From NCBI RefSeq assembly GCF_001898805.1, contig NZ_MKVJ01000021.1, forward strand, positions 238,506 through 302,505: a stretch of 64,000 nt of DNA. Reading direction: 5' to 3'. This DNA is from Leifsonia sp. 71-9. GTDB taxonomy: Bacteria; Actinomycetota; Actinomycetes; Actinomycetales; Microbacteriaceae. Every line of letters starts with the position of its first letter. Position 1 is the first letter of the stretch. Shown here in pieces: positions 1 to 64,000 of the stretch. The translations under genes and the position numbers were made by a program. The notes beneath the pieces were generated by a model. That model saw nothing but the letters and a program-made list of their open reading frames with translations, did not search any database and had not been told where the DNA came from.

Positions 1-100
1 CTGCAGCCATTGCTGCTCCTTTCGCTGGCTTCTGGTTTCCCGTCGAACGGTAGGCCGGGCAGCGGTCAGGTACAGGGCCTGGACTTCACAGGTGGATGGT

Positions 101-140
101 GCGACGCAACGCGATGCGACGCAACGCGATGCGACGCGAT
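101..140. repeat. 15-bp tandem repeat downstream of the importer operon
   Basis: A 15-base unit (GCGACGCAACGCGAT) occurs at 101-115 and 116-130 and again as a shortened copy at 131-140. It lies just beyond the stop codon of the permease gene on the minus strand. Positions 1-100 show no convincing gene. No spacers separate the copies, so this is a simple tandem repeat. Confidence 0.8.
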
Positions 141-153
141 GGGCCGCGTCCGC

Positions 154-1074
154 TCAGGCCCAGCGGCGGTTCGCCCACCGCTCGAACAGACCGACGAGGG
201 AGTCCGTCGCCTTGCCGAGCAGGGCCAGCAGGATGATCGCCAGGAAGAGCCGGTCGGTGCGTCCGTTGTTCTGGGAGTCGCTCAGCAGGAAGCCGAGTCC
301 CATGGAGGAGGCGATGAGCTCGGCCGCGACCAGGAACAGCCACGCCTGCGCGAGCGCGAGCCGCAGGCCCGAGATCACCGCGGGCAGGACGGACGGCAGC
401 TGGACCGTCGTGAACAGCCGCACGCCGTTCAGCCCGAACGCGCGACCGGCCTCCACGAGGTGCCGGTCGACATGCTTCAGGGAGGCCGCCACCGTCGTGT
501 ACACGGGGAAGAAGGCGCCGATCGCGATCAGGATGATCTTGGAGTCCTCGCCGATCTTGAACCACAGGATCAGCAGCGGCACCCAGGCGAGCGACGGAAC
601 CGCGCGCACCGCGGCGAGGGTGGAACTGAACAGGATGTCCGCGAGCCTCGAGAGCCCGACCACGGCACCGAGCACCAGGCCGAGCGCCGCGCCGCAGGCG
701 AAGCCGATCAGCACGCGCTGTGTCGAGATCGCGATGTAGAGCCCGAGCAGCCCGCGCTGGGCGAGATCGACCGCCGCGTTCCAGACCATGGTCGGGGACG
801 GCAGCTGCGCGGACGTGAACGCACCGGAGGTGCTGGCGAGCTGCCAGACCACCAGGATGATCGCCGGCAGGACGAGCCCGCCGGTGATCCGCACCCAGCG
901 CCGGGAGAGGAACGGCGTGCGCGCTGCGAGCGCTCCGCCTTCCACCACCACGCGCGGTCCGTCGGGCGGCCGGGGTGTCTCCCGTGCGACGGAGGTCGCA
1001 CTTCCGACCTCGCCGCCGGGGCCGCCGACGACGATCAGCGGGCCGTCGCCCTCCGGTGCGTTCTGATACGACAT
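154..1074 (-). CDS. ABC transporter permease, SsuC-type (sulfonate/nitrate/taurine family)
   Basis: This 306-residue protein is the inner-membrane channel of a type I importer. A cytoplasmic N-terminal stretch of about 70 residues rich in Gly, Pro and Arg precedes about six hydrophobic segments. The EAA-loop region before the last helices resembles BinPDT_transp_1 permeases. The ATG at 1074 has a GGAGG box overlapping the end of the upstream substrate-binding gene, whose stop is 8 bases away. It is the last gene of the ATPase, binding protein, permease order. The family moves aliphatic sulfonates, nitrate or taurine; no SsuD monooxygenase is nearby, so the substrate is open. Confidence 0.85.
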   Translation of the reverse strand: MSYQNAPEGDGPLIVVGGPGGEVGSATSVARETPRPPDGPRVVVEGGALAARTPFLSRRWVRITGGLVLPAIILVVWQLASTSGAFTSAQLPSPTMVWNAAVDLAQRGLLGLYIAISTQRVLIGFACGAALGLVLGAVVGLSRLADILFSSTLAAVRAVPSLAWVPLLILWFKIGEDSKIILIAIGAFFPVYTTVAASLKHVDRHLVEAGRAFGLNGVRLFTTVQLPSVLPAVISGLRLALAQAWLFLVAAELIASSMGLGFLLSDSQNNGRTDRLFLAIILLALLGKATDSLVGLFERWANRRWA

Positions 1075-1081
1075 GGCCGGG

Positions 1082-2128
1082 TCAGCCTCCGATGGCGCTC
1101 GGGTCCGCCTTCTTCGCGAAGGTCGGGTCGAGCAGGCTCTTCAGCGCCGCGTCGATGTTCGACTGCGAGGCGACGTCGCCGGTCTGGACGAAGATCGGGC
1201 CGACCTTCTTGAGCACCTTCAGCTGCGCGTCACCGGGGATCGGCGAGACGTCGAGGTTGGTGCGCTCGGTGATGACGGTGGTCGCGACCGGGAGGGAGAT
1301 GCTGGCGGCGTCCGCGAGGATCTGCGACGTCTCGTCCTGGTGCTTCAGCGCCCAGGCGCGGGCGTACTCGTAGGTGTTCACGACGGTCTGCGCCACGTCG
1401 GGCTTGCTCGACACGAAGGACTCCGTCGCGTTGAGGAATCCGTAGGTGTTGAAGGCGACGTTGCGGTAGATCAGCTTGGCGCCGGAGGCCTGCGCGTTCG
1501 CCATGATCGGGTCGAGACCGGCCCAGGCGTCGACCGAGCCGTTCTGCAGCGCGGCCCAGCCGTCGGCGTGCTGGAGGTTCTGGATGGTGACGTCGTCGGC
1601 CGAGAGCCCGTTGGCCTCCAGCGCCTGCAGCAGGAAGAAGTAGGGGTCGGTGCCCTTGGTCGCGGCGATCTGCTTGCCCTTGAGCTCCTTCACGTCGGTG
1701 ATGGTCGAGTTCGGGCCGACCACCAGGGCGGACCACTCGGGCTGCGAGAAGATGTCGATCGTCTTGATCTGCGAGTCGTTGGAGCGGGCGAGCAGCGCCG
1801 CCGATCCCGCGGTGGAGCCGACGTCGATGGCACCGGAGCGGAGGGCCTCGTTGGCCTTGTTGGAGCCGGCGGACTGCACCCAGTTGACCGTGATGTCCTG
1901 CTTGGCGAGGGCCTTCTCGAGCCAGCCCTCCTTCTTGATCACCAGGCTGAGCGGGTTGTAGGTGGCGAAGTCGATGTTGAGCGTTCCGCCCTTCGTGACC
2001 GTGCCGGGGGTGCTGCTGGCGGCGGCGCCCGAAGCCGAGCCCTCTCCCGCGACGCAGCCCGAGAGCAGCAGTGTCGCCGCGGCGGCGGCCGCCACGAGGG
2101 CGGTGACGATGGTGGGTGTGCGGCGCAT
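1082..2128 (-). CDS. ABC transporter substrate-binding lipoprotein, SsuA-like
   Basis: The 348-residue product begins with a lipoprotein signal peptide whose lipobox is LLLSGC (Cys near residue 25), so it should be anchored outside the membrane. The mature part matches periplasmic binding proteins of the aliphatic sulfonate (SsuA/NMT1) family, with the typical lobe motifs GGTLNIDFATYNP near the start and GSVDAWAGLDPI in the middle. A strong AGGAGG box lies 4 bases before the ATG. It sits between the ATPase (162 bp upstream) and the permease (7 bp downstream). Ligand identity cannot be read from the sequence. Confidence 0.85.
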   Translation of the reverse strand: MRRTPTIVTALVAAAAAATLLLSGCVAGEGSASGAAASSTPGTVTKGGTLNIDFATYNPLSLVIKKEGWLEKALAKQDITVNWVQSAGSNKANEALRSGAIDVGSTAGSAALLARSNDSQIKTIDIFSQPEWSALVVGPNSTITDVKELKGKQIAATKGTDPYFFLLQALEANGLSADDVTIQNLQHADGWAALQNGSVDAWAGLDPIMANAQASGAKLIYRNVAFNTYGFLNATESFVSSKPDVAQTVVNTYEYARAWALKHQDETSQILADAASISLPVATTVITERTNLDVSPIPGDAQLKVLKKVGPIFVQTGDVASQSNIDAALKSLLDPTFAKKADPSAIGG

Positions 2129-2290
2129 GAGGCCTCCTGGTCCGTGGCTCGGTCGAGCCGTGCTGTGTGGGTGCGGTGGTGAGGTGCTGGTGCTGGTGCT
2201 GGTGCTGTGGTGCCGGTGGTGCGGATGGTGCTGGATCGAGCCTCCCGTGCGGTGCCGGTCCGCGGGGGTGGGACCGCCCGATCGGTGGAG
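2129..2290. repeat. Intergenic region with GGTGCT hexamer repeats
   Basis: This 162-base gap between the ATPase and binding-protein genes contains four exact GGTGCT units at 2183-2206, followed by degenerate copies. Any reading frame through it is low-complexity, so I call no gene. The SsuA ribosome-binding site lies at its left edge. Confidence 0.7.
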
Positions 2291-3157
2291 TCAGACCAGT
2301 GAGGCCTCGGTTGTGGATGACATTCGACCGCCGGCCGGCGCGGAGCCCGCGTGCGCGTTCCCGTGCCGGTCGATGCCGAGTCCGTCGAGCAGGTCGGCGC
2401 GCAGTTCGGCGAGCTCCGCCGACCCGCGGTCGCGCGGGCGCGCGCCGGGCACGGTCGTGATGCTGCGGATGGTCGCGCCCGCGCGCCCCGGCTCGGCGCC
2501 CAGCAGGATGATGCGGTCGGCGAGCTGCAGCGCCTCGTCGACGTCGTGTGTCACGAGCAGGATGGTCGCGGGCGCCGCGGAGTGCACGTCGACGAGGAGG
2601 TCCTGCATCTTCAGCCGGGTCAGGGCGTCGAGGGCGCCGAACGGCTCGTCGAGCAGCAGGACGCCGGGGTTGCGGGCCAGGGCGCGAGCCAGCGAGGCGC
2701 GCTGCGCCATGCCGCCGGACACCTCCCGGGGCCGGAGGGCGGCGGACGCGGAGAGTCCGACGAGGTCGAGCAGCCGGGCGACGCGTTCACGACCGGCCGT
2801 GCGGTCCAGCCCGTGCGGCAGCCCGAGGGCGACGTTGTCGGCCAGGGAGCGCCAGGGCAGCAGCCGCGGCTCCTGGAAGCCGACCGCGCAGCGCGGGTCG
2901 ACGCCCGCGACCGCGGAACCGTCGATCAGGGCAGCACCCGCGGTCGGGTGGTCGAGACCTCCGGCGATGCGCAGCAGCGTGGACTTGCCGCAGCCGCTCG
3001 CACCGAGGATGGCGACGACCTCGCCCGCCTCGACCCGCAGGGAGACATCGCGCAGCACGGGGCGCACCTCGCTCGCCGCGCCGCGCTTCGTGGGCGCCGC
3101 GAAGGCGCGACCGACTCCGGCGAACTCGACGGGGTAGGCGGACGATGTCTCGGACAT
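2291..3157 (-). CDS. ABC transporter ATP-binding protein, SsuB-type
   Basis: This 288-residue ATPase carries all expected motifs in order: Walker A GASGCGKST (about residue 55), Q-loop QEPRLLPW, signature VSGGMAQR, Walker B LLLDEPFGALD and the H-loop THD. It should power the importer encoded by the two downstream genes. The C-terminal extension of about 50 residues after the cassette is slightly long. A TAGCGT -10 box sits 9 bases before the ATG on the minus strand. It is the first gene of the three-gene operon. Confidence 0.88.
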   Translation of the reverse strand: MSETSSAYPVEFAGVGRAFAAPTKRGAASEVRPVLRDVSLRVEAGEVVAILGASGCGKSTLLRIAGGLDHPTAGAALIDGSAVAGVDPRCAVGFQEPRLLPWRSLADNVALGLPHGLDRTAGRERVARLLDLVGLSASAALRPREVSGGMAQRASLARALARNPGVLLLDEPFGALDALTRLKMQDLLVDVHSAAPATILLVTHDVDEALQLADRIILLGAEPGRAGATIRSITTVPGARPRDRGSAELAELRADLLDGLGIDRHGNAHAGSAPAGGRMSSTTEASLV

Positions 3158-3285
3158 GGTGCTCCGACGCTACCGAAGCGCCCGCATGCCCGCCCGGGCG
3201 ATGAAACGTGGCGTAACGAAACCTTGCCCGCTGGGCCGTGGCGACTCCGCGGCGGGCGCGCCGGGTGGGTCGGGCGCGTCCGGTG

Positions 3286-4131
3286 TCAGCCGAAGATCAT
3301 CGGTCGGTCTTCGTCCTCGTCGCCGGGGTCGTCGGTGAGCTCCACCAGCACCGGCACGTGGTCGCTCGGGGCGTCGCCCTTGCGCTCGTCGCGGTGGATG
3401 GAGGCTCCCGCGACCCGGTCGGCGAACGCCTCCGACCCCATGATGAAGTCGATCCGCAGGCCCTCGTTGCGCGGGAACCGCAGCTGCTTGTAGTCCCAGT
3501 AGGTGTAGCCCTGTGGCACGAGCGGCCGCACCACGTCGGTGAGGCCGGCGGCCTCGAACGCCGAGAACGCCGAGCGCTCCGGGGGAGAGATGTGCGTCGA
3601 GACGCCGGGGATGAGGCTCGGGTCGCCGACGTCGGAGTCCAGCGGGGCCACGTTCCAGTCGCCCATCAGCGCGAGCGGGAGGTGCGGGTTCTCGGCCAGC
3701 CACCGGCGGGTGTCCTCCGCCAGCGTCGCGAGCCAGTCGAGCTTGTAGTGGTAGTGCGGGTCGTCGAGGGCGCGGCCGTTCGGCACGTACAGGCTCCAGA
3801 GCCGCACGCCGTCGACGGTCGCGCCGATCGCGCGCGCCTCCGTTGGCAGGTCGGGGCCGTCATGGCCTTTCAGGAAGCCGGGCATGTCCGGGAACCCGAT
3901 CTGCACGTCCTCGATCGGCAGACGGCTCGCGATCGCGACGCCGTTCCACTGGTTCAGGCCGTGCAGCACGACCTCGTATCCGGCGTCCTCGAACGGTCCG
4001 TACGGGAACTGCTCCGGCTTGCACTTGATCTCCTGCATGGCCAGCACATCCACGTCTTCACGGACCAGCCAGTCCACGACTCGGCCGACTCGGGTGCGGA
4101 TGGAGTTGACGTTCCAGGTGGCGACACGCAT
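3286..4131 (-). CDS. xthA: Exodeoxyribonuclease III (XthA-type AP endonuclease)
   Basis: The 281-residue protein starts MRVATWNVNSIRTR and carries the exonuclease III/endonuclease/phosphatase motifs: the MQEIKC metal-binding Glu, the YVPNG segment, GDWNVAP, DFIMGS and the C-terminal SDHVPV catalytic Asp-His pair. It incises DNA at abasic sites and trims 3' ends in base-excision repair. An open frame continues about 259 codons upstream, but the family starts at this ATG, which also has a TACGAT -10 hexamer exactly six bases before it. The acidic tail is a small variation. Confidence 0.93.
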   Translation of the reverse strand: MRVATWNVNSIRTRVGRVVDWLVREDVDVLAMQEIKCKPEQFPYGPFEDAGYEVVLHGLNQWNGVAIASRLPIEDVQIGFPDMPGFLKGHDGPDLPTEARAIGATVDGVRLWSLYVPNGRALDDPHYHYKLDWLATLAEDTRRWLAENPHLPLALMGDWNVAPLDSDVGDPSLIPGVSTHISPPERSAFSAFEAAGLTDVVRPLVPQGYTYWDYKQLRFPRNEGLRIDFIMGSEAFADRVAGASIHRDERKGDAPSDHVPVLVELTDDPGDEDEDRPMIFG

Positions 4132-4173
4132 GCACCGATCGTATCGGGGGGCCCGCCCCCATAGAATCGGGAC
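4132..4173. promoter_or_regulatory. Compact divergent leaderless promoters for exonuclease III and pyrE
   Basis: Only 42 bases separate the two start codons. On the minus strand TACGAT (4138-4143) lies six bases before the exonuclease ATG. On the plus strand TAGAAT (4162-4167) lies six bases before the pyrE GTG. The -35 region of each promoter must overlap the -10 of the other. A GGGGG/CCCCC inverted repeat lies between them. Confidence 0.7.
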
Positions 4174-4722
4174 GTGACCGACGCACGACAGCAGCTCATC
4201 GACTACATCTCGGCCGACGCCGTCTTCCACGGGGACTTCACGCTCACGAGCGGAAAGAAGGCCACGTACTACGTCGACCTGCGCAAGGTCAGCCTCGACC
4301 ACCGGGTCGCCCCGCTGATCGGCCAGGTCATGCTCGACCTCATCGCCGACATCCCCGACGTCTCCGCCGTGGGCGGGATGACGATGGGCGCCGACCCGGT
4401 CGCCGCCGCCATCCTGCACCAGGGCGCTGCACGCGGCGCGGAGTATGACGCGTTCGTCGTGCGCAAGGAGCCGAAGGACCACGGCCGCGGCAAGCAGGTC
4501 GAGGGCCCGGACCTCGCCGGCAAGCGCGTCATCGTCCTCGAGGACACCTCGACCACCGGAGGCTCCCCGCTCAAGGCCGTCGAGGCGCTGAAGAAGGTCG
4601 GAGCGGAGATCGCCGCCGTGGCCGTGGTCGTCGACCGCGACACCGGCGCGCGCGAGATCATCGAAGCCGCCGGTTACCCCTACTACGCTGCGATCGGCCT
4701 GAAGGATCTGGGGCTGGCCTAG
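4174..4722 (+). CDS. pyrE: Orotate phosphoribosyltransferase
   Basis: This 182-residue protein converts orotate and PRPP to orotidine 5'-phosphate in pyrimidine synthesis. The PRPP-binding motif VIVLEDTSTTGGS lies near residues 110-125, and the KKATYYVDLRK segment is typical of the family. The start is GTG with TAGAAT six bases upstream and no Shine-Dalgarno, so the mRNA is probably leaderless. Its stop TAG shares a base with the GTG of the next gene, so the two are probably translated together. Confidence 0.93.
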   Translation: MTDARQQLIDYISADAVFHGDFTLTSGKKATYYVDLRKVSLDHRVAPLIGQVMLDLIADIPDVSAVGGMTMGADPVAAAILHQGAARGAEYDAFVVRKEPKDHGRGKQVEGPDLAGKRVIVLEDTSTTGGSPLKAVEALKKVGAEIAAVAVVVDRDTGAREIIEAAGYPYYAAIGLKDLGLA

Positions 4723-7358
4723 TGGCCGATCACCGCGACCCGGCGAACGGAGACGGCGACGACGCCGAAGCGCCGCCGAGCTCTGCTGCGCCCGGAGCGG
4801 AGGAGCCGGAGTTCGGCAGCCCCGAGTGGCTGTTCCGGGAGCTGGGCACGCAGCCCGAGGTCGTCGAGCCCGACGAGCCGGAGCCCGCGCCCCTGTCGCG
4901 TCGTGCACGTCGTGCCGCCGCCGCGGAGCCCGTCGAGCCGAGCGAGCCGACCGCGCCCGCCGATCCGGGGGATGACGCCGAAGGGACCGGTCCCCAGGCG
5001 GAGCCGGCCGCGGGACCCGCGCCGTTCACCTGGAACCTGACGCCGGGAGCCGGCGAGGACCCGCTCGTGGTGAACACCTCGTCGAAGCCCGTCGAGCCCG
5101 GGGTGCCGCTGGTGCCCGCGGTGCCGGTGGAGGCGTCGGGGCCCGAGGGCGCGGAGGCGGAGCCGGAGTCGAGCGTGCCGGTTGAGCCGAGCGTGCCGGT
5201 CGAGCCGAGCGTGCAGGAGCCGACTTTGCCGGAGCCGACGCTTCCCGTCGAGCCGAGCCAGCCTGGCCCGACCGTGCCGGAGCCAACGCTCCCCGGTGCA
5301 CCGAGCCTTCCGGAGCCGACGTTGCCCGTTCAGCCGAGCGTGCCCGAACCGGCGGAGCCCGAGCCTGCTCTTCCCGAGCCTCCCCGATTCAAGGCGCCGG
5401 TCTCGGAGCCCACTGTCCCGGTGGTCCCTGTGGTCCCGGGGCTTCCGGAGCCCCCGACCGTGCCGCCGGTCGCCGCGGAGACGCCCGCCGCCTCGGAACC
5501 GCTCGTGCCGCCGGTGGCGGCCGAACCGCCCAGCTTCCTCGCGTCGCTGCGAATGCCCAAGCCTCCCGAGTGGGACGAGCCGGCCGCACCCGCCGAGTCG
5601 ACCGCCCCGGCCCCGCAGGCCGCCGACGGGCAGCAGCCCGGCGGCGAGCAGGATGACACCGCGCCGGAGGAGCCGCAGGGCCACGGCCTCGCAGCGCTCC
5701 TCGGATACGGTGCGCCCGCCTCTGATGCCCCGTCCTCCCGCTCGGTGATCGGCGACACGACCGGCATCATCCCCATTGTCCCCGGATCCCTCACGCCGCC
5801 CGCACCCACCGTGCTGCCGCCCGCGACCGTGCTGCCCCCGGCCACTCCTCCTCCCGCCGCTGCGGAGCCGCCCGCCGCCCCACTGCCTCCCGTCACGCCT
5901 CCGCCGGTGGTCCCGCCCGCGTTCGCAGCCCCGACCCCGCCGGCCGAGCCGGTGCTCCCGCCGCCGCACGCCGCGGACCTCGTCGAGCCGGCGCCCGACA
6001 GCGCAGGTGTGCCGACAACGAAGCTCGACACGTCCGAGATGGCTGCCCTGCTCGCCGCCCGCATCGGCGACCCGGACCCGCTCGCGCCCGTCACTCCCGT
6101 CGAAGCGCCGCCCGCGGCCGCCGCGGCCGAGCCGACCACGGTTCTCCCGGTCGTCGAGTCCGTGTTCTCGGAGTCGGTGCCCGTCGCGCCCGAGCCCGCC
6201 GCCGATCCGCTCGACGCGGAGTCCGACCAGCCTGAGGATGAGGCGGAGCCGGACGACGGCATCGCCGCACTCTTCGGCGACGTCGCCGAGCCGGAGGCGG
6301 AGGACGAGCCCGAAGCCGACCTCGAGCCCGAACTCCAGCCCGCGTCCGACACCCCTCCCGCGTCCGACACCCCTCCCGCGTTCGCGGCCCCCGCTGACCC
6401 GGTCCCCGCTGACCCGGTCCCCGCCGACCCGGCCACCGCCGAGCCCTCCCCCGCCGACACCATCCTCTTCCCCGAACAGGGAGCCGCCGAGCCGAGCGCG
6501 GCGATGGAGGGCCCGCAGCTCACCGAGCCGTTCACGGAGCCCTTCTCCGCGCCGTTCACCGGCCCGCTGACCGTGCCGGAGGAGACCCTCCCCGCGCCGG
6601 CCTTCGCCGCCGACCCCACGGTCGTGATCCCGTCCGCGGCGACGCCGCCGATCGCCCCGCCGCCCGAGCTCCCGGCGGACGTGCCCGGCAGCCCGACCAC
6701 GTCCGGCGGCGGCCCCGGCGACACGACGGGGACCACCCCGCCGGAGCGTCCGCGCAACCCGCGCAACAACCGCATCCTCTTCATCGTGGCCGGTGCGCTC
6801 GCGGTGATCCTTGTGCTGATCGGCCTCTTCGCTCTCGGCACGCGCCTGCCCTCGCTCTTCGGAGCGTCCGCGTCGAGCCCGAAGGCCTCCGGGTCGACGT
6901 CCCCCTCGGCGACCCCGACGCCGACTCCCACCCCGACGCCCACGGTCACCCCGAAGCCGGCGGCCCCCGCCGCGGCCGGCGTCGCCGCGTGGGATGCGCT
7001 GGGCGGCGGCGAGTGCATCGAGCCGTACACGACGCCCTGGGCGGAGTCGTTCACGGTGGTCGACTGCGCGGCGCCGCACACCGCGCAGATGGTCTACACG
7101 GGCATCCTGAACCCGGACATCGCGGCCCCCTACCCGGGCGCCGACGCGCTGGGGCAGCAGATCAACGGCCTGTGCACCGCGCCGGGCGTGATCGATCTGA
7201 ACGCCGCCGCGGCGTACACCGGTCTGCAGGTGCAGGGCACGTTCCCGGCGACCGAGGAGCAGTGGAAGTCCGGGCAGCGCGCGTACTACTGCTTCGCGAC
7301 CCGCTCGACGGGCGAGCCGATGACGTCGTCGGTCGCGGGGCCGGGCCCGACCGGCTGA
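4722..7358 (+). CDS. Very long proline/glutamate-rich membrane protein with septum-formation domain
   Basis: The 878-residue product has about 680 residues of disordered cytoplasmic sequence rich in Pro, Glu, Ala and Val, including degenerate VEPS and PTLPEP repeats around residues 145-230. A single transmembrane helix follows at about 684-706. A TP-rich spacer then leads to a C-terminal domain of about 110 residues with conserved Cys (GGECIEPY, VDCAAPH, CTAPG, YYCFAT) matching the Septum_form family. The GTG overlaps the pyrE stop. Members of this family are linked to division or envelope work mainly by name, so function is inferred. It ends one base before the convergent DUF4303 gene. Confidence 0.8.
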   Translation: MADHRDPANGDGDDAEAPPSSAAPGAEEPEFGSPEWLFRELGTQPEVVEPDEPEPAPLSRRARRAAAAEPVEPSEPTAPADPGDDAEGTGPQAEPAAGPAPFTWNLTPGAGEDPLVVNTSSKPVEPGVPLVPAVPVEASGPEGAEAEPESSVPVEPSVPVEPSVQEPTLPEPTLPVEPSQPGPTVPEPTLPGAPSLPEPTLPVQPSVPEPAEPEPALPEPPRFKAPVSEPTVPVVPVVPGLPEPPTVPPVAAETPAASEPLVPPVAAEPPSFLASLRMPKPPEWDEPAAPAESTAPAPQAADGQQPGGEQDDTAPEEPQGHGLAALLGYGAPASDAPSSRSVIGDTTGIIPIVPGSLTPPAPTVLPPATVLPPATPPPAAAEPPAAPLPPVTPPPVVPPAFAAPTPPAEPVLPPPHAADLVEPAPDSAGVPTTKLDTSEMAALLAARIGDPDPLAPVTPVEAPPAAAAAEPTTVLPVVESVFSESVPVAPEPAADPLDAESDQPEDEAEPDDGIAALFGDVAEPEAEDEPEADLEPELQPASDTPPASDTPPAFAAPADPVPADPVPADPATAEPSPADTILFPEQGAAEPSAAMEGPQLTEPFTEPFSAPFTGPLTVPEETLPAPAFAADPTVVIPSAATPPIAPPPELPADVPGSPTTSGGGPGDTTGTTPPERPRNPRNNRILFIVAGALAVILVLIGLFALGTRLPSLFGASASSPKASGSTSPSATPTPTPTPTPTVTPKPAAPAAAGVAAWDALGGGECIEPYTTPWAESFTVVDCAAPHTAQMVYTGILNPDIAAPYPGADALGQQINGLCTAPGVIDLNAAAAYTGLQVQGTFPATEEQWKSGQRAYYCFATRSTGEPMTSSVAGPGPTG

Positions 7359-7359
7359 C

Positions 7360-7911
7360 CTACGCGGACCAGTCCGCCTCGTAGAGCGAGAGCGCTGAGG
7401 CCGGGTTGAGTGCGCGTGCCGACGCGAGCAGCTCGTCCGCCTCGTCGTGGCCGGGCATGGTCACGTTCACCACGACCGTGTCGCGCTCGGCGCCGGTGCC
7501 GAAGAAGCCCTCCGCATCGAGGTCGGCGAGCGCACCGGTGATCGCGTCGAAGAGGGCCTCGTTGACCGCGCGCGGCCGGTCGTAGGGGTTGCCGAACGTG
7601 TCGAACAGGCGCTCCACCTCGGCGAATCCCTCGTCGCCGAACAGGTCGAACGGCGAATCGTTCTCCGCCCAGCGCAGTTCGTCCCTGCTCACGACCATCC
7701 CACGCATCCGGTAGTCGTCGACGACGCGGGCCTGCCCCTCCGCCGAGATCGCGGTCGGCACCGGCCGGTGCGCGAGCGGCGTGGTCCACAGCCCGAAGTA
7801 GTAGAACGACTCGGGATGCTCGCGACGCAGGTCCGTCCACGCGGCGCGCGCGGCCTCGCGGATGGCGGCCCGCACGCGGTCGTACGCGGCGGGGTGGTGC
7901 TCGAGGGTCAC
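7360..7911 (-). CDS. DUF4303 family protein
   Basis: The 183-residue protein is soluble and acidic. It matches the DUF4303 pattern: an N-terminal helix with the REHPESFYYFGLWT segment, then WAENDSPFDLFGD and a C-terminal GHDEADELLASAR segment. No biochemical role is established for the family, which is sometimes found with polymorphic toxin immunity genes; I see no toxin here. It starts with GTG four bases after the stop of the HAD phosphatase gene, so both are likely in one transcript. Confidence 0.75.
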   Translation of the reverse strand: MTLEHHPAAYDRVRAAIREAARAAWTDLRREHPESFYYFGLWTTPLAHRPVPTAISAEGQARVVDDYRMRGMVVSRDELRWAENDSPFDLFGDEGFAEVERLFDTFGNPYDRPRAVNEALFDAITGALADLDAEGFFGTGAERDTVVVNVTMPGHDEADELLASARALNPASALSLYEADWSA

Positions 7912-7915
7912 GCCG

Positions 7916-8716
7916 TCAGAGGTCCGATTCCACGGGCTCGGGGGAGAGCAGGTCGCGCACGCCGCTCAGGATCTCGTCGGGACGGAACGGGTAGCGGTCG
8001 ATCTCGGCCTGGTCGCTGATGCCGGTGAGCACCAGGATGGTGTGGAGGCCCGCCTCGATGCCCGCGACGACGTCCGTGTCCATCCGGTCGCCGATCATGG
8101 CGGTGTTCTCGGAGTGGGCGCCGATGCGGTTGAGCGCCGAGCGGAACATCATCGGGTTGGGCTTGCCGACCACGTAGGGCTCCATGCCGCCGGTCGCCTT
8201 GGTGATCATGGCGGTCACGGCGCCGGTCGCGGGCATCGGGCCCTCGGCGCTGGGGCCGGTCGCGTCCGGGTTGGTGGAGATGAACCGGGCGCCGGCGCCG
8301 ATGAGGCGCACGGCCTTCGTGATCGCGTCGAACGAGTAGCTGCGGGTCTCGCCGACCACGACGTAGTCGGGGTTCGTGTCGGTCATGATGAAGCCGGCCT
8401 CGTGCAGCGCGGTCGTCAGACCGGCCTCGCCGATGACGTAGGCGCTGCCGCCGGGCTTCTGCGACTTGAGGAAGTCGGCGGTGGCGAGGGCGGAGGTCCA
8501 GATCGACTCCTCCGGCACATCCAGACCCGAGGCGCGGAGCCGGGCGGCGAGGTCGCGCGGGGTGTAGATGGAATTGTTCGTCAGCACGAGGAACGGCGTG
8601 CCGTTGTCGCGCCACTGCTGGATGAGATCCGAGGCACCGGGCAGCGCCTGGTTCTCATGGACGAGCACGCCGTCCATGTCCGTGAGCCAGCATTCGATCT
8701 CGTCGCGTCGCGCCAC
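7916..8716 (-). CDS. HAD-IIA family sugar-phosphatase, NagD-like
   Basis: This 266-residue HAD hydrolase has motif I LTDMDGVLV (nucleophile Asp and Asp+2), motif II VLTNNS, the KPNPMMF Lys region and motif IV IGDRMDTD. The C2-type cap between motifs II and III marks the IIA (NagD/4-nitrophenylphosphatase) subgroup, which dephosphorylates sugar phosphates or nucleotides. The start is GTG with GGAAGGGG upstream, and a TAAGCT -10 box lies farther up, back to back with the trmH promoter. Confidence 0.85.
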   Translation of the reverse strand: MARRDEIECWLTDMDGVLVHENQALPGASDLIQQWRDNGTPFLVLTNNSIYTPRDLAARLRASGLDVPEESIWTSALATADFLKSQKPGGSAYVIGEAGLTTALHEAGFIMTDTNPDYVVVGETRSYSFDAITKAVRLIGAGARFISTNPDATGPSAEGPMPATGAVTAMITKATGGMEPYVVGKPNPMMFRSALNRIGAHSENTAMIGDRMDTDVVAGIEAGLHTILVLTGISDQAEIDRYPFRPDEILSGVRDLLSPEPVESDL

Positions 8717-8768
8717 GCAAACCCCTTCCGATGGAGACTGGACGCCACCAGCTTAGAGGGCGGGCGGC

Positions 8769-8780
8769 TACGCTGGCTGG
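8769..8780 (+). promoter_or_regulatory. -10 box for the TrmH-type gene (leaderless)
   Basis: TACGCT (8769-8774) lies exactly six bases before the GTG at 8781, with no ribosome-binding site between. This geometry predicts transcription starting at the start codon. Confidence 0.6.
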
Positions 8781-9410
8781 GTGGATCACCCGGGACCGTC
8801 GCACGAACTCACCACCCACGGCGTCGGGCCCTGGCCGGGCGAGTGGCCGGAGGGCGACCACTACGACCCCGAGCTGCTGCGCCAGGGCGACACCCGCAAC
8901 GTGATCGACCGCTACCGCTACTGGCGGATGGAGGCGATCGTCGCCGACCTCGACGAGCACCGGCACCCGTTCCATGTCGCGATCGAGAACTGGCAGCACG
9001 ACATGAACATCGGGTCGATCGTGCGCAGCGCGAACGCGTTCGCCGCCGACACCGTGCACATCATCGGCCGCCGCCGGTGGAACAAGCGCGGCGCGATGGT
9101 GACCGACCGCTACCAGCACGTCGTGCACCACGAGGATGTGGAGGCGTTCGTCGCGTGGGCGCGGGAGGCCGGCCTCCCGATCATCGCGGTGGACAACGTC
9201 CCCGGGTCGGTGCTCATCGAGACCTTCGCCCTGCCGCGCGAGTGCGTCCTGCTGTTCGGGCAGGAGGGGCCGGGGCTCTCGCAGCCGGCGATCGACGCCG
9301 CCGACGCCGTGATCGAGATCTCGCAGTTCGGCTCGACGCGCTCGATCAACGCCTCCGCCGCCGCCGCGGTCGCGATGCACGCCTGGATCCTGCAGCACGT
9401 GCGCTTCTGA
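8781..9410 (+). CDS. TrmH/SpoU family RNA 2'-O-methyltransferase
   Basis: The 209-residue protein contains the SPOUT motifs of this family: NIGSIVRSANAF (motif 1), LFGQEGPGLS (motif 2) and STRSINASAAAAVAMHAW (motif 3), which together form the knotted SAM site. It methylates a ribose in tRNA or rRNA; the target nucleotide cannot be told. About 55 N-terminal residues precede the catalytic domain. It starts with GTG on a probably leaderless mRNA and ends just before a hairpin shared with the convergent DUF3052 gene. Confidence 0.88.
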   Translation: MDHPGPSHELTTHGVGPWPGEWPEGDHYDPELLRQGDTRNVIDRYRYWRMEAIVADLDEHRHPFHVAIENWQHDMNIGSIVRSANAFAADTVHIIGRRRWNKRGAMVTDRYQHVVHHEDVEAFVAWAREAGLPIIAVDNVPGSVLIETFALPRECVLLFGQEGPGLSQPAIDAADAVIEISQFGSTRSINASAAAAVAMHAWILQHVRF

Positions 9411-9413
9411 CCC

Positions 9414-9479
9414 CGCCCACATTTGGCACAAATGCGGGGTTTGGCACCGGATTCGCGACATTTGGCACAAATGTGGGCG
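9414..9479. terminator. Nested inverted repeat between convergent genes
   Basis: A 12-base arm CGCCCACATTTG at 9414-9425 is exactly complementary to 9468-9479. Within each side sits a smaller palindrome CATTTG-GCA-CAAATG (9420-9434 and 9459-9473). The element fills the gap between two convergent stop codons, so it probably works as a bidirectional terminator. Confidence 0.65.
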
Positions 9480-9503
9480 CCCGCGCCGCGCGGCGGGGCG
9501 GGG

Positions 9504-9926
9504 TCAGCGGTTCTCGCGGCGCCAGACGATCTTGAGGCCCGACCAGTCGGTCGAGAGCGCGGCGACCTTCACATCGACGAGCCCGCGGTCGAGGGCGGCG
9601 TCGCGCAGGAGGTTCTCGTCGAGGTCGCTCACGTGGCCGGCCGCCTTGCGCGGCCACGCTGCCCACAGCATCCCGTCGGGCCGGATGCGGGAACCGATCG
9701 CGTCGAGCTCGCCCAGGTACTCCGCCGCCTCGCGGTAGAACGCCAGCACGAGCCCGGCCGGCCCGTCGTCCGCGGGATCGAGCCACTCGATCGGCTCGGG
9801 AGCGCCGGGCCCGTCGAGAGGGATGCGCCAGCCGGGGTCGGCGTGCAGCAGCTGCGCGCGCATCCCGGGCTTCAGCCCGAGCTTCTTCCACAGCGGCGTG
9901 CCGGAGTACCCGGCCGGAGCGCTCAT
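9504..9926 (-). CDS. DUF3052 family protein
   Basis: This 140-residue cytosolic protein starts MSAPAGYSGTPLWKKLG, the typical opening of DUF3052, and keeps the GMRAQLLHAD and DGMLWAAWPRKAAG segments. The family is widespread in Actinobacteria without a known role. Its ATG overlaps the stop of the metallophosphoesterase gene (ATGA), so translation is probably coupled. Confidence 0.8.
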   Translation of the reverse strand: MSAPAGYSGTPLWKKLGLKPGMRAQLLHADPGWRIPLDGPGAPEPIEWLDPADDGPAGLVLAFYREAAEYLGELDAIGSRIRPDGMLWAAWPRKAAGHVSDLDENLLRDAALDRGLVDVKVAALSTDWSGLKIVWRRENR

Positions 9927-10768
9927 TGCTCTGCGCGCCGGCCCGACGTCTCGGCGATGCGCGCGACGTCGGCCGCGTCGAGCTCGTAGACGGTCTCCCC
10001 GTCATCGGGCCCCGGTGCGGTGACGATGAGCGCTCGCACGGGCTCGTCGTCCGGGAGGTCGATCACCGCGAAGCCGGAGCCGCGCACGGCCCGCTCGCCC
10101 GGCGCCGGCCAGAGCACGTCGGTCGTGTTCGCCACGGCCGGGGCGACGACCAGCGGGATGTACCCGGGGTCGGTCTCGGTCACCAGCGCGTGGTGGTAGT
10201 GCCCGGCGAGGATCGCGCGCACGTCGCCCTCCCGGCACGCCTCGAGCAGCGGCTCGGGATCGATCAGCCGCAGCGACTCGAAGAGCCCGGTCGTGGGAGG
10301 GGTCGGGGGATGGTGCAGCACGACGACGGTGCCGTGGTCGGCCGACTCGGAGAGGATCTCCCGCAGCCGCTCCAGGCGCTCCTCGCCGACCTCTCCGTAG
10401 CCGGAGCCTGCGACGGTGGAGTCCACGGTCACGATCCGCAGGCCGCGCACCTCGACGACGCGCTCGCGCTCGCCGAGGACCTCCTCGAACGGCTCGGCCA
10501 GATCGTGATTGCCCATCGCGTAGACGACCTGCGCGCCGCGCTCGGCGGCCCACGGCTCCAGCAGCCCGGAGAGGATGCGGTACGACTCCGCCGAGCCGTC
10601 CTCGGACAGATCGCCCGACACGACGACCGCATCCAGGGCTCCGAGGGAGGACGCCCGCTCGAGCACCCGCTCCAGCGCGGCACGGGTGTCGACGAGGTCG
10701 TAGTGCCGACGGCCGTCGCCGAAGAGGTGGGTGTCGCTGAGGTGCAGGATGCGGTGGGAGGCGGTCAC
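9923..10768 (-). CDS. Calcineurin-like metallophosphoesterase (CpdA/3',5'-cAMP phosphodiesterase-like)
   Basis: The 281-residue enzyme shows the full metal-binding series: LSDTHLFG, SGDLSEDGS, AMGNHD, LHHPP and AGHYHHAL. This arrangement is typical of class III cyclic nucleotide phosphodiesterases, although related enzymes cleave other phosphodiesters. It starts with GTG, and TAGGCT lies six bases upstream at 10775-10780, so the mRNA is probably leaderless. DUF3052 overlaps its end. Confidence 0.85.
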   Translation of the reverse strand: MTASHRILHLSDTHLFGDGRRHYDLVDTRAALERVLERASSLGALDAVVVSGDLSEDGSAESYRILSGLLEPWAAERGAQVVYAMGNHDLAEPFEEVLGERERVVEVRGLRIVTVDSTVAGSGYGEVGEERLERLREILSESADHGTVVVLHHPPTPPTTGLFESLRLIDPEPLLEACREGDVRAILAGHYHHALVTETDPGYIPLVVAPAVANTTDVLWPAPGERAVRGSGFAVIDLPDDEPVRALIVTAPGPDDGETVYELDAADVARIAETSGRRAEQ

Positions 10769-10774
10769 GCGCCG

Positions 10775-10780
10775 AGCCTA
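10775..10780 (-). promoter_or_regulatory. -10 box of the metallophosphoesterase operon
   Basis: TAGGCT on the minus strand is separated by six bases from the GTG at 10768. No Shine-Dalgarno lies between them. Confidence 0.55.
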
Positions 10781-10817
10781 GCGCGCACGGGTGACGGCGC
10801 CTCCCACCCCACCCGGG

Positions 10818-12671
10818 CTATCCGATCAGCGACGGCCGCAGGTCGCGCAGCGTTCGGAAGTGCGTCATCCGCGTCACGCCGATCGCCGAGACCAGCAGCG
10901 CGATGAGCAGCCACAGCCCGAGCACGCCCGCGTCGGCCCAGGCGGTGGCGGGGTTGCCGCCGTACATGAGCTGGCGGATCCCGTCGACCGCGTACGACAT
11001 CGGCAGCACATGGTGCAGGGCGGCCAACGGGCCCGGCAATGTCTGCCAGGGGAAGGTGCCTCCCGCGGTCACGAGCTGGAGCACCATCAGCACCAGGCCG
11101 AGGAACTGCCCCACACTGCCCAGCCAGACGTTCAGCGCCAGGATGATGGCGGCGAACGTCAGGGACGCCAACGCCATGAGGCCGTACATCCCGACCGGGT
11201 TCTCGATGCGGAAGCCGAGGGCGCCGGCCACGATCGCGAACAGCCCGACCATCTGGATGGCGCCGAGCAGTCCCGGCGTCAGCCAGCCCGCGAGGGTGAT
11301 CTTGACGGGCGAGTGCAGCGCCGTGATCGCGCGGCGCGAGACGGGCTTCACGATCAGGAACAGCGCGTAGATCCCGATCCAGCCGGCCAGCGCGACGAAG
11401 AACGGGGCGAGGCCGGCGCCGTACGTGCCGGCGGAGGTGATGCTGTCGTTCTTCAGGTTGACCGGGTCGGAGATCGTCGACGCCTGCTTCTTCTGCAGCT
11501 CGGGGGAGTTGTCGGGGATCTGCTTCACGCCGTCCTGGAGGCCGTCGCTCAGGGTCGTCGTGCCGTCGTGGAGAGTGGTGAGGCCGTCGCGAAGCTGTGC
11601 CGCGCCGCTCGCCGCGGTGCCCGCGCCGGTGGCGAGCTGGGTCGCGCCGGCCTGTGCCTGCGCCGAGCCGCTGGCGACCTGCGCCGCGCCTCCCGCGACC
11701 TGGTCGGCGCCCGCGGAGAGCTGGTTGACCTGCCCGACCGCGTTCTGGATCTGGCTGTTGCCCGACTGCACCTTGCCGTCGATGTCGCCGATCGCGGCCT
11801 GGACCTGGGCGATGATGGCCGGATCGACGTTGTCGGCTTGCAGCTGAGCAATCAGCTTTTGACCGACCGCGGGTGCGTCCGCCGCCAACTGCGCCGCGAC
11901 CTGCCCGGCCTCGGTCGCCTTGCCCGCGACCTCCTTGTTGCCGGTGGCGACCTTCGCCGCCCCGTCGCTCACCTGCTGGGCGCCCGACGCGAGCTGGCCG
12001 AGCGAGCTCGCCAGGGTCTGGGACCCGCTCGCGAGCTGGGCCGTGCCGTCGGCGAGGGACGACGCCCCCGACTGGGCCGTGGCGCTGCCGTCGACCAGCT
12101 GGTTCGCGCCGTCCGCGGCCTTCACCAGGTTGGAGCGGATGTCGGAGAGCCCGAGGAGGAACTGCGCCGCAGCCTCCTGGTTGACCTGCTTGACGATGGA
12201 GGTGCGGATCTTCTCGGCCGCCTGGGTGCCGATCGTCGACGCCAGGTAGCTGTTGGTGTCGTTGGTCGTGAGCGTCACGATGGCGCGGTGCGGGCTGTCG
12301 CCCGACGCCGAGGCGAGCGCCGACGAGAAGTCGGACGGGAAGGTGATGCTGAAGTCGTACTTCGAGTCGTCGACGCCGCTCGCCGCCGATCCCGACTTCA
12401 CCCGGTGCCAGTCGAACGAGCCGTCCTCGATCAGCTGGTCGGCCACCTGGTCGCCGTAGTTGATGTCCTTGCCGTCGACCGTGGTGCCGGTGTCGTCGAC
12501 GACGATCGCGGCGGGGATCTTGTTGAGGTTCGCGTACGGGTTCTGGTTGGCCCACAGGTACAGGCCGCCGTAGAGCACGGGCACGGCCATGAGGGCGATG
12601 AGCGCCACGATGGCCATCGGGTTGGCGGTCAGGCGGCGGAACTCCGCCGCGATCATCTGCGGGATCTTCAT
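10818..12671 (-). CDS. YhgE/Pip family membrane protein (first copy)
   Basis: The 617-residue protein has an N-terminal transmembrane helix (about 20-40), then a long extracytoplasmic region with Ala/Gly/Ser-rich coiled repeats of the ASGAxxLxxGA type (about 170-380). A C-terminal block of about five helices follows, resembling ABC-2 permease membrane domains. Pip proteins act as phage receptors in Gram-positives and resemble EsaA. Its ATG overlaps the stop of the upstream pseudo-cassette gene, so it is the last gene of tetR, pseudo-cassette, Pip. The pairing suggests that the cassette-like protein partners this membrane block. Confidence 0.85.
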   Translation of the reverse strand: MKIPQMIAAEFRRLTANPMAIVALIALMAVPVLYGGLYLWANQNPYANLNKIPAAIVVDDTGTTVDGKDINYGDQVADQLIEDGSFDWHRVKSGSAASGVDDSKYDFSITFPSDFSSALASASGDSPHRAIVTLTTNDTNSYLASTIGTQAAEKIRTSIVKQVNQEAAAQFLLGLSDIRSNLVKAADGANQLVDGSATAQSGASSLADGTAQLASGSQTLASSLGQLASGAQQVSDGAAKVATGNKEVAGKATEAGQVAAQLAADAPAVGQKLIAQLQADNVDPAIIAQVQAAIGDIDGKVQSGNSQIQNAVGQVNQLSAGADQVAGGAAQVASGSAQAQAGATQLATGAGTAASGAAQLRDGLTTLHDGTTTLSDGLQDGVKQIPDNSPELQKKQASTISDPVNLKNDSITSAGTYGAGLAPFFVALAGWIGIYALFLIVKPVSRRAITALHSPVKITLAGWLTPGLLGAIQMVGLFAIVAGALGFRIENPVGMYGLMALASLTFAAIILALNVWLGSVGQFLGLVLMVLQLVTAGGTFPWQTLPGPLAALHHVLPMSYAVDGIRQLMYGGNPATAWADAGVLGLWLLIALLVSAIGVTRMTHFRTLRDLRPSLIG

Positions 12672-13366
12672 GCGTTCTCCACGATCAGGTCGGGAAGGTC
12701 ATCGGTGTCGTCGCGGCCCGGGTCCTCGTCGAAGGTCGCGGGGGCGGAAGCGGTCTCGTCGAGTCGCGAGACGAGGGAGGCGGCGGCGATCGCCGCGGCG
12801 GAGGCGTCGCCGGCCACGACGAGCACGGCGATGCCGCGGCCCGCCAGCTCCCGGGCGAACGTCCACCATTCGCTCGGGTCGCCGCCGTGGCGGTCGGGGG
12901 AGACGATCACGAGACCGTCGACGCCCTTCCGCATCAGGGCGAGCTCGGCGAGCAGCCGGATGCGCACCGTCGGCGGCACCGTGCCGATGCCCCAGCGCGC
13001 GTACTCCGAGGCGCCCAGCTCGTTCAGGCGCTTGTTGACGGCGATGGGATGGGAGGCGCGGCCGGCGAACATCAGCTCCTCGGCCACGATCCCGGCGACG
13101 GTCACATCGGCTGCGGGCTCGCACACGTCGGGCGCGTCGATGAGGGCGATGCGCCGACGCATCGCGCGGTAGTCGGTGGCGCCGTCGATCGTGACGACGC
13201 CGGCGTCGGGGCGCATCCGCCCGGAGGCGATCAGGCCGAGCACGGTCGGGCGCTGCTCGGTCTCGGCGCGTGCGAGCACGGCCTGACCGTTCGCGAAGGC
13301 GACGCTGGTCGGCGGCAGGGCGGCGTTGCGCGGGCCCTTCGCGACTGAGTCGAGGGCGATCTTCAT
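12668..13366 (-). CDS. ATP-binding-cassette-like protein lacking Walker A (pseudo-ATPase)
   Basis: This 232-residue protein follows the layout of an ABC ATPase. After a first strand block, the segment TVLGLIASGRMRPDAGVVTIDG region (about 40-62) aligns with the helix and strands that follow Walker A. The Walker A loop itself is replaced by AETEQRPT with no GxxxxGKS/T. The Walker B position reads GLVIVSPDRHGGD without a clear catalytic Glu, and no LSGGQ is visible. The frame is intact and overlaps both neighbours (ATGA), so it is a maintained gene rather than a broken one. Binding of nucleotide is doubtful. I infer a structural partner of the Pip protein. Confidence 0.7.
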   Translation of the reverse strand: MKIALDSVAKGPRNAALPPTSVAFANGQAVLARAETEQRPTVLGLIASGRMRPDAGVVTIDGATDYRAMRRRIALIDAPDVCEPAADVTVAGIVAEELMFAGRASHPIAVNKRLNELGASEYARWGIGTVPPTVRIRLLAELALMRKGVDGLVIVSPDRHGGDPSEWWTFARELAGRGIAVLVVAGDASAAAIAAASLVSRLDETASAPATFDEDPGRDDTDDLPDLIVENA

Positions 13367-14004
13367 CGGTTCATCTCCGGGGTGAATGCGAGTTCGGGTG
13401 TGTTGTCGATGAGCGCGTCGGCCTCCTGCCAGCCGAGACCCGCCGCGCCGAGGCCGGCCAGCATGACCAGCCGGTGCCCGGCGGCGCGGGAGAACCCGGC
13501 GCGCGTCGCCTCGTCGAGCACGGCGATCGCCGCGTTCTCGATGAGGCGGGTGACCGTCTCGCGGTCGAGGTCGGTGCGCACCTGGCCGGCGGCCATCCCG
13601 CGCTCGACCGTGGACCGCAGGCGCTCGCGGGCCGGGTCGAGGGCCGTGGCCACCATCTGCCGGTGCGGCCCGCGCACGGCGAGGGCGGCGCTGACGCGGA
13701 TGTGCTCGACCTCGGCCCAGAGGGTCGCGCCGAAGAGCGCGATCTCGACGCGGGCGTCGGGATGCGACACCGGGTCGAGCAGGGCGGCCAGCCGGGCGGC
13801 GCCGCGGGTGAAGACATCGATGAGCAGGTCGTCGCGGTTGGCGAAGTGGCCGTACAGCGCGCGGCGGCTGAGGCCCGCGCGCGCGGCGATGGTCTCGAGG
13901 GAGGCGTCGATGTCCTCGTTGAGAGCGGCCGCTGCGGCCACGAGGAGGGCCTCCCGGTTCGCGGCGGCATCGCGTCGCGGAGCGCGGGCAGGGGAGGCGG
14001 TCAT
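13363..14004 (-). CDS. TetR family transcriptional regulator
   Basis: The 213-residue protein has the TetR helix-turn-helix near residues 30-65 (LETIAARAGLSRRALYGHFANRDDLL) split over two helices, followed by a helical ligand domain. It heads the tetR, pseudo-cassette, Pip operon. Its promoter carries a perfect 7-4-7 palindrome covering the -35 region, so autorepression is likely. It may also control the MMPL/Pip operon lying just upstream on the same strand. The ligand is unknown. Confidence 0.88.
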   Translation of the reverse strand: MTASPARAPRRDAAANREALLVAAAAALNEDIDASLETIAARAGLSRRALYGHFANRDDLLIDVFTRGAARLAALLDPVSHPDARVEIALFGATLWAEVEHIRVSAALAVRGPHRQMVATALDPARERLRSTVERGMAAGQVRTDLDRETVTRLIENAAIAVLDEATRAGFSRAAGHRLVMLAGLGAAGLGWQEADALIDNTPELAFTPEMNR

Positions 14005-14010
14005 GCCTCG

Positions 14011-14040
14011 ATCTTACGCTTCTTGCACACTACTGTGCAA
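14011..14040 (-). promoter_or_regulatory. tetR promoter and palindromic operator
   Basis: On the minus strand TTGCAC (14035-14040), an 18-base spacer and TAAGAT (14011-14016) lead to the ATG at 14004 six bases later. The palindrome TTGCACA-N4-TGTGCAA (14023-14040) overlaps the -35 box, as expected for TetR autoregulation. Confidence 0.7.
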
Positions 14041-14176
14041 CTTAGTGCGGCGGAGGGGAGGCGGAGGGGAGGCGAGGTGGCGGCGGCGGGCGGCGTCAGG
14101 GCGCGCGGGAGTGCGGAGCGGTCGGGCGGCGCGGGAGCGGCGGCCGGTCAGGCCGCGCGGGAGCGGGCGGGCGGCG
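14041..14176. repeat. G+C-rich imperfect repeats upstream of tetR
   Basis: A 28-base sequence at 14086-14113 recurs with one change at 14167-14194, where it runs into the end of the second Pip gene. A partial copy lies near 14141-14162. No gene is supported here. The second Pip gene therefore ends in repeat-derived sequence encoding its Pro/Ala tail. Confidence 0.6.
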
Positions 14177-16186
14177 TCAGGCCGCGCGGGAGTGGGCGGG
14201 CGGAGGCGCCGGAGGCGCCGGAGTCGGCGGAGGCGCAAGCGGCGCCCTCGGGCGCGACCGCGGCACGAGGTCGCCGAGCCGCACGGATCGACGGGCGGCG
14301 ACGGCGGCGAACAGCAGCGCGATCGCGCCCACCGCGCAGAGCACGAGCAGCCCGATGTCGCCCCACGCGCCGCCCGCGTCTCCCGCGGCGATGGCGCGCA
14401 ACCCCGAGAGCGCGGGCGCGGTCGGCATCGCCGCGGCGAGGGAGGCCACCGCCGGCGGGACCGTGGACGACATCCCGGACACCAGCGCGAGCAGCCCCAC
14501 GACGAGCGCGAGCAGCCGGCCGACGCCGCCGAACGCCGCGGCCAGCGCCTGGTTGATCAGGCAGAACACCGCGCCGACCAGGGCCCCGGCGATGGCCAGC
14601 TCGAGCCAGACGTCGGGCCGCAGGCCGAGCCAGAACTGCGCGAGTCCGGCGGCGAGCACCCCCTCCCCGGCGCCGACGAGCGCGGTCACCCCGGCCGCTC
14701 GCAGGGCGATGCCCACCGAGGGAGCCGTGGTCATCAGATCGCGGCCGGGAACCGCGCGCCGGGCATACGCGGTCGCCAGGGCGCCGACCCAGAGGGCCAG
14801 CACGAGGAAGAGCGGCACCGTCGCGACGCCCGGTGGCGGAGCCTTCTGCGTCGCGACGACAGGTTGCGCGACGACCGCCGTGAGCGTGGCGATGTCCGCG
14901 GGCGAGTAGGTCGGGATGTCCTTCACCGCCGTGTCGAGCCCGCTGCTCAGCTGCTGCGCGCCCGCATCCACCTGGGCGGCGCCCGACGCAGAGGAGGTGG
15001 CGCCGCCGCTGAGGGAGGCCGCTCCGCTGCTGGTCTGCGCCGTCCCGGAGGCCAGCTGCGCAGCGCCCGCCGCGGACTGATCGATGCCGTCGACGACCCG
15101 GGGCAGGGCCGCGGCGAGCTGCTGGTTGCCCGTGGCGACCCCGTCGGCGACGGTGTCGAGCGTCCCGACGGCGCTGTTCGCCTGCTGCAGCGTCGCGAGC
15201 GCGGCGGTGACCGCCGCGCATCCGGGACCCGGACAGACCTGCGCCTGCGCCTGGGCGAGGGAGGCCGTCGCGGCCGACACCTGCCCGGCGGCGGCATCCG
15301 TCGCCCCGGCCACGGCGGTCGCGCCGCGAGCCAGCTGGGCGGACTGCGCGGGCAGCGACGCCGTCTGATCGCTCAGCGTCGAGAGGCCGGAGGCGAGGGA
15401 CTGCGCGCCGGCGTCGACCGACTGTGCGCCGGTCGCGAGGCTGGCGGCGCCCGCGGCGAGCTGCTGCGTCCCCTGCGACAGCGCGTCGGCCCCGCTCGCG
15501 AGGCTCGTGGCCCCGGAGGCCGCGCTCCCGATCTGCGTGTTGATCGTGTTGAACCCCTGGTACACGTTGCCGAGGTACTGCACGGTGAGCTGGCGGCCGA
15601 GCGCGGCGGTCGCCGTCTGCGTGATCGCGGCCGTGAGGGCCGGGTCGAGCAGGGCGACGGCGGCCCCGGTCCGCACGGTGATCGACGCCTGCTTCGCCTG
15701 CGCGGCGGGTCCCGAGAACGAGAGGGCGTTCGCCGAGAAGGAGGAGGGGATCGTCACGACCGCGGCATAGCGCCCGCTGGACAGGCCAGCGCCGGCCTCC
15801 GCGTCGTTCGTGAGCACCCAGTCGAAGTTCTGCGGGTCGGCGGCGGGCGGCGCCTCGGCCGGGACGGGCGTCGGGCTGGGAGTCGGGGTCGCGGTCGGTG
15901 CGGGCGTCCCCGTCGACGTCGACGCGCCTCCCGATACCGTCGCGGACCCTCCGCTCATCAGCGCCCCGGCGAACTGTCGCCCGAGCGGGACGGTCTGCCC
16001 GTTCACCGTGACCGGGGTGTCGTCGTTGACGATGGCGGCGGTGACGCGGTCGAGGTTCTGCCCGGGCGCCCAGAGGGCCCAGGCCAGCACGCCCGCGACG
16101 ATCAGGGGCACCAGGGCGAGGCCGGTGAGCGTGAGCGGCGCGAGCCGTTCGGTGCCCGCCCGGGCGGAGAAGGGGGTGCGTCTCAT
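14177..16186 (-). CDS. YhgE/Pip family membrane protein (second copy)
   Basis: The 669-residue protein has one N-terminal helix (about 17-38), a large extracytoplasmic domain with a Pro/Thr insert (about 105-125) and Ala/Gly/Ser heptad-like repeats (LASGA, LATGA). About five C-terminal helices and a Pro/Ala-rich tail follow. An open frame runs much farther upstream, but ATG 16186 overlaps the MMPL stop (ATGA) and gives the expected MRRTPF basic start. It is translated with the MMPL transporter, which itself ends in a cassette-like domain, mirroring the Pip/pseudo-cassette pair downstream. Confidence 0.82.
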   Translation of the reverse strand: MRRTPFSARAGTERLAPLTLTGLALVPLIVAGVLAWALWAPGQNLDRVTAAIVNDDTPVTVNGQTVPLGRQFAGALMSGGSATVSGGASTSTGTPAPTATPTPSPTPVPAEAPPAADPQNFDWVLTNDAEAGAGLSSGRYAAVVTIPSSFSANALSFSGPAAQAKQASITVRTGAAVALLDPALTAAITQTATAALGRQLTVQYLGNVYQGFNTINTQIGSAASGATSLASGADALSQGTQQLAAGAASLATGAQSVDAGAQSLASGLSTLSDQTASLPAQSAQLARGATAVAGATDAAAGQVSAATASLAQAQAQVCPGPGCAAVTAALATLQQANSAVGTLDTVADGVATGNQQLAAALPRVVDGIDQSAAGAAQLASGTAQTSSGAASLSGGATSSASGAAQVDAGAQQLSSGLDTAVKDIPTYSPADIATLTAVVAQPVVATQKAPPPGVATVPLFLVLALWVGALATAYARRAVPGRDLMTTAPSVGIALRAAGVTALVGAGEGVLAAGLAQFWLGLRPDVWLELAIAGALVGAVFCLINQALAAAFGGVGRLLALVVGLLALVSGMSSTVPPAVASLAAAMPTAPALSGLRAIAAGDAGGAWGDIGLLVLCAVGAIALLFAAVAARRSVRLGDLVPRSRPRAPLAPPPTPAPPAPPPAHSRAA

Positions 16187-18984
16187 GGCTGGGGCTCCGG
16201 TTCCGTGAGGAGGGTGGAGGTGGTGACGTGCCGCACCGCGCCGAGCGGGACGAGCCCGTCGAGGTCGGCGTCGATGCCGCCGCCGAGCACGAGGGTGAGC
16301 GGTTCCCCGGTGTCGCGCGCGTCGGTCCACGCCCGGTCGAGGGCGACGGCGAGTTCGGCGCGCGCCGACGCGCCCGCGGTGCGGTCGGCGCCGTCGACGA
16401 CCAGGATGCGCGGGTCGCCGCGCAGTGCGACGCGCACCGCCGCGATCGGATCGGCGCCGTCGCCCACCCGGGCCAGTCCGACGCGGGCGCGCACGGCACC
16501 CCGGCGCACCGGGAGCAGCAGGCCCGCCACCTTCAGCCGGCCGCCGGTCACCGGCGCGCGCCCGGCGATGCCGTAGAGGGCCGCGCCGACCGCGGCGGGA
16601 TCGGCCTCCCGGATCACCAGTACGTCGCCCGCAGGGACCATGGCGTCGACCGTCGCGAGCGTGCGGTCGTGGCCGCCCATCCGCGCGCCCTCGGCGGCGA
16701 TGGCGATGCGATCGCCGGGCTCCGGCCAGTCGGCGGCGTCGAGCTCGCGCTGGAGCGCCTCCCCCTCGATGTCGAAATGGGGAAGGGCGCGGTCCAGCCA
16801 CCGCGGCATCCACCAGGCCGCGCGCCCGAACAGCACGAGCACCGCCGGGATGAGCGTCATGCGCACGATGAACGCGTCTATCACCACGCCGACCGCGAGG
16901 CCGACGGCGATGGGCTGGATGGAGGCGTCCCCTTCCGGGATGAACGCGGCGAAGACGGCGAACATGATCGCGGCGGCGGCCGTCACGACGCGCGCCGAAC
17001 CGGCGAACCCGCCGTGCACCGCCTCGCGCGGCGCCGCCCCGCGCACGTGCTCCTCCCGCATCCGGCTGGCGAGGAACACCTCGTAATCCATCGCGAGCCC
17101 GAAGAGCACGCCCATCAGGATGATCGGCATGAAGCTGATCACCGAGCCGACGTGGGCGATATGGAGGGGGCCGGCCAGCCAGCCGCTCATGAACACCAGG
17201 CTCGACACCCCGAAGGCGGCGCCGATGCTGAGCAGGTAGCCCAGCGCGGCCGTCACCGGCACGACGATCGAGCGGAAGACCATGGCCAGCAGCACGAGCG
17301 AGAGCCCCACCACCAGCAGCGCGAACGGCAGGAGCGCGCCGGCGAGCCGCGCCGAGATGTCGATGCCGGCGGCGGTGTAGCCGGTGACGGCGAGATCGAT
17401 CCCGTACTCGCGCTCGAAATGGTCGTGCATCGAGCGGAGCGTCGCCACGAGGGCGCCCGTCTGCTCGGAGTCCGGCGCTCCCGTCGGCACCACCTGGGCG
17501 ATGCCCGTGTCGCCGTCGGGGTTCGGCGTGGCGAGCGGGACGGCCGCGACGCCCGACACCGTGCGCAGCTCGGCCGCGAGGTCGTCCATCAGGCCGACCG
17601 GGTCCGAGCTCCCGATGACGGAGCCGGTGACGATCAACGGTCCGTTGTAGCCAGGGCCGAAGCGGTCGGCGACCAGGTCGTAGGTGATGCGGGCGGGCTC
17701 CTGCTCGTCGAGCGATCCCGCGTCCGGGAGGGAGAGCCGCAGCGAAGCGGCCGGGAGCGTCGCCAGCCCGAGCAGCACGACGATGCCGAGCACCGTGACG
17801 AGCGGCCACCGGGTGATGGCCCGCACCCAGCCGAGGGCGACGGGATGCTCGGACCGCGGCCGCCGCGGGCCGGCGGCGCGACTCGCGGCGCGTTTCGCCG
17901 CACGCGCCGCCGCTCGACTCGCGCCTCGCTTCGACGGCCGCGCCGGCTCCCCGCGGTAACGCCGCGCCACCACCTTCATCCCGCCGAATCCGAGCAGCGC
18001 CGGAGTGAGCGTCGTCGACAGCAGCACGGCGATCGCGACCCCGAGGGCCGCCGCCACACCCATCGTCGTCAGGAAGGGGATGCCGGCCACCGCGAGCCCG
18101 AGCAGCGCGATGATCACCGTGACCGCCGCGAATACGACCGCGGAGCCGGCGGTGGCGACGGCGCGCGCGGCGGACTCCTCCGGCGGCATGCCGTGCTTCA
18201 CCTGCTCCTGGTGCCGCGAGATGATGAACAGCGCGTAGTCGATCCCCACCGCCAGGCCCAGCATGAGCGCCAGCAGAGGTGTCGTGGAGGCGATGGTGAG
18301 CCAGTGCGTGGCCGCGAAGATCAGCGAGAGCGAGATCAGCGAGCCGAGCAGGGCCGTCACGAGCGGCATCCCGGCGGCGACGACCGACCCGAAGGTGAAG
18401 AGCAGCACGACGAACGCGATCAGGATGCCGACGAGCTCGGTCACGCTGATCCCCGCCGCCGACTGCGAGAACACCTGGCCGCCGACCGCGACCTGCGAGC
18501 CCGACGGCAGCTGCTTCAGAAGGTCCTTCCCGGCCTCCTGCAGCGCCTCCATCGTCGACGGCTCGACCGCCGTCTGCGCGACCGAGAGCTGGATGGGCAC
18601 CAGCGCCGCCGACCCGTCGGCGCTGAGGTTGCCGCTCGACGGTCCCGAATACGGGGAGGAGGCGCTGGTGACCTGCGGGATGTGCCCGATCGCCGTCACC
18701 GACCGCTCGACCGCGGACTGGAACGCGGGGTCGTCGACGCTGCCGCCCGGCGGCGCGACCGCGATCAACTGCGCCGACGCACCGCTCACCTGCGGGAACG
18801 TCCGGGCGAGCGCGTCGAGCGCCTCCTGCGACTCGGTGCCCGGGATGCTGAACGTGTTGTCGGTCCCGTGGCTAAGCAGCGCGCCTCCCGCACCGATCAG
18901 CACCGCGACCAGCAGCCACAGGGCGAGGACCCTCCGGCGCCGCCGGAAGGCGATCCGGCCCAGCGCGTACAGGAAGGACGCCAC
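16183..18984 (-). CDS. MMPL/RND family transporter with C-terminal degenerate cassette-like domain
   Basis: The 933-residue protein contains two RND-type halves with about twelve helices and the loop motifs DYALFIISRHQEQ and DYEVFLASRMREEH seen in MMPL lipid or drug exporters. The basic insert between halves (about 345-375) is rich in Arg/Ala. After the last helix (about residue 725), some 208 further residues resemble an ABC ATPase: GDVLVIREADPAAVG stands where Walker A should be, ALYGIAGRAPVTGGRLKVAG follows, and DPRILVVDGADR sits at Walker B. The GxxxxGKS loop is absent. The GTG start has TACATT six bases upstream. Cargo is unknown. Confidence 0.85.
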   Translation of the reverse strand: MASFLYALGRIAFRRRRRVLALWLLVAVLIGAGGALLSHGTDNTFSIPGTESQEALDALARTFPQVSGASAQLIAVAPPGGSVDDPAFQSAVERSVTAIGHIPQVTSASSPYSGPSSGNLSADGSAALVPIQLSVAQTAVEPSTMEALQEAGKDLLKQLPSGSQVAVGGQVFSQSAAGISVTELVGILIAFVVLLFTFGSVVAAGMPLVTALLGSLISLSLIFAATHWLTIASTTPLLALMLGLAVGIDYALFIISRHQEQVKHGMPPEESAARAVATAGSAVVFAAVTVIIALLGLAVAGIPFLTTMGVAAALGVAIAVLLSTTLTPALLGFGGMKVVARRYRGEPARPSKRGASRAAARAAKRAASRAAGPRRPRSEHPVALGWVRAITRWPLVTVLGIVVLLGLATLPAASLRLSLPDAGSLDEQEPARITYDLVADRFGPGYNGPLIVTGSVIGSSDPVGLMDDLAAELRTVSGVAAVPLATPNPDGDTGIAQVVPTGAPDSEQTGALVATLRSMHDHFEREYGIDLAVTGYTAAGIDISARLAGALLPFALLVVGLSLVLLAMVFRSIVVPVTAALGYLLSIGAAFGVSSLVFMSGWLAGPLHIAHVGSVISFMPIILMGVLFGLAMDYEVFLASRMREEHVRGAAPREAVHGGFAGSARVVTAAAAIMFAVFAAFIPEGDASIQPIAVGLAVGVVIDAFIVRMTLIPAVLVLFGRAAWWMPRWLDRALPHFDIEGEALQRELDAADWPEPGDRIAIAAEGARMGGHDRTLATVDAMVPAGDVLVIREADPAAVGAALYGIAGRAPVTGGRLKVAGLLLPVRRGAVRARVGLARVGDGADPIAAVRVALRGDPRILVVDGADRTAGASARAELAVALDRAWTDARDTGEPLTLVLGGGIDADLDGLVPLGAVRHVTTSTLLTEPEPQP

Positions 18985-18990
18985 GGCGCC

Positions 18991-18996
18991 AATGTA
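18991..18996 (-). promoter_or_regulatory. -10 box of the MMPL operon (leaderless)
   Basis: TACATT on the minus strand lies exactly six bases before the GTG at 18984. No ribosome-binding site intervenes. Confidence 0.55.
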
Positions 18997-19096
18997 GAAC
19001 TTTCCTCAGCTCCTCGGCAATGGCCCTGGCAGTGGCTGTGGCACTGGCCCTGCCTCGTCCCGGACGCCCCTGACGGCCCCCGCACACGGGTCGCGA

Positions 19097-19102
19097 TAGG
19101 AT
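19097..19102 (+). promoter_or_regulatory. Probable purA -10 box with a leader of about 55 bases
   Basis: TAGGAT lies 62 bases before the purA GTG, so purA has a real 5' leader with a GAGAGG ribosome-binding site at about 19150. The neighbouring 19009-19060 holds degenerate TGGC repeats. Confidence 0.45.
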
Positions 19103-19163
19103 CGAGTGCAGCGGTCGTCCGTGTGACGCACCGGTGCGCCCATCCATCGAGAGGACGTGGACA

Positions 19164-20450
19164 GTGCCCGCGATCGTGATCATCGGCGCCCAGTGGGGCG
19201 ACGAAGGCAAAGGCAAAGCGACCGACCTCCTCGGCAGCCGCATCGACTACGTGGTCAAGTTCAACGGCGGCAACAACGCCGGGCACACGGTCGTCGTCGG
19301 GGACGAGAAGTACGCGCTCCACCTGCTGCCGTCGGGGATCCTGACCGAGGGTGTGACCCCGGTCATCGCCAACGGCGTCGTCGTCGACATCGAGGTGCTC
19401 TTCGAGGAGCTGGACGGGCTGATCGCCCGCGGCGTCGACGTCTCGCGCCTCAAGGTCTCGTCCAACGCGCACGTGATCACGCAGTACCACCGCACCATCG
19501 ACAAGGTGACCGAGCGCTTCCTCGGCAAGCGCCAGATCGGCACCACCGGTCGCGGCATCGGCCCGACCTACGCCGACAAGATCAACCGCGTCGGCATCCG
19601 CATCCAGGACCTCTTCGACGAGAACATCCTGCGCCAGAAGGTCGAGGGCGCCCTCGACCAGAAGAACCACCTGCTGGTGAAGGTCTACAACCGCCGCGCG
19701 ATCTCGGTCGACGAGATCGTCGAGCAGCTGCTGAGCTACGCGGAGCGCCTGCGCCCGATGGTCGTCGACTCCTCGCTGCTGCTGCACCGCGCCCTCGAGG
19801 ACGGCAAGTACGTGCTCTTCGAGGGCGGCCAGGCGACGATGCTGGATGTCGACCACGGCACCTACCCGTTCGTCACCTCCTCCAGCTCCACGTCGGGCGG
19901 CGCGGCCATCGGCTCCGGCATCGGCCCGAACCGCATCGACCGCGTCATCGGCATCGTCAAGGCGTACACGACCCGTGTCGGCGCTGGCCCGTTCCCGACC
20001 GAGCTGTTCGACGAGTGGGGCGAGTTCCTGCGCGAGCGCGGCTTCGAGTTCGGCACCACCACCGGCCGCCCGCGCCGCACCGGCTGGTACGACGCCCCCG
20101 TCGCCCGCTACACGGCGCGCATCAACGGCGTCACCGACTTCGTGCTGACCAAGCTCGACACCCTCACGGGCATCGAGCGCATCCCGGTCTGCGTCGCCTA
20201 CGACGTGGACGGCGTGCGGATGGACGAGGTCCCGGCGTCGCAGAGCGACTTCCACCACGCCGTCCCGATCTACGAGGAGTTCCCCGGCTGGACCGAGGAC
20301 ATCAGCGGCGCGCGCTCGTTCGACGACCTGCCCAAGAACGCCCAGGACTACGTGCTCACTCTCGAGCGCATGTCCGGTGCGCGCATCTCGGCGATCGGCG
20401 TGGGTCCGGCCCGCGACGAGATCGTCGTGCGCCACGACCTCGTCGACTGA
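19164..20450 (+). CDS. purA: Adenylosuccinate synthetase
   Basis: The 428-residue enzyme joins IMP and aspartate with GTP to make adenylosuccinate. The N-terminal [11 protein letters not shown] loop, NNAGHT, the [13 protein letters not shown] segment and the GVGPARDE C-terminus are all present. I chose GTG 19164 rather than the ATG ten codons upstream because it gives the usual [12 protein letters not shown] start and has GAGAGG nine bases before it. It is monocistronic and ends before a perfect 20-bp hairpin. It is the only purine gene here on the plus strand. Confidence 0.96.
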
Positions 20451-20464
20451 GCGCGGGTTCGAGA

Positions 20465-20512
20465 TTCACGTCGTGGCGGCTATCCGCACTGCGATAGCCG
20501 CCACGACGTGAA
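20465..20512. terminator. Perfect 20-bp hairpin between purA and the Eis-like gene
   Basis: Positions 20465-20484 and 20493-20512 are exact reverse complements around an 8-base loop. The genes converge on it, so it should end transcription from both sides. There is no clear U-tract. Confidence 0.8.
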
Positions 20513-20520
20513 CTTCGCCG

Positions 20521-21807
20521 TCAGAACCAGGTGCTGAGGCGCGGCGGCACGGCCGTGCGGAAGAGCCGGTCGAGCGCCGTCACGTCGCCCTCGATCCTGC
20601 CGGCCACACCGAGCGCGCGGGCGAAGTCGTGGCCGAGGTACACGCTGCCGAGCGACGCGACCGGCAGGGTCACGTCGGGGGCGTCCGCGGTCTCAGACAC
20701 GGTCGCGACCCCGTCCGTCACGGACAGGCGGAAGCGGCCTCCCGCCAGGCCCAGATCGTCGACCACGTCGAGCACCAGCTCGCCGTCGCGCTCGTAGCCG
20801 CGCGCCGCGAGAGCGGCAGGGACGTCCAGGATGCGCACCCACAGGTGGTCGCGGATGCCCGTGACGGCGGCGCCGCGGATGTCAGAGACGAGCGCCGGCA
20901 GCGGCTCGTCGACGCCGAGGACGCCGGCGCGCACCTCGGCGACGAGGTCGAGCTCCAGCAGGAACCGCCACAGCGCGGTGAGCGCCTCGTCGGTCGCAGC
21001 GGCGAGGTGGTTGACCTCCACCGTGTGCCGCACGAAGTCGTCGCTCCCCTTCACGGCGAAGCTGACGAACCCCTCCGGCTCGCCCGACAGGGAGTCGTAG
21101 CGCACCAGGCGGTAGCGCTCCGGGTTCTCGGTGCCCGCCACCGGGCCGATCAGCCGGTCGGACAGGTACGGGGAGAGTCCGATCTCGCCCGGACGCGCGG
21201 CCATGACGGCGTCGAGCACGGCGCGCCCGGTCTCGCGGTACTCGTCGGGCTCGGTGAAGGACAGCCGGCCGGTCGTCGGGCCGCCCGCCCAGCGCACGCG
21301 CTTGGTGTCCACGCTCCAGTCGCTGACGAACGTGGCAGGGCCGAAGCCCCAGCGCCCGTAGATCACGGACTCCGAGACGGTGAGGATCGCCAGCGGCACC
21401 CCCAGCGCGTGCGCGGTGCGCAGCTCGCCGCCGAGCAGGGCGCGCGCGATCCCCCGGCGGCGGTGCGTCGGCGCGACGGTCACCGAGCTGATCGCCCACG
21501 CCCCGACGCGATCGCCGCCCGGCACGGTCAGCGGAGCGACCCACGAGTTCACGGTGCCGACCGGCTCCCGCGACGGCAGGAGGTCGTCGTACACGGCGGT
21601 CGTGCGACGGTCCGCGAGCGTCGCACGCCCCTCCGCCAGCACCTCCTTCGACGGAGCACCGCTGTGGAACCCGCGCTGATCGGCCCGCAACCACTTGTCG
21701 AACGCCTCCGCATCGGACGTGTCGACCAGGGCGAGCCGCAGGCCCGCCTCCTCGACCTCGTGGGCGGACTGCTCGTCGACGGGCGCGTTCTCGTAGCTCT
21801 GGTTCAC
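20521..21807 (-). CDS. Eis-like GNAT N-acetyltransferase
   Basis: The 428-residue protein has the three-part Eis layout: an N-terminal GNAT domain with the acetyl-CoA loop HRRRGIARALL, a second GNAT-like domain, and a C-terminal sterol-carrier-type domain. The SESVIYGRWGFG Tyr and the terminal Phe (STWF) match catalytic features known in mycobacterial Eis, which acetylates amines of aminoglycosides and other substrates. The GTG at 21807 has TACGGT six bases upstream; the GGAGAG directly before it is too close for a usual ribosome-binding site. Substrate is not known here. Confidence 0.85.
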   Translation of the reverse strand: MNQSYENAPVDEQSAHEVEEAGLRLALVDTSDAEAFDKWLRADQRGFHSGAPSKEVLAEGRATLADRRTTAVYDDLLPSREPVGTVNSWVAPLTVPGGDRVGAWAISSVTVAPTHRRRGIARALLGGELRTAHALGVPLAILTVSESVIYGRWGFGPATFVSDWSVDTKRVRWAGGPTTGRLSFTEPDEYRETGRAVLDAVMAARPGEIGLSPYLSDRLIGPVAGTENPERYRLVRYDSLSGEPEGFVSFAVKGSDDFVRHTVEVNHLAAATDEALTALWRFLLELDLVAEVRAGVLGVDEPLPALVSDIRGAAVTGIRDHLWVRILDVPAALAARGYERDGELVLDVVDDLGLAGGRFRLSVTDGVATVSETADAPDVTLPVASLGSVYLGHDFARALGVAGRIEGDVTALDRLFRTAVPPRLSTWF

Positions 21808-21936
21808 CTCTCCACCGTACCCACCGGCCGTCCTCCGCCGCGAGGACCGGTCGATCCCTCTGAAGGATGACGCCGCCCGCGCAGGATGACGCCGTCGTCC
21901 GATGTGCGGCGCGCGGGCCGCGGCGAGCATGGAGGC

Positions 21937-22659
21937 ATGAACGCTTTCGTCCCCGCCCCTCCGGTGCTCAGTGCCTCGGGGCTCACCAAGACCTACGGCT
22001 CCGCCGCGGCCCTCGCCGGTGTGGATGTCGCCATCGCTCCGGGCGAGTCCGTCGCGATCATGGGCGCGTCCGGCTCGGGCAAGACCACCCTCCTGCACTG
22101 CCTCGCCGGCATCGTGCGCCCCGACGCGGGATCGGTCGTGCTCGCGACCCCGCACGGTGCGGTGGAGGTGACGGCGCTGGGGGAGGCCGAGCGGTCGCGT
22201 CTGCGGCGGGAGGCGTTCGGCTTCGTGTTCCAGCAGGGCCTGCTGCTGCCCGAGCTCACCGCCGTCGAGAATGTCGCCCTTCCGCTCATGCTGGCGGGTG
22301 CGCCGCGTGCGGCCGCCGAGCAGGACGCCGCCACCTGGCTGGCGGCGCTCGGGCTCGGCGGGATGGAGCAGCGCCGCATCGGCCAGCTCTCGGGTGGCCA
22401 GGCGCAGCGTGTCGCCATCGCGCGCGCCCAGGTCGGCGGGGCGTCCGTCGTCTTCGCGGACGAGCCGACCGGCGCGCTCGACTCCCGGACCTCCGCCGAG
22501 GTGATGGATGCGCTCATCGCCTCCACCACGGGCCGTGGCCGCGCCCTCGTCGTCGTCACCCACGACGACGGGGTCGCCGCGCGGTGCTCGCGCGTGCTCC
22601 GCCTGGCGGACGGCCGCATCGTCGACGAGGTCCGCACGCGGACGGAGGAGTCGCGATGA
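21937..22659 (+). CDS. ABC transporter ATP-binding protein (MacB/LolD type)
   Basis: The 240-residue ATPase has Walker A GASGSGKTT, the FVFQQGLLLPELT Q-loop, signature LSGGQAQR and Walker B VVFADEPTGALD, the pattern of exporters paired with FtsX-type permeases. ATG 21937 follows GGAGG; the open frame extends 17 codons upstream but without a ribosome-binding site. Its stop overlaps the permease ATG. The substrate (peptide, lipoprotein or antibiotic) cannot be inferred. Confidence 0.88.
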   Translation: MNAFVPAPPVLSASGLTKTYGSAAALAGVDVAIAPGESVAIMGASGSGKTTLLHCLAGIVRPDAGSVVLATPHGAVEVTALGEAERSRLRREAFGFVFQQGLLLPELTAVENVALPLMLAGAPRAAAEQDAATWLAALGLGGMEQRRIGQLSGGQAQRVAIARAQVGGASVVFADEPTGALDSRTSAEVMDALIASTTGRGRALVVVTHDDGVAARCSRVLRLADGRIVDEVRTRTEESR

Positions 22660-23984
22660 CCACGCTCCGCCTCGCCTGGCTGTTCGCGCGTCGCGGCGCC
22701 GCGGACCGCTCCACCATCGTGCTCCCCATCGTCGCGTTCTCGATCGTCACCACACTGCTGCTCATCGTCGCGGGAGGCGCGCAGGCCTTCTTCTCCTGGA
22801 CGGACGACATCGCCCCGGTCTACCAGGGCCTCGCGGTCATCGCCCTCGCACTGCTCGTGGTCCCGCTGATCGCGCTCGGCGGATCGGCCGCGCGGCTGTC
22901 CGCACGGCGGCGCGACGACCGCCTCGCCGGGCTGCGGCTGCTCGGTGCGACGCCGGCCACGGTCACCGCACTCACGGTGATCGAGTCGACACTCCTCGCC
23001 GTGGCGGGCGCGCTGGTGGGCGTCGTGCTCTCGCTGGCGCTCGCGCCGCTGGTGGGCCTCATCCCGTTTCGCGGCGAGCCGCTCGGGATGTCCATCCTGC
23101 TCGGCCCGGGCTGGATCGCGCTCGCCGTGATCGGCGTCGGCGCGCTCGCAGCCCTCAGCGCCGTCATCGGCCTGCGCCGCGTGGTCCTCTCGCCCCTGGG
23201 CGTGCGCACCCGCCAGGACGCGCCCCGCACCCACTGGGTGCGTGTCGTCATCGCGGTCGTCGTGATCGGCATCGTGTATCTGGCGATGAGCGCGCTCGGC
23301 GGCTTCGGCGGGGTCGCCGTCATCATCGCCGTGCTCGGCGCCGGTTTCGGCGGCGCCATCGCCGTGCTGAACCTGGTGGGGCCGTGGGTGCTCCGGATGC
23401 TCGCCTCGCGCCAGGCGCGCCGCGCGCAGACGCCGCGCCGCCTCCTCGCCGCCCGCACGATCCTCGAGTCGCCGAAGGCGGCCTGGCGGCAGGTCTCGGG
23501 AGTGGCGATGACGAGCTTCATGGCCGTCTTCGCCGGAGTCGGCGTCGCGCTCATCGGCAGCGTGGGCGACACCGACCCGCAGAGCGCGCAGCTCGTCGCC
23601 GACATCCGCACCGGCGTGCTGATCACGGTGATCGCCTCGTTCCTCATGGTCGCCTGCTCGGCCGGCGTCAACCAGGCCGCCGCCATCCTCGACCGGCGCG
23701 ACCTGTACGTGAGCCTGGACCGGCTCGGGATGCCGGTGAGCGAGATGAACGCCGCTCGCGGTCGCGCCGTGCTCTCGCCGCTGCGCATCACCACGGTCGG
23801 GTCCGCCCTGGTCGCCGGAGTGGTGGTGTTCCCGCTCGCCGGGCTCAGCCTCATCGTCGCGCCGGCGAGCATCGCGGTGATCGTGGGCTGCCTCGCGGCC
23901 GGCATCGGGCTGGTCTGGCTGGCCCTGCTCGCCACACGTCCCGTGCTGACCCGCGTGCTCGCGGAGCCGTCGCCCAGCCTCTGA
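22656..23984 (+). CDS. FtsX-like ABC transporter permease
   Basis: The 442-residue membrane protein begins MTTLRLAWLFARRG and has roughly ten hydrophobic segments in two sets, typical of actinobacterial permeases coupled to MacB-like ATPases. There is no large extracytoplasmic MacB domain. Its ATG overlaps the ATPase stop (ATGA), so the two proteins are made together. Confidence 0.82.
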   Translation: MTTLRLAWLFARRGAADRSTIVLPIVAFSIVTTLLLIVAGGAQAFFSWTDDIAPVYQGLAVIALALLVVPLIALGGSAARLSARRRDDRLAGLRLLGATPATVTALTVIESTLLAVAGALVGVVLSLALAPLVGLIPFRGEPLGMSILLGPGWIALAVIGVGALAALSAVIGLRRVVLSPLGVRTRQDAPRTHWVRVVIAVVVIGIVYLAMSALGGFGGVAVIIAVLGAGFGGAIAVLNLVGPWVLRMLASRQARRAQTPRRLLAARTILESPKAAWRQVSGVAMTSFMAVFAGVGVALIGSVGDTDPQSAQLVADIRTGVLITVIASFLMVACSAGVNQAAAILDRRDLYVSLDRLGMPVSEMNAARGRAVLSPLRITTVGSALVAGVVVFPLAGLSLIVAPASIAVIVGCLAAGIGLVWLALLATRPVLTRVLAEPSPSL

Positions 23985-23989
23985 CCCGA

Positions 23990-23995
23990 TAGGGT
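23990..23995 (+). promoter_or_regulatory. -10 box of chorismate mutase gene (leaderless)
   Basis: TAGGGT lies exactly six bases before the ATG at 24002, immediately after the permease stop codon. Confidence 0.55.
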
Positions 23996-24001
23996 CGGAG
24001 C

Positions 24002-24316
24002 ATGGGTGACACCGAGTCAGACGAGGCCGCCGTGGAGCGGCTGCACAGCATCCGGCAGAGCATCGACAACATCGATGCGGCGGTCATCCACATGCTGGCG
24101 GAACGGTTCAAGTTCACCCAGCAGGTCGGTGCGCTGAAGGCCGAGCACGGCCTCCCGCCGGCCGATCCGGAACGCGAGCGGGAGCAGATCCAACGCCTGC
24201 GCGCGCTCGCGGAGGAGAGCCACCTCGACCCGGCGTTCGCGGAGAAGTTCCTGAACTTCATCATCGCCGAGGTCATCCACCACCACGAGCGCATCGCCAC
24301 CGAGAGCGGCAAGTAG
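24002..24316 (+). CDS. Chorismate mutase, AroQ class
   Basis: This 104-residue all-helical protein converts chorismate to prephenate. The Arg near the start (HSIRQSIDNID), ERFKFTQQVGALKAEHGLP and DPEREREQIQRL place the catalytic Arg, Lys and Glu as in AroQ enzymes. No secretion signal is visible, so it is a cytoplasmic stand-alone mutase for Phe/Tyr synthesis. The SDR gene begins 3 bases after it. Confidence 0.9.
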   Translation: MGDTESDEAAVERLHSIRQSIDNIDAAVIHMLAERFKFTQQVGALKAEHGLPPADPEREREQIQRLRALAEESHLDPAFAEKFLNFIIAEVIHHHERIATESGK

Positions 24317-24319
24317 CCG

Positions 24320-25243
24320 ATGGTGTGGGACCCGACAGCGCTGCCGGACGCCATCGGCCGCACCGTCGTCATCACCGGCGGCAACGCCGGAGTCGGCTAC
24401 TTCACGGGCGAGCAGCTCGCGAGGGCGGGCGCGCGCGTCGTGCTCGCCTGCCGCGATCCCGAGCGGGCCGAGGCCGCGGTCTCGGCGATCCGCCGCCGCG
24501 TCCCCGGCTCCCGCGTCGAGGCGATGCCCCTCGACGTCACCGACCGTGGGTCGATCGACGCGGCTGCCGAGCACCTGCGCGAGCGGGAGCGGGTGGATGC
24601 GCTGGTGCTCAACGCGGGCATCGTGCACCCGCCGCGCGAGCGCGAGACCGACGCGGTCGGCAACGAGCTGGTGCTCTCGACGAACGTGCTCGGTCACGTC
24701 CGGCTCGTCGCCGGAGTGTTGTCGGCGCTGGAGCGCACCCCCGGCTCCCGCATCGTCTCCCTCGGCTCGCTCGCGACCCGGCTCGGACGCCTGCGGCTCG
24801 ACGACCTCCAGCTGGAGCACTCCTACACGTCCTGGCGGGCCTACTCGCGTTCGAAGATCGCCGCCCAGGCGTTCGGGTTCGAGCTCGACCGGAGGCTGCA
24901 CGCCGCGGGGAGCGGTATCAGCAGCCTGGTGGTGCATCCCGGGTACTCGACCTCCGGCCGGAGCCCCGGGATCCGCGGGGTCAACCAGCCGACGCGGGCC
25001 AAGCGGTTCGTGGACAATCTCCAGGCCGGATGGACGCAGGGCAAGGACCACGGCGCCTGGGCTCCGGTGCGCGCCGTGCTCGACCCCGACCTCACCGGCG
25101 AGGACTACATCGGACCGGTCGGACGCACCAAGGGCATCCCGACCCACCTGCACCCGACCCGGGAGTCGCGTTCGCCGCGCGTGGGCGAGCGGCTGTGGCC
25201 GCTGCTCGAGGAGGCCGCGGGCGTCGAGCTGCGCATCGGCTGA
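24320..25243 (+). CDS. Short-chain dehydrogenase/reductase
   Basis: The 307-residue enzyme has the Rossmann motif TGGNAGVGYFTGEQLA, NAGIV and the catalytic YSRSK (about residue 175), like the retinol-dehydrogenase/WWOX-type atypical SDRs. NADP preference is suggested by the Arg after the second strand (ACRDPER). It follows chorismate mutase so closely that co-transcription is likely, though no metabolic link is clear. Confidence 0.82.
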   Translation: MVWDPTALPDAIGRTVVITGGNAGVGYFTGEQLARAGARVVLACRDPERAEAAVSAIRRRVPGSRVEAMPLDVTDRGSIDAAAEHLRERERVDALVLNAGIVHPPRERETDAVGNELVLSTNVLGHVRLVAGVLSALERTPGSRIVSLGSLATRLGRLRLDDLQLEHSYTSWRAYSRSKIAAQAFGFELDRRLHAAGSGISSLVVHPGYSTSGRSPGIRGVNQPTRAKRFVDNLQAGWTQGKDHGAWAPVRAVLDPDLTGEDYIGPVGRTKGIPTHLHPTRESRSPRVGERLWPLLEEAAGVELRIG

Positions 25244-25363
25244 CGCGTCGGGCGTTCCGGCCCTGCTTGGGCTCCGCTCGGATTGCTCCGGCTGCTCCGG
25301 TGCCTCTGGCCGCTCGGATCGCTCCGGCGCCTCAGACCGCCCGGGTTGTTCCGGCGCCTCCGG
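25244..25363. repeat. Degenerate GCTCCGG repeats between convergent genes
   Basis: This 120-base gap is built from imperfect copies of GCTCCGGCGCCTC-like words from about 25267 to 25372. No gene is supported. It may contribute to termination. Confidence 0.5.
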
Positions 25364-25660
25364 CTACTCCGGGACGACCGTGATGGAGAGCAGCCGCTGC
25401 CCCTCGGGGACGGCGGCGCGGAGGGCGTCGCGCGCCGCGGCGTAGTCGGCGCCGTCGGCTTCGATCTCGGTCACAGCGGCGGGACGCATGACGCCGGTCG
25501 CGATCACGCGGCCGCCGCGCGGCATGGCGTTGTGGACGCGGAGCAGCTCGTACCCGTCGGGCACCTGCTCGTCGACCAGTGCACGCGCCGTCTCGGCGTC
25601 ATCCGCCTCGGCCGTCAGCTCGCTCGTCTCGCTGCTCTGCACCATTCCGCGGACCTTCAT
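25364..25660 (-). CDS. Small hypothetical protein (98 residues)
   Basis: The product is a small acidic soluble protein with no recognised domain. Coding is supported by a good frame, an ATG with TAGCGT six bases upstream, and a sequence of alternating strands (DGYELLRVHNAMPRGGRVIATG) and helices. A two-repeat alpha/beta fold is possible from the similar AETARALVDEQVPDGYELLRV and AAARDALRAAVPEGQRLLSI halves. Function is unknown. Confidence 0.65.
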   Translation of the reverse strand: MKVRGMVQSSETSELTAEADDAETARALVDEQVPDGYELLRVHNAMPRGGRVIATGVMRPAAVTEIEADGADYAAARDALRAAVPEGQRLLSITVVPE

Positions 25661-25666
25661 GCCTCC

Positions 25667-25672
25667 ACGCTA
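25667..25672 (-). promoter_or_regulatory. -10 box of the 98-residue protein gene
   Basis: TAGCGT on the minus strand lies six bases (GGAGGC) before the ATG at 25660. Confidence 0.5.
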
Positions 25673-25742
25673 TCGCCTTATACACCCGCACTGTTGACGC
25701 GTCTCCCAGTCGGCGTTCAGTCCGCTGGAGTGGGCTGAGTCC

Positions 25743-26162
25743 ATGGAAATCGCATACACCGCCATCGCCCACGCCTCCGGTGGAGGCCGCGACGGGCACG
25801 TCCGCAGCGAGGACGACCTGCTCGATCTCGACACCCGTCCGCCGAAGGAGCTCGGCGGCTCCGGTGAGGGCACCAACCCGGAGCAGCTCTTCGCGGCGGG
25901 TTACGCCGCCTGCTTCCTGAGCGCACTCCACGCCGTGGGCCGCGCCGAGAAGCAGAACACCACCGACGCCGGCGTCTCGGCGAGCGTCGGCATCGGCCCG
26001 AACGGCGAGGGCGGCTTCGCCCTTGAGGTCGAGCTCGACGTCTACGTGCCCAACGTCAGCCGCGAGGTCGCCGAGGAGCTCGGCGAGAAGGCCCACCAGG
26101 TGTGCCCGTACTCGAACGCCACGCGCGGCAACATCCCCGTGAAGATCACCATCGTCGACTGA
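25743..26162 (+). CDS. ohr: OsmC/Ohr family organic hydroperoxide reductase
   Basis: The 139-residue protein reduces organic peroxides with two Cys residues, seen here in AAGYAACFLSAL and HQVCPYSNATRGN, matching the Ohr spacing. The N-terminal GGGRDGHVRSEDDLLDLD segment is also typical. No OhrR/MarR gene adjoins it. It ends before a 29-bp perfect hairpin. Confidence 0.92.
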   Translation: MEIAYTAIAHASGGGRDGHVRSEDDLLDLDTRPPKELGGSGEGTNPEQLFAAGYAACFLSALHAVGRAEKQNTTDAGVSASVGIGPNGEGGFALEVELDVYVPNVSREVAEELGEKAHQVCPYSNATRGNIPVKITIVD

Positions 26163-26175
26163 CGAGGCGCTGTAC

Positions 26176-26237
26176 CGCGAGAGGTGAGTTGTTGCGGGTC
26201 CCGGTAGCCCGGGACCCGCAACAACTCACCTCTCGCG
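26176..26237. terminator. Perfect 29-bp hairpin between ohr and the Xre gene
   Basis: Positions 26176-26204 and 26209-26237 are exact reverse complements around a 4-base loop. The genes converge here. Its right arm recurs almost unchanged at 26949-26975, which marks a dispersed element. Confidence 0.85.
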
Positions 26238-26243
26238 CGTCTG

Positions 26244-26441
26244 TCAGTCGTCCTCCGGGGTGAAGATCGCCTCGATCGGGCGGTCGAACAGCTTCGCGAT
26301 CCGGAACGCCAGGGGGAGGGACGGGTCGTACTTGCCGGTCTCGAGGGCGTTCACGGTCTGCCGCGACACCCCGAGCCGCTCCGCCAGCGCCCCTTGCGAG
26401 AGCGCGTGCTCATCGCGGAGAGTCTTCAGCTCGTTCTTCAT
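26244..26441 (-). CDS. Small Xre-family transcriptional regulator
   Basis: The 65-residue protein is essentially one Cro/C1-type helix-turn-helix (LSQGALAERLGVSRQTVN) ending IEAIFTPEDD, like YgzD/YozG-type regulators. The ATG at 26441 overlaps the stop of the preceding membrane protein gene (ATGA), so a longer start is unnecessary. This regulator plus membrane protein pair is common in Gram-positives. Palindromes upstream of the operon are likely its operators. Confidence 0.85.
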   Translation of the reverse strand: MKNELKTLRDEHALSQGALAERLGVSRQTVNALETGKYDPSLPLAFRIAKLFDRPIEAIFTPEDD

Positions 26442-26854
26442 CGCAGCTTGATCGCGATCGACGCGACGAGCCAGGCGAGCATCCCGCCGCCGTACAGCCA
26501 CCAGCCGAGTCCCGGGATGTCGAGGCCCGCGACCGCGAGGAACCCGGCGATGACGGCCAGCAGCATGGTGACCACGAAGCCGACCGCGAGACCCTTCAGC
26601 GTCTGAAGGAGTTCGAATTCATCGGAGCGCAGCACGAACCGGACGAGCACCACGGCCACGGCCGCGACCGGCACGACCGGTGCCAGTGCCCAGAGGAAAC
26701 GCACGGGGTCGTCGCCGTCGAGGTCTCCCCACACGAGCGACGCCACGAGGACGAGGACGTAGGCCACCATCCCGAGGCCGAATTGGAGAGCGAAGCTGCG
26801 CGTGCGGCGACGCTCGCTCGGTCCGACGGTTCGAGTGTCAAGTTCGCTTGTCAT
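26438..26854 (-). CDS. Small integral membrane protein paired with Xre regulator
   Basis: The 138-residue protein has about four hydrophobic segments after a polar N-terminus (TRTVGPSERRRTRSFALQF). I recognise no named domain, though DUF2178-like proteins sit beside the same type of Xre regulator. ATG 26854 follows a strong promoter with TTGACA; the open frame extends 12 codons farther up, but that start would lie inside the promoter. Confidence 0.7.
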   Translation of the reverse strand: MTSELDTRTVGPSERRRTRSFALQFGLGMVAYVLVLVASLVWGDLDGDDPVRFLWALAPVVPVAAVAVVLVRFVLRSDEFELLQTLKGLAVGFVVTMLLAVIAGFLAVAGLDIPGLGWWLYGGGMLAWLVASIAIKLR

Positions 26855-26902
26855 GCCTCCACTCTCCCGCACAGAGGCTGTGTATGTCAAGCATACTTGA
26901 CA
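26836..26902 (-). promoter_or_regulatory. Promoter and two Xre operator-like palindromes
   Basis: On the minus strand TTGACA (26885-26890), an 18-base spacer and GAGAGT (26861-26866) precede the ATG by six bases. The palindrome TGTCAAG-N4-CTTGACA (26885-26902) covers the -35 box. A second site with one change (TGTCAAG-N4-CTTGTCA, 26836-26853) covers the start codon. Confidence 0.7.
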
Positions 26903-26917
26903 GAGACTTTGCGAAGG

Positions 26918-26963
26918 GTGACGTGTTGCGGGTTGCGAGGCGTCAGCACCCGCAACGACTCAC
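26918..26963 (-). terminator. Imperfect hairpin after the GT2 gene
   Basis: Arms 26918-26933 and 26948-26963 pair with three mismatches. The right arm and its flank (26949-26975) match 26 of 27 bases of the arm of the hairpin at 26215-26241. Confidence 0.6.
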
Positions 26964-26978
26964 CTCTCGCGCGTCGGC

Positions 26979-28472
26979 TCAGACCGCGACGCGGCCGACC
27001 TTCTCGGTCTTGTCCCAGCGGGCCTCGGCCCCGGCGAGCTCCTTGAAGTAGGAGTCGAGCGTGATCGCGCAGAGCAGCGATCCGTACCCGGCCAGGTAGA
27101 TGAAGACCGGAGCCAGCCAGCGGAGGCCCTTCCGCTTCTCGACGACCCGAGCGAGCCAGGCGACGAGCATCGAGAACGGGATCCAGATGTAGATCAGCAG
27201 GGTCAGGACGAAGAGGGTCGATTCGCTCAAAGTGACGCCGAAGAGCCCGGGCAGTCGGACGAGCATCAAGGTGGGGAAGAGTGCGGTGACCATCACCAGC
27301 ATGTTGATGATGCCGGGGAACAGGATCACATGGCCGAGCGCCCGGCCCGTGGTCCTGCTGTCCGTCAGCGAGCCGAGGATGAGCACGAACAGATAGGCGA
27401 GCGCTGCACTGATCCAGAGCGCGCGGAACACCCCGGTCGCGAAGGGCGACTGCAGGAAGAGCAATCCGGTCAGGCCGATGGCGGAGAGCACCATGATCAG
27501 GGGCAGCAGCCAGAGGCTGAACCAGACGATGCCGAAGGTCCACGCGCCCAGGTGGTGCTGCTTCGACGGCCGGAACCAGACCTTCGAGTAGCGGGCCGTG
27601 ACCGTCACATTGCCCCGGGCCCAGCGCAGCCGCTGCTTCCAGAGGGCGTCGACCCGACTCGGCTCCTCGGCCAGCACGTGCGCGTGCGGCTCGAAGACGA
27701 CCTTGCGGCCGTTCAGCTGCGTCTCGAAGGTGGTGATGGTGTCCTCGGCGAGGGACGAGGTGTCGATGCGGCCGCCGATGGCGACGAGGTTCTCGCGGGT
27801 GTGCAGCTGGGCGCCGCCGGCGAGACACGCTTGCGCTCCGAGCACGTTCTGCGCGCGGCGGGCGGCGGGCTGCGAGAGCACGTACTCCACACCGATGAAC
27901 TTGGTGAGGTAGTTGCGCCCGACGCTGCTGCCCTCGCGGATGTACGCCGAGACGGCGCCCACCTCGGGGTCGGCCAGGTGCCGCGTCATGCGCCGGAGGG
28001 AGTCGGGCAGGTAGATGACGTCGGCGTCCATGACGAGGAGCGCCTCCATCCAGTCCTCCTCCAGGATGCGGCTGATGCCGTGGTTGAGGGTGTGCGCCTT
28101 GCCCTGGCCGCCCTGCTCACGCCGGAGCAGGAAGACGTTGCCGGGGTACTGCTCGGCGCGGCTGCGGACCACATCCGGGGTGTCGTCGGTGGAGGCGTCG
28201 TCGACGACATAGATGCGCAGCGCCTTCTTGGGGTAGTCAAGCTTCATCAGCCGGTCCACGGAGGCGCCGATCACGGCGCCTTCGTTCCAGGCCGGGACGA
28301 CGATCGCCACGCGCGGGAGGTACGGCGCGGCCTTCTTGTAGTGGTTGATCCAGGCGTGGAACGGGATCACGAAGAAGGTCGCCGCTGCGGCGATCACCGG
28401 GATGAAACCGGTCAGGGCGAGGATCAGGCACACGATCACGCCGATCCATTGCAGAACGCCCACGACATCCAC
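26979..28472 (-). CDS. Processive family-2 glycosyltransferase (membrane)
   Basis: The 497-residue protein has an N-terminal membrane helix pair, a GT-A catalytic domain with VVDDAST, VMDADV (DxD), EDTIT and QRLRWARG (QxxRW), then about four to five C-terminal helices. This is the layout of chitin/hyaluronan/poly-GlcNAc synthases that extrude polysaccharide. I chose GTG 28472, which has a GAGGGGAG ribosome-binding site, rather than the upstream open frame. A TAGGGT -10 box lies at 28499-28504. No deacetylase or export partner is nearby. Confidence 0.83.
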   Translation of the reverse strand: MDVVGVLQWIGVIVCLILALTGFIPVIAAAATFFVIPFHAWINHYKKAAPYLPRVAIVVPAWNEGAVIGASVDRLMKLDYPKKALRIYVVDDASTDDTPDVVRSRAEQYPGNVFLLRREQGGQGKAHTLNHGISRILEEDWMEALLVMDADVIYLPDSLRRMTRHLADPEVGAVSAYIREGSSVGRNYLTKFIGVEYVLSQPAARRAQNVLGAQACLAGGAQLHTRENLVAIGGRIDTSSLAEDTITTFETQLNGRKVVFEPHAHVLAEEPSRVDALWKQRLRWARGNVTVTARYSKVWFRPSKQHHLGAWTFGIVWFSLWLLPLIMVLSAIGLTGLLFLQSPFATGVFRALWISAALAYLFVLILGSLTDSRTTGRALGHVILFPGIINMLVMVTALFPTLMLVRLPGLFGVTLSESTLFVLTLLIYIWIPFSMLVAWLARVVEKRKGLRWLAPVFIYLAGYGSLLCAITLDSYFKELAGAEARWDKTEKVGRVAV

Positions 28473-28530
28473 CAGGAAACTCCCCTCGTCTACCCGCAAC
28501 CCTACAGCGGGAGCGCCCCCGGACAGCGGA

Positions 28531-28562
28531 AAGCGGGCCCCGTCGGTGGACGGGACCCGCTT
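28531..28562 (-). terminator. Terminator hairpin after the FMN reductase gene
   Basis: Arms 28531-28544 and 28549-28562 pair with one mismatch around a 4-base loop, 13 bases beyond the stop codon. Confidence 0.7.
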
Positions 28563-28574
28563 GTGCACAGGGCG

Positions 28575-29267
28575 CTATGAGCGGGGTGCTCCCAGGGAGC
28601 CGCCCGCTGCCAGCTTCATGAGGTCCGAGCTCAGGTCGATGCCGAACTCGTCGCCCCCCGCCGAGCCGAACTCGTGCTGGTAGTGGTCCCATGAGGCGTC
28701 GGTGATCTTCGCCTCCACCTCGCTCTCCATGAGCACGACCAGCTCGCGTGCGGCCCGGTCGATGCGCTTGCCGAGGGACTTGTCCTGCCAGTCCTCGGTC
28801 GAGGCGAACACCGACGTCGGGGTGGTCATCGTGCGCAGGAAGGCGAACATCGAGCGCATCTGCTCGTCGACCACGAGCGCGTGCCGGGCGGTGCCGGCCG
28901 TCGCGCCGAGCACGACCGGCTTGGCGATGAGCAGGTCGTTGTCGATCACCTGGAAGAACGACGTGAACAGTCCGCTCGGGCCGGCCTTGTAGACCGGCGC
29001 GGTCGCGATGATGCCGTCCGCCGCCTTCAGCGCGTCGATCGCCTTCGTGAACTTCGGCCCGAGGTGCCCGGAGGCGAGCGCGCCGGAGAGCTCCGGCAGC
29101 AGCTCGCGCAGGTCGAGGTGCTGCGTCTCGACGGTGCGTCCGTCGCGCTGGGCGGCGGCCTCCACGCGCAGCGCCAGCCGGTCGGCCAGCATCTTGGTGG
29201 ACGACGGGTCGCTGACGCCGGCGTTCACCACCACCACGCGGAACGGCCGCTGATCGGTGTTCGTCAT
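28575..29267 (-). CDS. NAD(P)H-dependent FMN reductase, CE1759 family
   Basis: The 230-residue flavodoxin-fold protein (VVVVNAGVSDPSSTKMLADRL, then APVYKAGPSGLFTSFFQ) matches the CE1759 family of reductases. These are nearly always next to a CE1758 luciferase-like monooxygenase, as here. It should supply reduced FMN to its partner. The start could be ATG 29267 or the GTG one codon before. The gene lies 32 bases after the monooxygenase stop. Confidence 0.85.
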   Translation of the reverse strand: MTNTDQRPFRVVVVNAGVSDPSSTKMLADRLALRVEAAAQRDGRTVETQHLDLRELLPELSGALASGHLGPKFTKAIDALKAADGIIATAPVYKAGPSGLFTSFFQVIDNDLLIAKPVVLGATAGTARHALVVDEQMRSMFAFLRTMTTPTSVFASTEDWQDKSLGKRIDRAARELVVLMESEVEAKITDASWDHYQHEFGSAGGDEFGIDLSSDLMKLAAGGSLGAPRS

Positions 29268-29299
29268 CACGTCCTTCTCTCGATCTCAGGCCCCGCCGC

Positions 29300-30487
29300 T
29301 CAGAGCGACGGGTAGCTGGCCTGGAACTGCTCCTCGGTGTCCTGGTAGGGGGAGGCGCCGGTCACGTTGTCGCCGCGGTTGGTGTTGGGGCGCGGCTGGC
29401 GGGGCTCCGCGTCGCCGTACTTGGCGGCGACGAGCGAGGCGTGCGTGGGGGCGTCGGGGGCCTCCGGGTCCTTGCGGGCCTCGGTCTCCTTGCGGAGCAC
29501 GGGGATGACCTCCTCGCCCAGCAGGTCGAGCTGCTTGAGCACGGTGCTGAGCGGCAGGCCGGCGTGGTCCATCAGGAACAGCTGGCGCTGGTAGTCGCCC
29601 GCCCATTCGCGGAAGGTCAGCGTCTTGTCGATGACCTCCTGCGGGCTGCCGACGGTGAGCGGGGTCGCCTCGGTGAACTCCTCCATCGTCGGGCCGTTGC
29701 CGTAGACGGGGGCCTCGTTGAAGTACGGGCGGAACTCGTTCTTCGCGTCCTGCGAGTTCTTGGCGATGTACGCCTGGCCGCCGAGCCCGACGATCGCCTG
29801 CTTGGCGGTGCCGTGGCCGTAGTGCTCGTAGCGCTCGCGGTAGAAGGCGATCAGGCGCTGGTAGTGCTCCTTGGGCCAGAAGATGTTGTTCGCGAAGAAG
29901 CCGTCGCCGTAGTAGGCGGCCTGCTCGGCGATCTCGGGCGTGCGGATGCTGCCGTGCCACACGAAGGGCGGCACGTCGTCGAGCGGGCGCGGGGTGGAAG
30001 TGAAGCCCTGCAGCGGCGTGCGGAAGCGTCCCTCCCAGTCCACGACGTCCTCGCGCCACAGGCGGTTCAGGAGGTTGTAGTTCTCGAGCGCGAGCGGCAG
30101 GCTCTGGCGGATGTCCTTGCCGAACCACGGGTAGACCGGGCCGGTGTTGCCGCGGCCGAGCATCAGGTCCATGCGGCCCTTGGAGAGGTGCTGGAGCATC
30201 GCGTACTCCTCGGCGATGCGCACCGGGTCGTTCGTGGTGATCAGGGTCGTGGAGGTGGTGACCGTCAGGGTCTTCGTCAGCGCCGCGATGTGCGAGAGAA
30301 GTGTCGTCGGGGACGAGGAGAAGAACGGCGGGTTGTGGTGCTCGCCGATGGCGAAGACGTCGAGGCCGACCTCCTCCGCGTGCTTGGCGATCGTGACGAT
30401 CCCCTCGATGCGCTCCGCCTCGCTCGGGGTGTGGCCCGAGACCGGGTCGCGGGTGATGTCGCTGACGGAGAAGATTCCGTACTGCAT
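29300..30487 (-). CDS. LLM-class flavin-dependent monooxygenase, CE1758 family
   Basis: The 395-residue protein starts MQYGIFSVSDITRDP and has the luciferase-like barrel motifs GEHHNPPFFSSSP, TTLITTNDPVRIAEEY and LGRGNTGPVYPWFG. The two-component system uses FMNH2 from the CE1759 reductase to oxidise an unknown substrate. A GGAG ribosome-binding site lies seven bases before ATG 30487. The C-terminal NTNRGDNVTGASPYQ stretch is a feature of this subgroup. Confidence 0.88.
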   Translation of the reverse strand: MQYGIFSVSDITRDPVSGHTPSEAERIEGIVTIAKHAEEVGLDVFAIGEHHNPPFFSSSPTTLLSHIAALTKTLTVTTSTTLITTNDPVRIAEEYAMLQHLSKGRMDLMLGRGNTGPVYPWFGKDIRQSLPLALENYNLLNRLWREDVVDWEGRFRTPLQGFTSTPRPLDDVPPFVWHGSIRTPEIAEQAAYYGDGFFANNIFWPKEHYQRLIAFYRERYEHYGHGTAKQAIVGLGGQAYIAKNSQDAKNEFRPYFNEAPVYGNGPTMEEFTEATPLTVGSPQEVIDKTLTFREWAGDYQRQLFLMDHAGLPLSTVLKQLDLLGEEVIPVLRKETEARKDPEAPDAPTHASLVAAKYGDAEPRQPRPNTNRGDNVTGASPYQDTEEQFQASYPSL

Positions 30488-30519
30488 GGCTGCTCCTTGT
30501 GGGTTCGTCTCGCCGTTTC

Positions 30520-30533
30520 TATGCAAACGCATA
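30520..30533. promoter_or_regulatory. Possible operator upstream of the flavin monooxygenase
   Basis: TATGC-AAAC-GCATA is a perfect 5-4-5 inverted repeat 33 bases upstream of the start codon. The associated regulator is not in the neighbourhood. Confidence 0.3.
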
Positions 30534-30668
30534 CAACGCTCCGCCGGCCGGAGTATTCCCGGCCTCCAGTCTGGCCTCCGGAAGGGAGATCCGGCCAGCC
30601 GTCGCAAAGGTCCGGACAGAGTGCGGCGCCGGGTCCGAATCCCGCCAGCCGGCGTCGGGGGCAGCCGC

Positions 30669-30674
30669 TAGCCT
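30669..30674 (+). promoter_or_regulatory. -10 box of the DMT transporter gene (leaderless)
   Basis: TAGCCT lies exactly six bases before the GTG at 30681. No Shine-Dalgarno is present. Confidence 0.55.
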
Positions 30675-30680
30675 CGCAGA

Positions 30681-31595
30681 GTGAAGGTCGCGCTGCAGTT
30701 CGTCGCCATGGGGCTCATCTGGGGAGCCAGCTTCCTGTTCATGAAGATCGCCCTCGACGGGGTGTCCTTCGGTCAGGTCGCCTGGGCGCGCCTCGTGTTC
30801 GGCGCGATCACGCTCGGCGTCATCGTCCTCGTCATGCGCGGCCGGCTGCCGCGCGAGCCGATCGTCTGGCTGCACTTCACCGTCGTCGCGATCACCTACT
30901 GCGTCGTCCCGTTCCTGCTCTTCGCGTGGGCCGAGCAGTACGTGTCGTCGAGCCTCGCCAGCATCTACAACGCGGTCACCCCCATCACCACCGCCATCAT
31001 GGTGACCGTCGCGTTCCGCGTCGAGAAGCTCAACCGCGACCAGGTGCTCGGCGTGCTGATCGGCGTGGTCGGCGTCGTGGTCGTCGTCGGGCCGTGGAGC
31101 GTCGCCGCCCTGACCGGCAGCCTCTGGGGGCAGCTCGCCTGCCTCGGCGCCGTCACCTGCTACGGCTTCAGCTTCGGTTACATCCGCCGCTTCATCAGCC
31201 ACCGCGCCATCCCCGCGACGACCACCGCCTTCCTCAACATCGGCATCGCCGCCGTCATCATGCTGGTGCTGACCCCGTTCGTCGCGCTCGGCCCGATCAC
31301 CTTCAGCTGGCCGGTGCTGCTCAGCCTCCTGGCGCTCGGGATGCTCGGCACGGGCGTCGTCTACATCTGGAACATGAACGTGCTGCGGGCCTGGGGGCCC
31401 ACGGCGACCTCCGGCGTGACCTATGTGACCCCGGTGGTGGGCGTCGCGCTCGGCATCCTGGTGCTGGGCGAGCACCTCAGCTGGAACGAGCCCGTCGGGG
31501 CGCTCATCGTGATCGCGGGCATCCTGCTCACGCAGCAGCGGGTGCGGATCTTCTCCCGCCGCCAGGCCGAGCTGGCGGGTCAGCGCAGCGCGTAG
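30681..31595 (+). CDS. DMT superfamily transporter (EamA)
   Basis: This 304-residue membrane protein contains two EamA repeats, each of about five helices. The opening GLIWGASFLFMKIAL and the repeat-2 TSGVTYVTPVVGVALGILVLGE segment are typical of drug/metabolite exporters. It starts with GTG. Its last 16 bases overlap the tail of the convergent SDR gene. Substrate unknown. Confidence 0.87.
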   Translation: MKVALQFVAMGLIWGASFLFMKIALDGVSFGQVAWARLVFGAITLGVIVLVMRGRLPREPIVWLHFTVVAITYCVVPFLLFAWAEQYVSSSLASIYNAVTPITTAIMVTVAFRVEKLNRDQVLGVLIGVVGVVVVVGPWSVAALTGSLWGQLACLGAVTCYGFSFGYIRRFISHRAIPATTTAFLNIGIAAVIMLVLTPFVALGPITFSWPVLLSLLALGMLGTGVVYIWNMNVLRAWGPTATSGVTYVTPVVGVALGILVLGEHLSWNEPVGALIVIAGILLTQQRVRIFSRRQAELAGQRSA

Positions 31596-32314
31596 CCGCC
31601 GTCGACGTAAAGGGTCGACCCCGTCGTGTACGTGCTCGTGAAGAGGTGGATGACCGCGTCCGCGATCTCGTCCTCGGTGCCGGGGCGGCCGAGGACCGTC
31701 GTGGCGCTGAAGCCGCTGAAGGCCGCCTCCCGCACCTCGGCGGAGCGCTGGGACCACAGGTTGCCGTCGATCGTCCCGGGCGCGATCGCGTTGACGCGCA
31801 CGGGCGCCAGCTCGACGGCGAGGCCGCGGGCCAGGCCTTCGATCGCGGCGTTCGCGGCGACGTAGGCGGCGGCCGGTCCCGCGGGACGCACACTCGCCGC
31901 GCCCGACATGAGCACGACGGAGGCGTCGCGGGTCAGGAGGGGGAGCGCGGCGTGGACGACCCGGTACTGGCCCCAGAACTTCGATTCGAACGGGCTGCGT
32001 GCCTCCGCGATCGTGGAGGTCGTGAACGGGCCCGTCGTGTAGCTGGCGGCCGTCGTCAGGAGCGCGTCGACCGCCTCCACCGGCTCGAAGAACCGTGCGA
32101 CGGAGTCGTCGTCGGAGGTGTCGACCACGCCCCAGGATGCGGCGTCGCCCAGCTCGGCGGCGGCGCGCTCGAGGGTCGCCGGGGTGCGTCCGCCGAGGCG
32201 CACGCGGGCGCCGGCGGCCACGGCCTGGCGCGCGACGGCGAGCCCGATGCCGGAGCCGCCCCCGATCAGGACGACGGAACGGCCGGCGAGGCGCTCGATG
32301 CTGTGCTGGGTCAT
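31580..32314 (-). CDS. SDR family oxidoreductase with atypical active site
   Basis: The 244-residue protein has the cofactor loop GGGSGIGLAVA, the catalytic-Ser position VVLMSGAAS and a C-terminal VDGGYAL. At the active site, the usual YxxxK reads YVAAN (about residue 148), so the conserved Lys is Asn. NAD(P) may still bind, but ordinary dehydrogenase chemistry is doubtful. It is alone, convergent with the DMT gene (16-base overlap) and 91 bases downstream of purL. Confidence 0.8.
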   Translation of the reverse strand: MTQHSIERLAGRSVVLIGGGSGIGLAVARQAVAAGARVRLGGRTPATLERAAAELGDAASWGVVDTSDDDSVARFFEPVEAVDALLTTAASYTTGPFTTSTIAEARSPFESKFWGQYRVVHAALPLLTRDASVVLMSGAASVRPAGPAAAYVAANAAIEGLARGLAVELAPVRVNAIAPGTIDGNLWSQRSAEVREAAFSGFSATTVLGRPGTEDEIADAVIHLFTSTYTTGSTLYVDGGYALR

Positions 32315-32405
32315 GGTGCTCCCAGCCTGTCAGGCCGGTCCGCCGTCACGGAATCGTGTGACCGCCCGTGTCGTGCGGCGGCAGCCGAACGACAGGCGCC
32401 GACCG

Positions 32406-34724
32406 TCAGGCGACGACCGGGCCGAAGCGCTCCGGGAGGGTGGAGCGGTGCGTCGCGCGCAGCTCCTCCAGGCCGACGGTGAACTGGTCCTGCACCTCGA
32501 GCACCGGCTGGGTGCCGACCTCGGCGTCGGTGACGCCGATGCGCAGGATCGGGACGCCCCGGCCCTCGCAGAGACCGCGGAACTTCACGTCGTCCTCGCG
32601 CGGCACCGAGACGATCACGCGGGCGGTCGACTCGCTGAACAGCGCGGTCGCCGCATCCACACCGTCGCGGTCGACGATCTCGCCCAGCCACACGCGGGCG
32701 CCGACGCCGAACCGCATCACGCTCTCGGCGAGGGCCTGCGCGAGGCCGCCGTCGGCGAGGTCGTGCGCGGACGAGACGAGACCCTCGACCGAGGCCGCGT
32801 GCAGCGTCTCGGCGAGCGTGCGCTCCGCGGCCAGGTCGACCGCCGGCGGGCGTCCGCCGAGGTGACCGTGGATGGTGCCGGCCCACGCGGAGCCGTCCAG
32901 CTCCTCGCGGGTGACGCCGAGGAGGTAGATGTTCTCGCCCTCGTCCTGCCAGCCGGCGGGGATGCGGCGCGCGACGTCGTCGATCACGCCGAGCACGCCG
33001 ACGACCGGGGTCGGGAAGATCGGCACGTCGCCGGTCTGGTTGTAGAAGGAGACGTTGCCGCCGGTGACGGGGATCTCGAGCTCCAGGCAGGCGTCCGAGA
33101 GACCCTCGACGGCCTGCGAGAACTGCCACATGACCTCGGGATTCTCCGGGCTGCCGAAGTTGAGGCAGTCGGTGACCGCGGCCGGAACGGCACCGGAGGC
33201 GGCGACGTTGCGGTAGGCCTCGGCCAGGGCGAGCTTCGCGCCCTCCTTCGGGTCGAGCTGGCAGTAGCGGCCGTTCGCGTCGGTGGCGATGGCGAAGCCG
33301 AGGCCGCTCTCCTCGTCGACGCGGACCATGCCGGCGTCGTCGGGGAACGAGAGGGCCGTGTTGCCGCCGACGAAGTAGTCGTACTGGTCGGTGATCCAGC
33401 CCTTGTCGGCCAGGTTGGCCGAGCCGAGCAGCGCCAGCACCTGCTCGCGCAGGGCGTCGCCGCCCTCGGGGCGGGGGAGGCGGGAGGCCGAGTCGGCCTG
33501 CAGCGCGTCGATCCAGGTGGGGTAGGCGACCGGGCGCTCGTAGACCGGGCCGTCGACCGCGACGGTGCGCGGGTCGACATTGACGATCTCCTCGCCCTTC
33601 CAGTTGATGACGAGGCGGCCGGTCTCGGTGACCTCGCCCAGCACGCTGGTCTCGACATCCCACTTGGCGGTGACGGCGAGGAAGGCGTCGAGCAGCTCGG
33701 GCTTGACGACCGCCATCATGCGCTCCTGGCTCTCCGACATGAGGATCTCCTCGGCGGTGAGCGACGGGTCGCGCAGCAGCACCTTGTCCAGCTCGACGTA
33801 CATGCCGCCGTCGCCGTTGGAGGCGAGCTCGCTCGTGGCGCAGGAGATGCCGGCAGCGCCGAGGTCCTGGATGCCCTCGACGAGCTTGTCGCGGAACAGC
33901 TCCAGGCAGCACTCGATGAGCACCTTCTCGGCGAACGGGTCGCCGACCTGGACCGCGGGGCGCTTGGTCGGGCCGCCGGCCGAGAACGTGTCGGAGGCGA
34001 GGATGCTCGCCCCGCCGATGCCGTCGCCGCCGGTGCGGGCGCCGAACAGCACGACCTTGTTGCCGGCGCCGGAGGCGTTGGCCAGGTGGAGGTCCTCGTG
34101 GCGCAGCACGCCGACCGACAGTGCGTTGACCAGCGGGTTGCCCTGGTAGATCGGGTCGAAGTAGGTCTCGCCGCCGATGTTCGGCAGCCCCAGGCAGTTG
34201 CCGTAGAACGAGATGCCCGAGACGACGCCGTGCACGACGCGCGCCGTGTCCGGCTCGTCGATGGCGCCGAAGCGCAGCTGGTCCATCACGGCCACCGGGC
34301 GCGCGCCCATCGAGATGATGTCGCGCACGATGCCGCCGACGCCGGTCGCAGCGCCCTGGAAGGGCTCGATGTAGGAGGGGTGGTTGTGCGACTCCACCTT
34401 GAAGGTGACCGCCCAGCCCTCGCCGACGTCGACCACGCCCGCGTTCTCGCCCATCCCGACCATGAGGTTCTTCTTCATGGCCGGGGAGACCTTCTGCCCG
34501 AACTGGCGCAGGTAGATCTTCGACGACTTGTAGGAGCAGTGCTCCGACCACATCACCGAGTACATCGCCAGCTCGCCGCTGGTGGGGCGGCGGCCGAGGA
34601 TCTCACGGATCTGCGCGTACTCGTCCTCCTTCAGGCCGAGCGCCGCGAACGGCTGCTCCTTCTCGGGAGTCTCGATCGCGTTCGCGACGGTGTCGACGAC
34701 GTGCTGGGCGGTGGTGTCGGTCAC
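32406..34724 (-). CDS. purL: Phosphoribosylformylglycinamidine synthase subunit PurL
   Basis: The 772-residue protein is the small-type PurL that needs PurS and PurQ, both encoded about 5.2 kb away at 39.9-40.9 kb. It converts FGAR to FGAM using ATP and ammonia supplied by PurQ. The [12 protein letters not shown] motif, [13 protein letters not shown], the [19 protein letters not shown] segment and the double ATP-grasp-like fold are evident. The start is GTG with GGAG eight bases upstream and a TAGACT -10 box at 34768-34773. Confidence 0.96.
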
Positions 34725-34780
34725 GCGGGCACTCCAGGCTGCAGGCGGAAGCGGGGGGATCGACCCCAGTCTACCGGGGC

Positions 34781-35584
34781 TCAGGCGGGACAGCGCTCCG
34801 AGGGGATGGCGTCCGCCCGGCCCTGGCCGATCGGGAGGACCGACGCGTTCGCGATCTGGATGTCGGAGACCACGCCGTTCATCACCGCGAACACGATCCA
34901 GCCGCCCGATCCGTCGGTCAGCCCGTACCCGGTGGTGATGTCGTTGTAGGTGTACGTCTGCGGGATGCCCGGATAGGCCGCGAGGAGTTCGTCGAGGGTG
35001 GAGCTGATCCCGATCCCCTCGGCCGTGCGCGGAGTGATCGCATGGTCGTCCGATCCCCTGCCGAAGTTGCCGAACTGGATCGCCGCGGTGCGTCCCGACC
35101 CGTCGGCGGCGGCGACGAAGGTGAATCGCATCCCGCCGGGCGAGGTCAAGACGGAGAGCTGCCCGACGCAGACCGAGTCGGTCTCGTCCGCGAAGGCCGG
35201 GAGTGCGCCGCTCTGCTCTGGCAGCGTCGAGCCGAGCTTCACCGGTCCGACACCGTCGAAGTCGATCGTCCAGGTGGCGGGGTCGGCCGGGTCCAGCGTC
35301 GACGTGGGGGTGGGTGTCGCCGTGGGGGTGGGAGTCGGGGTCTCGGTCGGCGTCGGGGTCGGCACGAGGGTCGGGGTCGGGCTCGTCACGGGCGCCGGGT
35401 CGAGGAGGCCGGAGCTGAGGGCGTAGGCGACGCCGCCGCCGGAGATGCCCACGGCCAGCAGCACGAGGGTCACCACGAAGGCCGTGCGCTTGCGGCCGCG
35501 GCCGGCGCGTTGTGAGGCGGCCGTGGTCACGATCAGCTCGCGGATCGCCGCTTTGCGGCGCGGGTCGAAGGTGGGCTCGGTCAT
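34781..35584 (-). CDS. Membrane protein encoded with the ECF sigma factor (possible anti-sigma)
   Basis: The 267-residue protein has about 33 cytoplasmic residues, one transmembrane helix (about 34-57), a Thr/Pro repeat linker (about 68-98) and an extracytoplasmic domain of about 165 residues with two Cys (VCVGQL and the final ERCPA). Its ATG overlaps the sigma-factor stop (ATGA). That position fits an anti-sigma or co-regulator, but no zinc-binding HxxxCxxC is present, so the role is inferred. The linker separates the sensor domain from the membrane. Confidence 0.7.
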
Positions 35585-36180
35585 CGTTCTCCTCCGTTCT
35601 TCCGGTCGTTCGTATCGGCGGCGCCGTCCTCGCCGAGGAGCTCGGCGAGGTGCGCCTTGGCGCGGGACAGTCGCGATTTCACGGTCCCGGGTGCGACGCC
35701 GAGGGCTTCGGCGGCATCCGTCGTGCTCAGCTCCTCGAACACGCAGAGCGTGATGATGTCCTGGTCGCGTTTCGGGAGCCGGGCGAGGGCGGCGCGCACG
35801 GAGGCGCGGCGCGCGTCGGTGTCGAGCCGGTCGTCCACGACACCGGAGTGGTCGGGGGCGTTCTCGGGCGGGGGGAGATGGCCGAGCGCCTCCCGGTAGC
35901 GCCGGGACGAGCGCAGATGGTTGCGGTGGACATTGTTCGCGGTCACCAGCAGCCAGCCGATCACCGAGCCGTTCACCACGCGCATCGCATCGCGTCGCCG
36001 CCACGCCTCCAGGAAGACGACCGCGGTGACGTCCTCAGCGTCGTGCACCGACGACGTCAGCCGCAGTGCCTGCCGGAACACGCGTTCGTGGTGCAGATCG
36101 AAGAGAGCGCCGAACGCGTCGGCGTCTCCGTCATGTATGCGATCGAGCACAGCGGGCTCGTCGAGCAGATATCCCCTCAC
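35581..36180 (-). CDS. ECF-type RNA polymerase sigma factor
   Basis: The 199-residue protein has sigma region 2 ([23 protein letters not shown], split over helices, about 12-80) and region 4 ([41 protein letters not shown] region, about 130-180). I chose GTG 36180; the longer frame would start inside the terminator of the upstream yegP gene. It is translationally coupled to a single-span membrane protein. GGAACC (36210-36215) and CACTAT (36187-36192) upstream could form a self-recognised promoter. Confidence 0.87.
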
Positions 36181-36186
36181 ATCTCT

Positions 36187-36215
36187 ATAGTGTCCGCAGC
36201 GCGGGGTGCGGTTCC
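36187..36215 (-). promoter_or_regulatory. Candidate promoter of the ECF sigma gene
   Basis: On the minus strand GGAACC (36210-36215), which contains the GGAAC word common in ECF -35 elements, is 17 bases before CACTAT (36187-36192). CACTAT is six bases before the GTG. Confidence 0.35.
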
Positions 36216-36234
36216 CGACGGACGGGCCGAACGT

Positions 36235-36285
36235 CACGACACGCCCTCCCGGGCCGTGGACGGGCGCGCGGAAGGGCGTGTCGTG
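36235..36285 (-). terminator. Hairpin after yegP-like gene
   Basis: Arms 36235-36247 and 36273-36285 are exact 13-base reverse complements. They lie 53 bases beyond the DUF1508 stop codon and just upstream of the ECF sigma gene. Confidence 0.65.
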
Positions 36286-36337
36286 GCGGATGAGGGGCGC
36301 TCATCCACAGGTGGTGCGGTGGTGCGGCTGGTGCGGC

Positions 36338-36520
36338 TCAGGTGTCGAGTTCGACGACCTCGGCGGTCGGCGCGTTCTTCTGCACGGACGCGATGCCGTT
36401 CTTGGCGCCGGACTTGCTGGCGTACCCCTCCGAGGTCGCGATGGTCTCGCCGTTGGCGGCCTTCAGCCGGAAGCGGTACTCGCCCGCCTTGTCCTTGTAG
36501 AGCTCGAACTTTCCTGCCAT
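36338..36520 (-). CDS. YegP-like DUF1508 protein
   Basis: This 60-residue protein is a single DUF1508 unit: KFELYKDKAGEYRFRLKAAN followed by GETIATSEGYASKSGAKNGI. Two copies occur in E. coli YegP; here there is one. Members are small cytosolic proteins of unknown function. An AGGGCACC ribosome-binding region precedes the ATG. Confidence 0.82.
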   Translation of the reverse strand: MAGKFELYKDKAGEYRFRLKAANGETIATSEGYASKSGAKNGIASVQKNAPTAEVVELDT

Positions 36521-36596
36521 GGTGCCCTCCGTACTCGTGACGTGGTGCGAACACGCGACACAGTAGTGGGCGCGAGCGGCGGTGGGGAGTACCGGC

Positions 36597-37055
36597 TCAG
36601 GAGAGCTTCGGCGGCCCGATCACGAGCAGCGCGGCCATGATGACGACCGCGAGGACGGCCAGCGACGTGGCGAGCACCGCGACGTGCGTCAGCATCCAGC
36701 GGAACAGCCTCCCGAACCGGCTGTGGTCGCGGGGATCGTCCGTGGGGGTGGTCCGCCAGCCGCCGTCGAGCCGGCCCGTGCGGTCGGCCCAGAGGTCGAA
36801 GGGCACGGTGGCGTACGGGACGACGGCCGTCGCGACCGCGAGCACGATGAGCGGAAGGCGCCAGCGCTGGTTGACCCCGATCAGGGCGGCCGTGATCGCG
36901 TACGCGATGAACACGAAACCGTGGGTCGGTCCGGCCACCGCCACGGGCCAGTCGCCCACCCCGACGGCGTACTTGAGCACCATCCCCGCGATGAGGAGGG
37001 TCCAGGTGATCGCCTCGGCGACGGCGAGGATGCGGTACAGCAGGCGGGGGGTCAT
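36597..37055 (-). CDS. DUF3817 family membrane protein
   Basis: The 152-residue protein has three helices of the DUF3817 type (AVAEAITWTLLIAGMVLKY, then GPTHGFVFIAYAITAALIG and a third) plus an extra C-terminal helix (about 125-147). Function is unknown. ATG 37055 is 34 bases after the ilvD stop, and CAGGCT lies six bases upstream, so it may also have its own promoter. Confidence 0.78.
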   Translation of the reverse strand: MTPRLLYRILAVAEAITWTLLIAGMVLKYAVGVGDWPVAVAGPTHGFVFIAYAITAALIGVNQRWRLPLIVLAVATAVVPYATVPFDLWADRTGRLDGGWRTTPTDDPRDHSRFGRLFRWMLTHVAVLATSLAVLAVVIMAALLVIGPPKLS

Positions 37056-37089
37056 GCCTCCAGCCTGACGGATCGCCGCCGCCGGCGAA

Positions 37090-38955
37090 TCACCCGAAAG
37101 TACGAACGCGCTCCTCGAGCTGGTCGACGTCGCGGGCCGCACCCTTGTCGGCGGAGAGGGCCATCGCGGCGTAGGCGCGCAGCGCGGCCGACACCGGACG
37201 GTCGCGGTCGAGCGGGCGGTAGCCGCGCCCGGACTCGAGCGCTTCGCGGCGGGCGTCGAGCACGGCGTCCGGCACGTCCAGGCGCAGCGCGCGGGTGTGC
37301 ACGTCGATGCTGATGATGTCGCCGTCCTCGACGAGCGCGATCAGGCCGCCGGCCGCCGCCTCGGGCGAGACGTGCCCGATCGAGAGGCCGGAGGTGCCGC
37401 CGGAGAAGCGGCCGTCGGTGATGAGCGCGCACTTCGCGCCCAGCCCGCGGCCCTTCAGGAACGACGTCGGGTACAGCATCTCCTGCATCCCGGGCCCGCC
37501 GCGCGGTCCCTCGTAGCGGATGACGACGACGTCTCCCTCGTTCACGCGCTTGCCGAGGATCGCCTCGACCGCGGCCTCCTGCGAGTCGACGACGACCGCC
37601 GGTCCGCTGAAGGTGAGGATGCTCTCGTCGACGCCCGCGGTCTTCACCACGGCGCCGTCGGGGGCGAGGTTGCCGCGGAGGATGGCGAGGCCGCCGTCCT
37701 TCGAGTAGGCGTGCGCCACATCCCGGATCACGCCGGTCTCGGCGTCGAGGTCGAGCTCGTGCCAGCGCTCCGACTGCGAGAACGCCGACGACGAGCGCAC
37801 ACCGCCGGGCGCCGCGTGGAACAGCTCGATCGCCTCGGGCGTCGCCGAGCCGCCGCGGATGTCCCAGTCCGAGAGCCACGCGTCCAGCGTCGAGGCGTGC
37901 ACGGTGTGGACGCCGCGGTCGAGCAGACCCGCGCGGTCGAGCTCGCCGAGCAGCGCGGGCACACCGCCGGCGCGGTGCACGTCCTCGACGAGCGCGGCGC
38001 CGTTGGGCGCGACCTTCGACAGGCACGGCACGCGGCGCGACAGGGCGTCGATGTCGGTCAGGTCGTAGTCGATCCCGCCCTCTCGGGCCGCGGCCAGCAG
38101 GTGCAGGATGGTGTTGGTCGAGCCGCCCATCGCGATGTCGAGCGCCATCGCGTTGCCGAAGGCCGCGCTGGTCGCGATCGAGCGGGGGAGCACGGACTCG
38201 TCGTCCTGGTCGTAGTAGCGGTGCGCCAGCTCGACGGCGGTCGCGCCGGCCTTCTCGTAGAGGGCGCGGCGGGCGGTGTGCGTCGCCAGGGTGGAGCCGT
38301 TGCCCGGCAGCGCCAGCCCGAGCGCCTCGGTGAGGAAGTTCATCGAGTTGGCGGTGAACATCCCGGAGCAGGAGCCGCAGGTCGGGCAGGCGTTCTCCTC
38401 GATGCGGAACAGGTCCGTGTCGCTCACGCTGTCGTTCGCGGAGTCGGCGATCGCCGAGATGAGGTCGAGCTTGCGCACGGTGCCGTCGACGAGCGTGGTG
38501 CGGCCGCCCTCCATCGGGCCGCCCGAGACGAAGACGACGGGGATGTTGAGGCGCAGCGCCGCGAGCAGCATCCCGGGCGTGATCTTGTCGCAGTTGGAGA
38601 CGCAGACGATCGCGTCGGCGCAGTGCGCGTTGACCATGTACTCGACGGAGTCGGCGATCAGCTCGCGCGAGGGCAGCGAGTAGAGCATGCCGCCGTGGCC
38701 CATGGCGATGCCGTCGTCGACCGCGATCGTGTTGAACTCGCGGGCGATGCCGCCCGCGTCGTGGATGGCCTGCGAGACGATGCGGCCGACCGGCTGCAGG
38801 TGCGTGTGGCCGGGGACGAACTCGGTGAAGCTGTTCGCGACCGCGATGATCGGCTTGCCGAAGTCTTCGCGGGCGACGCCGGCGGCGCGCAGCAGTGCGC
38901 GGGCGCCGGCCATGTTGCGGCCGTGCGTGACGGTGCGTGAACGGAGTGGAGGCAT
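37090..38955 (-). CDS. ilvD: Dihydroxy-acid dehydratase
   Basis: The 621-residue Fe-S enzyme makes 2-oxo acids in isoleucine and valine synthesis. Cluster and substrate motifs are intact: [12 protein letters not shown] (about 122-133) and [17 protein letters not shown] (about 195). The start [21 protein letters not shown] is typical. AAGGAT lies six bases before the ATG. It is divergent from an MmyB-type regulator with a palindrome between them, and is not linked to other ilv genes here. Confidence 0.95.
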
Positions 38956-39000
38956 GCTCCCATCCTTCGGGCGGCGGCTCGGGAGCGGAAGTCAGCGTTG

Positions 39001-39031
39001 ATACTAGTAGTGAGAGCACTAGTATCGAGCT
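39001..39031 (+). promoter_or_regulatory. Promoter and palindrome upstream of the MmyB-type regulator
   Basis: ATACTAGT (39001-39008) is exactly repeated inverted as ACTAGTAT (39018-39025) with a 9-base spacer. TAGTAT (39020-39025) is a -10 box seven bases before the GTG at 39033. The palindrome covers the whole core promoter, which suggests autoregulation. It could also affect ilvD. Confidence 0.6.
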
Positions 39032-39032
39032 C

Positions 39033-39827
39033 GTGCCTGACACCGAGGACCGCCGCCGCGAGCTCGGGCGCTTCCTGCGCTCCCGCCGCGAGCAGGCTCC
39101 GCGCGCCGACTACGGCCTCCCGCCGGTCGGCCGCACCCGCGACGTCGGCCTGCGCCGCGAGGAGGTCGCCTACCTCTCCGGCGTCAGCGTCACCTGGTAC
39201 ACCTGGCTGGAGCAGGGGCGTCCGATCAACCCGTCGCGCTCGGTGCTCGACGCCGTCGCCCGCACCCTGCGCCTCCCGCTGCCGGAGCAGGAGTTCGTGC
39301 TCTCCCTCGCCGGGTTCGGCCTCGCGCCGACGGTCGCGGCACGGGCGGTGGAAGATGCGCCTCCCCACCTCCAGCGGCTGCTCGACGCGATCGACCCCAA
39401 CCCGGCGTTCGCGCTCGCACCCGACTGGGGCATCGCGGGTTGGAACGACGCCTACACCCGGCTGTATCCGCGGGTCGGGGACGTACCTCCCGAGGACCGC
39501 AACCTGCTGTGGCTGGTCTACACCGACGACGCCGTGCGGGAGCTGCTGCCGGACTGGGATGTGACGAGCGCGCGGTTCCTCGCCGAATTCCGGGCCGAGA
39601 CCGGCGCGCGGGCGGGCGATCCGGGCGTGCGGGCGCTCGTGGAGCGGTTGCGCGCGGCGAGCCCGGAGTTCCGCGCGGCGTGGGAGCACTACGACATCAG
39701 CGGGTTCGCCTCCCGCGAGCGGCTCTTCCGCCTCCCGAGCGGCGTCACCGCGCGCTTCGAGCACCACCAGCTGACGCCGACCGACCACCCCGAACTCCGC
39801 CTGGTCGTCTACACCCCGCTGGCGTAG
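39033..39827 (+). CDS. Helix-turn-helix regulator, MmyB-like ligand domain
   Basis: The 264-residue protein has an N-terminal Xre-type helix-turn-helix (GLRREEVAYLSGVSVTWYTW) and a C-terminal PAS-like domain of the MmyB family (WGIAGWNDAYTRLYP, then LVYTDDAVRELLPDW). Members of this family sense small ligands, often fatty acids. The start is GTG 39033; upstream frame overlaps ilvD. It often controls an adjacent SDR or oxidoreductase gene, but here the divergent neighbour is ilvD. Confidence 0.85.
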   Translation: MPDTEDRRRELGRFLRSRREQAPRADYGLPPVGRTRDVGLRREEVAYLSGVSVTWYTWLEQGRPINPSRSVLDAVARTLRLPLPEQEFVLSLAGFGLAPTVAARAVEDAPPHLQRLLDAIDPNPAFALAPDWGIAGWNDAYTRLYPRVGDVPPEDRNLLWLVYTDDAVRELLPDWDVTSARFLAEFRAETGARAGDPGVRALVERLRAASPEFRAAWEHYDISGFASRERLFRLPSGVTARFEHHQLTPTDHPELRLVVYTPLA

Positions 39828-39830
39828 CCC

Positions 39831-39889
39831 CCGAGCACAGCAAAAGTGCGCCGAATCGAGCGGATTCGGCGCACTTTTGCTGTGCTCGG
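39831..39889. terminator. Perfect 27-bp hairpin between the MmyB regulator and purQ
   Basis: Arms 39831-39857 and 39863-39889 are exact reverse complements around a 5-base loop. The core CGAGCACAGCAAAAGTGC also occurs, with one change, in the hairpin at 62118. Genes converge here. Confidence 0.85.
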
Positions 39890-39905
39890 CGGCTGGGGAC
39901 CGGGT

Positions 39906-40604
39906 TCAGGCCTCGACGAGGGCCGAGCGGATGACGGAGGTGAAGAAGGTGAGGCCGTCGACGCCCGAGCGCATGGCGTCGGAGGTGTCGGGGCCGAAGC
40001 CGGGCTCGACCGCGTGCTCCGGGTGCGGCATGAGGCCGACCACGTTGCCGCGCTCGTTGCGCACGCCCGCGATGTCGTTGAGCGAGCCGTTCGGGTTGAC
40101 GCCCTGGTAGCGGAACGCCACCAGGCCCTCGCCCTCGAGGCGCTTGAGCTCCTCGGCCGAGGCGATGAAGCCGCCCTCGCCGTTCTTGAGCGGGATGACG
40201 ATCTCCTGGCCCTGCTCGAAGCCGCTGGTCCACGGGGTGTCCGTGTTCTCGACGGTCAGCGACTGGTCGCGGCGGATGAAGTTGCCGTGGTCGTTGCGGA
40301 TCAGGCCGCCCGACACGAGGTGCGCCTCGGCGAGCATCTGGAAACCGTTGCAGATGCCGAGCACGGGGACGCCCTTGGCGGCCGCGTCCACGACCTCGGT
40401 CATGATCGGCGAGAGGCTCGCGATCGCGCCGCAGCGCAGGTAGTCGCCGTAGCTGAAGCCGCCCGGGAGGACGAGCGCGTCGACGCCCTGGAGGTCGTGC
40501 TCGCCGTGCCAGAGCGCGACCGGCTCGGCACCGGCGAGGCGCACGGCGCGAAGGGCGTCGCGGTCGTCGAGCGAGCCGGGGAAGGTGATGACGCCGATGC
40601 GCAT
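39906..40604 (-). CDS. purQ: Phosphoribosylformylglycinamidine synthase subunit PurQ
   Basis: The 232-residue class I glutamine amidotransferase supplies ammonia to PurL. The start [19 protein letters not shown], the nucleophile loop [10 protein letters not shown] (Cys) and the C-terminal GLMPHPEHA His-Glu are present. Its ATG overlaps the purS stop (TGATG). Confidence 0.96.
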
Positions 40605-40864
40605 CAGGCGCCGGCCTCGTCCGGGTAGTGGATGCCCACGACGTCCTCGATCACGGAGTTGGAGAGGATCTCGTCGGCGATCTCGCGGACCGCGGCGCGC
40701 GTGGCGTCGTCGATCGGGCCGTCCACGGTCAGCTCGAAGCGCTTGCCCACACGGACGCCGCTGAACTGACCCTTGCCGATGCGCGAGAGGGCGCCGGCGA
40801 CGGCCTTGCCCTGCGGGTCGAGCAGTTCGGCCTTGGGCATGACTTCCACAACGATCGTCGACAA
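40604..40864 (-). CDS. purS: Phosphoribosylformylglycinamidine synthase subunit PurS
   Basis: The 86-residue protein bridges PurL and PurQ. The sequence [20 protein letters not shown] is the usual beginning. The only suitable start is TTG 40864, with AGGAG seven bases upstream; a longer frame continues into the paaX region. A TAGAAT -10 box (40906-40911) overlaps the stop codon of the PaaX gene, so purSQ has its own promoter. Confidence 0.9.
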
Positions 40865-40905
40865 AGGTGCGCTCCTGCTCGCTCGCGGTCGGGGGTTCGC
40901 CTGCG

Positions 40906-40911
40906 ATTCTA
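40906..40911 (-). promoter_or_regulatory. purS promoter -10 box overlapping the paaX stop codon
   Basis: TAGAAT on the minus strand begins with the TAG stop codon of the PaaX-type gene. The predicted leader of about 35 bases contains AGGAG before the TTG start. Confidence 0.55.
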
Positions 40912-41748
40912 CCGTGCGGCGGCGGCCACGCGATCCGGCCCGGCGATGCGGGAGGCATGGGCGACGGCCCGCTGCTCGAGCGTGTTCCGCAGGCGCGCGA
41001 ACAGGGCGGCGGAGGCATCGCCGGGCCAGCCGTCGGGCAGCGCGGCGGGCGGGAGTCCCGGGTCGCGATAGGGGACCACCCGCCACTCGTCGAGCGCGCG
41101 CACCCACAGTGCGAACGCCTCTTCGTCGCCGATCGCGGGCGAGACGTCGACCGAGCCGAAGCGGTCGAGGAACGCCTCGTGCACGCGGCGGATGGCGGGG
41201 AGGTCGTACCAGGACGCGAGACCCGTGGAGAGGTCGCTGCGGGCCGCCGCGTCCACGAACAGCACGGCGTCGAACTCGGCCACGACCTCCGCCAGCTCCT
41301 GCTCGAGGGCGGCCGGGCCGATCCACAGGCCGTCCGCGACCGTGCCGCAGCCGATCGCCGCGAGCCGGCGGCGCAGCTGGTGCCGCAGCGACCGCTGGCG
41401 CTCCGGGAACGAGTACGACACGAGGCACCACGCCGTCGCGGGGCGGCGCTCGCCGAAGATGCGCGCGTCGCCGCGCTCCAGCATCGGCACGGCGGCCGGG
41501 TCGAGGGCGTAGCCGGGCGCGCCGCCCTCGCCTGCCGCTCGCCGCAGCACACCGCGCGCGACGAGCCGGGCGATGCTCGACCGCGCCGTGGCGGGCGGGA
41601 TGCCGAGCGAACCGAGCAGCTGCACCGTGCCCGCGGCGGACATCCACCCGCCCAGCGGGCGCAGCATGCTGCCCACGATGGTGCGCAGCAGCGCGGTGGC
41701 GCTTCCGGAGTTCGCCTCGAGATCCTCGCGGAGGGCGACCTCAGTCAT
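40909..41748 (-). CDS. PaaX family transcriptional regulator, last gene of the kyn operon
   Basis: The 279-residue protein has the PaaX N-terminal winged helix ([26 protein letters not shown] in two helices), the middle segment [23 protein letters not shown] and the C-terminal PaaX domain. PaaX proteins repress aromatic acid catabolism and are released by acyl-CoA effectors. Its start overlaps the kynU stop by eight bases, so it likely senses an intermediate of this pathway, which is an inference. Confidence 0.87.
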
Positions 41749-43009
41749 GCGTCAGCTCGCCGAGCACATCGCGCACGGCGGACATCCCCCGCCACACCTC
41801 CTCGAAGCTCGTGCTCAGCGGCGACAGCCCGATGCGCAGCCCGTTCGGGTTGCGGTAATCGGGGATGACGTCCTGCTCCCAGAGGGCAGCGGTCACCTCG
41901 CGCATGGCCGGGTGGTTGACCGTGACGTGGCCGCCGCGACGGTCCGGGTCGCGCGGGCTCGCGAGCGTCGCGCCGAGCGGGGCGAGCCATTCGTCCGCGA
42001 GCGCGACCGCGAACTCCGTGAGGGCGACGGACTTCGCCCGCACCGCCTCGATGCCGGCCTCGGCGAGCATGGCGATCGTGTCCTGCATGGCGAGCATCCC
42101 GACGACCGGCGGAGTGCCGCTGATGAACCGGCGGATGCCGTCGGCCGGGCGGTACTCCGGCCCCATCGCGAAGACGTCGCTGGTGCCCATCCAGCCCTGG
42201 ATCGGCTGGGCGAGCCGGTGCTGGAGGCGCGTGGCGACGTAGCCGAACGCGGGGGATCCCGGTCCGCCGTTGAGGTACTTGTAGGTGCAGCCCGCGGCGA
42301 GGTCGACGCCCCACGCGTCCAGCTCCACCGGGACGGAACCCGCCGAATGGCAGAGGTCCCACAGCACGAGCGCGCCCGCGTCGTGGGCGATCCGCGTGAT
42401 CGCGGGCACGTCGGCGAGGAACCCGGAGCGGTAGGCGACGTGGCTCAGCACGACGAGCGCCGTCTGCGGCCCGACGACGGCCGCGACCTGCTCGGGGGTG
42501 ACGCCGGCCTCGGTGTCCGCCTCGATCCAGACCAGGTCGAGACCGCGCTCGCGGGCGATCCCGTCGAGCAGGTAGCGATCGGTCGGGAAGTTGTCGGTGT
42601 CGAGGACGATCTGGGTGCGGTCGGGGCCGGCGTCCACGGCGGCGCGGGCGAGCTTGTAGAGGACGACCGTGGTCGAGTCGCCGATGAACGTCTGACCGGC
42701 GGCGGCTCCCAGCGCGGCATCGCCGAGGGCGTCGCCGATCGTGAACGGCAGCTCCATCCACGCCTCGTCCCAGCCGCGGATGAGGCGGCCGCCCCAGCCG
42801 TCGAGCAGGAATCGCTGCACCCGCTCGACGCTCGCGAGGGTGGGGCGGCCGAGCGAGTTGCCGTCGAAGTAGGCCGTGACGCCCGTGCCGTCGGGCACGC
42901 CGACGAAGCGCTCGCGGTAGGTGGCGAGCTGGTCGGCGCCGTCGAGCGCGCGGGCGGCCGTGAGCGGGTCGGGCGCGAGGAGGGCGGAGGTGGTGGCGTC
43001 GTCGGTCAT
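41741..43009 (-). CDS. kynU: Kynureninase
   Basis: The 422-residue PLP enzyme cleaves kynurenine to anthranilate and alanine. The [10 protein letters not shown] start motif, the [14 protein letters not shown] segment and the PLP Lys in [13 protein letters not shown] are present. Its ATG overlaps the stop of the amidohydrolase gene (ATGA), placing it third in a four-gene operon. Confidence 0.94.
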
Positions 43010-44232
43010 GGGAGCGGTCCTTCGGTGCTCGAGGTGGGAGGGGAGGAGGGCGTGGGGGAGGGGTGGGGTGAGGGCGCGTGCGTGTGCGTTCTCGTGCCCG
43101 GGTCCGGGCTGGGGCCGGGGAGGTCTGCGACGTGGAGCCCGCGGGCGGTCGCGAGCCAGGCGGGGAGCTGGGCCGGGTCGACGGGAGGGGCGCCGGGAAC
43201 CCAGGCGATCCGCGGGCCGATCGGCGCTTCCGGGCTGAGGTGGCCGTCGCCCGAGTCGCCGGCGATCGAGCGCAGCAGGGCCGTGCCGTCCAGGCCCGCG
43301 GAGAGGAGGGCGGTGAGCTCGCGGGCGTTCACCCCGAGCGGGAGCGGTCCGTTGCCGAGGTCGGTGCCGTAGAGCACGCGTCCGCCGGCGGCGGCGAAGC
43401 GGCGCAGGTTGTCGACGGCGATGCTGCTCTCGATGGTCGCGGCTCCCCAGCCGTGGATGTCGAGCGTGGAGATCCAGCTCATCCCGCGACCGGCGGCGTC
43501 GGCGATGACCCGATCGGAGAGGCGTTCGCTGAACGGCGTGTGCGCCAGCTGGGCGACGCCGGCGTGGATGGCGCGAGTGGTCTGGCCGGTGCCCTGTGCG
43601 TGCGCGACGACGGGCAGCCCAGCGGTCACGGCCTCCTCCACAATGGCGGCGAGAGTGGCGTTGTCCACTGTTTCGCCGGCCTCGCTGTTGAGGGCGACCT
43701 TGATGCGGGAGGCTCCTGCTATGACCTGTTCACGCACCGCTCGCCGCGCCTCCCGAGGTCCCCCGACCTCCCGTGCCGCGGCGGAGGGAGCCCAGCCGGA
43801 ACGCGTGGGATAGCCGCCGGGCGCGGTGAGGAAGGCGCAGGCGATCGTCACGCTCGGCCATCGCTGATCGTCGTGCAGCCAGGTGGACGCGATCTCCGGG
43901 CTCCAGCCGAGGTCCGCGGCGTGCGTGATGCCGTTCCGGAAGAGTGCCGCGGGGTCGACGAGGCCGAGGTGCACGTGGTGGTCGGTCAGGCGGGGGAAGA
44001 GGGTGCCGCCGAGGTGGTGGAGGTCGGTGGTGCTGCCGGGGAGAGGGGGGTTCGAGGTCTGGTCGATCGGTGCCAGGTGGTCGCCGCGGAGTCGGTACGT
44101 GGTCGGGCCGAGGAAGCCGTCGCCGGTCCAGACGGCGTCGAATGCGAGGGTGACGGGGGCGTCCGCGGCGGCGTCCGTGGGGGCGTCCGCGTCGGACGTG
44201 ACCGCGCCGGCGGGGTCCGCGTCCGGGCTCAC
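43006..44232 (-). CDS. Amidohydrolase-superfamily protein inside the kynurenine operon
   Basis: The 408-residue protein has a full metal-site set of the superfamily: HxH (His86, His88) in DHHVHLG, Lys178 in RIKVALNS, His211 in VVAHAQG, His231 in LAHTPFS and Asp291 in YGTDLGNG. It sits between kynA and kynU with overlapping start (GTG) and stop codons. The pathway step lacking an enzyme here is hydrolysis of N-formylkynurenine, an amide, so this is the likely formamidase. It is unrelated to the canonical KynB fold. The Pro/Ser/His-rich C-terminal tail (about 375-408) is low complexity. Confidence 0.8.
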
Positions 44233-45089
44233 CGGGGTGTGCCGATCTCGGTGCGGACGGCGTACAGCTCGGGGAAGAACGTCAGCTCGAGCGCCCTCTG
44301 CAAGAAGTTGACGCCGGAGGAGCCGCCGGTGCCGATCTTCATACCGATCGTGCGCTGCACCGTCTTGAGGTGCCGGAACCGCCAGAGCTGGAAGTTGTCC
44401 TCCAGGTCGACGAACTCCTCGCAGGCCTCGTACTCCGACCAGTGGGCGTCCGCGTTCTCGTAGATGTCCCGGAAGACGGGGACGAGCTCGGGAGTGAAGA
44501 CGTGGGCCTGGGTGACGTCGCGCTCCAGCACGACGTCCGGCACGGCGTAGCCGGCGCGGGCGAGGTAGCGGAGGAACTCGTCATAGACGCTCGGCTGCTC
44601 CAGCAGTTCGGCGAGCAGGGCGTGGGCGGCGGGATCGCTCGCGAACACGCTGAGCATGCGGGCGTTCTTGTTGCCGAGCACGAACTCGACGGCGCGGTAC
44701 TGGTACGACTGGAATCCGGACGAGTTGCCGAGGAAGCCGCGGAACTCGGCGTACTCGGTCGGCGTCAGCGTCGCGAGCACGGACCATTGCTCGGTGAGGG
44801 TCTTCTGGATGTGCTTCACGCGGGCGATCCGCTTGAGCGCCGGCGCCAGCTGGTCGGCGCGCAGCAGATCGCGGGCCGATTCGAGCTCGTGCAGCACCAG
44901 CTTCAGCCAGAGCTCGGTGGTCTGGTGCTGCACGATGAACAGCAGCTCGTCGTGGTGCTCCGGCCGGCTGACCGGGTGCTGCGCGCCCAGGAGCGTGTCG
45001 AGGTCCAGATAGGAGCCGTACGACATCCGCTCGCGGAAGTCGGTGACGATGTCTGGCTCGATGTCGCGGGTGTTCCCGTCCACACTCAT
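44229..45089 (-). CDS. kynA: Tryptophan 2,3-dioxygenase
   Basis: The 286-residue heme enzyme opens the indole ring of tryptophan to N-formylkynurenine. Motifs [19 protein letters not shown], the [11 protein letters not shown] segment and the heme ligand region [19 protein letters not shown] are intact. It is the first gene of the operon. A promoter TTGCGT-N17-CAGAAT stands six bases before its ATG. Confidence 0.96.
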
Positions 45090-45095
45090 GCTGCA

Positions 45096-45124
45096 ATTCT
45101 GCGCCGACCGTCACGAATACGCAA
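45096..45124 (-). promoter_or_regulatory. Promoter of the kynurenine operon
   Basis: On the minus strand TTGCGT (45119-45124), a 17-base spacer and CAGAAT (45096-45101) precede the kynA ATG by six bases. No clear palindrome for PaaX was found within it. Confidence 0.5.
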
Positions 45125-45192
45125 CAGGAAAGGAGAGTCGGAAGGAGATCCAGGAGGAGGTCGCGAAGGAGGTCGCGGAGGGATTCCAGGAG

Positions 45193-45229
45193 GTCGCGGG
45201 GGACGGCGTCGGGCTCCGTCCCCCGCGAC
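45193..45229 (-). terminator. Perfect 14-bp hairpin after the surface-protein gene
   Basis: Arms 45193-45206 and 45216-45229 are exact reverse complements around a 9-base loop, 3 bases past the stop codon. Upstream of kynA, 45150-45200 also contains repeated GGAGGTCGCG words. Confidence 0.75.
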
Positions 45230-45232
45230 GGG

Positions 45233-46888
45233 TCAGCCTCGCTCGGCCCGGCGGCGCCGCCAGGAGACGGTGGCGGCGAGCGCCAGTCCCAGCGCGATCA
45301 GGGCCGCCGCGGCGGCGAGCGGTGTCACAACGTCGGACCCCGTGTGGGCCAGAGACCCGATCGGGGCAGCAGCGGCGGGCGTCGCTCCCGGAGCCGGGGC
45401 CGGCGCCGCGGGCGTGCTCGGGGGAGTGCCGCCGGCGTTCGGCTGGGCCGGTTCGGTCGGGGTCACGACCGGGCGGACGAACCCGAAGTCCAGCGTCAGG
45501 TCCGCGGCGCGGTTCGTGGTGAGGTCGCCGGACGTAGCCGCCCAGGTCGAGCTGTCGACGGCCCGGTCGGAGCCGGCGCCGGCCGTGGTCGGCGTGAGTC
45601 CGGTCAGAGCCTGGGCCGAGGCCGCACGGTCGATCGTGACCGTGTAGTGCTGCCCGGCCGGGAGAACGGGCAGCCCCGGGAAGAGGTAGTGGCCGTCGGC
45701 ATCGGTGGTCGCCGGACCGACCGGCGCACCGCTCACGTTCGTCACGGGGCCGCCGTCCGGTCCGGTGAGCACGAGCACGACGCCGGGGATCCCCTGCTCG
45801 CCGGTGCTCTGGAGGCCGTCCCGGTTCGTGTCGAGCCAGACGAAGTCGCCGACGGAGACGCTCTGGTCGCCGTCGCCGGAACCGCCGGCCGAGGTGCGCT
45901 TGATGGTGGAGGTCTTGGTCACCGTCGTGCCGGGGTAGCTGATCGTGACCGCGTTCGAGTAGGTGCCGAGACGCTGGTCCGTGATGGTCCCCGTGTAGCG
46001 GATGTCGACGAACTCGCTGGCGTGCACCGCGTCGAGCACGACGTGGAGGCCGGCGGCCGTGCACGACACCGTGTACCGCGACGGGTCGACCGGGGTGCTC
46101 GGCGTCCCTCCGGCCAGGCTGGTGCGGGCGGTGACGGTGATCGAGGGGCAGTCGATCGCGCTCCCGGCGCCGATCGTGTCGACGACGTCGACCGGCCCGG
46201 CGTACCCGGTCTGATCGCCCGGCAGCTGGACGACCCAGGAGATGTTGCTCGACGGGTCGCGGGTGCCCTCGTACGATCCGTCGGTCCAGCCGGATCCCTT
46301 CCACGCACCGCGCGAGGTCGGGACCGGCTGCGGTCCGCAGTTCACGGTGCACGGCGTGGGAGTCGGCTTCGGGGCGATCGTGACGGTCGTCAGGGTCGAG
46401 CCGAACGTCAGCTGGACCGGACCGCCGGTCTCGGTCACGGTGGTGTGATCCCATTGCGCCGTGAAGTGGCCGGTGCCGGCGACGTCGTCGTGGGTCGCCA
46501 CGTAGTCGGTGAGGGTGAAGACCGCGGTCCGCCCGCTCCAGGCGGCGGTCGCGATCGGGGTGCCGTCCGGAGCGTCGAGGCTGAAGCGCGCGAGGCTCGC
46601 GGCGGCCAGCTCGGGCGGCAGCATCAGCGAGAAGGTGTCGCCGGGGGCGCTGCCGTCGGGGACGGCCCAGTCGAAGCTCAGGACGAGCTTCTCGCTGTAG
46701 CCGTAGGAGGACTTGTCGGTCGTGACGTTCGAGATGGCGCCGGGGATCTCGGCCGCGCCGGCCGGAGCCGTGGCGACGAGCAGGCCGCTGACCGCGAGGA
46801 GGCCGGCGAGGAGCGCGGCGACGAGGCGGGCGGGACGGGTGGTGGAACGGGTGCGCGCGTTCGGGTCGCGCGCGGCGGTGCGATGCAT
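45233..46888 (-). CDS. LAHTG-anchored surface protein with SdrD B-like domain
   Basis: The 551-residue protein starts with a signal peptide (Arg-rich, then LVAALLAGLLAVSGLLVATA). Two Ig-like adhesin regions (about 45-335) follow, then an SdrD B-like repeat (SVGDFVWLDTNRDGLQSTG, about 355-470) and a Pro/Ala linker. The C-terminal sorting signal is LAHTG followed by a membrane helix and RRRRAERG. LAxTG is recognised by class E sortases. ATG 46888 has GAAGGA upstream. It is divergent from a membrane-anchored sigma factor with a large palindrome between them. Confidence 0.85.
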   Translation of the reverse strand: MHRTAARDPNARTRSTTRPARLVAALLAGLLAVSGLLVATAPAGAAEIPGAISNVTTDKSSYGYSEKLVLSFDWAVPDGSAPGDTFSLMLPPELAAASLARFSLDAPDGTPIATAAWSGRTAVFTLTDYVATHDDVAGTGHFTAQWDHTTVTETGGPVQLTFGSTLTTVTIAPKPTPTPCTVNCGPQPVPTSRGAWKGSGWTDGSYEGTRDPSSNISWVVQLPGDQTGYAGPVDVVDTIGAGSAIDCPSITVTARTSLAGGTPSTPVDPSRYTVSCTAAGLHVVLDAVHASEFVDIRYTGTITDQRLGTYSNAVTISYPGTTVTKTSTIKRTSAGGSGDGDQSVSVGDFVWLDTNRDGLQSTGEQGIPGVVLVLTGPDGGPVTNVSGAPVGPATTDADGHYLFPGLPVLPAGQHYTVTIDRAASAQALTGLTPTTAGAGSDRAVDSSTWAATSGDLTTNRAADLTLDFGFVRPVVTPTEPAQPNAGGTPPSTPAAPAPAPGATPAAAAPIGSLAHTGSDVVTPLAAAAALIALGLALAATVSWRRRRAERG

Positions 46889-47207
46889 GACGGTCCTTCG
46901 TTCGGGTTCGGACGGTCCTGCGCACGCCGGACGGCGCCTGCCGGTGGCCGGCGGGCACTGATCGGGCGGACGGGGTTTCGGGTCTCCCCGGGTCGCGCCT
47001 TCGGGTGGCGGACCGCTCGGAGCGCGCTCGGGTGTGCGCTCGGAGAAGGGACGGGGCAGTGCGCGGATCATGACGCGATTCGCGCGAATCGATCGAAATC
47101 GGTCGAGTCGCGTCATGATCCGGCCTCCTCCGCGTCTCTTGGATGCGGCGCTCCAGCCGCCTCCCTCCTTCCCGACCCAGCGACCCGACTCACGATTGAG
47201 AAGCCCG
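46889..47207. promoter_or_regulatory. Divergent intergenic region with large palindrome
   Basis: This 319-base region separates the surface protein and the sigma-factor gene. Arms GGATCATGACGCGA (47065-47078) and its reverse complement (47108-47121) flank a perfect 14-base palindrome GATTCGCGCGAATC (47077-47090). It is the only A+T-rich stretch here and probably contains operators and promoters for both genes. Repeats of GCGCTCGG lie at about 47016-47043. No further gene is supported. Confidence 0.65.
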
Positions 47208-49496
47208 ATGTCCCCTCGCGACCCGCAGCGTGCGCAGCCCTCCCGGCGCCCGCTGCTCCGTCGCGCGCCCCGGCCCGAGCCCGTGGACGAGGTCTCCGAC
47301 GGCGACCTCGTCGAGCGGTCCCGGTCGGGGGACGAACGCGCCTATGCGGAGTTGTGGCGCCGGCACTCCCGCGCCGGCCTCGCCGTTGCGCGGTCGGCGT
47401 CCTCGAGCATCGACCCGGACGATCTGGTCGCCGAGGCGTTCACGAAGATCTTCCAGGCGGTCCAGAACGGCAAGGGCCCGCAGGTCGGCTTCCGCCCCTA
47501 TCTCTTCACGACCATCCGCAACCTCGCCGCGTCGTGGGGCAGGGACCGCAAGGAGACCCCCCTCGAGGACGCCGAGACCATCCCGGACCCCGAGACCACC
47601 GAGTCGACGACCCTGAAGGCGCTCGACCGCTCGCTGACGGCGCAGGCCTTCCGCTCCCTCCCGGACCGGTGGCAGGAGGTGCTCTGGTACTGCGACGTCG
47701 AGCAGCTGAGCCCGGCGACGGTCGCCCCGCTCCTCGGCCTCGCGCCCAACAGCGTCTCCGCGCTCGCCTACCGGGCGCGGGAGGGGCTGCGCCAGGCGTG
47801 GATCCAGGCGCACCTCCAGTCCCTCGACGAGGACTCGGAGTGCCGGTGGGTGACCGACCGGATGGGCGCCTACACGCGGAACAAGCTCGCCACCCGCGAC
47901 ACCGTGCGGTTCGAGAAGCACCTCTTCTCCTGCGCCCGCTGCACCATCGTGCTCGGCGAGGCCGAGGAGGTCGGCTCGCGCCTCGCTCTCATCGTGCTGC
48001 CCCTGACCGTCGGGGCCGGCGCTGCCGCCGCGTACGCGGCCTGGATCCAGGGCGGCCACAACGCCGTCGCGGCGACCGCCGGAGCTGCGACCCCCATGCC
48101 GTCCTCCGTCTCGAGCGCCGTCTCCTCCGCGGGCGCGTCCGGCGGCACGGCCGCGGGCGGCGCGGCGAGCGGGGTCGCGATCGCGGGCTGGACGACGGGA
48201 GGCGCACTCCTCGCCGCCGCGGCGGTCGCCGGAACCTTCGTGCTCGGACCACAGCTGTTCCCCTCCAGCGGCGACCACGGGCCCTCGGCCCCGATCGTCG
48301 CGGCCGCCCCTCCGTCGTCGGCCGGGGGAGCGCCGGGTGGCGTGGCGAGCGGCCTCCCCCAGACGCCCGTCGTCGCTCCACCCGCGAACCCGCCGGTGAC
48401 CCCGCCCGCGACTCCGCCCGCGCAGGACGCGCCCGCCGACCCGGCCCCGACCGCACCGTCGACTCCCGCCGCACCGAAGACGCCCGCCGGCCCCGCGACG
48501 CCCGTCGCGCCGACGAAGCCGACCACGCCCACGAATCCGACGAATCCGACGAACCCGACGAACCCGCAGCCGCCGCTCGCGCCCGTCGTCACGTCGCCGT
48601 GGGATGCGACGCGCGCCACCTCCGCCACGTTCGTGGACATCGCAGGCACCGGCACCCCGGGCGCCGTCGTCTCGGTGGTCGCGCAGCGCGCAGGCACTGC
48701 CCGCGCCGCCGCCACCTCCACGGGTACCGGCGCCGCCTCCGCCACGGGTACCAGCGCCGCCTCTGCCGCCCCGGTCCCCGCCACCTCCACCACCCCGAAC
48801 GCCTCCACTGCCTCCACGCCCCTCGGCACCGCGACCGTCGATTCCGCCGGCACCTGGGCCCTCACCGCCGACCTCTCCGCACTGACCGACGGCGCGTGGA
48901 CGCTCGTGCTCGTCCAGGCGACGACGGCCGGCTCCTCCGCGCCCACCGTGCTCGGGCTCATCGTCGACCGGACGGCGCTCCCGCCGGTGATCACGTCCGT
49001 CGACACCGGCTCCGGCGACCTCGCCGGCCGGATGGCCCCGATCGTCTCCGGGACCGCCGAGCCCGGTGCCAGCGTCGTGGTCTCCGACGGCGACCGCCCG
49101 CTCGCGACGGTGACGGCCGACGCGACCGGAGGCTGGAGCACCGGGGAGCTGATCCTCGCCTCCGCGAACTACTCCCTCACCGCGCGCCAGACGGATCCGG
49201 CGGGCAACGTCTCCGAGCCGTCTGCGGTGGTGAACGGCACCGCGAGCGTGCCCGGTGTGCTCGCGGTCGGAGCGCCCCTCTCCGTGATCCTCATCGTGCA
49301 CGACGCCCCGGGCGCGACGGTCGAGGTGTGGGTGGACGGCCTCTCGACCGGCAGGACCATCACCCTCGACGACAGCGGAAACGGCTACACGGCGTTCGTG
49401 CTGGAGCCGGGCGAGCACCGCGTGGGCGCGGTCGTCGTCTCCGGCGACCGGCACGGCGTGCTGGCCGACGCGTTCGTCCGCGTCAGCCGCCCCTGA
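47208..49496 (+). CDS. Sigma factor fused to zinc-finger anti-sigma, membrane helices and Ig-like domains
   Basis: The 762-residue protein begins with sigma region 2 (about 30-110) and region 4 (about 140-200). A zinc-finger follows with Cys212 and HLFSCARC (His238, Cys242, Cys245), the HxxxCxxC signature of ZAS anti-sigma domains. Hydrophobic segments lie at about 258-280 and 322-347. A Pro/Thr-rich linker (about 350-465) with NPTNPTNP repeats then leads to three Ig-like modules (about 465-762). One chain therefore joins promoter recognition, its probable inhibitor, and an external sensor. ATG 47208 was chosen as the first start giving a normal sigma N-terminus. Confidence 0.82.
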   Translation: MSPRDPQRAQPSRRPLLRRAPRPEPVDEVSDGDLVERSRSGDERAYAELWRRHSRAGLAVARSASSSIDPDDLVAEAFTKIFQAVQNGKGPQVGFRPYLFTTIRNLAASWGRDRKETPLEDAETIPDPETTESTTLKALDRSLTAQAFRSLPDRWQEVLWYCDVEQLSPATVAPLLGLAPNSVSALAYRAREGLRQAWIQAHLQSLDEDSECRWVTDRMGAYTRNKLATRDTVRFEKHLFSCARCTIVLGEAEEVGSRLALIVLPLTVGAGAAAAYAAWIQGGHNAVAATAGAATPMPSSVSSAVSSAGASGGTAAGGAASGVAIAGWTTGGALLAAAAVAGTFVLGPQLFPSSGDHGPSAPIVAAAPPSSAGGAPGGVASGLPQTPVVAPPANPPVTPPATPPAQDAPADPAPTAPSTPAAPKTPAGPATPVAPTKPTTPTNPTNPTNPTNPQPPLAPVVTSPWDATRATSATFVDIAGTGTPGAVVSVVAQRAGTARAAATSTGTGAASATGTSAASAAPVPATSTTPNASTASTPLGTATVDSAGTWALTADLSALTDGAWTLVLVQATTAGSSAPTVLGLIVDRTALPPVITSVDTGSGDLAGRMAPIVSGTAEPGASVVVSDGDRPLATVTADATGGWSTGELILASANYSLTARQTDPAGNVSEPSAVVNGTASVPGVLAVGAPLSVILIVHDAPGATVEVWVDGLSTGRTITLDDSGNGYTAFVLEPGEHRVGAVVVSGDRHGVLADAFVRVSRP

Positions 49497-49514
49497 GCGC
49501 AGGCCCGACCGGGC

Positions 49515-49708
49515 CACCGGAGGAGATCCCGCGCGGTTCGCCCTGCATCTCCTCCGTTCCCTGCCCTTCTCGCGCGCGTCGCGGTCGGCCCCCTCCGTTA
49601 CCGACGCCGGCTTCACCGGAGGAGATAGCCCGCGGCTCGCCCCGCACCTCCTCCGTTCCCTGCCCTTCTCGCGCGCGTCGCGGTCGGCCCCCTCCGTTGC
49701 CGACGCCG
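49515..49708. repeat. Tandem 95-bp repeat (99-bp period) with internal hairpins
   Basis: The intergenic region 49497-49839 holds two near-identical 95-base copies (49515-49609 and 49614-49708). Each begins with CGGAGGAG and contains its reverse complement about 25 bases later, forming a stem. Beyond them, 49709-49750 is a CCGCCACCC microsatellite. No gene is supported. The stems may terminate the sigma-factor transcript. Confidence 0.75.
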
Positions 49709-49812
49709 TCCCGCCACCCCCGCCACCCGCGCCACCCCCGCCACCCCCCGACTCCCCTGAGTCGTTCACCTGCCGGTTACCCGGCCGTCGCGCCACCGTC
49801 GTCCCCGCGGCC

Positions 49813-49818
49813 TAGCGT
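49813..49818 (+). promoter_or_regulatory. -10 box of the phosphonate-associated operon
   Basis: TAGCGT lies 21 bases before the ATG at 49840, and a strong AGGAGGGG ribosome-binding site follows it. This operon therefore has a true 5' leader. Confidence 0.5.
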
Positions 49819-49839
49819 GTGCCCTACAGGAGGGGCGGA

Positions 49840-50994
49840 ATGGGCAGGCACTACGATCTGGCGATCGTCGGCAGCGGCATCGTCGGCCTCGGTCACGCGG
49901 TGGCGGCGCTGCGCCGGGGGCTGACCGTCGCCGTCCTCGATCGCGCCTCCGGGCCGTACGGCGCCTCGGTGCGCAACTTCGGTCATCTGTGCGTGACCGG
50001 GCAGGACGGGGAGGCCAGGGCGTACGCCGAACTGGCCCGCGAGCTGTGGCTGACGCTCGCTCCGGAGGCCGGGTTCTGGCTGCGGGAGTCGGGCACCGTC
50101 GTCGTCGCGCAGGCGCCGGACGAGCTGGCGGTGCTCGAGGAGTTCCGTGAGCAGCGGGGCGGCCGGCAGGTGCGGATGCTCACGCCGGCGGAGGTGCGCG
50201 AGCGCATCCCCGTCGCCGATGGCGTCGCGATGGGCGGCGCCTTCCTGCCCGCCGATCTGCAGGTGGACCCGCGCGAGGCGGCGCCCGCGATCGTCCGCTG
50301 GCTGGATGCGCACGGCGTCGACTTCTACTGGCAGACCGCCGTCGGCGGGGTGCAGACCGGCACGGTCCACACCTCCCGCGGGCGTCTCGCCGCCGACGCG
50401 GTGGTCGTCGCGGTCAACCACGACGTCGAGCAGCTCTTCCCGGGCGTCGCCGAGGCGCACGGGATGGTGCGGTGCAGTCTCGACATGATGCTCGTCGATG
50501 CGGAGCTCGACCACCCGCTCGCCGCCCCGCTCCTCACCGGCTGGTCGCTGGTGCGTTACCCGGGCTTCGCCCGCACGCCGAGCGCCGGCGCCCTGCGGGA
50601 GCGGCTGGCGGCGGAGCATCCCGCGCTCGCCGCCCTCGATGTGAACCAGATGTACACGCAGCGGCCGGACGGTTCGCTCCTCGTCGGCGACACCCACCGC
50701 CTCGGCTCGGACGTCCCGCCCTTCCAGTCCGAGGAGGCTTTCGAGCTGCTGCTGGAGCGCGCCCGCGCCCTCTTCGGCACCGACCGGCTCCGCGTGCGCG
50801 AGCGCTGGCAGGGCGTCTACGCATCCGCCCCCGACGAGTTCCTGGTCGCCGCCCCGCAGCCCGACGTGCGCGTGGTGTCGGTGATGACGGGCATCGGGAT
50901 GACCACCGGGCTGGGCCTCGCCGACCGCGTCGTCGACGAGCTGTTCGCCTCCGCCCCCGGCGTGCTGGCGACCGCCGGCGCACGCGCCCACTGA
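49840..50994 (+). CDS. FAD-dependent oxidoreductase of the phosphonate-associated HpnW type
   Basis: The 384-residue enzyme has an N-terminal FAD fold (LAIVGSGIVGLGHAVA) and the DAO-type C-terminal TGIGMTTGLGLADRV. Sequence and neighbours match the TIGR03364 (HpnW_proposed) family found beside phosphonate genes, where it is believed to oxidise aminophosphonates to phosphonoacetaldehyde. That assignment rests on recalled family knowledge. It is followed by a PhnX-like HAD gene and a zinc dehydrogenase gene. ATG 49840 has AGGAGGGG four bases before it. Confidence 0.8.
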   Translation: MGRHYDLAIVGSGIVGLGHAVAALRRGLTVAVLDRASGPYGASVRNFGHLCVTGQDGEARAYAELARELWLTLAPEAGFWLRESGTVVVAQAPDELAVLEEFREQRGGRQVRMLTPAEVRERIPVADGVAMGGAFLPADLQVDPREAAPAIVRWLDAHGVDFYWQTAVGGVQTGTVHTSRGRLAADAVVVAVNHDVEQLFPGVAEAHGMVRCSLDMMLVDAELDHPLAAPLLTGWSLVRYPGFARTPSAGALRERLAAEHPALAALDVNQMYTQRPDGSLLVGDTHRLGSDVPPFQSEEAFELLLERARALFGTDRLRVRERWQGVYASAPDEFLVAAPQPDVRVVSVMTGIGMTTGLGLADRVVDELFASAPGVLATAGARAH

Positions 50995-51027
50995 CACGTC
51001 TGCACGAGACACGAGAAAGGCACCACC

Positions 51028-51966
51028 GTGACCCCTGACGGCCGCATCACCAGCGAGTTCGACGACACCGCCATCATCGAGCCCGAGGAGGACGAGGAGC
51101 TCGCCGACCTCGAGCTCGTCGTGCTCGGCCTGATCGGCACGACCGTCGCCGACGACGGTCTCGTCGAGCGTGCCTTCGTGCACGCGGCCGACGCCGCAGG
51201 GCTGACGACCACCGCCGGGGAGCGCGCCGCCGCGCTCGCCTATGTGCGGCGCACCCGGGGCCAGTCGACGCGCGCCGTCTTCCGCGGCCTCACGGGAGAC
51301 GACGACCAGGCGGAGCACGCCAACGCCCTCTTCGAGTCGGCCTACGCCGACCTCGTCGCCGCCGAGGGTGTCCGCGCCGTCCCGGGTGCGGAGGAGCTCG
51401 TCGGCCTCCTGCGCGAGTCGGGGGTGGCCGTGGCGCTCACGACCGGATTCTCCCGCGCGACCCTGGACGCCGTTCTCGACGCGCTCGGCTGGGCGGACCT
51501 CGCCGACGCCGCCCTGAGCGCCGACGAGGTCGGACGCGGCGGCCCGTACCCCGACCTCCCGCTGACCGCGGTGCTGCGGACCGGGACGACCACGGTCGAC
51601 GGCATGGTCGTCGTGGGCGACACGGCCACCGACCTCGCGGCCGGCATCGCGGCGGGCGCCGGCCTCGTGGTCGGCGTGCTGAGCGGATCGCACGACGAGC
51701 GCACCCTGCTCGACGCGGGAGCGGACGCCGTCGTCGACAGCGTCGCCGCCCTCGCCGAGCTGCTCGGCTTCGCCGACGAGGACGCCGAGTACGACGACGA
51801 GGAATACGACGACGAGGACGACGACCTCGCCGACTTCGAGGACGAGGACGAGGACGAGGACGACGACGAGGATGACGCCGCCGCCCTGGCAGTCTCCGCC
51901 GACGACCGCGCCGCCCCCGCCACCCCCTCCGCTCTCGCCCCTGCCGAGGGGTCGGCCGCCCGGTGA
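51028..51966 (+). CDS. PhnX-like HAD protein lacking the nucleophile Asp
   Basis: The 312-residue protein matches the PhnX-like family (TIGR03351 type): acidic N-terminus, motif I region, LTTGFSR (motif II) and VVGDTATDLAAG (motif IV). In motif I, where the family has DxxGTT, the sequence reads GLIGTT, so the nucleophile Asp (position 34) is Gly. After about residue 245, a tail very rich in Asp/Glu (about 250-290) and then Ala/Pro follows. Phosphatase activity by the normal mechanism seems impossible. GTG start; its stop overlaps the next GTG. Confidence 0.8.
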   Translation: MTPDGRITSEFDDTAIIEPEEDEELADLELVVLGLIGTTVADDGLVERAFVHAADAAGLTTTAGERAAALAYVRRTRGQSTRAVFRGLTGDDDQAEHANALFESAYADLVAAEGVRAVPGAEELVGLLRESGVAVALTTGFSRATLDAVLDALGWADLADAALSADEVGRGGPYPDLPLTAVLRTGTTTVDGMVVVGDTATDLAAGIAAGAGLVVGVLSGSHDERTLLDAGADAVVDSVAALAELLGFADEDAEYDDEEYDDEDDDLADFEDEDEDEDDDEDDAAALAVSADDRAAPATPSALAPAEGSAAR

Positions 51967-53126
51967 CGATCAAAGCCGTGACCCCGCGCGTCGTCGCACC
52001 GCCGGCGAGCCTGGGGATGGGGGTCAGCGTGTATCCGTCGGCGACGGCGATGGTGTGGCCGGGCGAGGGGCACCGGCATGAGGCCGTCGCCGTCCCCGGC
52101 GTGCGTCTCGCGCCCGGTGACGTGCTGGTGGAGGTGGAGCTCGCGACCGTCTGCGGCTCCGACGTGCACACCGTGCTGGGTCACCGGTCGGCGCCCACGC
52201 CGCTGGTGCTCGGCCACGAGCAGGTCGGCCGGGTCGTCGCGCTCGGGCGGGGCGGAGCCAAGACGACCGACGGGCACCGGGTGTCGCTCGGGGAGCGGGT
52301 CGTCTGGTCGGTGGCCGTGCCCTGCGGCCGGTGCGCACGTTGTCGCCGCGGCCTCCCCCAGAAGTGCCTGAACCTCCAGAAGTACGGTCACGAGCGCATG
52401 CGCCGCGGCTGGGAGCTGTCCGGCGGTTTCGCCACGCACACCCACATCCTCGACGGCACTCCGATCGTCCCGGTCCCCGACGACCTCCCCGCCGCCGTCC
52501 TGGCCCCGGCCTCGTGCTCGACCGCGACGGTCGCGGCCGCCCTCGAGGCGGCCTCCGAGATCGTGCCGCTGGACGGGTCGCTCGTGCTCATCGCCGGCGC
52601 CGGGATGCTCGGCCTCACCGCGGCCGCCATGGCGACCGAGGCGGGCGCCCGCGTCGTCGTGAGCGACCCCGTGCCCGAGCGCCGCGAGCTCGCCCTGGCG
52701 TTCGGGGCCGCCGCGATCGTCGACCCGCGCGCTGCCGCCGACTCGCCGGTCGGGCTCGCGACCGCGCTCGCCAAGGCCGGAGGTCGCGCCGCCGCGCCCA
52801 CGATCGCCCTGGAGCTGTCGGGGACCGCCGCCGCCGTGCGGAGCCTGCTCGCCACCGTGGACGTGGGAGGCGTGCTGGTGCTCGTCGGCTCCGTCTTCCC
52901 CGGACCCGACCTCGCCGTCTCGCCCGAGCAGCTCGTCCGCCGCCTCCTCACCATCCGCGGTGTGCACAACTACGCCCCGCGGCACCTGGAGCAGGCGGTC
53001 CGCTTCCTGTCCGACGGCGGCCGCCGCTACCCGTTCGCCGAGCAGGTGGGCGTCGTCTTCCCGCTGGAGGAGGTGGATGCGGCCCTCGCCGCGACCGGGC
53101 ACCCGCGCGTGGGCGTGCGGCCGTAG
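51963..53126 (+). CDS. Zinc-dependent alcohol dehydrogenase of the phosphonate-associated HpnZ type
   Basis: The 387-residue medium-chain dehydrogenase has catalytic-zinc residues (TVCGSDVH, LGHEQVG) and the structural zinc cluster CGRCARCRRGLPQKC. The cofactor loop AGAGMLGLTAAAMA follows. Adjacent to the FAD and HAD genes, it matches the putative phosphonate-catabolism dehydrogenases (TIGR03366 type). It might oxidise or reduce a phosphonate-derived aldehyde. It starts with GTG overlapping the HAD stop. Confidence 0.85.
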   Translation: MTIKAVTPRVVAPPASLGMGVSVYPSATAMVWPGEGHRHEAVAVPGVRLAPGDVLVEVELATVCGSDVHTVLGHRSAPTPLVLGHEQVGRVVALGRGGAKTTDGHRVSLGERVVWSVAVPCGRCARCRRGLPQKCLNLQKYGHERMRRGWELSGGFATHTHILDGTPIVPVPDDLPAAVLAPASCSTATVAAALEAASEIVPLDGSLVLIAGAGMLGLTAAAMATEAGARVVVSDPVPERRELALAFGAAAIVDPRAAADSPVGLATALAKAGGRAAAPTIALELSGTAAAVRSLLATVDVGGVLVLVGSVFPGPDLAVSPEQLVRRLLTIRGVHNYAPRHLEQAVRFLSDGGRRYPFAEQVGVVFPLEEVDAALAATGHPRVGVRP

Positions 53127-53194
53127 CCGTTCCTGAGCGTTCTCACATGTTCGGTTCTCTAGGATCGAGCTCCCGAACCCCGTGAGGAACCCCC

Positions 53195-53860
53195 GTGATC
53201 GAGACCGTCGACCCGACCACCCGTCCCCGCACCACCGATTCCGAGGCTCAGCCGCCCGTGCCGCCGAGCCCGCCCACGCCGTCGCTGCAGCACCGGCAGC
53301 CCGGTCCGGCGAGCCGCGCCATCGGCTCGCTGATCTTCTTCAGCCGCTGGCTGCAGGCTCCCCTCTACCTCGGGCTGATCGTCGCGCAGGCGATCTACGT
53401 CTGGGTGTTCATCGTCGAGCTGTGGCACCTCGCCGAGAAGGTCGTCGTCGAGGGCAACATCAACGAGGCCGAGGTGATGCTGGTCGTGCTCGGCCTCATC
53501 GATGTCGTGATGATCGCGAACCTCCTGATCATGGTGATCATCGGCGGCTACGAGACCTTCGTCTCGCGCGTCAACACCGACGGGCACCCCGACCAGCCCG
53601 AGTGGCTGTCGCACGTCAACGCCAACGTCCTCAAGGTGAAGCTCGCGATGGCGATCATCGGCATCTCGTCCATCCACCTCCTCAAGACCTTCATCGAGGT
53701 CGGCGACCTCGGTGCCCCGGGCGCTGAGAATGTGACCGGCGACACCTACACGTCGCAGGGCGTGCTCTGGCAGGTCGTCATCCACTGCGTCTTCATCCTC
53801 TCCGCCGTGGCGCTCGCCGCGATCGACCGGATGTCGAAGAAGTCCGACGCCGGCCACTGA
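53195..53860 (+). CDS. YqhA-like membrane protein (UPF0114)
   Basis: The 221-residue protein has a Pro-rich cytoplasmic N-terminus (about 1-40) and four helices with the UPF0114 pattern: SRWLQAPLYLGL, then ANLLIMVIIGGYETFVS and HLLKTFIEV. Function of the family is unknown. GTG 53195 is preceded by GTGAGGAAC, and TAGGAT at about 53160 may be its -10. Confidence 0.85.
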   Translation: MIETVDPTTRPRTTDSEAQPPVPPSPPTPSLQHRQPGPASRAIGSLIFFSRWLQAPLYLGLIVAQAIYVWVFIVELWHLAEKVVVEGNINEAEVMLVVLGLIDVVMIANLLIMVIIGGYETFVSRVNTDGHPDQPEWLSHVNANVLKVKLAMAIIGISSIHLLKTFIEVGDLGAPGAENVTGDTYTSQGVLWQVVIHCVFILSAVALAAIDRMSKKSDAGH

Positions 53861-53891
53861 CGCCGTCGGTGCCAGGTGGCATCGTGGAGGC

Positions 53892-54512
53892 ATGAGCGAC
53901 GACCCCCTCGCGACCTTCTTCCGCCTCCTGGCCGAGGTGCCGGTGCCGCCCGACGCCGAAGCCCTGTACGGGAGCGACCCCGAAGGCCGTCGCCGCGAAC
54001 GCAACCTGCGCCGCTACCTCGCGATGCCGCACGCGCCGGTGCTGCTGCTCGGCGAGGCGCCGGGATGGCGCGGGATGACGATCACCGGCGTCCCGTTCAC
54101 CTCCGTCCGCGAGGTGGAGGCCGGGGTCGTCCCCGAGCTCGCCGCGCTCGAACTGCCTCCCGAGCCGCAGGCACCGTGGGAGGCCTCCAGCCGCGACGTG
54201 TGGGCGGCCTTCCGCTCGTGGGAGGGGCCGCTCCCGCTCTCCTGGCCGGTGTATCCGCATCACCCGTTCGTCCCCGGCGACCCGCGCACGAACCGCACGC
54301 CGCGCCCCGCCGAGGTGCGCGCCGGTGCACCCGTCGCGCTCGAGCTGATCCGCGCCCTCGGGGTGGAGACCGTCGTCGCCGTGGGTCGCAAGGCCCAGGG
54401 CGCGCTTGCGGTGGCGGGCGTGGAAGCGCCGGCCATCCGGCACCCGGCTCAGGGCGGCGCACGCCAGTTCACGGAGCAGCTGCTGGCGCTGAATGCGGGG
54501 ATGCGCGGCTGA
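53892..54512 (+). CDS. Uracil-DNA glycosylase-like protein
   Basis: The 206-residue protein has the UDG-superfamily layout: LLLGEAPGWRGMTITGVPFTS (two segments) near the start and HPAQGGARQF near the end. Between them is ALGVETVVAVGRKAQGAL, the strand before the second active-site loop. Activity on uracil is likely but the class is not certain; it resembles the small families annotated only as uracil-DNA glycosylase. The ATG follows GGAGGC directly. Confidence 0.72.
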   Translation: MSDDPLATFFRLLAEVPVPPDAEALYGSDPEGRRRERNLRRYLAMPHAPVLLLGEAPGWRGMTITGVPFTSVREVEAGVVPELAALELPPEPQAPWEASSRDVWAAFRSWEGPLPLSWPVYPHHPFVPGDPRTNRTPRPAEVRAGAPVALELIRALGVETVVAVGRKAQGALAVAGVEAPAIRHPAQGGARQFTEQLLALNAGMRG

Positions 54513-54515
54513 GGG

Positions 54516-54558
54516 TTGACATCCGAATCCTTCGCCGCGTACTATTCCACACGGAATA
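54516..54558 (+). promoter_or_regulatory. padR promoter with operator
   Basis: TTGACA (54516-54521), an 18-base spacer and TACTAT (54540-54545) form a near-consensus promoter, one of the strongest in the window. TATTCC-ACAC-GGAATA (54543-54558) is a perfect palindrome over the -10. CGGAAYAA words recur twice more by 54586. PadR autoregulation is likely. Confidence 0.7.
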
Positions 54559-54592
54559 ATCACCACGGAACAATCGATCCGGAACAACACAC

Positions 54593-55171
54593 ATGACTCC
54601 CACCCCCCTCACCCCGCTCGCCGTGGCGGCGCTCGCGCTGCTCGCCGAAGGGCCGACGCATCCGTACGAGATGTACCAGACCCTCGTGCAGCGCTCGGAG
54701 GACCGGCTCGTCAAGGTGCGCCCCGGATCGCTCTACCACACGGTCGATCGGATGGCCGGCAACGGCCTCGTCCGGGCGACCGGCACCGAGCGCGAGGGCA
54801 ACCGTCCCGAGCGCACCACCTACGAGATCACCGCCGAGGGCACGCAGGCCCTCCGTGAGCGGATCGCCGACATCGTCGGCACACCCGTCAACGAATATCC
54901 GGAGTTCCCGGTCGGGCTGGGCGAGTCCAACAACCTCCCCGCCGAGACCGTCGTCGCCCTGCTCCGGCAGCGCGTCTCCCTCATCCGCGAGGACATCGAG
55001 CTCCTCGACGAGGCGATCCGCAAGGTCAAGGCCAAAGGCCTCCCCGCCCGGTACTGGATGGACGTGCGCTACCTGCGCGCGATGGCGGAGGCCGACGTGG
55101 CCACGCTCGAGGCCCTCATCGACGACCTCGTCTCGGGAGAGATCTCCTGGGACGACCACAAGCAGCACTGA
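54593..55171 (+). CDS. PadR family transcriptional regulator
   Basis: The 192-residue protein has the PadR winged helix (GPTHPYEMYQTLVQRSEDRL region, then GSLYHTVDRMAGNGLVRA) and a C-terminal helical dimer domain. The gene immediately downstream, 13 bases on, encodes a DHA2 multidrug exporter, a classic PadR target. Its own promoter carries a palindrome. Confidence 0.9.
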   Translation: MTPTPLTPLAVAALALLAEGPTHPYEMYQTLVQRSEDRLVKVRPGSLYHTVDRMAGNGLVRATGTEREGNRPERTTYEITAEGTQALRERIADIVGTPVNEYPEFPVGLGESNNLPAETVVALLRQRVSLIREDIELLDEAIRKVKAKGLPARYWMDVRYLRAMAEADVATLEALIDDLVSGEISWDDHKQH

Positions 55172-55184
55172 GAGAAAGACACCC

Positions 55185-56873
55185 ATGGAACGAGAACTGA
55201 AGCCCTGGCCGGCCCTCTGGGCCCTGGTCGTCGGGTTCTTCATGATCCTCATCGACACCACCATCGTGTCGGTGGCCAACCCCTCCATCATGAAGGGGCT
55301 CGACCTCGGCACCGACTACAACGCGGTCATCTGGGTCACCAGCGCGTACCTGCTCGCCTACGCCGTGCCCCTGCTCATCACCGGCCGCCTCGGCGACCGG
55401 TTCGGCCCGAAGAACATCTACCTGGTCGGCCTCGTGATCTTCACGCTGGCCTCCGCCTGGTGCGGGTTCGCCGGCGACATGCCCGGCGGCGGCATCGGGA
55501 TGCTGATCACCGCCCGTGTCGTGCAGGGCCTCGGCGCCGCACTCATGACGCCGCAGACGATGGCGGTCATCACCCGCATCTTCCCGCCGGACCGCCGCGG
55601 TGCGGCCATGGGCCTGTGGGGCGCCGTCGCCGGCGTCGCGACCCTGATCGGCCCGCTGCTCGGCGGCATCCTGGTCGACACCCTCGGCTGGGAGTGGATC
55701 TTCTTCATCAACGTGCCCGTCGGCGTCGTCGCGTTCATCCTCGCGATGCGTCTCGTGCCGAAGCTCCCGACGCACTCGCACAGCTTCGACATCCTGGGCG
55801 TCATCCTGTCGGCCGTCGGCATGTTCCTGCTCGTCTTCGGCATCCAGGAGGGCGGCACCTACGACTGGGGCGTCATCTGGGGCCCGATCAGCGTGTGGGG
55901 GCTCATCATCTCGGGCATCGTCGTGCTGATCGCGTTCGTGATCTGGCAGGCGATGAACAAGAAGGAGCCGCTGCTGCCGCTCCCGCTGTTCCGCGACCGC
56001 AACTTCTCGCTCTCGAACGGCGCGATCACGACCGTCGGCTTCGCCGTCACCTGCATGGCGCTGCCGCTGGTGTTCTACTTCCAGACCGTCCGCGGCCTCA
56101 CGCCGACCGAGTCGGCGCTGATGCTGGCGCCCACCGCCGTGTTCTCCGGCGTGCTCGCGCCGCTGATGGGTCGCCTGATCGACAAGATCAACCCGAAGTA
56201 CATCGCCGCGCCGGGCCTCCTGCTCTTCGCGATCGCGCTGTTCCTCTACTCGCGGATGCTGACCCCGGATGTGACCATCTGGTGGCTGCTCATCCCGAGC
56301 GCCCTCATGGGCATCGCGATGTCGGGCGTCTGGGGGCCGATCTCGGCGACCGCGACCCGCAACCTCCCGATGAACCAGGCGGGCGCCGGCTCGGGCGTCT
56401 TCAACACCACGCGTCAGATCGGTGCGGTGCTCGGCAGCGCGTCCATCGCCGCCCTGATCTCCAGCCGTCTCGCCGTCGACCTGCCGAAGGTCCCCGGTGG
56501 TGGCAACGTCAACGAGGCCGCCGCCGGCACGGAGCTGCCGCAGTTCCTCCACGCCGGGTTCACCCAGGCGATGTCGGAGGCCCTGCTGCTCCCCGCGGCG
56601 GTCGCCTTCCTCGGCGCGCTGATCGTGATCTGGTGGGCGAAGCCGAAGCCGCCGGCGTGGGGGCCCCGTGCCGACGCCGCGCGTGACGCTGCCGCAACCG
56701 AGGCCGCCGGTGCCTCGGCCGGGGCTGCGGGAGGCCACGGTGCGCACGCCGCGCCGGTCCCGGTCGACGCCGTGGTCCACGGATCGCACGCCGCCGACGT
56801 CCCGCCCGCGACGGACCTGTCCGACGGCGAGGAGCCGCCGCACGGCCTCCACGCCGCTCCGGTCACGGACTGA
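55185..56873 (+). CDS. MFS transporter, DHA2 (EmrB/QacA) family
   Basis: The 562-residue protein has about fourteen helices and the DHA2 motifs: GRLGDRFGPKNIYL after helix 2 and GPLLGGILVDTLGWEWIFFIN in helices 5-6. A C-terminal cytoplasmic tail of about 75 residues is rich in Ala, Gly and His. ATG 55185 has GAGAAAG upstream. It should export drugs or other hydrophobic compounds under PadR control. Confidence 0.9.
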   Translation: MERELKPWPALWALVVGFFMILIDTTIVSVANPSIMKGLDLGTDYNAVIWVTSAYLLAYAVPLLITGRLGDRFGPKNIYLVGLVIFTLASAWCGFAGDMPGGGIGMLITARVVQGLGAALMTPQTMAVITRIFPPDRRGAAMGLWGAVAGVATLIGPLLGGILVDTLGWEWIFFINVPVGVVAFILAMRLVPKLPTHSHSFDILGVILSAVGMFLLVFGIQEGGTYDWGVIWGPISVWGLIISGIVVLIAFVIWQAMNKKEPLLPLPLFRDRNFSLSNGAITTVGFAVTCMALPLVFYFQTVRGLTPTESALMLAPTAVFSGVLAPLMGRLIDKINPKYIAAPGLLLFAIALFLYSRMLTPDVTIWWLLIPSALMGIAMSGVWGPISATATRNLPMNQAGAGSGVFNTTRQIGAVLGSASIAALISSRLAVDLPKVPGGGNVNEAAAGTELPQFLHAGFTQAMSEALLLPAAVAFLGALIVIWWAKPKPPAWGPRADAARDAAATEAAGASAGAAGGHGAHAAPVPVDAVVHGSHAADVPPATDLSDGEEPPHGLHAAPVTD

Positions 56874-56894
56874 CGCTCCGGCGCTCCGACAGCA

Positions 56895-56928
56895 CGAAGC
56901 CCTCCCGCCGTTCGGTGGGAGGGCTTCG
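56895..56928. terminator. Hairpin between the MFS gene and purC
   Basis: Arms 56895-56906 and 56917-56928 are exact 12-base reverse complements around a 10-base loop. The genes converge here. Confidence 0.75.
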
Positions 56929-56958
56929 TCGTGCGTGCGGGCGCGAGCGCGCCGGGCG

Positions 56959-57873
56959 TCACGCCCCGGTCAGTCGCTCCAGCAGCTCGCGGTACCGCGC
57001 GGTCGTGCGCTCCACGATCTCGGCGGGCAGCTCGGGCGGGGTGCCGGTCTTGTCCCAGTTGGCCGCCAGCCAGTCGCGCACGATCTGCTTGTCGAAGCTC
57101 GCCATGCGCTCCTCGGCGGTCCCCGCGGTCGCGTAGACCTGCGCATCCCAGTACCGGCTGGAGTCGCTCGTGAGCACCTCGTCGGCCAGCGTGATCTCGC
57201 CGGTCGCGCGGTCGGCGCCGAACTCGAACTTGGTGTCCGCGATGATGACGCCGCGCTCCTCGGCGATGCCCGCCGCGCGCGAGTAGACCTGCAGCGAGAG
57301 ACGGCGCAGCTCCTCCGCGATCTCGGGACCGACGAGCTCGACCGTGCGCTCGAAGCTGATGTTCTCGTCGTGCTCGCCGAGCGGCGCCTTCCACGCGGGG
57401 GTGTAGAGCGGCTCGGGCAGGCGGTCGCCGTTGCTCAGGCCGTCGGGCAGCGGGATGCCGCACACGCTCCGGCTCGCCTGGTACTCCGCCCAGCCGCTGC
57501 CGGTGAGGTACCCGCGCACGACGCACTCGATCGGGAACATGTCGAGCGGCTTCACCAGCATCGCGCGGCCGGAGACCTCCACCGGGATGCGCTCCACGAC
57601 GCGATCGTCGGCGCCATCGCGGCGCAGCTCGTGGTCGGGGACGAGGTGGTTGGGAACGTCGTCCAGCTGGTCGAACCACCACAGGCTGAGCGCGGTCAGC
57701 AGCTCGCCCTTGCCCGGGACGCCCGGCGACAGCACGTGGTCGAAGGCGCTCACCCGGTCGCTGGCGACGACCAGGACGGCGTCCGCGTCGTCGAGACCGG
57801 TCGCGCCCTCGGGCACGTAGAGGTCTCGGACCTTGCCCGAGTAGCTGTGGACCCATCCCGCCAGTTCGCTCAC
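56959..57873 (-). CDS. purC: Phosphoribosylaminoimidazole-succinocarboxamide synthase
   Basis: The 304-residue SAICAR synthetase joins CAIR and aspartate. Motifs SGKVRDLYV, the DRVSAFDHVLSPGVPGKGELL region, ECVVRGYLTGSGW and DTKFEFG are intact. It starts with GTG; TACGAT lies six bases upstream (57880-57885), so the mRNA is probably leaderless. It is monocistronic. Confidence 0.95.
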   Translation of the reverse strand: MSELAGWVHSYSGKVRDLYVPEGATGLDDADAVLVVASDRVSAFDHVLSPGVPGKGELLTALSLWWFDQLDDVPNHLVPDHELRRDGADDRVVERIPVEVSGRAMLVKPLDMFPIECVVRGYLTGSGWAEYQASRSVCGIPLPDGLSNGDRLPEPLYTPAWKAPLGEHDENISFERTVELVGPEIAEELRRLSLQVYSRAAGIAEERGVIIADTKFEFGADRATGEITLADEVLTSDSSRYWDAQVYATAGTAEERMASFDKQIVRDWLAANWDKTGTPPELPAEIVERTTARYRELLERLTGA

Positions 57874-57879
57874 CCGTCC

Positions 57880-57885
57880 ATCGTA
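57880..57885 (-). promoter_or_regulatory. purC -10 box (leaderless)
   Basis: TACGAT on the minus strand lies six bases before the purC GTG and 10 bases short of the stop codon of the preceding SDR gene. Confidence 0.55.
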
Positions 57886-57895
57886 GGGGCTGGCG

Positions 57896-58630
57896 TCAGG
57901 CCGACTTGCCGCCGTCCACGGGCAGGACGACGCCCGTCACATACGAGGCGGCGGGGGAGGCGAGCCACGCGACGGCGGCGGCGACCTCGTCGGCGCGACC
58001 CATCCGCCCGACGGGCATCTGCGCCCCGACGTGGGCGCGAGTCTCCGCGCTCTGCGCGAGGATCGGGCCCGATTCGATGGGGCCGGGCGCAACGGCGTTG
58101 ACGCGGATGCCGCCCCGGGCCTCGTCGAGGGCGGCGGTGCGGGTCAGCCCGACCACCGCGTGCTTGGCGGCGACGTACGCCGACATCCCGGGAGCCGCTG
58201 CCATGCCCGCGCTCGAGGCGACGTTGACGATCGCACGCGGCCCGTCGATGGCCCGGAGCGCCCGCAGTTCGGCGCGCATCGCCACGGCCACGCTGCGGAA
58301 GGTGACGGCGACGATCGCATCGAACTCGGCCGGATCCTGGTCGGCGAGCGGGACGGGCCGGTGGCCGCGTCCGACGTTGTTGACGCAAACGGTGAACGCC
58401 CGCTCCCGGGCCAGCCGCTCGATGGCGCCGGTGAGGGCCGCGTCGTCCGTGGCGTCCACTGCGATCGGCGCCCCGCAGTCGATCCCCTCGGCGCGCAGTG
58501 CGACGACCAGCTCGTCGAGCGCGATCGCGTCCCGGGCGAGCGGCAGGATCGTGTGGCCGTCGGCCGCGAGCGCACGGCAGATCTCCCGGCCGATGAGGCC
58601 GTTCGCGCCGACGACGAGCGCGGCGCTCAC
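57896..58630 (-). CDS. Short-chain dehydrogenase/reductase
   Basis: The 244-residue enzyme has the Rossmann loop VVGANGLIGREI, VNNVGRG and catalytic YVAAKHA, with a normal YxxxK, and ends PVDGGKSA. The start is the GTG that overlaps the stop of the DUF4386 gene (GTGA), so the two are co-translated. The substrate is unknown; co-regulation by the adjacent MarR protein is likely. Confidence 0.85.
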   Translation of the reverse strand: MSAALVVGANGLIGREICRALAADGHTILPLARDAIALDELVVALRAEGIDCGAPIAVDATDDAALTGAIERLARERAFTVCVNNVGRGHRPVPLADQDPAEFDAIVAVTFRSVAVAMRAELRALRAIDGPRAIVNVASSAGMAAAPGMSAYVAAKHAVVGLTRTAALDEARGGIRVNAVAPGPIESGPILAQSAETRAHVGAQMPVGRMGRADEVAAAVAWLASPAASYVTGVVLPVDGGKSA

Positions 58631-59331
58631 GCTGCCGCCCGGTTCCGCTCGCGCACATCCCGCCGGTCCGTCGGGAAGAGGAAGCCCGCGACGACGAGCC
58701 ACGCGATCCCGCCGAAGCGGGCGATCGGCAGCAGGAACTGCAGCGGCTCGATCGCGAGCGAGAGGAAGGTCAGCTCCGCCAGCGCCGCGATCACGAGCCC
58801 CGACCACGCCAGCCAGCGCGGCACCAGTCGCAGGATGAGCGCGGGGACGGCCATCCCGGCGACGAGGAGGCCGAGACCGGTGGCGTAGCCGACGCCGCCG
58901 GTGAGGAACGCCGCGAACGAGAACGCGAGCGCGAGCCGCGGGTCGGTGGTCAGCTCGGGCCGGGAGAGCAGGAAGGTGCTGAACGCCGAGATCATCAGGA
59001 GGACCGACGCCGTCAGACCGCCGGCGAACCCGATCGAGGGGCCCGGGACGCGCACGCCCAGCCGCTGCAGGCGTGCGAAGGCGGTGGCGGCGAGGATGCC
59101 GAGCGGGACGGCCGAGCCGAACTGGAGGAGCGCGACGACCCGGAGGGCGACGGGATCCTGCTGAGCGTGAGCGGCGACGGCCGCGGCCCCCGCGTAGGGC
59201 GAGACGAACGCGTCCGGCCCGGCGGCGGCGAACCCGACGACGAGGGCGAGGAGGACGAGCGCGGCGTGCACGACGGCGAGGCCGCCGAGCGGTGGTCCGC
59301 CGGAGCGCCGCTTCGTGGGTGAATCGTTCAT
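58627..59331 (-). CDS. DUF4386-like membrane protein
   Basis: The 234-residue protein has about seven hydrophobic segments in a DUF4386-type arrangement. Its function is unknown. The ATG is 53 bases from the divergent MarR gene, and two MarR-type sites lie between the genes. A TACACT -10 (59349-59354 on the minus strand) is inside the operator region. Confidence 0.75.
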   Translation of the reverse strand: MNDSPTKRRSGGPPLGGLAVVHAALVLLALVVGFAAAGPDAFVSPYAGAAAVAAHAQQDPVALRVVALLQFGSAVPLGILAATAFARLQRLGVRVPGPSIGFAGGLTASVLLMISAFSTFLLSRPELTTDPRLALAFSFAAFLTGGVGYATGLGLLVAGMAVPALILRLVPRWLAWSGLVIAALAELTFLSLAIEPLQFLLPIARFGGIAWLVVAGFLFPTDRRDVRERNRAAA

Positions 59332-59335
59332 AAAC

Positions 59336-59378
59336 GTAATCGTTACATAGTGTAATCGTTACACGCAACAGCTATTCT
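59336..59378. promoter_or_regulatory. Twin MarR operators and marR promoter
   Basis: GTAATCGTTAC occurs at 59336-59346 and 59352-59362, 16 bases apart centre to centre; each copy is itself palindromic. TATTCT (59373-59378) lies six bases before the MarR GTG at 59385. The sites lie between the divergent start codons and would control both genes. Confidence 0.7.
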
Positions 59379-59384
59379 GTTCAG

Positions 59385-59852
59385 GTGAGCTCCCCATCCG
59401 ACGCCGTGCCGCCGCGCACCGCCTTCCTGCTGGCGCAGGTCGGCGCCTCCGCCGCGGACCGCTTCCAGGCCCGCGTCGCCGCGCTCGGACTCAGTGCGCG
59501 CGAGGCCGGAGCGATCCGGATCATCGGCCAGCGGCCGGGGATCAGCCAGCGGGAGGTCGCCCACGCCCTCGGTGCGCCGCCGAGCCGGATCGTCGCTCTG
59601 CTCGACGAGCTCTCGTCGGGCGGGCTGGTCGACCGCGAACGCAACGAGGCCGACCGGCGCAACAACGCGCTGTCCCTGACCGCCGAGGGGCGCGCGATGC
59701 TGGGCCGCCTGCGCGCCGTGGCCGAGGAGCATCAGGCCGACGTGCTCGCCGCCCTCGAACCCGACGAGCGCGTCACCCTCGCGGCGCTGCTCCAGAAGCT
59801 GTCCGCCGGCACCGGTCTCACGCCCGACGGCCACCCCGGCTACCGCGGCTGA
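59385..59852 (+). CDS. MarR family transcriptional regulator
   Basis: The 155-residue protein has the MarR winged helix: ISQREVAHALGAPPSRIVALLDELSS, the wing LVDRERNEADRRNNALSLT, and flanking dimer helices. It is divergent from the DUF4386/SDR operon. Twin GTAATCGTTAC boxes are its likely operators. GTG start with -10 six bases before. No Cys-based sensing motif is obvious. Confidence 0.88.
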   Translation: MSSPSDAVPPRTAFLLAQVGASAADRFQARVAALGLSAREAGAIRIIGQRPGISQREVAHALGAPPSRIVALLDELSSGGLVDRERNEADRRNNALSLTAEGRAMLGRLRAVAEEHQADVLAALEPDERVTLAALLQKLSAGTGLTPDGHPGYRG

Positions 59853-59869
59853 CGCCGGGCGGGGGAGGC

Positions 59870-60220
59870 TCAGCCCAGCAGCTTCGCCTTCGCCGCGGCG
59901 AACTCGGTGTCGTCGAGGAGCCCCTGCGTGTGCATCGTGGCCAGCTGCTGCAGCTGCGCCATGAGATCGTCGGCGGCAGAAGCGGGTGCCGCAACCGCCT
60001 GTTGCGGCTGCTGCTGCGCGACGGCCTGCTGAGCCGCCGCCTGCATCTGCGCCTGCTGCTGCTGGGCCTCGTACTGCTGCTGCTCGTAGCTGTCCTGCGC
60101 GCGCTGCTGCTGCCGGCGGGCCATGCCTCCGGAGACCGCGGTGGCGGTCCCGGCGACGACGGCGGTGCGCGCCGCGAGCCCGAGCAGTCCCGGGCGTCCC
60201 ATTCGTCCGATGAACGGCAT
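59870..60220 (-). CDS. SHOCT-domain protein with Gln-rich coil
   Basis: The 116-residue protein starts MPFIGRMGRPGLLGLAART, with a hydrophobic stretch (about 10-30), then a Gln/Ala-rich coil (about 35-80) and a C-terminal SHOCT domain (LQQLATMHTQGLLDDTEF). It is probably membrane-associated. ATG 60220 has GAGGA upstream; the frame extends farther but without need. The DUF6325 gene lies just upstream, as is common in Actinobacteria. Confidence 0.8.
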   Translation of the reverse strand: MPFIGRMGRPGLLGLAARTAVVAGTATAVSGGMARRQQQRAQDSYEQQQYEAQQQQAQMQAAAQQAVAQQQPQQAVAAPASAADDLMAQLQQLATMHTQGLLDDTEFAAAKAKLLG

Positions 60221-60230
60221 GGTGTCCTCC

Positions 60231-60683
60231 TCAGCCTTCCGCGCCCGCGGGCGCGCTCTCGTCGAAGTCGCCCGCGACGATCGCATTGACCACCGGCGCG
60301 GGGATGCGCTCGGTGTGCACGACGGTGCCGCCGGCCGCGAAGAAGCGGCTGGCCAGGTCTTTGGCCCACACGTGCTCGATCACGAGCACCGCACCGGCCC
60401 GGCCGGGCTCGATGAGGTCGGCGATGTCGGTCACGTCGTCGTCGCCCGCCAGGCCGCTCGCCTCGAGCTGCACGTCGGCCATCCCGATCTGATCGCCGAT
60501 CTCCTCCAGCTCGAGCAGCTCGACGCTCCCGTCGACGCTCCGCCGGATGATCAGCAGGTCGAGCAGCCGCACGGTGCCGCTCGCCACGAGGTCCAGGATG
60601 GCCTGCACGACCCCCGGCGACGGCAGGTCGCTGTCGAATTGGGCGACGATGAACTCCGCGGGTCCGTACTCGAATTCGGCCAC
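60231..60683 (-). CDS. DUF6325 family protein
   Basis: The 150-residue cytosolic protein begins VAEFEYGPAEFIVAQF and has the VRLLDLLIIRR and AVLVIEHVWAKDLA segments of this family. It is usually beside a SHOCT protein, as here (10 bases). Function unknown; stress-related roles are only guessed. GTG start with GGAGGAGG upstream and a TAGCGT -10 box at 60724-60729. Confidence 0.78.
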   Translation of the reverse strand: MAEFEYGPAEFIVAQFDSDLPSPGVVQAILDLVASGTVRLLDLLIIRRSVDGSVELLELEEIGDQIGMADVQLEASGLAGDDDVTDIADLIEPGRAGAVLVIEHVWAKDLASRFFAAGGTVVHTERIPAPVVNAIVAGDFDESAPAGAEG

Positions 60684-60723
60684 CGTGGTCCTCCTCCTGC
60701 GGCGGACGCCGCTCCTGGGGCCG

Positions 60724-60729
60724 ACGCTA
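60724..60729 (-). promoter_or_regulatory. -10 box of the DUF6325/SHOCT operon
   Basis: TAGCGT on the minus strand lies 40 bases before the GTG and leaves a leader carrying GGAGGAGG. The rest of 60684-60864 has the alditol-oxidase promoter, with TAGACT at 60807-60812, and no gene. Confidence 0.45.
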
Positions 60730-60864
60730 CCCGTGCCCGGTGCGGCGCGGCAATGACCGACGTGGGCGATCTGAGCGGACCGCGTCGATGCGCACGTTCA
60801 CATCCTTAGACTGAAGGCGGTCGAGGGGCGCGGGCATCCGCATCCCGGTGCGAAGGAGGACCAC

Positions 60865-62109
60865 GTGGACGAATGGAACTGGGCCGGCAACCACCGCTAC
60901 GCCGCGAGCCGCATCGCGACGCCGCGGAGCGTGGACGAGCTGCGCGAGCTGATCGCGGGTGCGCGGTCGGTGCGGGCCCTCGGCAGCCGCCATTCGTTCA
61001 ACGACCTCGCCGACACCGACGACCTCCTGGTCAGCACGGCCGGTCTGCCGGGCGGCGTGCGCATCGACGCGGAGGCGCGCACCGCGACCGTCGGCGGCGG
61101 GGTCCGCTACGGCGACCTCGCGCGCGAGCTGGAGGCTGCGGGCTGGGCCCTCCACAACCTCGCCTCCCTCCCGCATATCTCGGTGGCGGGCGCGATCGCG
61201 ACCTCCACCCACGGCTCCGGCGACCGCAACGGGACGCTCGCGACGGCGGTGGCCGGGCTCCGCATCCTTCGTGCCGACGGCGAGGTCGTCGAGCTGCGTC
61301 GCGGGGACGACGACTTCGACGGCGCGGTCGTGTCGCTCGGAGCGCTCGGCGTCGTGCTCGAGGTCACCCTCGACATCCGCCCCACCTTCACCGTGCGGCA
61401 GCGGCTCTTCGGCGGCGTGCCGTGGGAGGCGGTCACGAGCCGGTTCGACGAGGTCACCTCGGCGGCCTACAGCGTCTCGCTCTTCACGAACTGGGACGAG
61501 GAGGCCGTGAGCCTCGGCTGGATCAAAGAGCTCGCCGACACACCCTCCCCGATCGGCGACGACTTCTTCGGCGCCCCCGCGCTGACCGAGGCCCGGCACA
61601 TGATCGCGACGATGGACGTGCGCAACACGACCGAGCAGCTCGGCGTGCCCGGACCGTGGAGCGAGCGGCTCGCGCACTTCCGCTTCGAGTTCACGCCGTC
61701 GAACGGCGCGGAGATCCAGTCCGAGTACCTCGTGCCGCGCGCCAACGCGGTGACGGCGATCGACGCGGTCCGCTCGCTCGCCCCGCTGCTCGCGCCGCTG
61801 CTGCAGATCAGCGAGATCCGCACGGCGGCGGCGGACGACCTCTGGCTGTCGAGCGCCTACGGCACCGACGTGGTCGGCCTCCACTTCACCTGGGTGCGCG
61901 ATCAGGAGGGCGTGGAGGCGGTGCTTCCGGCGCTCGAGGACGCGCTGCTCCCCCTCGGCGCCCGCCCCCACTGGGGCAAGCTCTATCTCGACCTCGCGGG
62001 CGTCGTTCCGACGCTCTACCCGCGCCTCGACGACTTCCGCACCCTCGCCGAGCGCTTCGACCCCACCGGCCGCTTCCGCAACCCCTTCCTCACCCGCCTC
62101 CTCGGCTAG
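60865..62109 (+). CDS. FAD-binding alditol/xylitol oxidase
   Basis: The 414-residue enzyme matches AldO-type oxidases: it starts with NWAGNHRYAA, has FAD-attachment motif GSRHSFNDLADT (His about 46, expected to bind FAD covalently), and HISVAGAIATSTHGSG. The C-terminal ALO domain ends HWGKLYLD and FDPTGRFRNPFL. It should oxidise sugar alcohols such as xylitol with release of hydrogen peroxide. GTG start with GAAGGAGGA four bases before. It ends at a 22-bp hairpin. Confidence 0.9.
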   Translation: MDEWNWAGNHRYAASRIATPRSVDELRELIAGARSVRALGSRHSFNDLADTDDLLVSTAGLPGGVRIDAEARTATVGGGVRYGDLARELEAAGWALHNLASLPHISVAGAIATSTHGSGDRNGTLATAVAGLRILRADGEVVELRRGDDDFDGAVVSLGALGVVLEVTLDIRPTFTVRQRLFGGVPWEAVTSRFDEVTSAAYSVSLFTNWDEEAVSLGWIKELADTPSPIGDDFFGAPALTEARHMIATMDVRNTTEQLGVPGPWSERLAHFRFEFTPSNGAEIQSEYLVPRANAVTAIDAVRSLAPLLAPLLQISEIRTAAADDLWLSSAYGTDVVGLHFTWVRDQEGVEAVLPALEDALLPLGARPHWGKLYLDLAGVVPTLYPRLDDFRTLAERFDPTGRFRNPFLTRLLG

Positions 62110-62117
62110 CCGGCCCG

Positions 62118-62174
62118 CGAGCACAGGAAAAGTGCTCGATTCCGCCCGGCTTTCGAGCACTTTTCCTGTGCTCG
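62118..62174. terminator. Perfect 22-bp hairpin between alditol oxidase and purD
   Basis: Arms 62118-62139 and 62153-62174 are exact reverse complements around a 13-base loop. The outer core CGAGCACAGGAAAAGTGC matches the hairpin at 39831 with one change. Confidence 0.85.
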
Positions 62175-62199
62175 GCGGCTGACTCGCGGGCCGGGTGGG

Positions 62200-63453
62200 T
62201 CAGGAGACGCGGGCCGCGATGTCGGTGCGGTACTGGGAGCCGTCGAGGTGGATGCGGCCGACGGCCTCGTAGGCGCGGTCGCGCGCCTCGGCGAAGGTCG
62301 TGCCGCGGGCGACGACCGAGAGCACGCGTCCGCCGGTCGCCAGCAGCGCGCCCGACTCGTCGCGGGCCGTCGCGGCGTGCGCGATGGTGACCTCGGGAAC
62401 GCCCGCGGCCTCCTCCAGCCCGGTGATCGGGCGGCCGGTCAGCGGCGCCTCCGGGTAGCCCTCGCTCGCGACCACGACGGTCACGGCCGTGTCGAGCGCG
62501 AACTCGGGGCGCGGCATCCCGGCCAGCGCGCCGGTCGCGGCCGCGAACAACAGCGACGACAGCGGCGTGACCAGCCGGGGGAGCACGACCTGGGTCTCCG
62601 GGTCGCCGAAGCGGGCGTTGAACTCGATGACGCGAATGCCGCGCTCGGTCATGATGAGCCCGCAGTAGAGGAGGCCGATGAACGGCGTCTGCTCGACGGC
62701 CAGCCGGCGGACGGTCGGCAGCGCCACGGTGTCGATGACCTCGTCGACGAACGTCTCCGGCAGCCATGGCAGCGGCGAGTACGCGCCCATGCCGCCGGTG
62801 TTGGGGCCGGCGTCGCCGTCGAGGAGGCGCTTGTAGTCCTGCGCCGGGCTGAGGGGGAGGACGGTGTGGCCGTCGCTGACGAGGAAGAGGGAGACCTCCT
62901 GGCCGTCGAGGAACTCCTCGATCAGCACCCCGCCCTGGGTGAGGTAGTGCTCCGCGTGGGCGAGCGCGGCGGCGCGGTCCTCGGTGACGAGCACGCCCTT
63001 GCCCGCGGCGAGTCCGTCGGCCTTGATCACATAGGGGGCGCCGAGGTCGTCGAGGGCCGTCTCGACCTCGGCGAGGGTCCCGGCGCGCACGGCACGGCCG
63101 GTGGGCACGCCCGCCGCCTCCATGATGCGCTTCGCGAAGGTCTTGGAACCCTCCAGCTGCGCGGCGGCCTTGCCCGGGCCGAAGACCGGGATGCCGCGGG
63201 TGCGCAGCGGGTCGGCGACGCCGGCGACCAGCGGGGCCTCGGGACCGATGACGACGAGCTCGATGCCGTTCTCGATCGCGTACTCGGCGACGGCGGCGCC
63301 ATCGAGCGGATCGAGCGCGGTGTCCACCGCGACGTCGGCCGCGATCCCCGCGTTGCCGGGGGCGGCGACGATCTCGTGACCCGCCTCCTCCGCGAGGAGC
63401 GCGGTGATGATGGCGTGCTCGCGGGCACCGGAACCGAGGACGAGAATCTTCAC
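62200..63453 (-). CDS. purD: Phosphoribosylamine-glycine ligase
   Basis: The 417-residue ATP-grasp enzyme makes GAR. Motifs [14 protein letters not shown], the [15 protein letters not shown] loop, [11 protein letters not shown] and [13 protein letters not shown] are intact. The start is GTG; TAGCAT lies six bases upstream at 63460-63465, so the mRNA is probably leaderless. Confidence 0.96.
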
Positions 63454-63459
63454 GCGACC

Positions 63460-63465
63460 ATGCTA
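63460..63465 (-). promoter_or_regulatory. purD -10 box (leaderless)
   Basis: TAGCAT on the minus strand lies six bases before the purD GTG. The divergent small gene starts 46 bases to the right. Confidence 0.55.
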
Positions 63466-63510
63466 GAGGGCCGCGGTGAGTGCCCGCCGCCCCGGTGGGA
63501 GGATGGACGC

Positions 63511-63867
63511 ATGGCCCGAGCGAAGATCCCCGACTCCGAGGGCGGCCCCGCGGTGCGTGCGGCGCTCGCCGAGGGCGCCGACCGCAACACCACCGCGACC
63601 GCCGTGCGCTACCTCCTGCAGCTGCTGGCGGAGCGCGCGCCGGGCAACACCGTGGAGGTGCGCGTGCCGCCGTTCGGGGCGACCCAGTGCATCCCGGGCC
63701 CCCGCCACACGCGCGGCACCCCGCCCAACGTCATCGAGACCGACCCGACGACCTGGCTCGCGCTCGCCTCCGGCGCTCTGACCTGGGACGACGGCCTCGC
63801 CTCCGGCTCCGTGCACGCGTCGGGCCAGCGCGCGTCCCTCGACGGCCTGCTCCCTCTCCGCTACTGA
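63511..63867 (+). CDS. Sterol-carrier-family small protein
   Basis: The 118-residue protein resembles actinobacterial proteins annotated as sterol carrier family, with the MysG/SCP2-like pattern VEVRVPPFGATQCI, then PNVIETDPTTWLALASG and the end VHASGQRASLDGLLPL. It probably binds a small hydrophobic ligand or acts as a cofactor domain; the real role is unknown. GAGGAT lies six bases before ATG 63511. Confidence 0.78.
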   Translation: MARAKIPDSEGGPAVRAALAEGADRNTTATAVRYLLQLLAERAPGNTVEVRVPPFGATQCIPGPRHTRGTPPNVIETDPTTWLALASGALTWDDGLASGSVHASGQRASLDGLLPLRY

Positions 63868-63927
63868 GCGGGGGAAGCCGCTGCCGGGGTGGGCGTCCAC
63901 CCAGGCGGCGTAAGGGACAATGGACGC

Positions 63928-64000
63928 ATGACCGATAATCCGGAGGAGCAGGCGTCCGTCACCGAGGCGGAGGTGCGGGTGCACCGTTCGCCGCGCTACT
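63928..64000 (+). CDS. Start of an unidentified gene cut by the window edge
   Basis: ATG 63928 opens a frame running to the window end, encoding MTDNPEEQASVTEAEVRVHR and a few more residues. GACAAT lies six bases upstream, the same promoter spacing as many genes here. An acidic then basic N-terminus suggests a membrane protein, but the visible part is too short to name. Confidence 0.5.
   Translation, partial: MTDNPEEQASVTEAEVRVHRSPRY

What the first reader, a model, noticed from the sequence alone, without database searches (positions are those of the whole stretch)
47208..49496. One-chain sigma factor, anti-sigma zinc finger, membrane helices and external Ig-like domains
Sequence shows sigma regions 2 and 4, then HxxxCxxC typical of ZAS anti-sigma domains, then two hydrophobic segments, a long Pro/Thr linker and Ig-like modules. 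In the usual arrangement sigma and anti-sigma are separate proteins. Here release would need cleavage or a conformational change transmitted through the membrane, so an external contact could directly switch transcription. The neighbour is a sortase-type surface protein.
Basis: partly seen in the sequence, partly recalled or inferred. Interest (0 to 1): 0.75.

Follow-up and report, generated by a model that had tools for sequence, protein, structure and literature searches.

The report
Membrane-tethered sigma factor beside adhesin gene
An actinobacterium (Leifsonia) carries a transcription switch, its likely inhibitor, a membrane anchor and a probably outside-facing Ig-like part on one protein chain; shared promoter sequences suggest that the switch turns on its own gene and genes for surface adhesins.

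Summary
Window 47208-49496 (+) is one intact 762-aa ORF in a Leifsonia genome: ECF sigma regions 2 and 4, an Hx3Cx2C zinc anti-sigma finger, two hydrophobic segments, a Pro/Thr linker and Ig-like domains. 23 of 28 genus-level genomes (own included) have such a fused frame, so it is no assembly join. The layout is known: Streptomyces ECF52 (SCO4117) has the same order but ends in a carbohydrate-binding domain, and cleavage models are in print.

New here: (1) charge bias and conservation suggest that only the second hydrophobic segment spans the membrane (Ig outside); two spans would leave the Ig part inside. (2) A promoter, CGTCATGA-N14-CGTCTCTT, forms a divergent twin before this gene and the sortase-type adhesin beside it; a strict pattern has 14 sites in 28 genomes (reversed control 0), 9 at fused-sigma loci, 3 before unlinked adhesin-like genes, 2 unclear. 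(3) Leaders behind such promoters are enriched for hairpins with an ACCCGAA loop.

Best reading: membrane-held sigma, released by an outside cue, driving itself and adhesins. Zinc-finger packing, promoter recognition and release are untested or undecided (models pTM 0.37 and 0.45). New variant of a known kind.

The parts
47208..49496 (+). Fused ECF sigma / zinc anti-sigma / membrane / Ig-like protein, 762 aa (P0001)
47355..47552 (+). Sigma region 2, aa 50-115
   Evidence: Pfam PF04542
47643..47783 (+). Sigma region 4, aa 146-192
   Evidence: Pfam PF08281 (under its cut-off), NCBIfam sigma70-ECF over its cut-off
47841..47942 (+). Zinc anti-sigma finger (zf-HC2), aa 212-245, Hx3Cx2C at 238-245
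   Evidence: H238, C242, C245 invariant in 15 sequences
47976..48050 (+). Hydrophobic segment 1, aa 257-281, conserved like the sigma and zinc parts; probably not a span, sits where helix 4 of class I anti-sigma domains would be (inference)
   Evidence: helix-4 role from PMC7406223 passages
48180..48260 (+). Hydrophobic segment 2, aa 325-351, likely the single membrane span, N-side in
48261..48587 (+). Pro/Thr-rich linker, about aa 352-460
48630..49493 (+). Beta-rich C-terminal part, read by eye as three Ig-like domains, aa about 475-600, 600-675, 675-762
47111..47140 (+). Putative promoter CGTCATGA-N14-CGTCTCTT before the fused sigma gene
47046..47075 (-). Putative promoter CGTCATGA-N14-CGTCCCTT before the adhesin gene; with the + copy it makes the 42-nt, 76% inverted repeat
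45233..46888 (-). Sortase-anchored MSCRAMM-like adhesin (Big_8, SdrD_B, LAHTG), 551 aa; start chosen by my own gene caller
46996..47010 (-). Hairpin CGCC-ACCCGAA-GGCG in the adhesin leader
46853..46873 (-). Hairpin GCGCGCG-ACCCGAA-CGCGCGC just inside the adhesin coding sequence

Best explanation
A membrane-held one-protein sigma switch. At rest the zinc finger and the conserved hydrophobic segment after it hold the ECF sigma domain next to the inner face of the membrane; one helix (segment 2) crosses it, and the Pro/Thr stalk and Ig-like domains stand in the cell wall as sensor. A cue there (contact, wall stress or a ligand) leads to cleavage within or beside the membrane or to a conformational change; the freed sigma directs RNA polymerase to CGTCATGA-N14-CGTCTCTT promoters, that is to its own gene (positive feedback) and to the divergent sortase-anchored adhesin. 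Shown by sequence: the domain order, its conservation, the twin promoter-like repeat, its recurrence at fused-sigma loci and before adhesin-like genes. Inferred: that these are promoters and that this sigma reads them, the topology, inhibition by the zinc finger, the cue and the release step (cleavage seems likelier, by analogy with IutY, where it is reported as shown, and with the model proposed for ECF52).
For: Domain order and intact ORF; fused frames in 23 of 28 genus-level genomes, own included. Segment 2 flanks in 46 of 49 proteins (window's own included): 60 K/R to 8 D/E in the 20 residues before, 27 to 71 in the 20 after; in a set thinned to 27, of 26 compared, net charge is higher before than after in 22, equal in 4, lower in 0. 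Mean pairwise identity: segment 1 56%, zinc finger 49%, sigma 2 58%, segment 2 only 29%. Strict pattern: 14 sites in 28 genomes, reversed control 0; 4 directly before a fused sigma gene, 2 before an adhesin gene that precedes one, 3 divergent from one, 3 before unlinked adhesin-like genes, 2 unclear. Pfam of the three unlinked targets: Big_8; CshA repeat/Big_9; pAdhesive_15. In 199 family genomes 30 sites, control 0: 13 at fused-sigma loci (10 before the gene, 2 divergent, 1 just behind a sigma frame judged by eye), 3 before surface proteins (two of them already in the genus count; L227 by eye). Sortase-anchored proteins are 19 of 182 genes within two genes of fused sigmas, 5 of 460 others (Fisher p 2e-7; loci are related, so p is only indicative).
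Against: No confident model of the zinc finger on the sigma. No binding or expression data: another of the 24 sigma-region-2 matches of the genome could read the promoter. 27 of 47 fused loci had no strong site (score 16 or more) in the 300 nt scanned (in some the start call was off, e.g. L009, or the site lies before an upstream gene), and 14 of the 23 genomes with a fused frame have no strict site. The own-genome paralogue and its kin carry the site only on the opposite strand, pointing into a nagA-like gene. Strong matrix sites also occur in stretches around stand-alone sigmas, away from the sigma gene (L068 22.3, L065 18.4). Of the 30 family-level sites 5 lie in or at the edge of conserved coding sequence and 9 are unexplained. 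In its own genome the strong sites are just the two of this intergenic region. The window protein has no charges in the linker between the segments, so the topology argument rests on relatives.
Confidence: 0.67

Rival explanations
1. Two-span hairpin: both hydrophobic segments cross the membrane, so the Ig-like domains are cytoplasmic and the protein does not sense the outside through them.
For: Segment 1 is nearly as hydrophobic as segment 2 (best 19-residue Kyte-Doolittle mean 1.4-2.0 against mostly 1.6-2.7); a review gives one to two helices for such fusions (PMC8999054 passages).
Against: Basic residues lie before segment 2 and acidic ones after it; segment 1 scores worse in most rows on the (recalled) Hessa scale and is conserved like a functional domain; C-terminal Ig-like, Laminin_G_3 and NPCBM domains and Pro/Thr linkers are usually secreted (general knowledge); 5 of the 26 thinned relatives compared have two cysteines after segment 2.
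Confidence: 0.15
2. The C-terminal part is only an adhesin or wall anchor; the zinc finger is a relic and the sigma works constitutively from the membrane or is controlled only at transcription.
For: C-terminal domains change freely between relatives (Ig-like, Laminin_G_3, NPCBM, ricin-type, none recognised) while sigma and zinc finger mostly stay.
Against: Zinc ligands H238, C242, C245 invariant in 15 relatives; segment 1 and zinc finger conserved nearly as the sigma.
Confidence: 0.12
3. The twin promoter is read by another sigma factor; the fused protein is a target, not the reader.
For: 24 sigma-region-2 matches in the genome; the site also occurs without a fused sigma next to it.
Against: Strict sites concentrate at fused-sigma loci across genera; the 5 genus-level genomes without a fused frame have no strict site, though 14 of 23 with one have none either; none of 20 stand-alone relatives has a strong site upstream; in one clade (L088, L089) the sigma operon and a nearby adhesin share the same changed form CGTCATAA-N14-GATCTCT.
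Confidence: 0.2
4. Frameshift or assembly join of two genes.
For: None found.
Against: Same single ORF in separately sequenced genomes.
Confidence: 0.01

Closest known systems
ECF52 (SCO4117 of Streptomyces coelicolor) and ECF48/ECF53 fused sigma factors
   Different: Ig-like domains instead of NPCBM; sortase-anchored adhesin neighbours; other promoter (SCO4117 motif in print: CSGYN-17bps-SRHA); separate place in the tree, deep support weak. SCO4117 itself was not compared; ECF48 and ECF53 were not compared by sequence
IutY of Pseudomonas putida (ECF243)
   Same: Sigma and membrane anti-sigma on one chain, released by proteolysis (PMC8999054 passage)
   Different: Gram-negative iron-starvation cell-surface signalling; not compared by sequence here
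Class I (ASDI/ZAS) anti-sigma factors such as RsiW, ChrR, RskA
   Same: Anti-sigma domain, often with Hx3Cx2C and a membrane helix behind it (PMC7406223 passages)
   Different: Separate proteins; here no separate helix 4 is recognised, a hydrophobic conserved segment stands in its place (inference)
SigI/RsgI of Clostridium thermocellum
   Same: Outside binding domain controls a sigma factor across the membrane (recalled; papers seen only in the listing)
   Different: Two proteins, other sigma family, cellulosome genes (recalled)

Membership tests
ECF sigma factors | Regions 2 and 4 only | tested here: met
   Foldseek matches to E. coli sigma-E, AlgU, SigW chains
Class I anti-sigma domain (zinc type) | Hx3Cx2C across helices 2 and 3 | tested here: met
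   HLFSCARC aa 238-245; zf-HC2 5.8e-9
Class I anti-sigma domain (zinc type) | Helix bundle binds sigma 4, helix 4 binds sigma 2 | tested here: inconclusive
   pTM 0.45 for aa 21-282, segment after the finger poorly modelled
ECF52 | Sigma, zinc finger, transmembrane region and Pro-rich extension on one chain | tested here: met
   (membrane part by hydropathy only); definition from PMC5826349 passages
ECF52 | C-terminal carbohydrate-binding domain (smart00776/NPCBM in SCO4117) | tested here: not met
   Ig-like Big_13/Big_6, no NPCBM at E up to 1; two Streptomyces-like relatives do have NPCBM
ECF52 | Grouping with ECF52 in the ECF classification | not testable with these tools
   group models not held; own tree keeps the 6 Streptomyces-like rows apart, support weak
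Sortase-anchored MSCRAMM-like adhesin (neighbour) | LPXTG-like signal, hydrophobic stretch, basic tail, Big_8/SdrD_B domains | tested here: met
   but the generic TIGR01167 anchor model stays below its cut-off (12.1 of 15.9 bits)

The most novel reading that the evidence does not exclude
A surface-sensing regulon with two layers. Fused transmembrane sigma factors of Microbacteriaceae drive themselves and sortase-anchored adhesins from one promoter type, and the transcripts carry an RNA element, hairpins with the fixed 7-nt loop ACCCGAA (one copy often close before the start codon), read by an unknown RNA-binding protein or small RNA, in the style of CsrA. The paralogue loci make, from the same promoter type, a divergent RNA without a conserved reading frame that carries these hairpins and could be a decoy for that factor.
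Probability: 0.3. Interest if true: 0.82.

Novelty: new variant of a known kind. Interest (0 to 1): 0.6.

Why it matters
Fused sigma/anti-sigma proteins of this layout are known in Actinobacteria, but the passages I saw name one studied ECF52 member (SCO4117), whose cue and release are open. Here the gene pair supplies a sensor of Ig type, a clear candidate promoter and a compact predicted output (its own gene and an adhesin) that can be tested. It suggests that such proteins let a cell feel a surface and answer with the adhesins for it. The ACCCGAA hairpins, if real, point to an RNA-level regulator of surface proteins that I found no description of.

Tried and rejected
Assembly or frameshift artefact: rejected. 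Stand-alone sigma plus separate anti-sigma as split versions of the same protein: among the up to three called genes on either side of 21 stand-alone relatives the script flagged no Hx3Cx2C protein as a partner (the one flagged next to L103_8 is the fused gene of that locus, and L072_4 is itself fused), so no natural split pair was found. Tree to decide whether the fusion came once or was lost: deep branches weak, long branches meet; undecided. Zinc finger on sigma by AlphaFold: two models, both without confident domain placement. Looser promoter patterns do not discriminate: GTCAYGAN{14,15}CGTCY gave 18 hits in the own genome (reversed control 1), 15 of them of the GTCACGA form; GTCATGAN{14,15}CGTCY hit 27 of 28 genomes, all five without a fused frame among them (control 2 in all). 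The promoter matrix was trained on 14 (later 19) sites of the same loci, the window's among them, so its counts are descriptive; the strict pattern with reversed control is the cleaner test, though its letters too were chosen after seeing the sites. A divergent small protein in the paralogue loci: no conserved frame seen by eye. Rfam on 701 nt of the intergenic region: no match at E up to 1. Literature: in the rows listed by the searches I saw no title or abstract start on Ig-bearing fused sigma factors or on this promoter; the word ACCCGAA is in 0 papers of the held library; many subscription papers (for instance the ECF re-classification, as far as I know) are not held.

Full report
Check of the observation. 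The ORF at 47208-49496 (+) starts with ATG and encodes 762 aa without a stop. Pfam finds sigma region 2, sigma region 4 (under its cut-off), zf-HC2 and Big_13/Big_6; NCBIfam sigma70-ECF covers aa 45-197 over its cut-off. HLFSCARC at aa 238-245 is Hx3Cx2C. The best named match is L. aquatica DSM 20146, 94% over the sigma/zinc part. One search gave 16 loci; 14 (L009-L022) carry the sigma/zinc part on one chain with a long C-terminal part (L018 is cut by its contig end), and two weak ones (L023, L024) were dropped. Of 28 genus-level genomes (own included) 23 match the query nearly end to end at E under 1e-70, in frames of 510 aa or more, one with an internal TGA; G004, G011, G014, G023 and G025 do not. 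The own genome has one paralogue, 54% identical, at C10. In 296 genomes drawn over the phylum 19 match an alignment of the sigma/zinc part at E up to 1e-22.

Topology. Of 49 fused proteins (window's own included) 46 were scored: L072_4 was left out beforehand, two were not parsed, and L018, which is truncated, was counted although its 'segment 2' is not one. The 20 residues before segment 2 hold 60 K/R and 8 D/E, the 20 after it 27 and 71. After thinning at 85% identity to 27 proteins, 26 were compared (L018 dropped): net charge is higher before in 22, lower in none, equal in 4. Segment 1 (0.56 mean pairwise identity) is about as conserved as sigma 2 (0.58) and more than the zinc finger (0.49), segment 2 (0.29) hardly more than the linkers (0.26). 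I therefore read segment 2 as the one span and segment 1 as part of the anti-sigma unit, in the place where class I anti-sigma domains have helix 4, which binds sigma 2 (PMC7406223, passages). This is inference; in the window protein itself the linker has no charges, so the signal comes from relatives.

Structure. The full-length model has mean pLDDT 69.8 and pTM 0.37, with confident beta-rich stretches from about aa 475 to 760 that I divide by eye into three domains; its best PDB matches are tandem FnIII/Ig chains, among them the adhesin SiiE and an ice-binding adhesin. The aa 21-282 model has pTM 0.45; its sigma part matches sigma-E, AlgU and SigW chains taken from anti-sigma complexes, but with whole-chain TM-scores of about 0.3-0.5 only. 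Whether the finger packs on the sigma is open.

Promoter. The intergenic region holds a 42-nt inverted repeat, 76% complementary, which resolves into two divergent copies of one promoter-like element: + strand 47111-47140 CGTCATGA-N14-CGTCTCTT before the fused gene, - strand 47075-47046 CGTCATGA-N14-CGTCCCTT before the adhesin. The + copy is kept in L009, L010 and L078; L010 and L078 have other upstream neighbours. The adhesin copy is kept in L009 as CGTCACGA-N14-CGTCCCTT. A matrix scan of 300 nt upstream gave scores of 16 or more in 20 of 47 fused genes (window apart) and 0 of 20 stand-alone relatives (the matrix was trained on 14 of these sites). The strict pattern CGTCATRA-N14-CRTCTCTY has 14 hits in 28 genomes and none for the reversed control. 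By place: before a fused sigma gene in G000, G001, G002 and G022:C13; before an adhesin that precedes a fused sigma gene in G008 and G016; divergent next to a fused sigma gene in G005, G012:C3 and G013; before unlinked genes in G012:C4, G022:C9 and G022:C19, which Pfam reads as Big_8, CshA repeat/Big_9 and pAdhesive_15; unclear in G005:C2:13667 and G022:C28. The five genomes without a fused frame have no strict site, but neither have 14 of the 23 with one. In 199 family genomes there are 30 hits in 21 genomes, control 0: 10 before a fused sigma gene, 2 divergent from one, 1 just behind a sigma frame judged by eye (L219), 3 before surface proteins (L168 and L172, also in the genus count, and L227, judged by eye), 5 in or at the edge of conserved coding sequence (three in one and the same gene, two at a sigma/anti-sigma-like pair), 9 unexplained. 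With up to 2 mismatches the own genome has 5 sites (control 1), the best two being this pair: the predicted regulon here is small.

Surface-protein link. LPXTG/LAXTG proteins (motif, hydrophobic stretch, basic tail) are within two genes of the fused sigma in 18 of 48 loci; 19 of 182 such neighbour genes against 5 of 460 other genes in the same stretches and the window (Fisher p 2e-7). Loci are related, so the p-value is only indicative; two of the 5 others also lie at fused loci (L088_6, and L102_4, whose fused gene my gene caller missed). Some pairs are operon-like (L091, L095, L096 adhesin first; L099, L101 sigma first). The paralogue clade (L077 in the own genome) has no such neighbour in that count.

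Known families. ECF48, ECF52 and ECF53 are described as C-terminal fusions with zinc finger and one to two membrane helices, expected to be freed by proteolysis (PMC8999054, passages). SCO4117 (ECF52) has zinc finger, membrane region, Pro-rich part and carbohydrate-binding domain; a truncated version and cleavage models are discussed there (PMC5826349, passages). Relatives from 7-10 Mb genomes of one unnamed genus, which I take for Streptomyces by size and domain, carry NPCBM in both tested (L181, L183) and show both hydrophobic segments. The window protein lacks NPCBM, so I call it ECF52-like, not ECF52. Others end in Laminin_G_3 or Ricin_B_lectin or in nothing recognised (in the ricin-type one Pfam found no sigma domain): the outside part is exchanged while the switch is mostly kept.

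RNA element. ACCCGAA occurs 177 times in about 1.67 Mb (both strands) of the loci used; 73 copies lie within 250 nt behind the 115 promoter-like sites (2.54 per kb against 0.106 overall) and none in the 250 nt before them; 41 of the 115 sites have at least one. Of 102 distinct copies outside same-strand genes, 14 are closed by perfect stems of 4 or more pairs, mostly with different stem letters (two differ in one outer base only), against 0.86 expected when flanks are shuffled (largest of 2000: 5); 0 of 35 copies inside genes are. ACCCGAA had 18 such hairpins in 510 kb, none of 40 shuffled loops more than 2. The window's adhesin leader has copies at -118, -95 and -19 and one at +22 of its start; the sigma leader in the window has none. 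In the paralogue clade the hairpins sit in the divergent RNA. Related loci inflate these counts, and the sites used are those of the descriptive matrix; still the link is strong and was not sought beforehand.

Verdict. The protein is real and complete, of a known but little-studied kind, with another sensor type and a testable small regulon. Confidence 0.67 in the overall reading; cleavage as the release step is by analogy only.

Noticed in passing
window 46853-47010 (-); L077 about 6711-6733 (+); L085, L086, L087, L088, L093: Hairpins with a fixed ACCCGAA loop behind the CGTCATGA-N14-CGTCTCTT promoters; stems differ in sequence but pair. Candidate RNA element with an unknown reader.
   Followed up: partly
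L077, L079, L080, L083, L085, L087, L090, L092 (paralogue loci): The promoter points away from the sigma gene into the nagA-like gene (name recalled), giving a possible divergent RNA without a conserved frame: candidate small or antisense RNA.
   Followed up: partly
stand-alone sigma relatives in L058-L075 and L103-L108: 18 of 21 stand-alone relatives end in Ala-Ala, which recalls ClpXP degrons; AntA is named as ClpXP-degraded in PMC8999054 passages, its AA tail is recalled. Control by degradation instead of a fused inhibitor?
   Followed up: no
window 49515-49708: Two 99-bp tandem copies, 92% alike, just behind the fused gene.
   Followed up: no
L103-L108, L069, L070, L075: In 9 of 9 loci of this clade a short gene (63-95 aa as called, mostly 93) behind the fused sigma gene has its own copy of the promoter motif (scores 15.4-23.6).
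   Followed up: no
L094 (G027): The fused gene of this 2.6-Mb genome is interrupted by a TGA, perhaps decaying.
   Followed up: no
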